Positions 1 through 41,881 of a stretch of DNA of 41,881 bases are shown here, one piece after another (positions within the stretch are counted from its first letter, which is position 1; the number at the start of each line of letters is the position of its first letter). Origin of the DNA: Rhodospirillaceae bacterium (GTDB lineage: Bacteria > Pseudomonadota > Alphaproteobacteria > UBA828); NCBI GenBank assembly GCA_018666805.1, contig JABIXB010000099.1:1-41881 (forward strand), read 5' to 3'. The translations under genes were made by a program, and so were the position numbers. The notes beneath the pieces were generated by a model. The model did not search any database, was not told the origin of the DNA, and worked only from the letters and a program-made list of their open reading frames with translations.

Positions 1-915
1 CAAAACGTTGGTCGGCATGTTGTCGACCATTTGCGCCAGGCGATTGGCCTCGGCGTCGGCCTTGACCTTGGCGGTGACGATATTCCAGGTCGGCATCGGG
101 CCGAGATAGTCGCCGTTTTTGTCGTTAATGGCTGAAACCTGCAAGTCGAGAGTTTCCTCGCCAAGCGAGATCATCGCCTGATGCGGCAGGTTGGCCGGGT
201 CACTGAGGAGGCGGCGCTGATGCGACGGCTCCTTATGGAAGATATCGATCGAGCTTCCGACCAAATCGTCGACCTGGATCGGCAGCAGATGCTCAAGCGT
301 ACTCAGCGTGTCCTTACTGGTCTTGTTGGCATAGACGATCTTGAATTCATCATGGGGGTCGGCCATCAAAACGTTGGTCGGCATGTTGTCGACCATTTGC
401 GCCAGGCGGTTGGCCTCAGCGTCGGCCTTAACCTTGGCGGTCACAATACTCCAGGTCAGCATCGCTTTGGAATAGTTGCCATCGGCGTCATAAACAGCCG
501 AAATCAACAAATCCAATGTCTCTTCACCAAGACTAATTATCGCCTGATGCGGAAGATTGGCTGGATTGCTCAGCAGATTGCGCTGGTGCGACGGATTCTC
601 GTGAAAGATATCGATCGTCTGGCCCAGCAAATCGTCCGGCGATATCGGCAACAGATGCTCCAGCGTTTTCAAAGTCGTCTTTGACGTCTCGTTGGCAAAG
701 ATAATCTTGAACTCATCGTTGGGATCGCAGAGCAACACATTGATCGGCATTGCGTTGACCATAAGCTCAAGCTCATCGATACGGGCCTGCAAGGCCGATG
801 TGGACGGCCCCTTGGGTTTACTCGCGGCCTTGGCCCGGCGCGGTGCGGACTTTGAGGTGCCGGATTTCGACAGTGATTTACGTGAACTTGACTTTGCGGC
901 GGAGCTTCTGGGCAT
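1..915 (-). CDS. Tandem-PAS sensory protein, 3' end outside window
   Basis: This frame is open for 305 codons from ATG at 915 to the window edge with no stop, so only the N-terminal part is visible. A GGAAG ribosome binding site lies just upstream. Residues 1-40 are a Ser/Lys/Arg-rich low-complexity tail. Then come 122-residue repeats starting near residues 52, 174 and 296 with motifs such as NAMPINVLLCDP, TLEHLLP, IDIFHENPSHQR and NPANLPHQA. This is the PAS repeat found in soluble methyl-accepting chemotaxis proteins and related sensors of Rhodospirillales. No membrane segment or signal peptide is visible, so it is probably cytoplasmic. The output domain (chemoreceptor signalling, kinase or other) lies outside the window, so the function is sensory by inference only. 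Repeats two and three are almost identical at the DNA level where both are visible. Confidence 0.85.
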   Translation of the reverse strand, partial: MPRSSAAKSSSRKSLSKSGTSKSAPRRAKAASKPKGPSTSALQARIDELELMVNAMPINVLLCDPNDEFKIIFANETSKTTLKTLEHLLPISPDDLLGQTIDIFHENPSHQRNLLSNPANLPHQAIISLGEETLDLLISAVYDADGNYSKAMLTWSIVTAKVKADAEANRLAQMVDNMPTNVLMADPHDEFKIVYANKTSKDTLSTLEHLLPIQVDDLVGSSIDIFHKEPSHQRRLLSDPANLPHQAMISLGEETLDLQVSAINDKNGDYLGPMPTWNIVTAKVKADAEANRLAQMVDNMPTNVL

Positions 916-1782
916 TACTCATCTTCCTTCAGTAAGAGCGCGGCTGCAGTGCCGCGGACAGTTTTCAGACGACAAATCCTCAAATCAATTCGAGACAGTC
1001 GTTATTGAGAGATTATTTCTCAGCCCGGTCTTCGAAGCCTCGAAATATTGACTAGGTAACTTGGTTATGAGGGTGGGTATTACCCTCTCGTATTATTTCC
1101 ATGGAATTTATTGAAGTTTGCCGCAGGATAGTTAAGCATTCAAAAACATGAAAAAATTGTGGAAAACTACGCGTTTTACCGGATAATTTCATCATTCTGA
1201 GGCGGGATGGCGATATTAACCATGTAAAACAACTATTTAATAGCTTTTAGCGTGTTTTTCTCAACGCATGGTAATAAGTATAAATATATAGTATAAAAGG
1301 ATAAGATAAAAAATTATTTTGAAATTATTTGAATTATTTTCACAGTGCTCTACTAAGGTTTGCGCTCGGAGATATCGCGAAGATATGATTTTTTTGATCA
1401 AAATCGGCCAGACGGAAAAAACACAAATAATAATAACCAAGAAAATTTTATTTGGTTTTAACTCACTTTCTTTAGTAATTTTCTTCATAGAAATTTATTA
1501 TATTTATATGAACAATGATTCATGTGTTAACTGTAATTAGTATTGATAAAATATCTTCTATTTACTCTGCTGATCCAGCGGCTTAATCTGAATTGGTCAA
1601 ACCTAGGTTGGGAATCGCGAAGTTTATCACTTGGTATATGCATAGCGGGTATTTGAGTGCTTGATAAAACCCGGTTTGCGACAGGATAATCATCGTGATG
1701 GGATAGATTCTTTTGCAACCGCTTGATGTGTATTGACTGGGACGAAGAACCGAAAAATATCTGTTGTCGGTGAACGCCGCCT
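916..1782. other. AT-rich intergenic region without a convincing gene
   Basis: The gap separates the divergent PAS sensor and Crp-type genes, so it should hold both promoters. From about 1080 to 1560 the composition falls to roughly 30% GC, far below both flanks. It holds a perfect 12-bp palindrome (TTTTGATCAAAA, 1392-1403) and a 10-bp one (TTCCATGGAA near 1099-1108). Two short AT-rich reading frames, 1261-1488 (minus) and 1319-1540 (plus), have no Shine-Dalgarno sequence and are of low complexity, so I do not call them. No terminator with a T-tract was recognised. Confidence 0.6.
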
Positions 1783-2577
1783 ATGCAATGGGAGAACGAA
1801 GCTGTGAGCCCTACGGAAAACATGAAGCATGCACCTGAGACTGGCACCGAAAATTATGGTCTCGCCGCAAATAGCCAGGGGTTCACCTTTGCGGCGACAC
1901 TTGATTGGCGCCGGCTGGAGAGTATCCAGGCCATTCGCGTGCGCCAGAGTGTGGTGACCAAGCCGACAACCGTGCTGCGCCAAGGTCAGAACGCAACCGC
2001 ATTTTATTCGCTTCTCGATGGCTGGGGGTTGCGCTATCGGATGTTGAGCGATGGCCGGCGGCAAATTCTTTCCTTCCTGTTGCCGGGAGACCCGGTGACG
2101 CTGAGCGCCTTGTCGCCGCGCCCGCTGGCTTATTCGGTGCAATTGCTTTCCGAGGCCGTGGTCAGCGAATTCGATGTCGAAGCGATGAAAAAGCATATGC
2201 GCGAGAATGATGAACTCAGCGCCAGTGCCAATGCCTGCTATGAGCGCGAACTCGCCATGGCGGACGAACATATGACAAATTTGGGCAGGCGTTCCGCCAA
2301 GGAGCGAATCGCCCATCTGATGCTCGAATTCGATGCCTTGCTCCATTGGCGCGGTGCGGTGCATGACGGGCACATCTTCATGCCGCTCCGGCAGCGTCAT
2401 TTGGCCGATGCGCTCGGCCTCACGACAATTCATGTCAACCGGACACTGCGCGCCTTGCGCGATGAAGAATTGATGGATCTGCGCGGCGGTATCTTGCGCA
2501 TTCTCGACCGCGAGAAGCTGATGACCTTGGCTGGGTTTGACGGCGCCTATCTCTCTGCCGGGACCGTCGCCGGCTAA
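1783..2577 (+). CDS. Crp/Fnr-family transcriptional regulator
   Basis: A 264-residue protein. A cyclic-nucleotide-binding-type beta barrel spans about residues 42-150 (VLRQGQNATAFYSLLDGWG, then GRRQILSFLLPGD). A C-terminal winged helix spans about 170-245 (SAKERIAHLMLEF, then RQRHLADALGLTTIHVNRTL). The only Cys is residue 152, so the N-terminal Cys cluster of an oxygen-sensing FNR is absent. The canonical cAMP-pocket Arg-Ser pair is also not evident, so the ligand is unknown. The start could also be GTG at 1804, which has GGAG 10 nt upstream, or ATG at 1822; all remove only a disordered tail. It lies 101 bp upstream of the cyclase-metallochaperone-amidase genes in the same direction and is a plausible regulator of them, although no operator site could be identified. 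Confidence 0.9.
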   Translation: MQWENEAVSPTENMKHAPETGTENYGLAANSQGFTFAATLDWRRLESIQAIRVRQSVVTKPTTVLRQGQNATAFYSLLDGWGLRYRMLSDGRRQILSFLLPGDPVTLSALSPRPLAYSVQLLSEAVVSEFDVEAMKKHMRENDELSASANACYERELAMADEHMTNLGRRSAKERIAHLMLEFDALLHWRGAVHDGHIFMPLRQRHLADALGLTTIHVNRTLRALRDEELMDLRGGILRILDREKLMTLAGFDGAYLSAGTVAG

Positions 2578-2678
2578 TCGCCATCGTCGAGCGTAGCGTT
2601 GCGGCTGCTGGGTGCGCCCTGTTAGAATTTCTTAAATCAATAATTCGCTTAGAATTCGAATAATTCAGGGAGGTTCAA

Positions 2679-3383
2679 ATGGGCCAACAGATGATCGATC
2701 TGACGCTAAAGATGACCGACAATATGCCGGCGCATAAACTGTTCCAGCGGCCCGTTATTGTTCCGCATTACACGCACGAAAAAACGCTCAAGGATTTCGA
2801 ACTCGGAACGCCCAATGACCGGCTTTCGTTCGCCACCACATTTTTGGGTATGGTCGATCATATCGGCACCCATGTGGATGCCTTCTATCACACCAACCCC
2901 AATGGCGACACGGTCGACAATATGCCGCTTGATATGTTCATGGGAAAATCGGTGTGCTTTGACATGCGCCATATCCCGGACCTCGGCGATATCGATGTTT
3001 CCGACCTTGAAGAGGCAGAGGAAAAGACCGGTGTTAAAATCGATGGCCATATTGTTCTGATGTGCACGGGTTTGCATGAGCGCCACTATCCCGACGTTAA
3101 AGTGGTGTGGAGCAATGCCGGCATTACCGCCGACGCGACCAATTGGCTGGCGGATAGGGGCTCCAAACTGCATGGTGTCGAAGGGCCGTCGACCGACAAA
3201 CCGTCGGATAATCTCTTTCCCAACCATCGCGTCTGCCGCGACCGGGGCATCACCCATTATGAATGGCTGATCAATCTTGAGCAGCTCATCGGCAAGGGTG
3301 AGTTTCAATTTTTTGGCCCGCCGCTCAAAATCGGTGACGGCAGCGGCTCGCCGGTTCGCGCCTGGGCGATGGTGGACGACTGA
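2679..3383 (+). CDS. Cyclase-family metal-dependent hydrolase
   Basis: A 234-residue member of the cyclase family (Pfam Cyclase; relatives are kynurenine formamidase and isatin hydrolase). It carries the family metal motif HxGTHxDxxxH as HIGTHVDAFYH, residues 61-71, giving H61, H65, D67 and H71, and later GVEGPSTD and a downstream HR pair. Members hydrolyse amide or lactam-like bonds in the cytoplasm with Mn or Zn; the substrate here is unknown. A strong ribosome binding site (AGGGAGG) precedes the ATG. The next gene, a COG0523 GTPase, follows after 11 nt and an amidase after that, so the three are probably one transcript for uptake or breakdown of an amide-type compound. The metallochaperone may load this enzyme. 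That role is inferred from context. Confidence 0.88.
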   Translation: MGQQMIDLTLKMTDNMPAHKLFQRPVIVPHYTHEKTLKDFELGTPNDRLSFATTFLGMVDHIGTHVDAFYHTNPNGDTVDNMPLDMFMGKSVCFDMRHIPDLGDIDVSDLEEAEEKTGVKIDGHIVLMCTGLHERHYPDVKVVWSNAGITADATNWLADRGSKLHGVEGPSTDKPSDNLFPNHRVCRDRGITHYEWLINLEQLIGKGEFQFFGPPLKIGDGSGSPVRAWAMVDD

Positions 3384-3394
3384 CCTGACAGCCT

Positions 3395-4462
3395 ATGCCT
3401 CGGCTTGATTCGCGCGACGGCGATCAACGTATCCCGATCACGTTGCTGAGCGGCTTTCTAGGTGCGGGCAAAACCACCCTGATCAACCATCTTCTGAGCG
3501 ACCCGAACGCCGGAAAAATTGCCGTTATCGTCAATGAGTTCGGCGAAATTGGCATCGATGGCGATCTGATTGCGCGCGCCACCGAGGATATGCTCGAGCT
3601 CACCAATGGCTGCATCTGTTGTGCCGCGCAAGGCGACCTGCTCGACGGTCTCAATAAGCTGTTCATGCGCAAAGTCGGCCTGGCCGAGCCGCAGATTGAG
3701 TTCGACAAAATCGTCATCGAAACCACCGGCATCGCCGACCCGTCGCCGCTGGCCAAACTGCTCTATACCGATTTAAAGCTCGATCTGACGTTTAAGCTCG
3801 ATGCGGTTCTGACCGTGGTCGACCTCAAACATGTCGAAACCGAGATCGCCAATTCGATCGAGGCGCAAAAGCAAATCGCCATCGCCGATAAGATAATTTT
3901 CAACAAGCGCGACATGGTCGACGACGCGGCGTTTGAGCGCGCCGTCGCCGTGGTGAGCGCGCTCAACCCCTATTCGCGCAAGGAGGTCACCTCGCACGGT
4001 GCCTTGCCGGTTAATAAGATCGTCGATCTCGACATCTTCGACCCCAAAAGCCGCGACGATGCGATTGGCGATTGGCTCGGTTCGACCGAAGCGGAGGCCG
4101 GCCACGCGCATGACCATGAACACACGCCGGAGGTGAGCGCGGTTTGCTTGCAGGAAAAGCGCGTTATGGATTGGAACTTGGTACTGCGCTTTTTTGTCGA
4201 GCTGACCGATTCATACGGCGAGGATTTGTACCGCGTCAAAGGACTGGTGCAATTCGATAATGTCGATAAACCGGTCATCCTGCAGGGCGTCCAGGCGACT
4301 TTTAGCCCGCCCACCTATGCTGATAGCTGGCCACGCGGCGAGCCGGAAACGCGCATCGTCGTGATCGGCAAGGGGTTGGACCGGGCCGACCTCGAAGCGC
4401 GCTTCGCCGCCTGCGTGTTCACAGCACCAGAAGCGCTCGACCGTGGCTCTGGCGTGATTTGA
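3395..4462 (+). CDS. COG0523 (CobW/P47K) GTP-dependent metallochaperone
   Basis: A 355-residue G3E GTPase. Visible motifs are the P-loop GFLGAGKTT (residues 20-28), NEFGEIGIDG (48-56), the metal-binding CICC (73-76), ETTG (109-112) and the guanine-specificity motif NKRD (170-173). A His-rich stretch, GHAHDHEH (236-243), joins the GTPase to a CobW C-terminal domain at about 248-340. COG0523 proteins deliver Zn, Fe or Co to client enzymes; related proteins in nitrile hydratase operons activate the neighbouring enzyme. Here the client could be the upstream cyclase-family enzyme, 11 nt away. No Zur site and no cobalamin gene is near, so I do not call it CobW or a zinc-starvation paralogue. Family is certain; metal and client are inferred. 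Confidence 0.9.
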   Translation: MPRLDSRDGDQRIPITLLSGFLGAGKTTLINHLLSDPNAGKIAVIVNEFGEIGIDGDLIARATEDMLELTNGCICCAAQGDLLDGLNKLFMRKVGLAEPQIEFDKIVIETTGIADPSPLAKLLYTDLKLDLTFKLDAVLTVVDLKHVETEIANSIEAQKQIAIADKIIFNKRDMVDDAAFERAVAVVSALNPYSRKEVTSHGALPVNKIVDLDIFDPKSRDDAIGDWLGSTEAEAGHAHDHEHTPEVSAVCLQEKRVMDWNLVLRFFVELTDSYGEDLYRVKGLVQFDNVDKPVILQGVQATFSPPTYADSWPRGEPETRIVVIGKGLDRADLEARFAACVFTAPEALDRGSGVI

Positions 4463-4475
4463 AGGAAGCGGCGCC

Positions 4476-5879
4476 ATGAGTTTTGCTTATCACAGCGCTC
4501 TTGACCTCACGCGCATGATTGCGGCCAAGGAAATTTCCCCCGTCGAACTGGTCGAAGACACCCTCGCGCGCCAGGAGGTGCTCGAGCCGGCGCTCAATTG
4601 TTTCGTCACCCGCACGCCGGAAATTGCCCTTGCAGCGGCACGCAAGGCGGAGCAGGCGGTGATGGCGGGGGCGGAATTGGGCGCCCTTCATGGCCTGCCC
4701 CTATCGGTCAAGGATTTGATCTCCATGGCGGACGTGCCCTGGACCTTCGGCTCCAAACCGTTCGCCGAAAATATCGGCCCCGTCGATGCGCCCTCGGTCG
4801 AGCGCGCACGCGCTGCCGGCGCCTGCATTATCGGCAAAACCACGACCAGTGAGTTTGGCTGCAAGGGCACCGGCGACAGCCCGCTCACCGGCATCACGCG
4901 CAATCCCTGGGATGTGTCCAAGACGCCGGGCGGCTCCAGCGCCGGCGCGGGCGCCAGTGTTGCCGCCGGGCTCACCCCATTTGCGCTCGGCACCGATGGC
5001 GGCGGTTCGGTTCGGATTCCGTCTTCGCTGTGTGGTCTCTTTGGTATCAAGGCGCAATTCTCCCGCGTGCCGCTATTTCCGGTCCCGGCGACGCCGACGC
5101 TTGCCCATGTTGGCCCGTTGGCCCGCACCGTGCGCGATGCGGCGCTGCTGCTTGGCGTCATTTCGGGCCATGACCGGCGCGATCCTTTCGCCGTCGCCGG
5201 GCCGGTGCCGGATTATCTCGGTGCTTGCGGCCAATCGCTCAAAGGCATGCGTATCGCCTGGAGCCCAACCTTCGGCTATGCCCGCAGCGATCCGGAGGTC
5301 CTGCGCATAACCGAACAGGCGGCGCGCGCGTTCGAGCAATTGGGCTGCACGGTTGATCTGGTCGAGGCACCGCTTGGTGACGAGCCACTTGATATCTGGA
5401 CGGCGGAATTTTATGGCGGAGTCGGGACCAAACTGAAAGGACTGTTGACGGACTCGGCTGATCAACTGGACCCCGCCGTGGTCGAACTGCTTTCCGGTGC
5501 GCTCGATAATTCGATCGAGGATTATTTCAAGCTACTCTTTGCCCGTTACGCTTTTCGCGAAAAGGTGCGCAAATTTTTTGACGATTATGATCTGCTGCTG
5601 TCGCCGGTATTGCCGGTCGCCGCCTTCGATGTCGGCCTGAACGTGCCGCCCGGTTGGGAAGACCGCAATGCGGTGTCTTGGGTTTATTACACCTATCCCT
5701 TCAACGCGACCGGTCAGCCCGCCGCTTCGATTCCGGCCGGGTTTACCGAAGCGGGCCTGCCGGTCGGATTGCAGATGGTTGGGCGGATCAATTCAGAGAC
5801 GGATATTTTCCGCGCCGCCGCGGCCTTTGAGGAGGCCTGCCCGTGGGCCGATAAAAAGCCACCGGAGCCGGTCGGGTGA
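4476..5879 (+). CDS. Amidase-signature family hydrolase
   Basis: A 467-residue amidase-signature enzyme. The Ser-cisSer-Lys triad is visible: K79 in SVKD, the cis-Ser in PGGSSAGAG (S154) and the nucleophile S178 in GTDGGGSVRIPSS; the 24-residue spacing between the two serines matches malonamidase-type enzymes. It hydrolyses a carboxamide to acid plus ammonia in the cytoplasm. GatB and GatC genes are absent nearby and the context is catabolic, so GatA is unlikely. GGAAG lies 10 nt before the ATG. It is 13 nt downstream of the COG0523 GTPase and its TGA overlaps the GTG start of the DUF2155 gene, which indicates one operon. The substrate is unknown; a compound opened by the cyclase-family enzyme is an attractive guess. 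Confidence 0.9.
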   Translation: MSFAYHSALDLTRMIAAKEISPVELVEDTLARQEVLEPALNCFVTRTPEIALAAARKAEQAVMAGAELGALHGLPLSVKDLISMADVPWTFGSKPFAENIGPVDAPSVERARAAGACIIGKTTTSEFGCKGTGDSPLTGITRNPWDVSKTPGGSSAGAGASVAAGLTPFALGTDGGGSVRIPSSLCGLFGIKAQFSRVPLFPVPATPTLAHVGPLARTVRDAALLLGVISGHDRRDPFAVAGPVPDYLGACGQSLKGMRIAWSPTFGYARSDPEVLRITEQAARAFEQLGCTVDLVEAPLGDEPLDIWTAEFYGGVGTKLKGLLTDSADQLDPAVVELLSGALDNSIEDYFKLLFARYAFREKVRKFFDDYDLLLSPVLPVAAFDVGLNVPPGWEDRNAVSWVYYTYPFNATGQPAASIPAGFTEAGLPVGLQMVGRINSETDIFRAAAAFEEACPWADKKPPEPVG

Positions 5880-6289
5880 ATAGTCAGCGCTGGAATATTG
5901 CGCTAAGCGCCATTGCTGTGTTCGCGGTCGGCCTGCTCTTGAGCCCGATGACCGCATCCACGCAGGAACGCACGGTCGCGGTGCTGCAAGGGCTTGATAA
6001 GGTAACCGCACGGATTTCCGAATTTAACGCCGAACTCGGCGTACCCGTCACCTTCGGAACGCTCGAGATCACCGTCCAGGCGTGTCACAAAAAGCCGCCC
6101 GAGGAGCCGCCGGAAAGCACTGCTTTTATAGAAATCCGCGAGAAACAGCGCGGCGAACCGGTCAAGCTTCTGTTCAGCGGTTGGATGTTTGCCTCGACGC
6201 CCGGCCTCTCGGCGCTTGAGCATCCGGTTTATGATGTTTGGGTGCTCGACTGCGCCATCTGGCAGGAAAATTCCGAATCAAACGGATAG
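5876..6289 (+). CDS. DUF2155 family exported protein
   Basis: A 137-residue protein with an N-terminal signal peptide (hydrophobic core about residues 8-23, cleavage near 27-30). The mature part matches DUF2155, including [24 protein letters not shown] and [20 protein letters not shown]. Two Cys (70 and 126) could form a periplasmic disulfide. The function of the family is unknown. The GTG start overlaps the amidase TGA (GTGA), with GGAG about 9 nt upstream; the internal ATG at 5949 would destroy the signal peptide. In many alphaproteobacteria this gene sits beside aat after an NDUFA12-like gene; here the amidase occupies that place. Its last 61 bp run antisense into the 3' end of aat. Confidence 0.88.
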
Positions 6290-6876
6290 AAGGTTGCGTC
6301 GCGCTCAAGTGCTGCGCGTAAATGCTCGAGATATGTCCCGCGCGGCAGCTCGACTGCACCGAAGGTCGATAAATGCTCGGTCACGAACTGGGTATCCAAC
6401 AATGTGTAGCCGCCGGCACGCAGGCGCTCGATCAAATGCACCAGCGCCACCTTGCTCGCATCCGAGGCGCGGCTGAACATGCTCTCACCGAAAAACGCGG
6501 CGCCAAGGGAGACGCCATAAAGCCCGCCGACCAGTTCATCGCCGCTCCAACATTCGACGCTGTGCGCGTTGCCACGGCGATGCAGTTCGCTATAGACCTC
6601 GATAATCGAATCATTGATCCAGGATTCTTCGCGCTTTTGCGTCCGTTCAGAGCATTTACGGATGACACTGTCGAACGCCTGATCGACGCTGACCTGAAAT
6701 TTTCCCGAGCGCACCGTGCGGGCGAGGCGGCGCGAGAGGTGGAATTCCTCAAGCGGAATAACGCCGCGAAAATCCGGATCGACCCAGAATACAGATGGAT
6801 CGTCCTTGTTCTCCGCCATCGGAAAGACGCCGCAGGCATAGGCCTTGAGAATGAGTTCCGGCGACAGGTCGATCAT
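6229..6876 (-). CDS. aat: Leucyl/phenylalanyl-tRNA--protein transferase
   Basis: A 215-residue protein with family signatures [11 protein letters not shown], the [17 protein letters not shown] block, [17 protein letters not shown] and [20 protein letters not shown]. It transfers Leu or Phe from aminoacyl-tRNA to N-terminal Lys or Arg of proteins, marking them for ClpAP through the N-end rule. The ATG at 6876 is chosen over the upstream in-frame ATG at 6906 because it overlaps the accC stop (TGATG) and starts with the family-typical [13 protein letters not shown] segment. It is the last gene of the aroQ-accB-accC-aat operon and is presumably translationally coupled to accC. The 3' end overlaps the convergent DUF2155 gene by 61 bp. 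Confidence 0.95.
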
Positions 6877-8216
6877 CAGCTCTTTTCGATAAATCGTTCC
6901 AGCCAATGAATATCATAGGCGCCGTTGGCAAAATCGGCATTGGCGAGCAATTTGAGATGAAACGGGATCGTGGTCTCGACGCCGGTGATGACATATTCCT
7001 CAAGCGCTCGGCGCAGGCGCATCAGGCATTCGTTGCGGTTTGAGCCATGCACGATGACCTTGGCCAGCAGGCTGTCGTAATAGGGCGGCACGGAATAATC
7101 CTGATAGAGCGCTGAATCGACCCTGACGCCGAGCCCGCCCGGCGGATGATAGCCGGTGATACGGCCGGGCGAGGGTTGGAAGTTGACCGGATCCTCGGCA
7201 TTGACGCGGCATTCGATGGCGTGGCCGTTAAATTTGATATCTTCCTGGCCATAGCCGAGCGGCGCGCCGGCGGCGACGCGGATTTGCTCGCGCACGAGAT
7301 CGATGCCGGTGATCATTTCGGTCACCGGATGCTCGACCTGGATGCGGGTGTTCATTTCAATGAAAAAGAATTCGCCCGCTTCATAAAGAAATTCCATCGT
7401 GCCGACACCGCGATAACCGATCTCGGATACCGCGCGCACCACCTGGGAACCGATGCGCTCGCGCTCAGCGGCATTGAGGGCGGAGGAGGGCGCTTCCTCG
7501 ACCATTTTCTGGTGGCGCCGCTGCAGCGAGCAGTCGCGTTCACCCAAATGCACCGCCGTACCGTGTTGATCGGCCAATACCTGCACTTCGACATGGCGCG
7601 GCGAATCGATCAGCTTTTCGAGATAGAGCGAGCCGTCATTGAAGGCGGCCTGTGCCTCGGCCCGCGCCATCGATACCGCTTCCGACATCTCATCGGGCGA
7701 ATAGACGCGCTTCATGCCTCTGCCACCGCCACCGGAGACCGCTTTGACCAGAACCGGATAGCCGATTTCCTCGGCAACGGCGTGAAATTCCGAAATATCG
7801 TGCAGGGTGCCGGGCGAGCCGGGCACGACCGGCACACCGAGGCTTTGCATCGCCTCCTTGGCCCGCACCTTGTCGCCCATCAGGCTGATATGCTCCGGGG
7901 TTGGGCCGATGAAGGTAAAGCCGTGCTCCTCGACGATGCTGGCAAAATTGGCATTTTCCGAGAGAAAGCCATAGCCGGGGTGGATGGCGTCGGCATTGGT
8001 GATCTCGGCGGCAGCGATGATGGAGGGGATGTTGAGATAGGAATCGCGCACCGCGGCCGGGCCGATACAGACCGATTCGTCGGATAGACGCGCATGCATG
8101 GCGTCGGCATCCGCAGTGGAATGGACGGACACGGTCTTGATGCCCAATTCGCGGCAGGCGCTGTTGATGCGCACCGCAATCTCGCCGCGATTGGCTATCA
8201 GAACTTTATCGAACAT
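6876..8216 (-). CDS. accC: Acetyl-CoA carboxylase, biotin carboxylase subunit
   Basis: A 446-residue ATP-grasp enzyme starting [15 protein letters not shown], with [10 protein letters not shown], the glycine-rich ATP lid [24 protein letters not shown] and [14 protein letters not shown] near residue 290. Length and motifs match AccC rather than the longer alpha subunits of propionyl- or methylcrotonyl-CoA carboxylase. It carboxylates biotin on AccB using ATP and bicarbonate, the first half-reaction of malonyl-CoA synthesis in the cytoplasm. It lies 35 nt downstream of accB, and its TGA overlaps the aat start. The carboxyltransferase genes accA and accD are not in the window, as usual for bacteria. 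Confidence 0.97.
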
Positions 8217-8251
8217 TGTTTGGGACCGCCGATATCAGAGAATCGCGCCGA

Positions 8252-8746
8252 TTACTCGAGCACCAGCAAAACTTCGCCATATTCTACCGGCGCGCCGTTT
8301 TCGATCAATATTCTGGCGATGCGGCCGCCGCGCGGCGCTTTGATTGGGTTCATCGTCTTCATCGCTTCGACGATAAACAGGGTTTGCCCCTCGCTGACCG
8401 AATCGCCGATCTTGACGAATGGCTCGGCGCCGGGCTCCGGGGCGTGGAAAGCAACGCCGACCAAGGGTGAAATTACCGCGCCGGGGTGGTTCGAATCGAT
8501 ATTTACCGCCTGCGGTGCTTCGCCTGTGTCGTTGCCAACCGGCTCCGCCGAAGGCGCCAAGGGCACCGGCGCGGCAATCGCGCTGCCTGTCATGGTTCGC
8601 GCCACGCGGATGCGCTCCGGCCCTTCGCCGATTTCAATCTCGCTCAAACCGGTCTCGTCCAACAGCGCGGCCAATTCGCGAATCAGATCGAAATCGGCTC
8701 TGCGCGGCCCGTCCTCGCGTTCTTCTAAGGGCAGTTCCGCCGCCAT
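8252..8746 (-). CDS. accB: Biotin carboxyl carrier protein of acetyl-CoA carboxylase
   Basis: A 164-residue protein. The N-terminal helix region (DFDLIRELAALLDETGLSEI) is followed by an Ala/Pro-rich linker at about residues 52-85 and a biotinyl domain at about 88-164. The biotin attachment site EAMKTMNP gives Lys130. Holo-AccB carries the carboxyl group between AccC and AccA/AccD. The start ATG has GAGGAA upstream, inside the last codons of aroQ, only 4 nt away, indicating coupling. The order aroQ-accB-accC is common in proteobacteria. Confidence 0.97.
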   Translation of the reverse strand: MAAELPLEEREDGPRRADFDLIRELAALLDETGLSEIEIGEGPERIRVARTMTGSAIAAPVPLAPSAEPVGNDTGEAPQAVNIDSNHPGAVISPLVGVAFHAPEPGAEPFVKIGDSVSEGQTLFIVEAMKTMNPIKAPRGGRIARILIENGAPVEYGEVLLVLE

Positions 8747-8750
8747 TTAC

Positions 8751-9194
8751 CTATTCCTCATCAAGTATTCTGGCCAGCGCATCAAGCGCCAGCAGGTAGC
8801 TCTGGGCGCCCAGGCCGCAAATTACCCCGAGTGCCGCCTGGGATACATAGGAATGACGCCTGAAGGACTCGCGCCGGTGAATGTTGGACAAATGAACCTC
8901 GATCACCGGCAGATCGACAGCCCGCAAGGCGTCGAGAATGGCAATTGATGTATGGCTATAGGCCGCCGCATTCAAGACGATTCCCGAATAACCCTTTGCC
9001 GCCGACTGAATCCAGGTGACAAGTTCGCCTTCCTCGTTCGATTGGCGGAAATCGACCGCCATGCCGAGTGTCTGACCTTTGTGCTGGCAAGCCACGCCAA
9101 TTCCCTCCAGGGAATCGCTGCCGTAGATGTCCGGCTCGCGCTCGCCCAACATATTGAGGTTGGGGCCGTTTAATATCAAGATTTTGTGTGTCAT
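8751..9194 (-). CDS. aroQ: Type II 3-dehydroquinate dehydratase
   Basis: A 147-residue dodecameric-type dehydroquinase of the shikimate pathway, removing water from 3-dehydroquinate. Signatures are ILNGPNLNMLGEREPDIYG (catalytic Tyr24), FRQSNEEGELV, AAAYSHTS and EVHLSNIHRRESFR (catalytic His101). The usual SNHEGE segment reads SNEEGE here, a small variation next to the active site; this Glu replaces a His commonly present. It is the first gene of the aroQ-accB-accC-aat operon. The 233-bp gap to the divergent thiSG gene should contain both promoters. Confidence 0.95.
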   Translation of the reverse strand: MTHKILILNGPNLNMLGEREPDIYGSDSLEGIGVACQHKGQTLGMAVDFRQSNEEGELVTWIQSAAKGYSGIVLNAAAYSHTSIAILDALRAVDLPVIEVHLSNIHRRESFRRHSYVSQAALGVICGLGAQSYLLALDALARILDEE

Positions 9195-9427
9195 CGGGCA
9201 ACCATACTAAACCAATTCAAACTTATTAGCACCAAGAGAGAGAGCGGGCGCGTGCGCAACGATTGTCTCGGCTCAATTGCCGGTTCAGGCGATTATTATG
9301 CTATTTAGCTGCTTGATCGCCCAAACGGTTGAAATGCCGAGGGACGTGGCCATACTCTAATTCAGATTGGTTTGCAACATGGCGGCCGGGCGCGGCCCGC
9401 CGCCGGTGGAAGGTAATAAGCGGCGAA

Positions 9428-10429
9428 ATGCAGATTCAAATTAATGGTGAAGCACGTAATTTTGACGGTCCCTTGACGGTCAATTCCATGTTGCGGAGCC
9501 TCGGCTTCGACCCGCGCAAGATCGCCGTGGAGCGCAATCTCGAGATCGTACCAAAAGGCGCGTATGACGGCACGCCGGTAGAGGACGGGGACCGCCTGGA
9601 AATCGTCCATTTCATCGGCGGCGGCAGCGCCGCAAGCACCGCGCCGGCGCTTGCGGCCGAAGGGCAAGGCTGGAGCGTGGCCGGGCGGAAATTCACCTCC
9701 CGTCTCATCATCGGCACCGGAAAATACCGCGATTTTCCCGAAACAGCCCGTGCCGCCGAGGCCTCGGGCGCTGAAATCGTCACGGTAGCCGTCCGCCGCG
9801 TCAATGTGAGCAATCCGGACGAACCCATGTTGGTCGATTATCTCGACCCCAAGAAATATACCTATCTGCCAAATACCGCCGGCTGCTTTAGCGCCGAAGA
9901 CGCGGTGCGCACGCTGCGCCTGGCGCGCGAGGCGGGTGGCTGGAAACTGGTGAAATTGGAGGTTTTGGGCGACCAAACCACCCTCTACCCGAACATGATC
10001 GAGACGCTGAGCGCCACCGAATTGCTGGTCAAAGAGGGTTTCGATGTCATGGTCTATTGCAGCGATGACCCAATAATGGCCAAAATGCTGGAAGATTTGG
10101 GCGCTGTCTCGATCATGCCACTGGCGGCGCCGATTGGCTCCGGTCTTGGCGTGCAAAATCCAGTGAATCTACGCATTATTATCGAAAACAGCTCGGTCCC
10201 GGTTCTCATTGATGCCGGGGTGGGCACGGCTTCGGATGCGGCGATTGCCATGGAACTGGGCTGTGATGGCGTGCTGATGAACACAGCCATCGCCGAAGCC
10301 AAGGACCCGATTGCCATGGCCCATGCCATGCGTCTCGCGGTGGAAGCGGGGAGAATGGCCTATTTGGCCGGGCGAATGGCGAAAAAACAATATGCCGACC
10401 CGTCGTCACCTCTCGCCGGTCTGATTTAG
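9428..10429 (+). CDS. thiG: ThiS-ThiG fusion: sulfur carrier plus thiazole synthase
   Basis: A 333-residue fusion. Residues 1-66 are a ThiS-like ubiquitin fold ending in HFIGGG (Gly64-66). Residues 83-333 are ThiG, with the RLIIGTGKY start and the Schiff-base Lys176 in LVKLEVLGD. ThiG makes the thiazole phosphate moiety of thiamine from 1-deoxy-xylulose 5-phosphate, dehydroglycine and sulfur delivered by ThiS thiocarboxylate. I chose ATG 9428 because it starts the ThiS fold exactly; an in-frame ATG at 9329 would add 33 unrelated residues. Such fusions are known. In this one the ThiS Gly-Gly is internal, so either it is cleaved or sulfur transfer works differently. No other thiamine gene is adjacent and I see no TPP riboswitch upstream. 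Confidence 0.93.
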
Positions 10430-10814
10430 CCGCTTTATGGCCGGAATCAGGCCGGAACGATCAAATTAAAATTGATATAAACGGGCCTTATATCAATAAG
10501 TTAACAGTATTAACTCATGATTTGATTAAAAATTATAGTGTAGTACAGAACGATCAGTGAACCTTTGCCAACCCAGCTCTATTTTCCGAACTCAAGGTTT
10601 AGCACGGAACGGTGTCGGACAAATGGTCGTGTATTACATACAATTTGTGCTGTAATCATTTATAAATAAACAATGTAATGCAAAACTACAAACCGGTCGC
10701 ACCACAGGGTTGCTGGTTAATTATGTTTCATTTTGGTTCCAAAATTTGTGGCACAGTCGTTAGACCGAGCAAATTCACCGCGGTAAGACCGCAAATTGGC
10801 GCTTGCGGATATTG
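10430..10814. other. AT-rich gap between convergent genes
   Basis: This gap separates the 3' ends of thiSG and the M48 protease gene. It holds a direct repeat GGCCGGAA (two copies 3 nt apart, about 10442-10460), the perfect inverted repeat at 10471-10497, and a small stem GCGGT-aag-ACCGC near 10780-10792. A 62-codon frame at 10678-10866 has no ribosome binding site and runs into the protease gene, so I do not call it. No T-tract terminator was seen; a small RNA cannot be excluded. Confidence 0.5.
10471..10497. repeat. Perfect 10-bp inverted repeat with 7-nt loop
   Basis: ATTGATATAA (10471-10480) and TTATATCAAT (10488-10497) pair perfectly around ACGGGCC. It lies 42 bp after the thiSG stop. 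It could be an operator for a dimeric regulator or an AT-rich hairpin at the end of the thiSG message. The arms do not match the 4-nt spacing of an FNR site and there is no T-tract. The function is unknown. Confidence 0.6.
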
Positions 10815-12164
10815 TTATCGGTTTCCGTGGCTTGCCGCCATGCTGATATCCTCGGCGCGCAAATAGGCTGGTGAGCCATTATCCAGCCCGCGTTTGGCCT
10901 TCTCGGCATGATATTTCGCCTCAACATATTCGCCGCGCAGGATCGACGCCTCAGCCAAGGCGAGGGAGGATTGCGCCAATTGCTGGTCGCGGCCGTAGGC
11001 GATACCGAGAAAATGCCAGTGTGGCGCATGGTTGGACTCCGAACGTACCGCGATGATCAGGTTTTCTATCGCTTTTTTGTTGAACAACGGATCGTTTATC
11101 TCGATCTGGGCGCGCGCCAATCCGAGCCTGAGGAGAGCTTCGTCGGGGCGCAATTCAACGGCGCGTTCATAGGGTGCAATGGAGAGCGCAATATGGCCGT
11201 TTTCGAACAATATTTGCCCCTTTAATTCGTGGAACCATGGATCGTTGGGATATTCCCTGAGGAGAGAATCGATTTCGCCAATTGCCTTCTCGAGGTCGGG
11301 GATTTTGTAATAGGCGATGGCGCGGGCATATCGCGCCGGCACGCTGGTGTCGCTGGTGCGGTAGGTCCGAAGGGTCTTGCCTGGTGAGTTCAGGAATGAG
11401 TATAGCTTGGCGACCATCCGGCTGTGTGCCATAAGCTCAACGGCAGTCGATTTGGCGATCGCGTATTTTGACGTTTCAATGAAGTTTCGCACAAATCGAA
11501 TTCGGTCGCGGGTAAGCGGATGCGAGCGCAAATATGGATCCTGGCGCTCCGGCACGAGCAATTCCTGGTCCTCCAGCTTATAAAAAGTCTCAAGCATGCC
11601 TTTGGCCGAGCGTCCGACGTTTTCAAGGTAGCGCACCGCTGCTTGGTCAGCGGCCTGCTCCTGCGCCCGGCTGTAGCGAATGAGCGACTGTTGCGCGATC
11701 GACTGGCCGGTGCCGATGATCGCGCCGCCGGCCTCGCCGCCACCGGCAACAATCGCCGCAGCGCCCAGGATATAGGCCAAAATGGCCTCCGCCGTAGCGT
11801 TTTCGACGGCTTCACGGGTGCGTGCCAAATGGCCGCCGGCAATATGGCCGGTTTCATGCGCGAAAACGCCGATAATTTGATCCGGGTTGTCGCTCGCCAT
11901 CAACAAACCTGTATTAACGAACAAATTCATGCCGCCGGCTACGAAGGCGTTGAGGCGCGAATCATTGACAATGTGCACTTTTACCGCCGCCGCATCCAAT
12001 CCGGCGGCTGTGAATAGTGGCGCCGCATAGGCGCGGATGGTATTTTCAACTTCCGTATCGCGGATAAGCGATAGCCCTTTTGCCTCTACCGGCGGAGCAA
12101 CCACCAACATTGAAACAAATATTGCGATGACGAAGCTGACCGCACGCGCATGGAATATGGTCAA
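10815..12164 (-). CDS. M48-family metalloprotease with C-terminal TPR repeats (BepA-like)
   Basis: A 449-residue exported protein. A signal peptide (about 1-28, ending VEA) is followed by an M48 domain with zinc motif HETGH (residues 103-107), a third ligand Glu169 in SRAQEQAAD, and a C-terminal TPR region at about 290-440. This architecture resembles BepA/YfgC, a periplasmic protease and chaperone that checks outer-membrane protein assembly. The start is TTG, supported by AAGGGGA 6 nt upstream and by the signal peptide; the next in-frame ATG (residue 19) would cut the signal sequence. The start codon overlaps by 8 bp the likely start of the divergent gamma-glutamyltransferase-like gene. Confidence 0.9.
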   Translation of the reverse strand: MTIFHARAVSFVIAIFVSMLVVAPPVEAKGLSLIRDTEVENTIRAYAAPLFTAAGLDAAAVKVHIVNDSRLNAFVAGGMNLFVNTGLLMASDNPDQIIGVFAHETGHIAGGHLARTREAVENATAEAILAYILGAAAIVAGGGEAGGAIIGTGQSIAQQSLIRYSRAQEQAADQAAVRYLENVGRSAKGMLETFYKLEDQELLVPERQDPYLRSHPLTRDRIRFVRNFIETSKYAIAKSTAVELMAHSRMVAKLYSFLNSPGKTLRTYRTSDTSVPARYARAIAYYKIPDLEKAIGEIDSLLREYPNDPWFHELKGQILFENGHIALSIAPYERAVELRPDEALLRLGLARAQIEINDPLFNKKAIENLIIAVRSESNHAPHWHFLGIAYGRDQQLAQSSLALAEASILRGEYVEAKYHAEKAKRGLDNGSPAYLRAEDISMAASHGNR

Positions 12165-13815
12165 ATTAATTCCCCTTAGGGCAAATTCGTTAACGAAGCG
12201 AATCTCCCGCCTGCCCCGGCGTGCCGTCCTTGCGGCGGCGGCGCTGGTTTTGTTGGGCGGTTGCGAAGTTACTCAGACTTTACCAGATATTTCGATGTTT
12301 GAATCCACCCGCTATTTCGGCGGTGCCGTGGCCGATGAGCCGCGCGCCGCGCTGGTGGCACGCGATGTGTTGGCGGCCGGCGGTAATGCCGCGGATGCCG
12401 CCGTGGCGTTGTATTTTACCCTGGCCGTCACCTATCCCTCAACCGCCAGCCTCGGCGGCGGCGGCCTCTGTCTCGTCTATCAACCTGACGAGGATGAAGG
12501 CGACCGCACGGAGGTCGTTGAATTTTTTGCCCCACCGGCGGCGGCCCGGAACGAATCCATCGGCCGTCCCAATGCGATTCCGGGCAATGTGCGCGGCATG
12601 TATGCCTTGCAGGCACGTTACGGCCGACTGAAATGGTCGCAATTATTGTCGCCGGCGGAAGGGTTTGCCCGTTTTGGCCATCAGGTCAGCCGCGCCCTGG
12701 CGCGCGATTTGCGCTTGGCCGGGCCGGCGCTCTTTACCGATCCGGAATTACGCACGGTTTTTCTAAACGGCGCCGGCGACCCGGTCTCCGAGGGCGATCT
12801 GGTACGCCAGCTTGATTTGGGCGCGGTGCTGTCGCAATTACGGCTGCGCGGCGCAGGGGATTTCTATATCGGCTCAATCGCCAAAAAACTGGTCGGTGGT
12901 ATCGCGCAAGCGCGGGGCGCAATTGATAAGGCGGAATTGCGCGCCTACAGCCCGAAATGGCGCGAAAGTGTCAGCTTTCCATTCGGTCACAATTTTATCC
13001 ATACCGCCGCACCGCCCGTCGCCGGCGGTCTCACCGCCGGAGCGATATTCGCCCTTTTAGCCGAAGATCAACGCTTTCTCGCTGCGGCCGATGGCGAGCG
13101 CGCGCACCTTATCGCCGAGGTTTCGAGGCGCGCCTTTGCCGACCGGCAGAATTGGCTCGATGGCGGCACGGCGGCCGGTTTCGATATGGCACGCCTGCAA
13201 GCGAGCATGGCATCCTACCAGGCAGGGCGCGCAACCTCACCGCAAGCCCTCAAGCCGGCGCCGAAACGCCGGCTCGAGAACCCCGCTGCCACCAGCTTTG
13301 TGACGGTCGACCAGCGCGGCCTCACGGTCTCCTGTGCCGTGACCATGAACAATCTGTTCGGCACCGGGCGAATCGTGCCGGGTACCGGCATTCTGCTCGC
13401 CGCATCGCCGGCGCAATCCGGCAATGCCACCACCTCTCTCTCGCCGATAATCGTCGCCAATCACAATACCGGCCAGGTTTTCTTTGCCGGCGCCTCGACC
13501 GGCGGTGCGGCGGCGCCCTCAGCCCTGGCCAGCGTTATGCGCCGCGCGCTTCTGGAAGAGAGACCGCTGCGCGATGCCATGCGGGCGCCACGTTTGCACC
13601 ATGGCGGTGTGCCGAACGCCGTCTTCGTTGAGCCCGATCTGCCGGCGGCGGTGCGCCAAAGCCTGGTCCAGCACAAACATGAAGTGTTTGATGTTCGTGA
13701 AATCGGCCGCGTCAACGCCATTCACTGCCCGGGCGGCTTGCCGCGCAGCCCGGAGACCTGCACATTCGAATCGGATCGCCGCGGTTACGGCCTCGCCAGC
13801 GGCGGCGATTTGTAA
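12157..13815 (+). CDS. Gamma-glutamyltransferase-like lipoprotein, possibly inactive
   Basis: From ATG 12157 the protein has 552 residues. The frame is open further upstream (ATG 12037), but 12157 gives a clean lipoprotein signal: basic residues, a hydrophobic stretch and lipobox LGGC with Cys36. The rest follows the Ntn-hydrolase gamma-glutamyltransferase fold: GGNAADAAVAL, SLGGGGLCLVY, an APPVAGG segment, NNLFGTGRIVPGTGILL and MRAPRLHH. At the autoprocessing site the family has TTHxSVVD; here the aligned stretch reads ATSFVTVD, so Ala378 seems to replace the nucleophilic Thr, with Thr379 next to it. The downstream SPGGS segment reads STGGA. It may therefore be an inactive relative or have a shifted nucleophile. 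It precedes the aminotransferase by 16 nt, probably in one operon. Confidence 0.8.
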   Translation: MVKLIPLRANSLTKRISRLPRRAVLAAAALVLLGGCEVTQTLPDISMFESTRYFGGAVADEPRAALVARDVLAAGGNAADAAVALYFTLAVTYPSTASLGGGGLCLVYQPDEDEGDRTEVVEFFAPPAAARNESIGRPNAIPGNVRGMYALQARYGRLKWSQLLSPAEGFARFGHQVSRALARDLRLAGPALFTDPELRTVFLNGAGDPVSEGDLVRQLDLGAVLSQLRLRGAGDFYIGSIAKKLVGGIAQARGAIDKAELRAYSPKWRESVSFPFGHNFIHTAAPPVAGGLTAGAIFALLAEDQRFLAAADGERAHLIAEVSRRAFADRQNWLDGGTAAGFDMARLQASMASYQAGRATSPQALKPAPKRRLENPAATSFVTVDQRGLTVSCAVTMNNLFGTGRIVPGTGILLAASPAQSGNATTSLSPIIVANHNTGQVFFAGASTGGAAAPSALASVMRRALLEERPLRDAMRAPRLHHGGVPNAVFVEPDLPAAVRQSLVQHKHEVFDVREIGRVNAIHCPGGLPRSPETCTFESDRRGYGLASGGDL

Positions 13816-13831
13816 TCAGGAATCCATCATC

Positions 13832-14980
13832 ATGAAGATATCCAAGCGCTCAGATGTAGCGCCGTTTTACGCCATGGAAATTCTTAAATCGGCGAATGAG
13901 ATGGCAGATAACGGCGCCGAAATCATGCATATGGAAGCGGGTGAGCCGGGCAGTGGCGCGCCCAGTAAAGTCCTGGCGGCTGCCCACGCGGCGCTCGACA
14001 GTTCCAAGCTCGGCTACACCGAATCGGAGGGCGACCCGATGCTGCGCGCCCGTATTGCTCAGCATTATCAGGATTATTACGGCCAAACGGTCGCGCCTGA
14101 GCAGATCGCCGTCACCATGGGATCTTCTGGCGGCCTGTTGCTCGCCTTTCTCACGGCCTTTGATGTCGGTGACCGTATCGCCATGGCGGAACCGGGCTAT
14201 CCCGCCTATCGCAATACCTTGAGCGCGCTTGGGTTGGAGGTTGTCGGCCTTCCCGCCGGTCCCGAGACGCGTTTTCAGCCGACCGTCGAATTGCTCGAAC
14301 GCCTGGACAAGCCGGTTCAGGGGTTGATCGTCGCCAGCCCGTCAAATCCGACCGGAACGATGATCCCGCGGACGGAATTCGAAGCTGTGGTGAAATATTG
14401 CGATGCGCAAGGCATCCGCATCATCTCCGATGAAATCTATCACGGCATCACATATGGCGAGCCGGCGGAGACGGTGTTGGCATTCACCGGCAACGCCGTT
14501 GTCGCCAACGGATTTTCCAAATATTTCGCCATGACCGGTTGGCGCCTCGGTTGGATTATCGTGCCGCCCGATTTCGTCAGGCCGATTGAACGCCTGGCGC
14601 AAAACATGTTCATTTCGCCGCCGACATTGGCCCAGCTTGCGGCAATCGCCGCCTTCGATTGCCGCGAGGAGCTCGATCTCAACGTTGCGCGCTATGCCGA
14701 GAATCGCAAGATTTTACAGCGCGCTTTGCCTGAAGCCGGATTCGGCGACCTCGCCCCTTGCGACGGCGCGTTTTACGTCTATGCGGATGTTACCCGCCTG
14801 ACCAATGATTCAGAAAAATTCTGCCGCCAAATGCTGCAGGCGACGGGCGTCGCGGCAACGCCCGGCATCGATTTCGATACCGGGCGCGGCAACCATTATG
14901 TGCGCTTTTCTTTCGCCGCCGACAGCGACACCGTCGCGCGCGCCGCAGATGCGCTTATTGGCTGGTTAAAACCGGAATAG
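13832..14980 (+). CDS. PLP-dependent class I/II aminotransferase
   Basis: A 382-residue fold-type I aminotransferase. Visible are GYTESEGDPMLR, the cofactor-binding block VTMGSSGG, SNPTG (171-175), ISDEIYH (Asp200, Tyr203), the PLP Lys230 in NGFSKYFAMTGWRLGW, and a C-terminal substrate-carboxylate Arg in YVRFSFA. It transfers amino groups between an amino acid and a keto acid in the cytoplasm; the amino-acid specificity cannot be read from sequence. The frame is open back to 13484 over the preceding gene, but ATG 13832, directly before the conserved N-terminus with AGGA upstream, is the clear start. Its 3' end is only 14 bp from the convergent rne gene. Confidence 0.93.
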   Translation: MKISKRSDVAPFYAMEILKSANEMADNGAEIMHMEAGEPGSGAPSKVLAAAHAALDSSKLGYTESEGDPMLRARIAQHYQDYYGQTVAPEQIAVTMGSSGGLLLAFLTAFDVGDRIAMAEPGYPAYRNTLSALGLEVVGLPAGPETRFQPTVELLERLDKPVQGLIVASPSNPTGTMIPRTEFEAVVKYCDAQGIRIISDEIYHGITYGEPAETVLAFTGNAVVANGFSKYFAMTGWRLGWIIVPPDFVRPIERLAQNMFISPPTLAQLAAIAAFDCREELDLNVARYAENRKILQRALPEAGFGDLAPCDGAFYVYADVTRLTNDSEKFCRQMLQATGVAATPGIDFDTGRGNHYVRFSFAADSDTVARAADALIGWLKPE

Positions 14981-14994
14981 CGCGCCCCGGGCGG

Positions 14995-17784
14995 CTACGA
15001 CAGAACGCGCTGCCACCATCCGCCCCGGCGCGGCGCCCCGTCGCCGTCAGCCGGCTTTTCGTCGGATTTCGTGTCACTGGCTTTCGCATCACTGGCTGGG
15101 GCGTCTTCAGCTGCACTCTGTGCCGCAACAGGCGCCGCCGGAGCAGGGGAGCTCGCCTCGCTCTCGCTTGGCGTATCGCTATCGCTTGAAGGCGCGCTCT
15201 CGTTCGGGGCATTGCTTTCGCCGCCATCTTCGCCCGGCGCCGCGGTGCTTTCCGCATCCGCCTCTTTTTTCGGTTTGCGCCTTGGGCTGCGGCGGCTTCG
15301 CCGTTTGGGTTTTTGTTCAGCCTCAGCCATATCCTGCGCGGCGCTTTCAGTTTTGCTGTCGTTGCCGGATTCGGGTGAGGCAACCGCCTCGCTTGGCTCA
15401 ACGGGATCGGCGCCATCAACCACCTCAGAAGCCTCAGAAGTCTCCGAAGTCTGTGCCGTGTTCTCCTCCGAAGCCTCGCGGTTGCGCGAATTGCGCCGCC
15501 GTCCGCCGCGCCGGCCACGCCGGCGGCGTTTGCTGCGCGTTCCCTCTTCGCCTTCTTCGGCGGCCGGGGCACCGGACGCTGAGGCCGCTTCGCCCGTTTC
15601 AGCCGCTTCGCCCGCTTTGCTCGTTTCAGCCGCTTCGCTGCCTTCGCCATCGGCAACATTGCTGTCACGGCTTTCTTCGCTTCTGGCGCCGCGCGGTTTG
15701 CGCCGCCTGCGCCGGCGGCGCGGTTGTTCCTCGCCGTCGGACGCGGCCGGCGTCTCGCGCTCGGCCTTCGTGGCTTCCTCAACCCGGGCGATTTCAAGCG
15801 CCGCCTCGGACGGCCCGCCTTCGCGTGCGCTCAGGGTTTCGATCGTGTACATCGGCGGTATCAGGCTGGCGTCTTCGGTGAAATCGACCGTCATACCGTA
15901 GAGCGATTCGATCTCGCTCAGTGCCTGGCGCTTTTTATTGAGAATATAAAGCGCGATTTGGCCGGGTACGGAGACGCGGATCTCGGCGCTACGTTCGCGC
16001 AGGCCTTCTTCTTCGATTGCTCTTAGGACATGCACGGCGGATGAAGACGTGGCCCGCACGACGCCGGTGCCGATGCAGGTAGTGCACACTTCCGTCGCGG
16101 TCTCGAGCAGGCTGGGGCGCAAGCGTTGGCGTGACAGCTCCAGCAAGCCGAACGGGCTGATGCGGCCAATTTGAATGCGCGCGCGATCATTGCGCATGGC
16201 TTCCTTGAAGCGCCGCTCGATATTGCGCTGGTTGCGGTTCTCGTCCATGTCGATGAAATCGATGACGACGAGGCCGGCCAGATCGCGCAAGCGCAACTGG
16301 CGGGCAATTTCGTCCGCCGCTTCCTGATTGGTCTTAAGTGCGGTTTCCTCGATCGTCCGCTGCTTGGTGGCGCGGCCCGAATTGACATCGATCGAGACCA
16401 GCGCTTCGGTCGGGTTGATGACGAGATAGCCGCCGGAGCGCAATTGCACCTGGGCGCTATACATGGCGTCCAATTGGCTCTCGATCTGGTAGCGGGCGAA
16501 GAGCGGAATGCGGTCGCGGTAGGGCTGCACCTTGGCGCCGTGGCTCGGAATCAGGGTGCGCATGAAATCCTTGGCGATGCGGTAGCCGTCATCGCCTTCG
16601 ACCAGAATTTGATCGATATCGCGCGAATAGAGGTCGCGGATCGAGCGCCGAATCAGATTGGCTTCTTCGTTTATCAGGACAGGGGCGCTCGATTCCAGCG
16701 TCGCCTCGCGGATGCCTTCCCATTGGCGCAGCAAATATTCGAAATCGCGTTTGATCTCGGCCCGCGTGCGGGCGAGGCCAGCGGTGCGCACGATCATCGC
16801 CATGCGGGCCGGAACCTTGAGTTCCTTGGTAATCGTCTTAAGGCGCTTGCGGTCTTCCGCGTTGACGATTTTGCGCGAAATTCCGCCGCCACGAACGGCA
16901 TTCGGCATCAGTACGCAATAGCGCCCGGCCAGGGAAAGGTAGGTCGTCAGTGCCGCACCCTTGTTGCCGCGCTCCTCCTTGACCACCTGTATCAGCATGA
17001 TCTGGCGCTTTTTGATCACTTCCTGGATCTTGTAGCGCCGCGACAGCAGCGAGCGGCTGACATGGAGGCGGCGCTGCGCTTTATCGTCTATTTCGTCGCC
17101 GCCCAGGGTCTCGACTGATTCATTGGCTTTGGCGACGCGGTTTTCGTTCGGTGCGATTTCCTCATCGCCCGAATCTTCCGCTGCGGCCGCGACTTCTTCC
17201 TCGGATACGGTATCTTCTTCCGCCGCATCTGATTCTTCTTCAGATGCCGCTTCCTGTTCCACCGTTGCATCGCCATCCGTGCTGTCGGCGGCGATTTCTA
17301 CATCGTCACTCTCTTGCTCTTCTGGCTTTTCTTGATCCTCGTCGCTGGCGGAGGCTTCTTCTACCTCGCCAGCGCCGTCGGCCTCGCTATCCTCAGGCGT
17401 GTCATTTTCCGAGATAGTGTCGCCGCGGCTGCCGGACGCGGCCATCGAATCGGCGCTCTCGGCCTCTTCGTCAGACTCGTCCGCGCTCTCATCCACTGCT
17501 GCTTGCTGTTCGGCAAACAGTGCCTCTCTGTCGGCAACGGGGATTTGGTAATAATCGGGATGTATCTCGCCGAACGGCAAAAAGCCGTGGCGATTTCCGC
17601 CATATTCGACAAAAGCAGCCTGTAACGAGGGCTCAACCCGCATTACCTTGGCAAGATAGAAATTTCCTTTTAGCTGCTTCTTCGTCGAAGTTTCGAAATC
17701 AAATTCTTCGAGTCGCGTTCCATTCGCCACCACCACGCGGGTTTCTTCCGCATGGCTGGCGTCGATAAGCATTCTTTTGACCAT
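14995..17784 (-). CDS. rne: Ribonuclease E with large acidic insertion
   Basis: A 929-residue RNase E. The N-terminus MLIDASHAEETRVVV starts an S1 domain that is split by an acidic Glu/Asp/Ser insertion at about residues 98-235. Then come the remaining S1 part, the 5'-sensor and DNase I-like domains with catalytic Asp residues in SIDVNSG (near 466) and VIDFIDMDENRN (near 509), and the Zn-link Cys pair CTTC (near 567-570). From about residue 655 the C-terminal half is disordered, alternating Arg-rich and acidic segments, and ends RRGGWWQRVLS. RNase E starts mRNA decay and rRNA processing and scaffolds the degradosome. ATG 17784 is chosen over an in-frame start at 17814 because GGAG lies upstream; ATG 17772 is also possible. 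It is divergent from amiC. Confidence 0.95.
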   Translation of the reverse strand: MVKRMLIDASHAEETRVVVANGTRLEEFDFETSTKKQLKGNFYLAKVMRVEPSLQAAFVEYGGNRHGFLPFGEIHPDYYQIPVADREALFAEQQAAVDESADESDEEAESADSMAASGSRGDTISENDTPEDSEADGAGEVEEASASDEDQEKPEEQESDDVEIAADSTDGDATVEQEAASEEESDAAEEDTVSEEEVAAAAEDSGDEEIAPNENRVAKANESVETLGGDEIDDKAQRRLHVSRSLLSRRYKIQEVIKKRQIMLIQVVKEERGNKGAALTTYLSLAGRYCVLMPNAVRGGGISRKIVNAEDRKRLKTITKELKVPARMAMIVRTAGLARTRAEIKRDFEYLLRQWEGIREATLESSAPVLINEEANLIRRSIRDLYSRDIDQILVEGDDGYRIAKDFMRTLIPSHGAKVQPYRDRIPLFARYQIESQLDAMYSAQVQLRSGGYLVINPTEALVSIDVNSGRATKQRTIEETALKTNQEAADEIARQLRLRDLAGLVVIDFIDMDENRNQRNIERRFKEAMRNDRARIQIGRISPFGLLELSRQRLRPSLLETATEVCTTCIGTGVVRATSSSAVHVLRAIEEEGLRERSAEIRVSVPGQIALYILNKKRQALSEIESLYGMTVDFTEDASLIPPMYTIETLSAREGGPSEAALEIARVEEATKAERETPAASDGEEQPRRRRRRRKPRGARSEESRDSNVADGEGSEAAETSKAGEAAETGEAASASGAPAAEEGEEGTRSKRRRRGRRGGRRRNSRNREASEENTAQTSETSEASEVVDGADPVEPSEAVASPESGNDSKTESAAQDMAEAEQKPKRRSRRSPRRKPKKEADAESTAAPGEDGGESNAPNESAPSSDSDTPSESEASSPAPAAPVAAQSAAEDAPASDAKASDTKSDEKPADGDGAPRRGGWWQRVLS

Positions 17785-18246
17785 TTGTCGGGTTTCTCCG
17801 CGACGATACCGCATCCGCTGCGAACGAGGCGCGCTGGTAACGTCGGATTTGGGAAGCTGAATGCCCAGCGCAACGCGCCGTCGAACTCGGCAGGAAGCTT
17901 TCCTGCCATGACGGTGGCTGCGGGGCCGATTTATGCCGGAAATGGTCCGGCTGCAGCTTCGCTTGTGTCATCAATTTCATCTTGTTCCGATAGCAACCCA
18001 AAATAATACGTTGCGGACTTCCTTCAACTTAACAGGCATCCGCTGGATTTTCGGGTTGAAAAGCCACCTCTAAAGGTAGACTGGTGAATTATCAAAACCT
18101 TTGTTCGCGTCGGCATAATAAGCCGAGGGGCAGGCAAGGACAAATGTTTTAACGTTGTTTAATACGATTCTAATCTTCGAAGGGCGCAAAAATGGGGCAA
18201 AAATGCTAGGCTTTGGCATTCTCCAACCAATAGGTGATTCGCTCTC
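17785..18246. other. Divergent rne / amiC intergenic region
   Basis: This 462-bp region should hold the promoters of rne (minus) and the amidase operon (plus) and the rne 5' leader. RNase E leaders are often long and autoregulatory, but I cannot assign a structure here. Visible details are a small stem TCGGC-ATAATAA-GCCGA (18110-18126) and a direct repeat GCAAAAATG at 18186-18194 and 18197-18205, about 40 nt before the amidase start. Short reading frames here are on the rne-proximal GC-rich part and lack support. Confidence 0.55.
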
Positions 18247-19515
18247 GTGAAGCGCTCATTCTGGCTTTTTTTGGCTGTGCTGACAGTGTCGGCGGCGTTT
18301 TTCAGCCATTCTTTGCAGGCACGGCCAACCATAAAGGGCGCGCGCGTCGGTCAATTTGCCGATGCCACGCGGTTCGTGCTCGACCTCAGCGAAAATACGG
18401 CGTTTCGCATTTATACCCTGGCCGATCCCTACCGCCTGGTGCTCGATCTGCCCGGCGCCGGCTGGGCGCTCGGCAAGAAAAGCCTGGTGCTTCACCAAGG
18501 GTTGGTGGAAACCGTCCGTTTCGGCCAATTCCAAACCGAGACAGCGCGCATTGTTGTCGACCTGAACGCGCCTGCCGAAGTCAATCAGGCCTTTATACTG
18601 CCGCCGGGTACGTCAAAGAATTACCGTCTCGTCATAGACCTCGACGAGGTCGCCAGCCAGTCCTTCCGGCCATCGACACTCGGTTCGGTAAAATTCGCTG
18701 AACCGGTCACCTCATTACGCCAGCCCCGCTCGCCCGAGAACGAACCGGCCGCCAAGCTGACTATGGTATTGCCGCCGGATAAGCCAAAGCCGGCGACCGG
18801 GCGCCGGGTCAACGCGGCCAATCATTCCACCGCCCGCCTGGTCGTTATTGACCCAGGCCATGGCGGCGCCGACCCCGGCGCGGTGGCTGGCGCAAACATC
18901 TATGAGAAAAACATCACGTTGGCGGCAGCCAAGGCTTTGCAATTATTGCTTGATGAGATGGGGCATAAGGCGATCCTGTCGCGCCGCGGTGATAAATACC
19001 TCACCTTGGCCGCGCGGGCGCAAACCGCTCAGGACCGGGATGCCGATCTGTTTGTCTCGTTGCATGCCGATAAGCATTCAAACAGCAAGGTGCGCGGTGC
19101 AGCCGTCTACACCTTGTCCGAGAAGGCGTCCGATGCGGAAACCGAAGCCCTGGCGCAGCGTGAAAACGAGGTCGATGCCCTGTTCGATGTGAATTTCTCG
19201 CAGGAATATGATGAAGAACTGCGCAAGATATTGATATCCCTGGTGCAGCGCACGACCATGACCTGCTCGGCCAAATTCGCTGGCGAGCTCATTCCCGAAC
19301 TTGGAAAATCGACCAAATTACTCGGCCGCACCCACCGCTTTGCCGGCTTCAGGGTGCTGAAGGCGCCGAAGGTGCCATCGGTTCTGGTCGAAATGGGCTA
19401 TCTCTCGAACAGCAAGGATCGCCGCTTGCTGCTGTCCGAAGACGGGCGTTATGCCCTGATGAACCGGGTGGCAAACGCGATTGCATCTTATTTTGTCGTT
19501 CATGAAACATGTTGA
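18247..19515 (+). CDS. amiC: N-acetylmuramoyl-L-alanine amidase, AMIN plus Amidase_3
   Basis: A 422-residue exported zinc amidase. The signal peptide spans about 1-25. An AMIN domain (about 28-140) targets peptidoglycan or the septum. The catalytic Amidase_3 domain spans about 195-415 with zinc ligands His205 (IDPGHGG), Glu220 (IYEKNI) and His273 (SLHAD) and catalytic Glu382 (VEMGYLSN). It cleaves the bond between muramic acid and L-alanine during cell separation. The region at 295-345 probably includes the regulatory helix seen in AmiB/C proteins. The GTG start is preferred because it begins the signal peptide. It forms the start of amiC-mrcA-prfB, an order common in alphaproteobacteria. The symbol denotes the family; AmiA/B/C orthology is not resolved. 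Confidence 0.92.
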   Translation: MKRSFWLFLAVLTVSAAFFSHSLQARPTIKGARVGQFADATRFVLDLSENTAFRIYTLADPYRLVLDLPGAGWALGKKSLVLHQGLVETVRFGQFQTETARIVVDLNAPAEVNQAFILPPGTSKNYRLVIDLDEVASQSFRPSTLGSVKFAEPVTSLRQPRSPENEPAAKLTMVLPPDKPKPATGRRVNAANHSTARLVVIDPGHGGADPGAVAGANIYEKNITLAAAKALQLLLDEMGHKAILSRRGDKYLTLAARAQTAQDRDADLFVSLHADKHSNSKVRGAAVYTLSEKASDAETEALAQRENEVDALFDVNFSQEYDEELRKILISLVQRTTMTCSAKFAGELIPELGKSTKLLGRTHRFAGFRVLKAPKVPSVLVEMGYLSNSKDRRLLLSEDGRYALMNRVANAIASYFVVHETC

Positions 19516-19599
19516 GCGCGCCATAACAGCGCCACATTTTCGTCGTTTATCAGCCACACTCAAACGCGAATTACACCAACGCACGGGCCAACGCACGAT

Positions 19600-21825
19600 A
19601 TGAAAATATTTCTCTATAGCCTGGCCGGGCTCGTGCTTGTCGCCGTGATTGTCGTCGCGGTCGTGGTCTATCTGTTCTATCACTACGGCCAGGATCTGCC
19701 CGATCACAAGCAGCTTGCCGCCTATGAACCGGCCACCATGACCCGCGTGCATGCCGGCGATGGCCGGCTGGTGGCTGAATATGCCGCCGAAAAGCGGGTC
19801 TTTGTTCCGATCGGCGCCATGCCGAAACGCGTGGTCGATGCGTTTCTCTCCGCCGAAGACAAAAATTTCTACGATCATTTCGGCCTCGATCCGATCAGTG
19901 TCGCCGGCGCGCTCATTCAAAACATCGGTAATTTCGGCTCGGACAAGCGCCTGGTCGGCGCCTCGACGATCACCCAGCAGGTCGCCAAGAATTTCCTCCT
20001 CACCAACGAGACCTCGATGGAGCGCAAATTCAAAGAGGCCATTCTCGCGATCCGGATTGAAGGCGCATTCACCAAAAATCGTATCCTCGAGCTTTATCTC
20101 AACGAGATTTACCTCGGCTACCGCTCTTTTGGCGTTGCCGCGGCGGCGTTGAATTATTTCAACAAATCGCTCGACGAACTCAGCCTTGCCGAGGCGGCCT
20201 ATCTCGCCGCGCTGCCGAAAGCGCCGAACAATTATCACCCGGTCAAGAAATACGAGGCCGCCGTTGCCAGGCGCGATTGGGTGCTGTCGCGCATGACTGA
20301 AAACGGAAATGTCAGTGCCAAGGAAGCCGAAATCGCCGCACTGACGCCGCTTCGAACCGCCAAACGCGATGCGGAGGAGTTCGTTGAAGCCGCTTTTTTC
20401 ACCGAGGAAGTCAGGCGCTGGCTGTTTGACAAATTCGGCGAAGCCGAGCTTTACGAGGGCGGCCTGTCGGTGCGTACGACGCTCAGCCCGGCAATGCAGA
20501 GCCATGCCGACAAGGCGCTGCGTGACGGCTTGATCGCCTATGACCGGCGCCATGGCTGGCGCGGGCCGCTCGCCAATATCGGCCCTGATCAGGACAATTG
20601 GATAGAACGTTTCAACGCCATCGAACTCACCCTGCCGAGCGTCCCGTGGCGCCTCGCTTTGGTTGTCGGGATGGCGGCTGAGGCGGCGCAGTTCATCTTC
20701 GCCGACGGAGAGGGGGGTGAACTGCTGCTCGCCCAGTTGAAATGGGCGCGGGCGGCGCTGGAAGACCAGAAACGCGGTGGCAAAATCACTCACCCGGCAG
20801 ATGTGCTGGTTGTCGGCGACGTTGTACATGTCGAGGCCGTGCCGGCAAACGAAGAGGCGCCGGCCGGCTTCGCGCTGCGTCAAATACCCGATGTGAGCGG
20901 CGCTTTGGTGGCGCTCGATCCGCACACGGGGCGTGTGTTGGCGCTTTCCGGCGGCTTTGATTTCGCCCTCAGCCAGTTCAACCGCGCCACCCAGGCAAAC
21001 CGCCAGCCCGGCTCGGCGTTCAAGCCTTTCGTCTATCTCGCCGCGCTCGACAATGGTTTCACGCCGGCGTCGGTGGTGCTCGATGCGCCTTACGTGATCG
21101 ACCAGGGCGAGGGGCTCGGCAAATGGAAACCGGAAAACTATTCGCAGAAATTTTATGGCCCGAGCACGCTGCGTCTTGGCCTCGAAAAATCGCGCAACCT
21201 GATGACTGTGCGCATCGCTCAATATCTCGGCATGGACACCATCTCCGGCTACGCCAAGCTCTTTAACATTCATCCAAACTTACCCCTCATGCCGTCGATG
21301 GCGCTCGGCGCCGGGGAGACGACCGTGCTCAGGCTGACCACCGCTTACGCGATGCTGGTTAATGGCGGGCGTTATATCGAACCGGCATTCGTCGAGCGTA
21401 TTCAGGACCGCCATGGCCAGACGGTCTACACAAGGGACGGGCGCGACTGTGGCGGCTGCGCGGATCTGCGCTGGGAAAAACAAGCACCGCTCCTGCTGCC
21501 AGACATGCGCGAGCAAGTAGCCGACCCCTTAAGCGCTTATCAGACCGTCTCGATGCTGGAGGGCGTGGTGCTGCGTGGCACTGGGCGCTCGATCAAGGTG
21601 CTCGGCAAACCGATCGGCGGCAAGACCGGCACAACGAACCAGTTCCGCGATGCCTGGTTCGTCGGCTTCTCGCCCGATCTCGCGGTCGGCGTCTATATTG
21701 GATTCGATCAACCGAAGACGCTTGGACGACGCGAAAGCGGCGGCAAGGTGGCGGCGCCGATCTTCCGCGAATTCATGCGCCACGCTCTGGCCGATACGCC
21801 GGCGGTGCCGTTCCGCGTGCCGTAA
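19600..21825 (+). CDS. mrcA: Penicillin-binding protein 1A, truncated at C-terminus
   Basis: A 741-residue bifunctional class A PBP. One membrane anchor (about 5-28), glycosyltransferase GT51 domain (catalytic Glu86 in SAEDKNFYDHFG; ASTITQQVAKN at 121-131), a connecting OB-like domain (about 290-425), and transpeptidase with SxxK (Ser472-Lys475 in GSAFK), SRN (531-533) and KTGTTN (675-680). It polymerises and crosslinks peptidoglycan in the periplasm. The frame ends at TAA 21823-21825 right after FRVP. The next 56 codons stay open in the same frame and match the usual tail of this family, so the stop looks like a nonsense change. All catalytic motifs are before it, so activity is probably kept. 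Start ATG 19600 has no clear ribosome binding site. Confidence 0.93.
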   Translation: MKIFLYSLAGLVLVAVIVVAVVVYLFYHYGQDLPDHKQLAAYEPATMTRVHAGDGRLVAEYAAEKRVFVPIGAMPKRVVDAFLSAEDKNFYDHFGLDPISVAGALIQNIGNFGSDKRLVGASTITQQVAKNFLLTNETSMERKFKEAILAIRIEGAFTKNRILELYLNEIYLGYRSFGVAAAALNYFNKSLDELSLAEAAYLAALPKAPNNYHPVKKYEAAVARRDWVLSRMTENGNVSAKEAEIAALTPLRTAKRDAEEFVEAAFFTEEVRRWLFDKFGEAELYEGGLSVRTTLSPAMQSHADKALRDGLIAYDRRHGWRGPLANIGPDQDNWIERFNAIELTLPSVPWRLALVVGMAAEAAQFIFADGEGGELLLAQLKWARAALEDQKRGGKITHPADVLVVGDVVHVEAVPANEEAPAGFALRQIPDVSGALVALDPHTGRVLALSGGFDFALSQFNRATQANRQPGSAFKPFVYLAALDNGFTPASVVLDAPYVIDQGEGLGKWKPENYSQKFYGPSTLRLGLEKSRNLMTVRIAQYLGMDTISGYAKLFNIHPNLPLMPSMALGAGETTVLRLTTAYAMLVNGGRYIEPAFVERIQDRHGQTVYTRDGRDCGGCADLRWEKQAPLLLPDMREQVADPLSAYQTVSMLEGVVLRGTGRSIKVLGKPIGGKTGTTNQFRDAWFVGFSPDLAVGVYIGFDQPKTLGRRESGGKVAAPIFREFMRHALADTPAVPFRVP

Positions 21826-21996
21826 GGTATTCGCTTTCTCCGCGTCGACAGCAAGACCGGCCTGGCCGCCGGCGAGGGCAGTAAAGACGTCCTGGTCGAG
21901 GCGTTCCGCATCGGCACCGAGCCGCGCCCGGCGAGCGAACGGGCGGACGGTAGCGATACGCCTGTTTTGACCGAAGGGGTCGGCGGTTTATACTAG
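21826..21996 (+). pseudogene. mrcA: Detached C-terminal tail of PBP1A
   Basis: Directly after the TAA, in the same frame, 56 codons encode GIRFLRVDSKTGLAAG, DVLVEAFRIGTEP and the end GVGGLY, then TAG at 21994-21996. This is the C-terminal tail of alphaproteobacterial PBP1A proteins, where FRxP is followed by one residue and GIRxxRVDxKTG. A single base change such as AAA or CAA to TAA would produce the break. Uncorrupted codons after the stop argue for a recent mutation, readthrough or a sequencing error. No start codon or ribosome binding site suggests separate translation. Confidence 0.8.
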
Positions 21997-22064
21997 AGCA
22001 GAACTTGGTTTGCCGGAATCGCCTCAGCGATCCGACAAACCATGTTCCGATCTGAGCGAGTCTA
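21993..22064. repeat. CTAGAGC-type palindromic element, copy A
   Basis: A 72-bp element starting CTAGAGCAGAAC and ending GAGTCTAA. Arms AACTTGGTTTGCCGGAATCGC and GCGATCCGACAAACCATGTT (22002-22045) form an imperfect hairpin around CTCA. It is closely similar to the copy at 35062-35127. Its first bases (CTAG) include the TAG that ends the PBP1A tail. It resembles the intergenic palindromic repeats (such as RIME) known in alphaproteobacteria; the exact family is not assigned. Confidence 0.8.
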
Positions 22065-22112
22065 ACGCCTCCTCACTCTTTAAATTTTGCAACGAACACC
22101 GAGAAGCAGATT

Positions 22113-23262
22113 ATGCGCGCCGATATTCTTTCCCTGGCCGACCAAATCAAGCAGTCCATGGTTCTGCTGAGGAGGCATCTTTGACTTCGATCAGGCAAAT
22201 AAGGATCTGGAAGAACTGAACCTCCGCGCCGAGGATCCGGAGCTGTGGAACGACCCCGAGGCGGCGCAAGCGGTGATGCGTGAACGCACCCGGCTCGATC
22301 AGGCCATTACCGGTTACAACTCTTTGCAGCAAGAACTCGACGACGCCGTCGCCTTGGCCGAATTGGCCGAAGAGGAAAAGGACGAAGAGAGCTACGGCGA
22401 AGCGGCGGGTGACTTGCGCGAGCTGCAAGCCCGGGCCAAGAAGCTCGAACTGGAAAGCCTGCTGTCGGGCGAGGCGGACATCAATGATTGTTTCCTCGAA
22501 GTTCATGCCGGCGCCGGTGGCACCGAATCGCAGGATTGGGCCGAGATGCTGTTGCGCATGTATGTCCGCTGGTCCGGCGCCAGCGGGCGCAAGGTCGAGT
22601 GGATCGAGGAAAGTGCCGGCGAGGAGGCCGGTATCAAATCGGCGACCATCAAGATCACCGGGCCGATGGCCTATGGCTGGCTCAAGACGGAAAGCGGCGT
22701 GCACCGCCTGGTGCGGATCTCACCCTTCGATTCGAATGCGCGGCGCCATACCAGCTTCGCATCTGTTTGGGTTTTTCCGGTGATCGACGACAGCATCGAT
22801 ATCGCCATCGAAGAGAAGGACCTACGCATCGATACCTACCGTGCCTCGGGCGCCGGCGGGCAGCATGTCAACCGCACCGACAGCGCGGTGCGCATCACCC
22901 ACCTGCCGTCCAACATTGTCGTGCAGTGCCAGGCTGAGCGCTCGCAACACCGCAACCGCGCTGCCGCCATGTCGATGCTGAAGGCGCGCCTCTATGAAGC
23001 GGAATTACAGCGCCGCGAAGAAGAATCGCAGGCCCTGAACGCGCAGAAAAGCGAAATTGGCTGGGGCCATCAAATACGCTCTTACGTCCTGCAGCCCTAC
23101 CAGTTGGTCAAGGATCTCCGTACCAATATAGAGAACACCAACCCGGATGCGGTGCTTGATGGCGATCTCGACGAATTTATGGCTGCTTCCCTGGCCCAGC
23201 GCATTGGCGTGCTGGGTGATGCACCCGAGGGTGGTGAGGAAGATCAGCCGAGCGAAGCGTAA
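22113..23262 (+). CDS. prfB: Peptide chain release factor 2 (programmed +1 frameshift)
   Basis: Translation starts at ATG 22113 and gives 23 codons ([15 protein letters not shown], then MVLLRRHL) before an in-frame TGA at 22182. A +1 shift at CTTTGA moves into the frame that continues [12 protein letters not shown] to the stop at 23260-23262, giving 382 residues. RF2 recognises UAA and UGA stop codons. The peptidyl-hydrolysis motif GGQ is present in [12 protein letters not shown], and the family segment [13 protein letters not shown] is intact. The element is autoregulatory: low RF2 slows termination at UGA and favours the shift. GAGAAG lies upstream of the ATG. It is the last gene of the amiC-mrcA-prfB group, and its end overlaps the convergent DUF455 gene by 19 bp. 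Confidence 0.96.
22170..22185 (+). promoter_or_regulatory. prfB: prfB programmed +1 frameshift site
   Basis: AGGAGG (22170-22175), a 3-nt spacer, CTT (22179-22181), TGA (22182-22184) and a following C. This is the classic RF2 element: an internal Shine-Dalgarno sequence 3 nt before CTT-TGA-C, where the ribosome slips from CUU to UUU. Spacing equals that of the E. coli site, and the downstream reading frame continues the RF2 protein without a gap. Confidence 0.95.
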
Positions 23263-24044
23263 AGCTCCGGCGCCATGCCCGAGGCGCTGCGCGCCGCTTC
23301 GTTGAACGGGGCTTTCAGAATTCCGCCATAATATTTGCCGACGAGGGCGCGCCAGGTTTCGACCTCGGGCAGGCCGCGTGCGCGGCAGAGATGATTGAAC
23401 CAGCGCGTGCCGGCGGCGACGTGGCTGATTTCTTCTTGGTAAATAACTTCGAGAATATCGGCGCTTGAATTGTCTCCGGCGCGGCGCAGACGGGCGATCA
23501 TGTTCGGCGTCACGTCGAGCCCGCGCGCTTCGAGCACCATTGGCACGACGGCGAGGCGGGCGAGGGGATCGTGTGCAGTTGCCATCGCCGCCTGCCACAA
23601 ACCGTCATGCGCCGGCAGATCGCCATAGCATGCGCCGAGATCGTTGAGGCGCCCTTGTAATAAATTAAAATGGCGCGCTTCGTCCTCGGCGACGCCAAGC
23701 CAATCGGCGTAAAATTCGCCGGGCCAGTCTTCGGCGCCGAAGCGGCCAATTAAATCCCAGGCCAAATCAATTGCATTCAGTTCGATATGAGTGACGGCAT
23801 GAAGCAGGGCGATGCGCCCTGCCGTGCCGCCGGTCCGCCGGCGCGGCATGTCGCGCGGCGGCAAGAGCTCGGGCCTGGCCGGGCGCGCCGGCCTTTCCGG
23901 CATGGCGATATGTTGTTTTCCGGCCGGCAAATTACCGGCGCGCCATGCCGCCACAAGGCAAAGCGTGCGCGCTGCTTTTTCGGGCGCGTCCGCTTCGCAC
24001 AAAACCGCGCGCGCGGCGGTGGCCAGGTTAGTGCCCCCTATCAT
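23244..24044 (-). CDS. DUF455 ferritin-like protein with MITE-derived start
   Basis: A 266-residue protein of the DUF455 family with a ferritin-like four-helix fold. Putative di-iron ligands are in HIELNAIDL (His86, Glu88), EDEARHF (Glu122, His125), Glu172 (VLEARG) and QEEISHV (Glu204/205, His208). The biochemical function of the family is unknown; an oxygen-dependent or iron role is inferred from the fold. The only good start, ATG 24044, lies inside the terminal repeat of the adjacent MITE, so the first residues MIGGT are transposon-derived. No Shine-Dalgarno is visible before it. In silico removal of the MITE gives a start [12 protein letters not shown] overlapping bcp. It is the third gene of glnE-bcp-DUF455, and its 3' end overlaps prfB by 19 bp. 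Confidence 0.87.
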
Positions 24045-24294
24045 AGTTCAGTGGCACGTAGGATCGCTTTCCCCGTTTCCTCGGCAGGAGGGGACGCGAA
24101 GGCGATGTGGGCGCATCGACGAGCGTTCCCGACGCCCCGAGGAAGCGGGGAAAGCGACCCGTCGGGCGGTGCTCGGAGGCCCCCGGACATCGTCGCGCGG
24201 CACTTGCGATGCTCTGGCATCGCGGCACGCCGCGCTCCTTGCCGGAAACCTCCGAGCACCGTCCTACGTTCCGCTGAACTATGATAGGGGGCAC
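24031..24294. mobile_element. 264-bp MITE with 33-bp terminal inverted repeats
   Basis: Terminal inverted repeats of 33 bp (24031-24063 and 24262-24294) start GTGCCCCCTATCATAGTTCA and differ at two positions. The element is flanked by TA on both sides (24029-24030 and 24295-24296), the target duplication typical of IS630/Tc1-mariner elements. Two further inverted pairs lie inside: 24064-24084 with 24137-24157 (21 bp, one mismatch) and 24167-24179 with 24249-24261 (13 bp, perfect), so it would fold into strong hairpins. It encodes no transposase and was presumably mobilised in trans. It lies between bcp and the DUF455 gene and contributes codons to both. No second copy occurs in the window. 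Confidence 0.88.
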
Positions 24295-24764
24295 TAAAGT
24301 TCATCAAGCGCCGTCAAGACCGCCTCGACATGGCCGGTAACTCTCACTTTGCGCCAAATTTTGACGACCTTGCCTTTTTCATCGATGAGAAAGGTCGAGC
24401 GCGAGATGCCCATATAGGTGCGGCCGTAATTCTTCTTTTCCTGCCAAACGCCATATTCCTCGCAAATCGTCCCGTCCTCGTCCGATACCAGGGTGAAGGG
24501 CAGGTTATATTTGCTTTTGAATTTGTCGTGCCGGGCAACGCTATCCTTGGAAACACCAACGATCTCGGCATTACGGTCGGCAAATCTCTGTTGGAATTGG
24601 GCGAATTCGCAGGATTCCTTGGTGCAGCCCGGCGTATCGTCTTTGGGATAAAAATAAAGCACCACTTTCTTGCCCTTCAGGGACGACAGCTTGAGCGACC
24701 CACCGCCATCACAGGGTGCGTCGAAATCGATCGCCTTGGTGCCTTCGCTAATTTCCTTACTCAC
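24294..24764 (-). CDS. bcp: Thioredoxin-dependent peroxiredoxin, Bcp/PrxQ type
   Basis: A 156-residue peroxiredoxin Q with peroxidatic Cys47 and resolving Cys52 in TPGCTKESC, the PrxQ spacing, and YFYPKDDTPG and STFLIDEKG segments. It reduces hydroperoxides with electrons from thioredoxin in the cytoplasm. The GTG start (24764) overlaps the glnE TGA, with GGAG 6 nt upstream; an upstream in-frame region has no merit. The stop TAG uses the TA target-site duplicate plus the first G of the MITE; without the MITE it would be TAA at the same place, so the protein is unchanged. Confidence 0.95.
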   Translation of the reverse strand: MSKEISEGTKAIDFDAPCDGGGSLKLSSLKGKKVVLYFYPKDDTPGCTKESCEFAQFQQRFADRNAEIVGVSKDSVARHDKFKSKYNLPFTLVSDEDGTICEEYGVWQEKKNYGRTYMGISRSTFLIDEKGKVVKIWRKVRVTGHVEAVLTALDEL

Positions 24765-27757
24765 ATTTTCTCCATTTCTTCTTCGTCTTTGATGGCTTGC
24801 GCCGGTTGGCTGATGAATACGGCATAATAGCCGCGTACCTTCTCTTCTGTCGCCATCAGCAGTGCCTTCACTTGATCGAATGTCTCGACCCTGGCGGCCT
24901 CGGCCAAGGCCAGGCGGACACCGGCCGGATATTGATTTTCTTCGCGGCTCACGCCAACCGTCAGTCTGAGCAGGGCCTGCAGGCGGCGCAACAGGCGGCA
25001 GGCCTTGGCCATATCGAGCGCCGCTTCCCGTTCGATCACACCGCACGCGGCCAGCCGTTCAAATACTTTGTCCGTCTCGGCGGCAATGATTTCAGGATAT
25101 TTATAAGCTTCGCGGAGCTGAAAATATTGCGCGATGAATTCAAGGTCGAGTAAACCGCCGCGCACATGTTTCAGTTTCCATACATTTTCGGTGAAGCGTT
25201 CCTTGTCGATCCGCTCGCGCATATCGGCGACGTCACAGACGAGTTGTTTCTTGTCACGTTGGCGGGTCAGTACGTTCAGGATTATCGCCCTCACATCGGC
25301 GGCAAGAGCCGGCGCGCCGGCGATCACCCGGGCGCGGGTCAGTGCCATATGTTCCCAGTTCCAGGCGGACTTATCCTGATAGTCGGCAAAGCCGGTAACT
25401 TCGGAGGCGAGGGGTGAGGCGGCACCCGAGGGGCGCAGGCGGGCATCTATTTCATAGAGCTTGCCTTCCGGTGTGAGCGCGCTCAGGGCCGTCACCAGAC
25501 GTTGGCTCAAGCGGCCATAATACTGGCTGAGGGGGAGGGCGCGCGGCCCATCCGATTGGCTCTGATCCGGCTCACTGCCGCGATATATAAAGAGGACATC
25601 GAGATCCGAGGAAAAGGTCATCTCCCGCCCGCCGAGCTTGCCGAGACCAACGATGATGAATTCGCCGCCCGGCATGGTGCCGTGCGCGCGGCAAAACTCT
25701 TCCTCCACATGCGGCAGCAAACAGTTCAAATTCGCCTCGGCAACATCGCTGAGCGCTACGCCGGCGTCTTCGCCGGATATCATGCCGCGTAAGAGCTGCA
25801 TGCCGATCTGAAATTCGCGGTCATGGGTCCAGCGCCGGGCCGCGTCCAATAGATCCTGGAAATCGGCGGCCTGGGCCAGGCTATCGCCGAGATTTTCTGT
25901 CAATTCGCCAACTTCGCCGACCGGTTCATAGAAGCGCCCGGTCAATACGCCATCGAGCAGGGTTGGATGGCGGCTGAGATGTTCGGCCAGGCTGGGCGCG
26001 CTGCCCATAATTTCGGCAAGCGAATCCAATAGGCCGGGGCGGGCATAAAACATCGAAAAGAGCTGAACGCCGGCCGGCAGATTGGAGAGGAATTCATCGA
26101 AGCGCCGGAATGCCGCGTCGGGGCTGACGGTCTGCGAAAATGCGCCTAAGAGACCAGGCATTAACTCGGTCAGGAGTTCGCGCGCGCGCGGACTGCGCGT
26201 CGCCCGGATACGGCCATGGTGCCAGCCGCGCACCGTGGCTGATACCGCGTGGCCATCGCTAAAGCCAAGACTGCGCAGGGTTTGCAGGGTATCCGGGTCG
26301 TCCTCGGTCCCGGTAAAAACCAAATTGCCGCCGGTGCCGGCAAGCTCCGGCGAGTCTTCGAACAGATCGGCATAGTGCGTTTCAACCCGCGACAAATGGA
26401 ATTTTACGTCGCGGGACAAGTCTTCAACATCGTCGTAACCCATGAAACAGGCGATCGCGGCGAGCTCGTCGGCCTCCTTCGGCAACAGATGGGTCTGTTC
26501 ATCGGCGACCATCTGCAGGCGGTGTTCGAGGCGGCGTAAGTAACCGTAAGCGGCGACCAGGTCAGAAACCACGCCGGCATCGGCATGGCCGGCCTCGACC
26601 AATGCCTGCAGCGCCTGGCAGGTGGCTCGCTGGCGCAGGCCGGCCTCCTTGCCGCCCCAGATCAATTGCTGGGTTTGCGCATAAAATTCGATTTCGCGGA
26701 TGCCGCCGCGCCCGACCTTAATATCGTGCCCGGCCACGGCGATTTCATGATGCCCCTTATGGGCATTGATTTGACGTTTGATCGAGTGGATATCCTCAAT
26801 CGCGGCGAAATCAAGGTATTTGCGCCACACAAAGGGCACCAGGCGGCTGAGGAATTGTTCGCCGACCGCCTGATCGCCGGCCACCGCGCGCGCCTTGATC
26901 ATGGCGGCGCGTTCCCAGTTTTGCCCGAGGCTTTCATAATAATGTTCCGCCGCCGCGGTCGAGACGGCAAGCGGCGTGGCGCTGGGGTCGGGGCGCAAGC
27001 GCATGTCGGTGCGAAATACATAACCATCGGCGCTGCGCTCGCCCATAATCACGACCAGCTCACGCACCATGCGGTGCAGGCCCTGCTGCGGCCCGTCATC
27101 GCCGGCATAATCCACCACTTCGCCGTCGAACAGGACCAACAGATCGATATCGCTCGAATAATTGAGCTCATTGGCGCCCAGTTTTCCCATGCCGAGGACG
27201 ACGATACCGCAGCCGGATTCCGGATTCTCGGGATTGGCGAGAGACATTTGTCCATTTTTGGCCGCCTGGCAAAGCAGGAAATTGAGCGCAATGGAAATCG
27301 ATATTTCGGCGAAGCGGGACAGGCTCTGACAAACTTTCTCAAGCGGCCAAGCGCCGGCAATATCGGCCAGCGCAATGGCGAGAGCGGCGCTTCGCTTGGC
27401 GAGACGCAGGCCGGACATTACTTCCGGCCGGCCGCGTTGCCATAATTTTTCGCCCACGAGGGTTTTAAGCAAATCTTCGAACGCTTGGTCAAAACCTTGA
27501 TTTGCCGTTTTTTGCAATAGCGCCGGATTATGGCGCAGGCCCTGGGAAAGGAATGGGCTGTTGCCGAAAATCGCCTCTAAGAACAGGCGGCCTTCTTCGC
27601 ATGCCGCGAATTCGGTCATAAATTTGGCCAAATCCGGCTCATCGCTAGACCTTGCAGCAGCATTTTGCCGCCACATATCCAATTCTCGCTGGGCGCGCTC
27701 AGGTTCAGCGGGCTTCGGCGGTGGGGCGTTATCTGTTAAGAAAGACATAGCTGCCAT
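24761..27757 (-). CDS. glnE: Glutamine synthetase adenylyltransferase/deadenylase
   Basis: A 998-residue bifunctional enzyme with two nucleotidyltransferase domains. The N-terminal deadenylase has GMGKLGANELNYSSDIDLL, with DxD at Asp203/Asp205; the C-terminal adenylylase has GLGKLGGREMTFSSDLDVL near residue 720. Conserved blocks such as RTDMRLRPDPSATPL and YEIDARLRPSG follow each. It adds or removes AMP on glutamine synthetase according to PII and glutamine signals, so it controls nitrogen assimilation. ATG 27757 is used; ATG 27748 is equally possible, and neither has a strong ribosome binding site. It is followed by bcp with an overlapping stop/start, and is divergent from the AsmA-like gene across 109 bp. 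Confidence 0.96.
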   Translation of the reverse strand: MAAMSFLTDNAPPPKPAEPERAQRELDMWRQNAAARSSDEPDLAKFMTEFAACEEGRLFLEAIFGNSPFLSQGLRHNPALLQKTANQGFDQAFEDLLKTLVGEKLWQRGRPEVMSGLRLAKRSAALAIALADIAGAWPLEKVCQSLSRFAEISISIALNFLLCQAAKNGQMSLANPENPESGCGIVVLGMGKLGANELNYSSDIDLLVLFDGEVVDYAGDDGPQQGLHRMVRELVVIMGERSADGYVFRTDMRLRPDPSATPLAVSTAAAEHYYESLGQNWERAAMIKARAVAGDQAVGEQFLSRLVPFVWRKYLDFAAIEDIHSIKRQINAHKGHHEIAVAGHDIKVGRGGIREIEFYAQTQQLIWGGKEAGLRQRATCQALQALVEAGHADAGVVSDLVAAYGYLRRLEHRLQMVADEQTHLLPKEADELAAIACFMGYDDVEDLSRDVKFHLSRVETHYADLFEDSPELAGTGGNLVFTGTEDDPDTLQTLRSLGFSDGHAVSATVRGWHHGRIRATRSPRARELLTELMPGLLGAFSQTVSPDAAFRRFDEFLSNLPAGVQLFSMFYARPGLLDSLAEIMGSAPSLAEHLSRHPTLLDGVLTGRFYEPVGEVGELTENLGDSLAQAADFQDLLDAARRWTHDREFQIGMQLLRGMISGEDAGVALSDVAEANLNCLLPHVEEEFCRAHGTMPGGEFIIVGLGKLGGREMTFSSDLDVLFIYRGSEPDQSQSDGPRALPLSQYYGRLSQRLVTALSALTPEGKLYEIDARLRPSGAASPLASEVTGFADYQDKSAWNWEHMALTRARVIAGAPALAADVRAIILNVLTRQRDKKQLVCDVADMRERIDKERFTENVWKLKHVRGGLLDLEFIAQYFQLREAYKYPEIIAAETDKVFERLAACGVIEREAALDMAKACRLLRRLQALLRLTVGVSREENQYPAGVRLALAEAARVETFDQVKALLMATEEKVRGYYAVFISQPAQAIKDEEEMEKM

Positions 27758-27866
27758 GATTCAGCGAAACGCTTTGATTTATATCGTGAAATACCTCTGC
27801 ACGTGCAACCTGCGCGACATAATAGGCCGGGTCAAGATTCCGGCGATAGGGCTGTTGTAGCTGTCT

Positions 27867-30800
27867 ATGCATAAAGTCCTGAAACTTATCGTTCACATCG
27901 CCGCGGCCACATTCGGCAGCCTGGCAATTATATTCGCTGTGGCGTCATGGCGTTTGTCGAGTGGCCCGATTTCGATCGGCTTTCTCTCGCCTTATATCGA
28001 GGAAGCGTTTGAATCGGAGGATTTGAGCTACCGCCTCGAATTCGAGGATACCATTCTGACCTGGGCCGGATGGAACAGATCGCTCGATATTTTGATCACC
28101 GATGCGCACGCGGTTGGGCCCGAGGGCGAGGTATTGGCATCCGTGCCGAAGATTTCCCTCGGCCTCAGCGCGCTTTCGCTGCTGAAAGGGCAAATTGCGC
28201 CAACCAGCGTTGAGTTGCTCCACCCGGAAGTTCACCTCGTCCGCAATCTCGACGGCGGGTTGGAATTCGCTTTCGGTTCCGAATTCGAAGAACCCGATGA
28301 AACGGTAAATGAGCTGATTGCGGATTTCCTCGCCGCGCCCGGCACGGATCATCCGCTCGGTCAGCTCAAACGGATCAGCATTCTCTCGGCCGCATTGCGG
28401 GTTGACGATGAATTATTGGATCTGTCCTGGCACGCACCGGAGGCGGATTTAATTTTTGACCTTTATAGCGATCGAATTGATGGCGAACTTCTGGCCGATA
28501 TTGAAGTTGCCGATGTTGCGCTCCGGGTCGTTGCGGCAACCGCGCTTGAGCGCGCCAACGGAAAGGTCCACACCAACATCCAATTTGGCGAGGTGGTGCC
28601 CGCGAAACTGGCCGCAATTTCGCCCAAGCTGGATGCGCTTAACGCTTTCAAGCTACCGATCTCAGGCGCTTTGGAATTTACCCTCAACCAGAACGGTAGT
28701 TTGACCGACAGGATAAGTTTTGACCTGGCCGGCGGCGCCGGTTCTCTGATGGTGCCGAAGATTCTACCCGCCCCGCCGAACATCGCCTCACTGCGGTTGC
28801 AGGGTGACGCGGACGCAAATTTTGATACGCTCAATCTCGCAAGTTTATTTATCGACACCGGCGGACCGACATTTAATTTCTCCGGGCAATTGTCAGGAAT
28901 TTCCGACCAGACTGCTATTAGCGGCACATTCGAATTTACGGAAATGCCGTTTGACGATCTAAAAAATTATTGGCCCGACACGCTGATGACGAACGCCAGA
29001 AGCTGGATATTGGGCAATGTGTTTGACGGCGTGCTTTCAAATTTCACCGTCGATTTCGATATCAAGCCGGGTGAAATCGACCTGGTACAGAGCGGCGCGC
29101 GCCCCAATGCAATTGATGTCGATTTTAGTTTTCGTGATGCCACCGTAAATTATTTCCCCGAACAACCTTATGCCTTTGGTGTGGATGGCGAGGGCCATGT
29201 CGATGGCGCCAGCCTATCCATGAACATGCGCGACGGCACGATCGAGAATATGTACGCACCGAGCGGTGTCGCTTTGATCACCGATCTGATGCTTGATTCA
29301 GCAATGTTGACGATTATCGCCAATGTTGAAGGCCCGGCCGATAACGCGATCAGTTTGCTGGACGGTCCGAGGTTTGGCTATCCCAGTAAAATGGGCCTGA
29401 AGGGCGAACAATTCAGCGGCCATGTGATCGCCGAAATGGGGGTGCAATTGCCCTTTCGTAGCGATGTTACATTCGAGGAAGTGCAATTCGCTGCCGTTGC
29501 GCGCCTCGACGATCTCAACGTCCGCGATTTGTTCGGCGACTATGACGTAAGCAACGGGCAAATGCGCCTCACGCTGGACGAGAACAATATGGAAGTCGGC
29601 GGATCAATTGCTGTTGAAGGCATGCCCGCCGAAGTGAAATGGATTGAGAACTTTTCGCCCCAGGCGCCATTCCAAAGCCGCTACGATATTTCCGCGGTAT
29701 TGGACCAGCAGGCGCGCGAGACCTTTGGTGTCAATGTGGCGCCATTCGCCAGCGGGCCGTTCGATATGAATTTCACATACACCGTCTCGCCGGACGGCGC
29801 GCAGCATATTGCAGCCGCCCTTGGCGCCGAGGACGCACTCATTGAAATTCCTGAACTGTTCTGGGAAAAACCGATCGGCGAGCGCGCCTCGATCCTCGTT
29901 CTGGCGCGCCTTGAAGATCATAAAAATGTCGAGGTTACGAATTTCGAATTGAATTCAATGGACCTCAGGGTCAAGGGGCGGGCCGAAATTGGCCCGCAGC
30001 ATGGCAACCTGATTAGCGCCGAGTTGAGCAGCGTCCAACTCGGAGACAATGATGTGACGGTCAGCTACAAGCGTGATGCCGACGACAACATCGTTCTTGA
30101 TGTCGGTGGCAAAAGTTTGGATTTGCGCCCCTATATCAAGCAGTTGCGCGATACGGATCAGGATAATCTGCCGCCATTTATTCTTGAAGCCAATGTCGAG
30201 CGCCTGATTACCCGTGCCGATCAGCAGATTACCGATGCGCGCGCGCGCGCCGTTAATACCGCCGAGCGCCTGGAATCGGCAATTCTCATCGGCACGCTCA
30301 CCTCGGGCTCGGAATTTCGTCTCGTTCTCGAACCCGATGGCGCGGCCAAGCGCCGCCTGGTTGTGCGTTCAAACGATGCCGGCTCCGTCGCCCGGGCGTT
30401 CAATATTTATGACGATGTTATCGGCGGCAGTCTGGTGCTCGACGCGACCATCCATGACGATCAGCCGGGTGCTCCAGTAGAAGGCGAAGTTCGAATTGAG
30501 GACTATAAGGTCATCAATGCGCCCACATTGGCGCAAATTCTGGCGGTCGCCTCCTTCACCGGCATATTTGATGCCCTGCAGGGCGAAGGCATCACATTTT
30601 CCAACTTCCATCTGCCATTTTCTCTGAAGGACGGCATTGTGACTGTCGAACGCGCGCAAACCGCCGGTTTCTCGATCGGTGTAAACGCTTCGGGTAAGGT
30701 TAATCTCGACAATGGCAGGGTAGACATGCGCGGAACCATCGTTCCGGCTTACGCGCTCAACAGTATTCTCGGCAATATCCCCTTGATCGGCGATCTATTG

Positions 30801-31010
30801 GTCGGCGGCGAGGGCGAAGGTATTTTTGCCGCAACTTTCTCGGTAAAGGGCACCACGGAAGAGCCGAAAGTGACGGTCAATCCGCTTGCCGCACTGGCGC
30901 CTGGATTCCTCAGAAACCTGTTCTCTATATTCGACGGGGAAAGCGACGTAACTGGCGACGAAGTTGAGGAGCCGGAGATCGTACAGCCGCGGCCCGAAAC
31001 GAACCGTTAG
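27867..31010 (+). CDS. AsmA/YhdP-like envelope protein (DUF3971, AsmA C-terminal)
   Basis: A 1047-residue protein with an N-terminal membrane anchor (about residues 8-28) and a long periplasmic part rich in beta strands. The middle part has DUF3971-like features (NYWPDTLMTNARSWILGNV) and the C-terminal part is AsmA-like (NIPLIGDLLVGGEGEGIF, then FSVKGTTEEPKVTVNPLAAL). YhdP, TamB and AsmA proteins form bridges thought to move phospholipids between the inner and outer membranes. The divergent glnE gene and convergent DsbA-like gene give no functional clue. The acidic Asp/Glu-rich C-terminal end (EEPEIV) is typical. Subfamily (YhdP-like) is my best assignment. Confidence 0.85.
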   Translation: MHKVLKLIVHIAAATFGSLAIIFAVASWRLSSGPISIGFLSPYIEEAFESEDLSYRLEFEDTILTWAGWNRSLDILITDAHAVGPEGEVLASVPKISLGLSALSLLKGQIAPTSVELLHPEVHLVRNLDGGLEFAFGSEFEEPDETVNELIADFLAAPGTDHPLGQLKRISILSAALRVDDELLDLSWHAPEADLIFDLYSDRIDGELLADIEVADVALRVVAATALERANGKVHTNIQFGEVVPAKLAAISPKLDALNAFKLPISGALEFTLNQNGSLTDRISFDLAGGAGSLMVPKILPAPPNIASLRLQGDADANFDTLNLASLFIDTGGPTFNFSGQLSGISDQTAISGTFEFTEMPFDDLKNYWPDTLMTNARSWILGNVFDGVLSNFTVDFDIKPGEIDLVQSGARPNAIDVDFSFRDATVNYFPEQPYAFGVDGEGHVDGASLSMNMRDGTIENMYAPSGVALITDLMLDSAMLTIIANVEGPADNAISLLDGPRFGYPSKMGLKGEQFSGHVIAEMGVQLPFRSDVTFEEVQFAAVARLDDLNVRDLFGDYDVSNGQMRLTLDENNMEVGGSIAVEGMPAEVKWIENFSPQAPFQSRYDISAVLDQQARETFGVNVAPFASGPFDMNFTYTVSPDGAQHIAAALGAEDALIEIPELFWEKPIGERASILVLARLEDHKNVEVTNFELNSMDLRVKGRAEIGPQHGNLISAELSSVQLGDNDVTVSYKRDADDNIVLDVGGKSLDLRPYIKQLRDTDQDNLPPFILEANVERLITRADQQITDARARAVNTAERLESAILIGTLTSGSEFRLVLEPDGAAKRRLVVRSNDAGSVARAFNIYDDVIGGSLVLDATIHDDQPGAPVEGEVRIEDYKVINAPTLAQILAVASFTGIFDALQGEGITFSNFHLPFSLKDGIVTVERAQTAGFSIGVNASGKVNLDNGRVDMRGTIVPAYALNSILGNIPLIGDLLVGGEGEGIFAATFSVKGTTEEPKVTVNPLAALAPGFLRNLFSIFDGESDVTGDEVEEPEIVQPRPETNR

Positions 31011-31016
31011 AGAAAT

Positions 31017-31661
31017 TTAGCCGCTCGCCGCTTCGTCGGGCTGCAGCGCGAGGTCGAACACCTGAGAAAATACTTCCGGCCCCTGCGCGCCGGAAACAGC
31101 GTATTTGCCGTCGAATATAAAGCAGGGCACGCCGGATATACCGAGCTGTTGCGCCTCGCGGGTTTCGGCGAGTGTTTGCTCGACACCCTCTTCGCTGGCG
31201 AGATAGGCTGCGGCCTCGGCTTCATCCAGCCCGGCCTCGCCGGCGACGGCAGCGAGAACATCGATATCGCCGATATCCTTGCCTTCCTCGAAATAACAGC
31301 GAAACAGGCCTTCGACCACGCTGTCCTGGCGGCCAAGTTTTAACGACCAACTGATCAGCCGGTGTGAAGCAACGGTATTGGGAACGCGTGTAATGGCGTC
31401 GAAGGCAAACGGAATTTTCTCCACCTCGCCGGCTTGCTCGATCGCCTGGTAGATTTCTGCAGCTTGCTCATCGCTGCCGAATTTTGCCCGCATATAGGTC
31501 TCCCGGTCGAGCCCAGCCGCCGGCATTTGCGGATTGAGCTGGAATGGCCGCCATTCGATATCCGGGATAATTTCAGGGCGCTCGGCCAACGCGCGTTCGA
31601 AGCGCCGTTTGCCAACGAAACACCAGGGACAAACCGTGTCCGATACGATTAAAACTCTCAT
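31017..31661 (-). CDS. DsbA-family oxidoreductase (FrnE-like)
   Basis: A 214-residue thioredoxin-fold protein with the CPWC active site at residues 11-14 (SDTVCPWCFVGKRRFE) and the cis-Pro region GISGVPCFIF followed by the family ending VSGAQ. There is no signal peptide, so it acts in the cytoplasm, like FrnE-type disulfide isomerases or 2-hydroxychromene isomerase relatives. ATG 31661 directly before the fold is preferred to an in-frame ATG at 31682. Its stop is 6 bp from the stop of the AsmA-like gene. The substrate is unknown. Confidence 0.9.
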   Translation of the reverse strand: MRVLIVSDTVCPWCFVGKRRFERALAERPEIIPDIEWRPFQLNPQMPAAGLDRETYMRAKFGSDEQAAEIYQAIEQAGEVEKIPFAFDAITRVPNTVASHRLISWSLKLGRQDSVVEGLFRCYFEEGKDIGDIDVLAAVAGEAGLDEAEAAAYLASEEGVEQTLAETREAQQLGISGVPCFIFDGKYAVSGAQGPEVFSQVFDLALQPDEAASG

Positions 31662-31685
31662 GGCGCGAAGTATAGCCGCCAACGA

Positions 31686-31741
31686 CTATCCGGGCGAGCC
31701 CCGTGCAAAGCGCTAACGTATTTGTGACCGCGCCCGGATAG
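31686..31741. repeat. 11-bp inverted repeat between DsbA-like and REC-REC-GGDEF genes
   Basis: CTATCCGGGCG (31686-31696) and CGCCCGGATAG (31731-31741) are perfect inverse complements with 34 nt between them. They lie between the start of the DsbA-like gene and the stop of the upstream PopA-like gene. It could form a hairpin in the PopA-like message or be an operator for the DsbA-like gene. There is no T-tract. Confidence 0.55.
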
Positions 31742-31758
31742 AGACGCTGATTGCAAGA

Positions 31759-33102
31759 CTACGCCGCGTTGGCGGCCAATGCAGTTGATAAGGCGCGCCC
31801 GATCAAGTCTTCCACTGAATCACCTGATTTGTATTCGGCGCTGCCAATGCTCGGGTGGATTTTCACCGGAGTGGCGATCTCAATGAGAGAATATTCGGTG
31901 AAACCCAATACGCCGGCCATTCGCTGCATCGTCGGGCTTGTCGCTTTAAGCGGGCTTTCCGGCAAGGCGATGCAGAATGTTGTGTCGTCGAGTCGGGCGC
32001 ACAAGTCTTCACCGCGTACCAGGCGCGAAATCATGCCGCTCAACTGCTTCAATAAATGGTCCGCCGCGCTGTCGCCATACTCACCGCGGATTTGGTTGAC
32101 TTCGGGCACGGCAATCACATTGAGAGAGAGCGATTTGTCCCAGCGCTCGGCATCCGCCACCAAGGTCTGCAAATGCTGGCGGAAAAATTCAGCGCTATAG
32201 AGCCCGGTGGTGTCGTCGCTCATCGCATGGTTTTTGCCGGCGCGATAGGCGTTCAACATATGACCGCGCAGCCGGTGTGAGCGAACGCCCATCGTCGCCC
32301 GCGCGCGCAATTCGTCGCCATTGAGGGGCAAGGAAAATGCCGCCGTCGCGCCGTGCTGATAGGCTTGCGCGATATGCTCAGGATCGGCCGAACAAACCGT
32401 CAGGATCGGCATGTGAAAGAGAGTGGGGTTGCGCCGGATATCGTCGCAGGTATCGAGCGCCGCCTGAAAGTTGTCATTTTCCGAGATCACGACAAATTCT
32501 ATATCGGAGCCGCTGAGAGTTCCGAGAACATTGCTGCCAAGCCGCTCCGTTTCCAAGCGGGAAAATCCCTTCAAGGCTTCCTCGACACCGTCGTCACTGG
32601 CGCCGTCGCCACGCGCCAACAGGATATGGGGAGGATTGTCGGACTTCTCGGCATGCCAATTGTCGGCGCTGCCGGCGCCGAAAATGCGCAAGGTTTCATT
32701 TCTCCGGTTGAGCTCCGAGCGCATGGTGCCAAGACGCAGTGCGGCGCTCACATGCGCCTGAACCTGCTCGTCGCCGAACGGCCACTCGATCACTTCGTCA
32801 AACTGGGTGACAAATTCCTTGGACCAATCGGGCGCCCCATTTTCACCAATCATCAGGAGAATCGGGATATCGCATGATTCGTCGGAAGATTTAAGGTCGG
32901 AAATGATGCTCGCGCAGCTGCGGTCATTGAATTCGAGCCCCAAAAGCATAACTTCGGGGCGCTCATTTTGTGCCCGGCTGATCGCCTTGGAGGCGGATGT
33001 TTCGAGTAAATTTACCAAGCCAAGCCGGCGTAAACATTCGCTGACGAGATTAAGCGTTTTGAGGTTTCCGTCCGCAACCAGAACACGGGCCGAATTCACC
33101 AT
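31759..33102 (-). CDS. REC-REC-GGDEF protein with degenerate catalytic sites, PopA-like
   Basis: A 447-residue protein with PleD architecture: receiver 1 (about 5-122), receiver 2 (about 157-275), a short linker and a GGDEF domain (about 293-447). In receiver 1 the phosphoacceptor position is Gly55 (VMLLGLEF) and only one acidic pocket residue (Asp11) remains. In receiver 2 the same position is Ser207 (FVVISEN). The GGDEF signature reads LDDTTF (371-376), so cyclase activity is not expected. The inhibitory-site motif RxxD is intact as RGED (363-366), five residues before the signature. This is the pattern of Caulobacter PopA, a c-di-GMP receptor that helps CtrA degradation. The cell-cycle role here is inferred. 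GGGGA precedes the ATG. Confidence 0.85.
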   Translation of the reverse strand: MVNSARVLVADGNLKTLNLVSECLRRLGLVNLLETSASKAISRAQNERPEVMLLGLEFNDRSCASIISDLKSSDESCDIPILLMIGENGAPDWSKEFVTQFDEVIEWPFGDEQVQAHVSAALRLGTMRSELNRRNETLRIFGAGSADNWHAEKSDNPPHILLARGDGASDDGVEEALKGFSRLETERLGSNVLGTLSGSDIEFVVISENDNFQAALDTCDDIRRNPTLFHMPILTVCSADPEHIAQAYQHGATAAFSLPLNGDELRARATMGVRSHRLRGHMLNAYRAGKNHAMSDDTTGLYSAEFFRQHLQTLVADAERWDKSLSLNVIAVPEVNQIRGEYGDSAADHLLKQLSGMISRLVRGEDLCARLDDTTFCIALPESPLKATSPTMQRMAGVLGFTEYSLIEIATPVKIHPSIGSAEYKSGDSVEDLIGRALSTALAANAA

Positions 33103-33218
33103 TTAAGAATCCCCGAACAATTATAGCGATTTGCAGATATATTCTGGGTTTTAGAGTATAAGAAATTCCCTAATAAGGTTTTAACATTTGCCCCGCACAG
33201 CGAATTGCGGCGCGCGGT

Positions 33219-33350
33219 TTATTGGCCGAAATAGGGCGCTACGGCGGCATCCGGCACCTTGTTCGGGCGATTCGTGACCAGATCCACACCCGACAAAAGG
33301 CCGCGCCCGCGCACATCTCCAAATATTTTCCCATTATCACTTTTGCCGGA
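33219..33350 (-). pseudogene. Relic of a class III aminotransferase
   Basis: A minus-strand reading between in-frame stops (33360-33362 and 33219-33221) gives NGKIFGDVRGRGLLSGVDLV, followed by TNRPNKVPDAAVAPYFGQ. The GDVRGRGLLxGVxLV block is characteristic of the region about 70 residues before the C-terminus of class III (omega) aminotransferases. Neither the PLP Lys region nor the final domain is present, so it is a fragment left by a deletion. It lies in the 314-bp gap between the PopA-like gene and the acyl-CoA ligase. The rest of that gap shows only a possible minus-strand TATAAT (33120-33125) before the PopA-like start. Confidence 0.6.
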
Positions 33351-33416
33351 GCTTGACCTTTAGCCAGCCGCGATAGAAAAACATGGGTCGGATGAATTTA
33401 ATGAGGAGGGCGCCTG

Positions 33417-35054
33417 TTGGCCAGAAAGAGCCGCTACGATATCGATCTCGACCCCAATCCGGCGAACCATACGGCGCTTACCCCCTTGGACTTTCTCGCC
33501 CGGGCGGCGCTTGTGCATCCGGGGCGGACGGCGATCGTTCATGGTGCGCGGCGCCAGAGTTACGCCGATACCTATACGCGCTGCCGCCGCTTGGCCGGTG
33601 CGCTCGCGGCGCGCGGCATCGGCATCGGCGATACGGTCTCGTTGCTGGCGCCCAATATCCCGGAAACCCTGGAGGCGCATTTCGGCGTGCCCATGGCCGG
33701 CGCGGTGTTGAATGCGCTTAATACGCGGCTCGATGGGGCACTGATCGGGCGCCTGCTTGATCATGCCGAAAGTGTTTTGGTTATTGTCGACCGGGAATTC
33801 GCGCCGCTTCTCGAAGAAGCTCTCAGCCACAGCGGCCGGCGGCCCCATATCGTGGTGATCGATGACCCGGAAGGGGAGACGCCTCCGACATCGGGTTTCG
33901 GCGATCAATCCTATGAAGATTTTATTGCCGGTGGCGCACCGGATTTTGATTGGTCGCGCCCGGCCGATGAATGGCAGGCGATTACGCTCAATTACACGTC
34001 CGGCACGACCGGCAACCCAAAAGGCGTGGTCTATCATCACCGCGGCGCCTATCTGAACGCGCTCTCTAACGTTTTGGCGGCATCGCTCTCGGCGCACAGC
34101 GTCTATCTCTGGACCCTGCCGATGTTTCATTGCAATGGCTGGACTTACACTTGGGGCGTCACGGCGCTGGCCGGCACGCATGTTTGCCTGCGCCGGGTCG
34201 AACCGAAAAAGATATTCGAGCTCATCGCCGAGGAGCAGGTCACTCACCTGGCCGGGGCACCGGTCGTGCTCAATATGATCGCCAACGCGCCGCAAGAGGA
34301 AAAGCGCGCTTTCAGCCATCATGTCGATGTGACGGTTGGCGGCGCGCCGCCGCCGAGCGCAATTATTGCGGCGATGGAGAATATGGGCTTCCGCGTCACC
34401 CATCTCTATGGCCTGACCGAATGTTTCGGGCCCTCCCTGATCGCCGAATGGCAGGATGATTGGCCGGACATGTCGGTCGATGCGCGTGCCGCAAAAATGT
34501 CGCGCCAGGGGGTTCAAACCCTGGCCTTATCCGATGTCGCGGTCGCCGACCCGGAAACCGGCCAACGGCTTCCCGCCGACGGGCAATCGATGGGCGAAAT
34601 CATGTTGCGCGGCAACACGCTGATGAAGGGCTATCTCGAAAATCCGGCGGAAACCGAAAAAGCCTTTGCCGGTGGCTGGTTCCATACCGGCGATCTCGGG
34701 GTGATGCATGAAGACGGCTATGTCGAACTGCGCGATCGCTCCAAGGATGTCATCATTTCAGGCGGAGAAAACATCTCGAGCGTCGAAGTGGAGAATGTTC
34801 TCTACCAGCACCCGCAGGTTCTGGAGGCGGCGGTAGTCGCCAAGGCGGATGAAAAATGGGGGGAGACGCCGCATGCCTTTGTCGATCTTAAGTCGGGCAG
34901 TGGCGAGGTCAGCGCAGAGAGTATCATCGGTTTTTGCCGCGACCATTTGGCACGCTTCAAAGTTCCCCGCGCCGTGGTATTTGGCCCCTTGCCAAAGACC
35001 GCGACCGGCAAGATTCAAAAATTCGTGCTGCGTGAGCGCGCGAATTCCTCATAA
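33417..35054 (+). CDS. Acyl-CoA synthetase (AMP-forming), DmdB-like
   Basis: A 545-residue ANL-superfamily ligase. The phosphate loop is YTSGTTGNPKGV near residue 195; other motifs are YGLTECFGP, TGDLG, SGGENISSVEVE and the C-terminal catalytic Lys in PKTATGKIQKF. It activates a carboxylic acid with ATP and CoA. The N-terminus (SRYDIDLDPNPANHTALTPL) and overall form match short- to medium-chain ligases that include the methylmercaptopropionyl-CoA ligase DmdB; the substrate is not determined. The start is TTG, strongly supported by AGGAGG at 33404-33409, 7 nt upstream, with no in-frame ATG near. It precedes the acyl-CoA dehydrogenase gene in the same direction, suggesting one beta-oxidation-like route. 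Confidence 0.9.
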   Translation: MARKSRYDIDLDPNPANHTALTPLDFLARAALVHPGRTAIVHGARRQSYADTYTRCRRLAGALAARGIGIGDTVSLLAPNIPETLEAHFGVPMAGAVLNALNTRLDGALIGRLLDHAESVLVIVDREFAPLLEEALSHSGRRPHIVVIDDPEGETPPTSGFGDQSYEDFIAGGAPDFDWSRPADEWQAITLNYTSGTTGNPKGVVYHHRGAYLNALSNVLAASLSAHSVYLWTLPMFHCNGWTYTWGVTALAGTHVCLRRVEPKKIFELIAEEQVTHLAGAPVVLNMIANAPQEEKRAFSHHVDVTVGGAPPPSAIIAAMENMGFRVTHLYGLTECFGPSLIAEWQDDWPDMSVDARAAKMSRQGVQTLALSDVAVADPETGQRLPADGQSMGEIMLRGNTLMKGYLENPAETEKAFAGGWFHTGDLGVMHEDGYVELRDRSKDVIISGGENISSVEVENVLYQHPQVLEAAVVAKADEKWGETPHAFVDLKSGSGEVSAESIIGFCRDHLARFKVPRAVVFGPLPKTATGKIQKFVLRERANSS

Positions 35055-35061
35055 TCAGGGG

Positions 35062-35127
35062 CTAGAGCAGAACATGGTTTGTCGGAATCGCCTAAGCGAT
35101 CCGACAGACCATGTGAATCTGCTCTAA
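35062..35127. repeat. CTAGAGC-type palindromic element, copy B1
   Basis: A 66-bp element with CTAGAGCAG at the left and CTGCTCTA at the right. The arms run to a loop CTAA at 35092-35095; the inner part, AACATGGTTTGTCGGAATCGC, is nearly that of copy A at 21993. It follows the acyl-CoA ligase stop by 7 nt. As RNA it would form a long hairpin between the ligase and dehydrogenase genes and may affect message stability or termination. It has no T-tract. Confidence 0.82.
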
Positions 35128-35139
35128 CTATTTGATACT

Positions 35140-35199
35140 GATCGGATTCACATGATTAAATGGAATCGCAAAGCGTTTCCATTTAATCATGTTCCGATC
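35140..35199. repeat. Palindromic element, copy B2, adjacent to B1
   Basis: Arms from GATCGGATTC to TGGAATCGC (35140-35169) and from GCGTTTCCA to TTCCGATC (35173-35199) pair almost fully around AAA. The right end CATGTTCCGATCT is shared with copy A, so A looks like a mosaic of B1 and B2 ends. It ends 34 nt before the acyl-CoA dehydrogenase start, so its hairpin lies in that gene's 5' leader. Confidence 0.8.
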
Positions 35200-35233
35200 T
35201 AAACCCGATAACCGAAACAAGGTGATACGAACC

Positions 35234-36436
35234 ATGGATTTCTCCCTTTCGCCGGAACTGGAAGCGTTGCGCCAAAAAACAGGCGCGTTCGTCAAAGAGC
35301 ATTGCATCCCCCTCGAAAGCCCGCGGGAATCGTTCGACGAGCATGAAAATATACCGCTGGAGAAGCTCGCCATTCTGCGTGACAAAGCCAAGGCAGTAGG
35401 CCTGTGGGCGCCGCAAATGCCAAAGGAACTCGGCGGCATGGGCCTTACCATGGCCGAGCAGGCGGTGATTTACGAGGAAGCCAATTATTCGATTTTCGGA
35501 CCGGCAGCGCTCAACTGCTCCGCGCCCGACGATGGCAATATGCGTCTCCTTTCGATGGTCGGCACCGAAGAACAGAAAAAAATATGGTTGCAGCCGATTA
35601 TCGACGGCAAGGTGCGCTCGGCCTTCGTCATGACCGAGCCACACCCCGGCGCCGGCTCGGACCCGGCCGGGATGATGCGCACCAAGGCCGAGAAAAAAGG
35701 CGATAAATGGGTCGTGCACGGCCGCAAATGGTTCATCACCGGGGCCGGCGCTTCGGATCATTTCATTCTGATTGCGCGTACCTCGGATGACCCGCGCAAT
35801 GGCCTTAGCGCCTTTCTCTTCCACAAGGACCAGCCGGGCTGGGAAATCGTCCGCAAGGTGCCGATCATGGGGCCCGAGGAACATGGCGGCCACTGCGAGT
35901 TGCGCTTTGACGGCCTCGAAATCGCCGAGGAAAACATCCTGATGAAGCTCGGCGACGGCCTGCGCGCGACGCAAATCCGCCTCGGCCCGGCTCGTTTGAC
36001 CCATTGCATGCGCTGGCTCGGCATGGCCAAGCGCGCCATGGCGATCGCCGCCGACTACGCCAAAGAGCGTGAATCCTTTGGCGAGACCCTGGCCGAGCAT
36101 GAAGGCGTACAGTGGATGTTGGGCGAGGCCGCCATGCAAATCCACACCGGCCGCCTGCTCACCATGTATGCCGCCTGGAAACTCGATCAGGGCGACAGGG
36201 CGCGCAAGGAATTGTCGATGGCCAAGGTTGAGGTCGCGGAGATGCTCAACAGCGTGATCAACACCTGCATTCAGATTTGCGGCGCGCGCGGCTATTCGCA
36301 GGATACGCTGCTCGAATGGATGTATCGCTATGCGCGCCAGGCCAAATTGGTCGATGGTGCATCAGAGGTCCATAAAATGGTTATGGCGCGCTTCTTTATG
36401 CAGGAGGGCACCGATTTTTGGTCGTGGGACCATTAA
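35234..36436 (+). CDS. Acyl-CoA dehydrogenase family flavoprotein
   Basis: A 400-residue acyl-CoA dehydrogenase related to the ACAD10/11-type subgroup. Visible are MTEPHPGAGSDP (FAD/substrate loop), GRKWFITGAGASDHF, RKVPIMGPEEHGG, CGARGYSQDTLLEWMYRYAR and LVDGASEVHKMVMAR near the C-terminus. It oxidises an acyl-CoA to the trans-2-enoyl-CoA and passes electrons to ETF. The usual catalytic Glu of YEGT is Asp in VDGAS, as in the DGPxEVH motif of the subgroup. ATG 35234 (AAGGTG upstream) is preferred; an in-frame ATG at 35189 lies within the palindromic element. It may act on the product of the upstream ligase. The specificity is unknown. Confidence 0.92.
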   Translation: MDFSLSPELEALRQKTGAFVKEHCIPLESPRESFDEHENIPLEKLAILRDKAKAVGLWAPQMPKELGGMGLTMAEQAVIYEEANYSIFGPAALNCSAPDDGNMRLLSMVGTEEQKKIWLQPIIDGKVRSAFVMTEPHPGAGSDPAGMMRTKAEKKGDKWVVHGRKWFITGAGASDHFILIARTSDDPRNGLSAFLFHKDQPGWEIVRKVPIMGPEEHGGHCELRFDGLEIAEENILMKLGDGLRATQIRLGPARLTHCMRWLGMAKRAMAIAADYAKERESFGETLAEHEGVQWMLGEAAMQIHTGRLLTMYAAWKLDQGDRARKELSMAKVEVAEMLNSVINTCIQICGARGYSQDTLLEWMYRYARQAKLVDGASEVHKMVMARFFMQEGTDFWSWDH

Positions 36437-36521
36437 TCCTTAATCCTTCGTAAAGACTCCCCGGTCAGAATAGCTTTCGGTACGGAAGTTTTCATTTTGT
36501 TATGTTGGATGGGGATCGGTC

Positions 36522-36851
36522 ATGGCACGGAATTCAAACGAATTGTTCAAGCGGGCGACGGCGGAAATTCACGCGCTCGGCGACGAGATAACGGAGCGCA
36601 AATCAGCCGAAGCGGGGGGCAACACGCTCACCGCCGAAATGCGTGCCGCGAGCGCCATGTTGCGCGCTGGACTTGAATGTCACGGCAAAGAAGCGCGCGG
36701 CCTCAGCCTGAATATGTTGGCCAATACGCTTAATGCGGCACAGGATTCGGAAAAGCATCCTGTCCACAACGGGCCCAACGGTCTGCGCATACGCGCCCAA
36801 GCGGACAAGATGGTGCAGGCCACGTTGGACGCCGAGAGCGCAACCCGCTAG
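36522..36851 (+). CDS. Small orphan protein, 109 aa
   Basis: A 109-residue soluble protein, mostly predicted helical, with no signal peptide, membrane segment or known motif. Ala is abundant; the middle (MRAASAMLRAGLECHGKEARGLSLNM) has one Cys. Codon use agrees with neighbouring genes and GGGGA precedes ATG by 6-7 nt, so it is probably real. I do not recognise a family. Its TAG stop is formed by the left end (CTAG) of the palindromic element at 36848-36954, so the original C-terminus may have differed. Confidence 0.65.
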   Translation: MARNSNELFKRATAEIHALGDEITERKSAEAGGNTLTAEMRAASAMLRAGLECHGKEARGLSLNMLANTLNAAQDSEKHPVHNGPNGLRIRAQADKMVQATLDAESATR

Positions 36852-36954
36852 AGCAAATCCCGAGCAGGTGGAATCACCTGCGACGACGCATTTGCTTGAA
36901 TCGAAAAGAGATAGAGCCTTTCGCGCGAACGAAGGTGAACGTGAAAGACTCTAG
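36848..36954. repeat. 107-bp CTAGAG...CTCTAG palindromic element, copy C
   Basis: The ends are CTAGAG (36848-36853) and CTCTAG (36949-36954). Internal pairs are AGCAAAT/ATTTGCT (36852-36858, 36890-36896), CAGGTG-GAAT-CACCTG (36865-36880) and TAGAG(N)CTTTC-type arms at 36912-36924 and 36941-36953. Thus it is built of two hairpins. It separates two convergent genes and both of their TAG stop codons lie in its ends: 36849-36851 for the 109-aa gene and 36951-36953 (minus) for the hydrolase. It may act as a two-way terminator, although no T-tract follows. Confidence 0.8.
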
Positions 36955-37772
36955 ATCACCTCCGCGGCGAAGCTTTCGAGCATCGCGTTATATTCTTCGG
37001 GCGCCTGCCAGAACGGCGCGTGCCCCAGTCCGTCCATTAAGTGAACCTGGCCACGCCATAGATTTCCGTAGGTGGCCGCACCAATAAATTCATTATTGAC
37101 GAACTGTTCGGCGGCGCCATTGATGACCGCCGTTGGCACGCTGGTTTGCGCCAGGATTTCCGCCTGATCACCGCCCTCGCCGGCGACAAAGGCGGCAAAC
37201 ATCATGCGCCGCGCCCGGCCATCCGTTCGCAGCGCTCCTTTCAATACCCAATCCGCCACGGGCGCGCCCGGCTCGAGCGCCGTTCCGGAAAATCTCCCCG
37301 CCTCTTCGGCGTTCCATAGTTCCTGTCCGGCGAGCGCCGTTGTCTCATTCATATGAAACCCAGCGCTGATATCGTCCATGCTGGCACGGTGAATCGGCGG
37401 CGTGCCGGTTAATACAATGCCGGCGATGCCGGAAAAATGCGGCATCATCTCAATCGCCACATGGCCGCCGAGCGACCAGCCGACGATTACCGCCCGTTCG
37501 ATGCCAAGTCCGTTCAACACCGCAATTGCCGCATCTGCGTAGCCGGCCATGCAATAGCTCGCTTTGGGGTCTGGCGCATCTTCCGAGGCGCCGTGCCCCG
37601 CCAGGTCCATGGCGATCAAGCGGTGGTTGGCCGCCAGGCCGCTCGTAAACTGCTTATGCCAGACTTCTTTGCTGGCTGAATTACCATGCACAAACAGCAG
37701 GGCCGGGCCGGTCTCGCCCGCCATTTGAATAGCTATATCGCCATGTTTGCTGGCAATCATTATTTCGCTCAT
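36951..37772 (-). CDS. Alpha/beta hydrolase
   Basis: A 273-residue alpha/beta-hydrolase-fold enzyme. The oxyanion region is LLFVHGNSASKEVW, the nucleophile elbow GWSLGG (Ser about 96) and the catalytic His in GLGHAPFWQ near the C-terminus. It is cytoplasmic, with no signal peptide. Members include esterases, haloperoxidase-like and C-C hydrolases; the substrate is unknown. ATG 37772 starts the protein directly before the fold with GAGTGGGA upstream; the open frame extends to 38066 across the divergent promoter region without merit. Its stop TAG lies in the end of palindromic element C. Confidence 0.9.
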   Translation of the reverse strand: MSEIMIASKHGDIAIQMAGETGPALLFVHGNSASKEVWHKQFTSGLAANHRLIAMDLAGHGASEDAPDPKASYCMAGYADAAIAVLNGLGIERAVIVGWSLGGHVAIEMMPHFSGIAGIVLTGTPPIHRASMDDISAGFHMNETTALAGQELWNAEEAGRFSGTALEPGAPVADWVLKGALRTDGRARRMMFAAFVAGEGGDQAEILAQTSVPTAVINGAAEQFVNNEFIGAATYGNLWRGQVHLMDGLGHAPFWQAPEEYNAMLESFAAEVI

Positions 37773-37881
37773 ATCCCACTCACGTTCATGTGTTGCAAAT
37801 ATTACGGGTAAGCCGCTCAGACTGTCGTTATAACATGTCCGCCGCCAGCGGGCCGCAATGAGACAAGAGGAGTGCCGCGCC

Positions 37882-38274
37882 ATGTCATCAACCGAGCTGC
37901 CGCCTAAGAGCGAGCCGGCACTGCGCATCTTCGCCATGCCGAAAGACGCCAATGCCAATGGCGATGTGTTTGGCGGTTGGGTCATGGCGAATATGGATTT
38001 GGCCGGCGCCGTTCCCGCCGTCGAGCGCGCCGGCGGGCGTATCGCCACGGTTGCGGTCAATGGCATGCGCTTTCATCAGCCCATATCGGTCGGCGATTTG
38101 GTCACCTGCTATGCGCAAATCTCCTCGACCGGCACGACCTCGATATCGGTTGTTGTCGAGACCTGGGCCAAGCGCCGCCTCACGGCGGCTCAGATCAAAG
38201 TCACCGAGGGCACCTTCGTCTATGTCGCAATCGATGAACATGGCGCCAAGCGTGCTCTGCCACCGAGCGTTTAA
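37882..38274 (+). CDS. Acyl-CoA thioesterase, YciA-like hotdog fold
   Basis: A 130-residue hotdog-fold thioesterase with the family block NANGDVFGGWVMANMDLAG, which contains the catalytic Asp region, followed by VNGMRFHQPISVGDLV and TEGTFVYVAID. YciA-type enzymes hydrolyse acyl-CoAs in the cytoplasm. ATG 37882 is chosen because GAGGAG lies 9-10 nt upstream; ATG 37858 has none. It is divergent from the alpha/beta hydrolase across 109 bp and is followed by the MFS transporter 36 bp later, probably in one transcript. Near the acyl-CoA ligase and dehydrogenase, it fits an acyl-CoA theme. Confidence 0.92.
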   Translation: MSSTELPPKSEPALRIFAMPKDANANGDVFGGWVMANMDLAGAVPAVERAGGRIATVAVNGMRFHQPISVGDLVTCYAQISSTGTTSISVVVETWAKRRLTAAQIKVTEGTFVYVAIDEHGAKRALPPSV

Positions 38275-38310
38275 GCGCGTGCACAAGCGACGCCCTCCAG
38301 GCGCCCTGGA

Positions 38311-39555
38311 ATGAACGAAGGCGCGTCCGAGGCGCAGTTCTCCAAGCGGCGAAAATGGCTTTCCATTGGCCTGCTATCGCTCTGTGTGGTGATGGCACTC
38401 TCCTTGTGGTTCTCGGCGACGGCGATCATGCCATCGCTCAAATCGGAATTTACCTTCTCCGATGACCATGCCGCTTTGCTGACCAGCAGTGTCGCGGTCG
38501 GTTTTGTCTGCGGTACGCTGATAAGTGCCGTTATCGGCCTCTCCGATCGCATTCAGCCGCGCCGCCTGTTCATGCTTTCGGCCCTGGCCGCCGCCGCCGC
38601 CAATGGCGCCATTCTCCTGATCGAACCGACCTCGTGGGGTGTCATCGCGCTGCGCTTTATCACCGGGGCCAGCATGGCCGGGGTCTATCCGGTCGGCATG
38701 AAGATGGCCGCAACCTGGGCCAAAAAAGATACCGGCCTGTTGGTCGGACTGCTAGTTGGTGCGCTCACCATCGGCTCAGCCTTTCCGCATCTCTTCAATG
38801 CGGCGGGCGGTATCGATTGGCGTTTTACCCTGGCCGCGACAACCGCGCTGGCACTCGGCGCGGCCCTGTTGGTCAATTTTGTCACGCTTGGCCCGGCGCT
38901 CGGCATGCGCTCGCGCTTTGAGCCCGCCGCCATGCTCAAGGCATGGACCGACAAAGCCTTGCGTCTCGCCAATCTCGGCTATTTCGGCCATATGTGGGAA
39001 CTCTATGCCATGTGGGCCTGGATCGGTGTCTTTCTCCAGGCGAGCTTTCTCACCCGCCCGGAGATAGCCGATGGCGAGGCCAAGTTTCTTGCCAATCTGG
39101 CGAGTTTCGCGGTTATCGGTGTTGGCGCCGCCGGCTGCCTGTTGGGTGGCCTGTTCGCGGACCGTGTCGGGCGTACCACCCTGACCATGGCGGCGATGGC
39201 GGTAAGCGGCACCTGCGCCCTGGTGGCGGGCGCCTTGTTCGGCGCCGAGCCCTGGCTGCTGTTGGTTCTTTGTCTGATATGGGGTGTCTCGGTGATTGCC
39301 GATTCAGCACAATTTTCGTCTTCCGTGATCGAGCTGTCGGAGGCGAGCAACATTGGCACCATGCTGACCATGCAAACCAGCATCGGCTTTATGATCACCC
39401 TCGCCTCAACCCATCTGATCCCCTATCTGGTCGAGATGGTGGGCTGGGGGTGGGCTTTCGCGCCGCTGGCCATCGGGCCGTTCTTGGGCTTTATCGCGAT
39501 GGCCCGGCTGCGCGCCCACCCGGATTCAGTCAGGTTGGCGAACGGAAACCGCTGA
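38311..39555 (+). CDS. Major facilitator superfamily transporter
   Basis: A 414-residue protein with about twelve hydrophobic segments. Typical MFS features are SDRIQPRRLFML after helix 2, FITGASMAGVYPVGMK, and GGLFADRVGRTTL between helices 8 and 9. The substrate cannot be inferred; subfamily features resemble the CynX/NimT-like group of small organic compound exporters. The start ATG has only a weak GGA upstream. Its last 26 bp overlap the 3' end of the convergent GIY-YIG gene. Confidence 0.88.
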   Translation: MNEGASEAQFSKRRKWLSIGLLSLCVVMALSLWFSATAIMPSLKSEFTFSDDHAALLTSSVAVGFVCGTLISAVIGLSDRIQPRRLFMLSALAAAAANGAILLIEPTSWGVIALRFITGASMAGVYPVGMKMAATWAKKDTGLLVGLLVGALTIGSAFPHLFNAAGGIDWRFTLAATTALALGAALLVNFVTLGPALGMRSRFEPAAMLKAWTDKALRLANLGYFGHMWELYAMWAWIGVFLQASFLTRPEIADGEAKFLANLASFAVIGVGAAGCLLGGLFADRVGRTTLTMAAMAVSGTCALVAGALFGAEPWLLLVLCLIWGVSVIADSAQFSSSVIELSEASNIGTMLTMQTSIGFMITLASTHLIPYLVEMVGWGWAFAPLAIGPFLGFIAMARLRAHPDSVRLANGNR

Positions 39556-39973
39556 CAAATTCTTCGATATCAAATTTATTTGGCACGGCGGCCAAATGCG
39601 CCGGACAGGTGCGGCAATCGGAACTGCCAAAATTTAGCACCGGCACAGAAACGCCGGGCAGGGCACACAAACCCGCCATCAGCGTACATTCCGAGCCGCC
39701 AATCAGCGCCGCGACCTGACTGACGCGCCCGCCCAGTGTGAGCCGGTCGACATGCCAGCGCAGCGATTTGTCTTGTCTGAGGTGGCGTGCAACGCGCGCC
39801 TTGATGCCGCCCGGGCCATAAGCGCTGCCGCAATAAATATAACGCCCGGCGGGCAGCATAAGCGGTGACAGTGTGGAGATATCGAGCGTCATTTCCCGCG
39901 CCAAATCGATGGCCAGTAAATAGGCGCCGGAATCGGCGCTGATCATTTCGATATTGGGTGAACGGCTCACCAA
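39530..39973 (-). CDS. GIY-YIG family protein (DUF123, Uri-type)
   Basis: Up to 147 residues. GAYLLAIDL and AGRYIYCGSAYGPGGIKARVARH form the GIY-YIG-like core of the DUF123 family, with HVDRLTLGGRV, GGSECTLM and a Cys pair in SSDCRTCPAHL. These are small predicted endonucleases of uncertain biology. The start is not settled: TTG 39973, GTG 39970 or ATG 39946 are possible, and none has a good ribosome binding site; the family fold would start near residue 12. The 3' end overlaps the MFS gene by 26 bp. Confidence 0.82.
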   Translation of the reverse strand: MVSRSPNIEMISADSGAYLLAIDLAREMTLDISTLSPLMLPAGRYIYCGSAYGPGGIKARVARHLRQDKSLRWHVDRLTLGGRVSQVAALIGGSECTLMAGLCALPGVSVPVLNFGSSDCRTCPAHLAAVPNKFDIEEFVSGFRSPT

Positions 39974-40005
39974 CCGGCCAATCGTGATTGTTTCGGGGGC
40001 GAATC

Positions 40006-40040
40006 AAAAAAGGCGCCAGCCTGGATTGGGACTTGGCGCC
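40006..40040 (-). terminator. Rho-independent terminator
   Basis: Read on the minus strand, stem GGCGCCA, a 15-nt loop and TGGCGCC are followed by six T (40006-40011 on the plus strand as A). It lies 58 bp after the stop of the 125-aa gene at 40099-40476 and ends its transcript before the GIY-YIG gene. Confidence 0.8.
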
Positions 40041-40098
40041 ATTTAACGCTGAAAACCTATCTATTGAAACGCTTGCCTTGACGGAAAGCGGAAATCGT

Positions 40099-40476
40099 TC
40101 AGTCGGCCTCTTCAGTAAAAAACGTCATGACCTTGGAGAATATCGAGCTGCGCGGTTTCGGGTCCGAAGTAACGCCGACATGCGCTTGCTGCGCGGCAGC
40201 TATAAGATTCGTCCGTTCGTCACCGTCGCCGGAATCGGCCGGCGGCGCACCGGTGAGGTCCACATCGGGATTGTCATAGAGCAGAATGCTCTTGAAGCTG
40301 CCATCATCCTGCATGGCGTAATAGCCGATCTTGGCAATCGTATCGTCGTGGCCGCAGCGCTCGCGCGCATCCTGCTCGGCATCCTGACGGGTGTGGATGT
40401 CACCGGACGTAAACAGCTTGCCCTTCTTGAGTTCCTGGCGGAGTTTGCAAACGTAAATTTCGGTCACTGAAGACAT
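40099..40476 (-). CDS. Orphan protein, 125 aa
   Basis: A 125-residue soluble, acidic protein. The N-terminal half (TEIYVCKLRQELKKGKLFTS, then QDAEQDARERCGHDDTIAKI) looks like a small alpha/beta domain; a low-complexity linker (PPADSGDGDER) leads to a C-terminal tail SSIFSKVMTFFTEEAD. No known motif was recognised. AAGGGGCGG lies just upstream of ATG 40476, and a terminator follows, so it is a single-gene transcript and very likely real. The plus-strand frame over the same bases (39988-40470) lacks such signals and is rejected. Confidence 0.75.
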   Translation of the reverse strand: MSSVTEIYVCKLRQELKKGKLFTSGDIHTRQDAEQDARERCGHDDTIAKIGYYAMQDDGSFKSILLYDNPDVDLTGAPPADSGDGDERTNLIAAAQQAHVGVTSDPKPRSSIFSKVMTFFTEEAD

Positions 40477-40542
40477 TTTCCGCCCCTTTCGCTTCGTTGG
40501 GTTAACCTCTGTTATTATATGCTTGTAAATAGTTAATATTTT

Positions 40543-40575
40543 CTGTCCACAATCATATCCACAGTCATATCCACA
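40543..40575. repeat. Tandem DnaA-box-like 12-mers in AT-rich gap
   Basis: CTGTCCACA, ATCATATCCACA (40552-40563) and GTCATATCCACA (40564-40575) stand in line; the last two differ in one base. ATATCCACA differs from the DnaA box TTATCCACA in one base. They lie in the 247-bp AT-rich gap before the divergent-looking upstream of the 125-aa gene. A perfect inverted repeat ATAAATT-TGCG-AATTTAT (40710-40727) sits at the end of the gap over the SDR stop. Function is unknown; other regulator sites are equally possible. Confidence 0.5.
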
Positions 40576-40723
40576 TCTCCCGGACCCCTATTCCAATCCG
40601 GTGGGCGATCATTAGATTGGAGTGTTCGTTATTTTTATCAATATATTCAACGAACTAAAACACATTTTGAATTAAACGCATTAATTTTAGCTCGATGAAA
40701 TAAATATCAATAAATTTGCGAAT

Positions 40724-41620
40724 TTATCGCGCCGTCGTGCCGCCATCGACGGGGATCACCGCTCCGGTGATAAATCCAGCCGCATCCGAAGCCAAAAACA
40801 TCGCCATGGCGGCAATATCATTGGGCTCGCCGACACGGCCGATGGGAATGTGATCCTCGAGCTGTTTGCGGATTTCCTCCGGCGATAAATTGAGCGCCTT
40901 CCAGGCGATATCGGTCATCGGCGTGTCGATATCGCCGGGGCAGATGGCGTTGACGCGGATCTTGTCGCTGGCGTGATCGATCGCCACGACCTTGGTGAAC
41001 ATCGAAATGGCGCCCTTGGTCGCGCTGTAGGCGGCGAGATCCTCATAGGCGATCAGGCCGCATTCCGAGGAAATATTGATAATCACGCCGCCGCCTTGCT
41101 GTTTCATCGGGCCGATTGCCGCGCGCGAGAGATAAAATACCGCGCTCACATTGGTATTGAGTAATGCCTGCCAAGCCTCGTTTGAATGGCTGGCGATCTT
41201 GCCCTGGATGACGATGCCGGCATTGTTGACGAGAATATCGAGCTTACCGAAGCGCGCGACTGTCTCGTCGACCAATTTTTGGCAAAAATCGGCATCCGCG
41301 ACATCGCCGATGACCATCTCCGCCGTGCCGCCGGCGGCGCTAATCTCGGCCAGCACCGCTTCGCCGCGCTCCTGGTTGCGCCCCGACACCATCACTTGCG
41401 CGCCATGCGCGGCAAATGCCTTGGCCGTGCCTTCGCCAATGCCTGAGGTCGAGCCCGTAATCAACACCGATTTCCCGGCAAACGCATCGGAAGCGAATAA
41501 TTTTTGCAACGGCCACACTCCTAAATTGATCAATCGCAGAAAGTCGAACAAAACTGGCGGATGGGGTGTCCGCATAACAACGATTTTCTCCCGTTCTTTC
41601 TTGTTCGAGAATATAGCCAT
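40724..41620 (-). CDS. Short-chain dehydrogenase/reductase (SDR)
   Basis: A 298-residue classical SDR. Cofactor motif TGSTSGIG (55-62), NNAG (132-135), catalytic Ser at 184/185, Tyr198 and Lys202 in YSATK, and the PGDIDTP segment after the active site. It should oxidise or reduce an alcohol or ketone with NAD(P)H in the cytoplasm. The N-terminus has about 48 residues before the Rossmann fold (FLRLINLGVWPLQKLFASDA), longer than usual. ATG 41620 has no ribosome binding site; ATG 41575 has GGAG 12 nt upstream and could be the real start. It lies next to an integrase, transcribed away from it. The substrate is unknown. Confidence 0.88.
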   Translation of the reverse strand: MAIFSNKKEREKIVVMRTPHPPVLFDFLRLINLGVWPLQKLFASDAFAGKSVLITGSTSGIGEGTAKAFAAHGAQVMVSGRNQERGEAVLAEISAAGGTAEMVIGDVADADFCQKLVDETVARFGKLDILVNNAGIVIQGKIASHSNEAWQALLNTNVSAVFYLSRAAIGPMKQQGGGVIINISSECGLIAYEDLAAYSATKGAISMFTKVVAIDHASDKIRVNAICPGDIDTPMTDIAWKALNLSPEEIRKQLEDHIPIGRVGEPNDIAAMAMFLASDAAGFITGAVIPVDGGTTAR

Positions 41621-41686
41621 CAGTGTCTGATATCTGCCGATTGTTGTTCATTCCTGTTCGTTGACGCTCGCCTACAGCTGTGAGAT

Positions 41687-41710
41687 AGTGTGGGACTGAG
41701 TGTGGGACTG
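41687..41710. repeat. Perfect 12-bp tandem repeat before the integrase
   Basis: AGTGTGGGACTG occurs twice in tandem (41687-41698, 41699-41710), 20 bp before the integrase start. Short direct repeats here could be arm-type integrase sites or part of an attachment region. No tRNA gene, the usual target of such integrases, is visible on this side. Confidence 0.6.
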
Positions 41711-41730
41711 TACAGGTTGACGGAGATCGC

Positions 41731-41881
41731 ATGGGAAAATTGACGGCGCTGAGGGTTAAGAGGGCAGGGCCAGGGAAGCACGGCGATGGAGGCGGCGTCT
41801 ACCTCGTTGTTTCCGATGCTGGGTCGCGAAAATGGGTGCTGCGAATTCAGATCAACGGAAGGCGGCGCGATATCGGCCTTG
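41731..41881 (+). CDS. DUF4102-type tyrosine integrase, N-terminus only
   Basis: Fifty codons are visible from ATG 41731 (GGAG 6-7 nt upstream) to the window edge. They start MGKLTALRVKRAG and continue HGDGGGVYLVVSDAGSRKWV and RIQINGRRRDIGL, the Arm DNA-binding domain of P4/CP4-57-type integrases. The core and catalytic domains lie beyond the window. Such integrases mark one end of a prophage, genomic island or integrative element, which here would extend to the right. Confidence 0.85.
   Translation, partial: MGKLTALRVKRAGPGKHGDGGGVYLVVSDAGSRKWVLRIQINGRRRDIGL

Follow-up and report, generated by a model that had tools for sequence, protein, structure and literature searches.

A PopA orthologue with a degenerate active site and a retained c-di-GMP I-site in a genome of the Rhodospirillaceae

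Introduction

In Caulobacter crescentus, PopA is a c-di-GMP-dependent adaptor of ClpXP: it binds c-di-GMP at its I-site, contacts RcdA through its N-terminal part, and brings substrates such as CtrA to ClpXP that has been primed by CpdR (PMC8973945, PMC12564702, PMC11519897). A second role, in flagellar filament length, has been described for monomeric PopA together with SmrF (PMC8973945). According to a 2022 review, PopA is restricted to Caulobacter and related species; of the two works on which the review draws here, one is a comparative study whose main text makes no mention of PopA (PMC2877005). For Hyphomonas neptunium, a popA gene (HNE_1984) with 25% identity to Caulobacter PopA has been listed with synteny, and CtrA is present there, its proteolysis being reported as not regulated (PMC7200025).

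Here we analyse a gene from a member of the Rhodospirillaceae whose product resembles PopA of C. crescentus and C. vibrioides (CC1842, CCNA_01918) in its domain order and in its degenerate A-site. It also resembles PleD (PDB 1w25, NF007135) in architecture, ancestry and I-site residues, but differs from it in having lost the phosphoacceptor, the conserved lysine, the metal ligand and the GGEEF signature. A first-pass annotation of the DNA had described the product as a PopA-like c-di-GMP receptor. We ask how close the kinship to PopA is, which residues have been kept and lost, and what partners the genome encodes.

Results

A PleD-like gene under purifying selection

The window, by which we mean the whole stretch of 41,881 nucleotides under analysis, contains on its reverse strand a gene at positions 31759..33102, with an ATG start codon at 33102, whose 447-amino-acid product consists of two receivers and a GGDEF domain and aligns with PleD over its full length. 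Pfam recognises the GGDEF domain with 69.8 bits, and receiver 1 with 27.7 bits, slightly below the cut-off of 30.2; in C. vibrioides PopA, Pfam recognises no receiver at all. The best NCBIfam match is PleD (NF007135), full-length, with 142 bits against a cut-off of 474, and the best solved relatives, again full-length, are structures of PleD (PDB 1w25). Against the same NCBIfam model C. vibrioides PopA reaches only 98 bits, and no PopA model was seen among the NCBIfam matches. Since matches to the PleD model thus fall below its cut-off and no PopA model was seen, orthologues of PopA are easily misfiled under PleD or diguanylate cyclases. The genome of the window (G000) encodes a separate, intact PleD (G000:C30, 592 bits).

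Orthologues from the same genus are 62-68% identical to the window protein, and relatives elsewhere in the family 34-43%. Comparison with the same-genus orthologues, where synonymous sites are unsaturated, gives a dN/dS of about 0.17. The gene is therefore under purifying selection, and this value, together with the same-genus identities, places the reading frame beyond chance. PADLOC returned no matches, Rfam returned none within the window, and a scan for promoters and terminators yielded matches at chance level only. A further reading frame of 109 amino acids, at 36522-36851, is without a Pfam match.

Phosphorylation sites, active site and I-site

The alignment to PleD allows each functional residue to be assigned. 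PleD residues D9, D10, D53, T83 and K105 correspond to D11, G12, G55, I85 and W107 in the window protein, so that D10, D53, T83 and K105, by which a phosphorylatable receiver 1 would be recognised, are all replaced; the codons for residues 54-56, with Gly55 in place of the phosphoacceptor Asp, lie at 32935..32943 (coordinates counted from the start at 33102; this and the following codons are on the reverse strand). In receiver 2 the phosphoacceptor position is occupied by Ser207 (codon at 32482..32484), which aligns with Asn202 of Caulobacter PleD and is Ser in most PleDs. The active-site signature G368-G-E-E-F372 of PleD is D372-D-T-T-F376 (31975..31989), and the metal ligand D327 is replaced by A331; with DDTTF and a PleD score of 142 bits, below the cut-off of 474, the protein lacks the marks of PleD, and its A-site is catalytically degenerate, as expected of a PopA. 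In contrast, the I-site is intact. PleD R359-x-x-D362 corresponds to R363-G-E-D366 (32005..32016), the third I-site residue R390 to Arg394 (codon at 31921..31923), and the I-site is separated from the A-site by five residues in both proteins.

These assignments confirm what the first-pass annotation had read from the sequence alone, namely Gly55 and Ser207 at the two phosphoacceptor positions, a degenerate GGDEF signature, and an RGED at residues 363-366 in the register of an I-site. It had also raised the possibility that some other Asp takes over a phosphoacceptor position. A structure model places the third receiver strands at residues 51-56 and 203-207, so that no alternative Asp is predicted at the phosphoacceptor position of either receiver; the model has a mean pLDDT of 52, which is too poor for fold searches, and we used its strand register alone.

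The same annotation had taken the loss of both phosphoacceptors to go beyond what a simple PleD copy would show. For receiver 1 this holds, as the loss there is derived. The receiver-2 position, however, is Ser in 16, Asn in 6 and Asp in only 1 of 23 PleDs, and the loss in receiver 2 is therefore inherited from PleD and not an additional one.

The window protein groups with Caulobacter PopA

An authentic PopA was needed for comparison. We traced a C. vibrioides genome through its PleD, which is 100% identical to the PleD of the solved structure, and searched it with the family profile, whose second match is PopA, its I-site reading RVED and its active site degenerate. Counted from a start that lies two codons downstream of the published one, its residues are D53, R355 and D358; the published numbering has D55 and R357.

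We then computed a maximum-likelihood tree of 70 proteins, comprising 23 PleDs and 47 rows on the side of PopA (the window protein, C. vibrioides PopA, and 45 other second paralogues, the PopA of a near relative included). The two sides are split with a support of 100/100, and the window protein falls on the side of C. vibrioides PopA. Because the tree has no root, gene order and the RxED signature described below are also needed to argue that the PopA side is monophyletic.

Gene order separates the two sides as well. Directly downstream of the window gene and on the same strand lies a gene of the DsbA family (PF01323, with a CPWC motif; 31017..31682, reverse strand), whose true start may be an in-frame ATG at residue 8. 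The same pair occurs at the popA locus of C. vibrioides (L127). Across the tree, a same-strand dsbA directly follows the gene at 38 of 46 PopA-clade loci versus none of 22 PleD loci, many of the latter with only about 1.4 kb of downstream sequence (two with less), which is enough for an adjacent gene. Beyond dsbA the loci differ: the window, like others in its family, has a YhdP/AsmA-like gene convergent to dsbA (27867-31010), whereas Mfd occupies this place in Caulobacter and in many other families.

The window protein is only 24% identical to C. vibrioides PopA, so that its function could have shifted, and it has Gly55 where the Caulobacter protein keeps the receiver-1 Asp. The two share the RxED I-site, the equivalent of R390, the downstream dsbA and the same side of the tree. 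Tree, gene order and residue retention agree in supporting the assignment of the window protein as an orthologue of PopA, and the earlier description as PopA-like can be raised accordingly.

What the PopA clade keeps and what it loses

We next consider whether the losses in the window protein are peculiar to it. Among the 47 PopA rows, the receiver-1 Asp is kept in 12 and absent in 35; Lys105 is found in none, versus all 23 PleD rows; and no row combines D10, D53 and K105. C. vibrioides PopA itself keeps the receiver-1 Asp and has lost the acidic pair and the Lys. In the GGDEF domain, the metal ligand D327 is kept in 14 of the 47 rows; at the catalytic position E370, 4 rows have Glu and 15 have Asp.

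The I-site behaves differently. R359 is invariant in all 47 rows, D362 is kept in 46, and at R390 there are 44 Arg and 3 Lys. All 47 PopA rows, but none of the 23 PleD rows, have Glu at position 361, so that RxED may serve as a motif for recognising PopA-type receptors. When 37 sequences are aligned, just six columns are invariant, among them R363 and E365. The secondary I-site residues (R178 and R313 of PleD) vary within PleD itself, and their loss is not counted as evidence. Overall, the PleD set has 88 invariant columns, of which 8 reach at least 93% conservation in the PopA clade; for the GGDEF domain the figure is 3 of 36, and the three columns are R359, D362 and R390. The PopA clade may thus be regarded as a natural experiment, in which a GGDEF domain has shed nearly all residues conserved in PleD save three that bind its product.

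To judge from these alignments, members of the PopA clade generally lose everything except the I-site, and the window protein is not peculiar in this. We have accordingly dropped the idea that the loss of both phosphoacceptors sets this protein apart, the one loss being common in the clade and the other inherited.

Distribution across the Alphaproteobacteria

A PopA profile, with the threshold placed in the gap between scores of 357 and 344 bits, finds PopA in at least 46 of 387 alphaproteobacterial genomes, from 22 families. This count is a lower bound, as divergent PopAs left out of the profile may score below PleD. When the Caulobacteraceae are left out, for example, their PopAs score below PleD; profile score alone therefore fails to separate very divergent PopAs from PleDs, and we do not rely on it for this purpose. 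On the evidence of gene order, the tree and the diagnostic RxED motif, PopA is far wider in the Alphaproteobacteria than the 2022 review says, extending to at least 22 families.

RcdA, CpdR and CtrA

The first-pass annotation had named RcdA, CpdR and CtrA as the partners to be sought. Two of them are encoded in the window's genome: RcdA (PF07323; G000:C109) and CpdR (G000:C10), the latter covering 119 of 120 positions and scoring 171.6 bits where the cut-off is 180. The third, CtrA, was not found. The CtrA model gives no match at 1e-60 in this draft assembly, and with a same-genus CtrA as query the best full-length match is just 38% identical, whereas the same query has an orthologue of 84% identity in a different genus of the family. 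Nor was CtrA found in the draft assemblies G006 and G011 (100% and 98% complete). Because the assemblies searched are drafts, two or more of which derive from metagenomes, the absence of CtrA from the window's genome is probable, not proven. It follows that the role in guiding CtrA degradation, which the earlier annotation had described for Caulobacter PopA, cannot be transferred automatically.

Among 21 genomes of the window's family, 7 have both PopA and RcdA, 1 has PopA alone, 1 has RcdA alone and 12 have neither. In the full set of 387 genomes, where the corresponding numbers are 31, 15, 112 and 229, the two genes are associated (p = 1.3e-5, shared ancestry ignored). Detectable RcdA is absent from 15 of the 46 PopA-bearing genomes, so this partner is not universal.

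Discussion

We consider it quite likely that the window protein is a paralogue of PleD that has turned into a receptor for c-di-GMP and serves the adaptor chain of CpdR, RcdA and ClpXP. Its GGDEF domain would have lost c-di-GMP synthesis and, as its strict retention of R363, D366 and R394 suggests, would bind c-di-GMP through these residues. The receivers would no longer be phosphorylated and would serve as a platform for protein binding, the N-terminal one docking on RcdA by analogy with C. vibrioides. Produced by PleD and other cyclases, c-di-GMP would bring PopA into the CpdR-RcdA-ClpXP chain, and this recruitment would time the destruction of substrates, which are here probably proteins other than CtrA, since CtrA was not found in the genome. 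Ligand binding, contact with RcdA and the proteolytic role are all inferred, and the logic known from Caulobacter is the best reading because both the ligand site and the partner genes have been kept.

Two other readings would deny the protein its role as a dedicated receptor. It might be a decaying copy of PleD that has merely inherited its I-site; RxxD is indeed ancestral in PleD, and the active site has been lost in many different ways. Decay, however, is hard to reconcile with a dN/dS of about 0.17, with a GGDEF domain that has let 33 of 36 PleD-invariant columns drift and held on to precisely the three of the I-site, or with a single clade that spans 22 families with conserved gene order, and we regard it as highly improbable. 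We give equally little credence to the idea that some catalytic activity has been retained or regained, or that the degenerate active site binds another nucleotide. Activity is known for some degenerate sites, such as that of the AGDEF cyclase of Vibrio cholerae (PMC3974145), but in the window protein the signature has lost both its glycines and both its acidic residues, and the metal ligand D327 is replaced as well (DDTTF, A331).

A more serious alternative, though still an unlikely one, agrees that the protein is a c-di-GMP-binding orthologue of PopA but has it act outside proteolysis, for instance on polar flagellum or envelope machinery, with the link to RcdA incidental. The 15 PopA-bearing genomes that lack detectable RcdA are in keeping with such a role, as are the failure to find CtrA in the window's genome and the action of monomeric PopA with SmrF on filament length (PMC8973945). 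On the other hand, a divergent RcdA may escape the Pfam model, and of the 9 genomes in the window's family with PopA or RcdA, 7 have both.

Returning to the adaptor reading, we propose only tentatively, and with more doubt than belief, that the window's lineage has kept the c-di-GMP-gated proteolysis of PopA, RcdA, CpdR and ClpXP in the absence of CtrA. If true, PopA would be an ancient adaptor of the whole class, with no need for CtrA to have been its first substrate, and its Caulobacter role would be one use among several. The assignment of the window protein to PopA is well supported. What extends the known picture is the breadth of PopA across the class and its persistence where CtrA was not found, and lineages without apparent CtrA offer places in which PopA may be tested.

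Several sequences related to these partners deserve mention. The window's genome encodes a second CpdR-like single-receiver protein of 123 amino acids (L170; G000:C301:7402-7713). It also contains a CtrA-like receiver fragment (L222, about 480-848, reverse strand; G000:C121:9479-9847), 47% identical over 123 residues, which we did not count as CtrA as it contains an internal TAG; it is possibly the remnant of a CtrA-like regulator. In G002 the copy of CtrA carries an in-frame stop. This same-genus CtrA (L186, 4107-4643; G002:C15) is interrupted by a TAA after 178 residues, beyond which the profile match runs on, and the stop may reflect either decay or a sequencing error. The gene adjoins flagellar genes and a ChpT-like gene.
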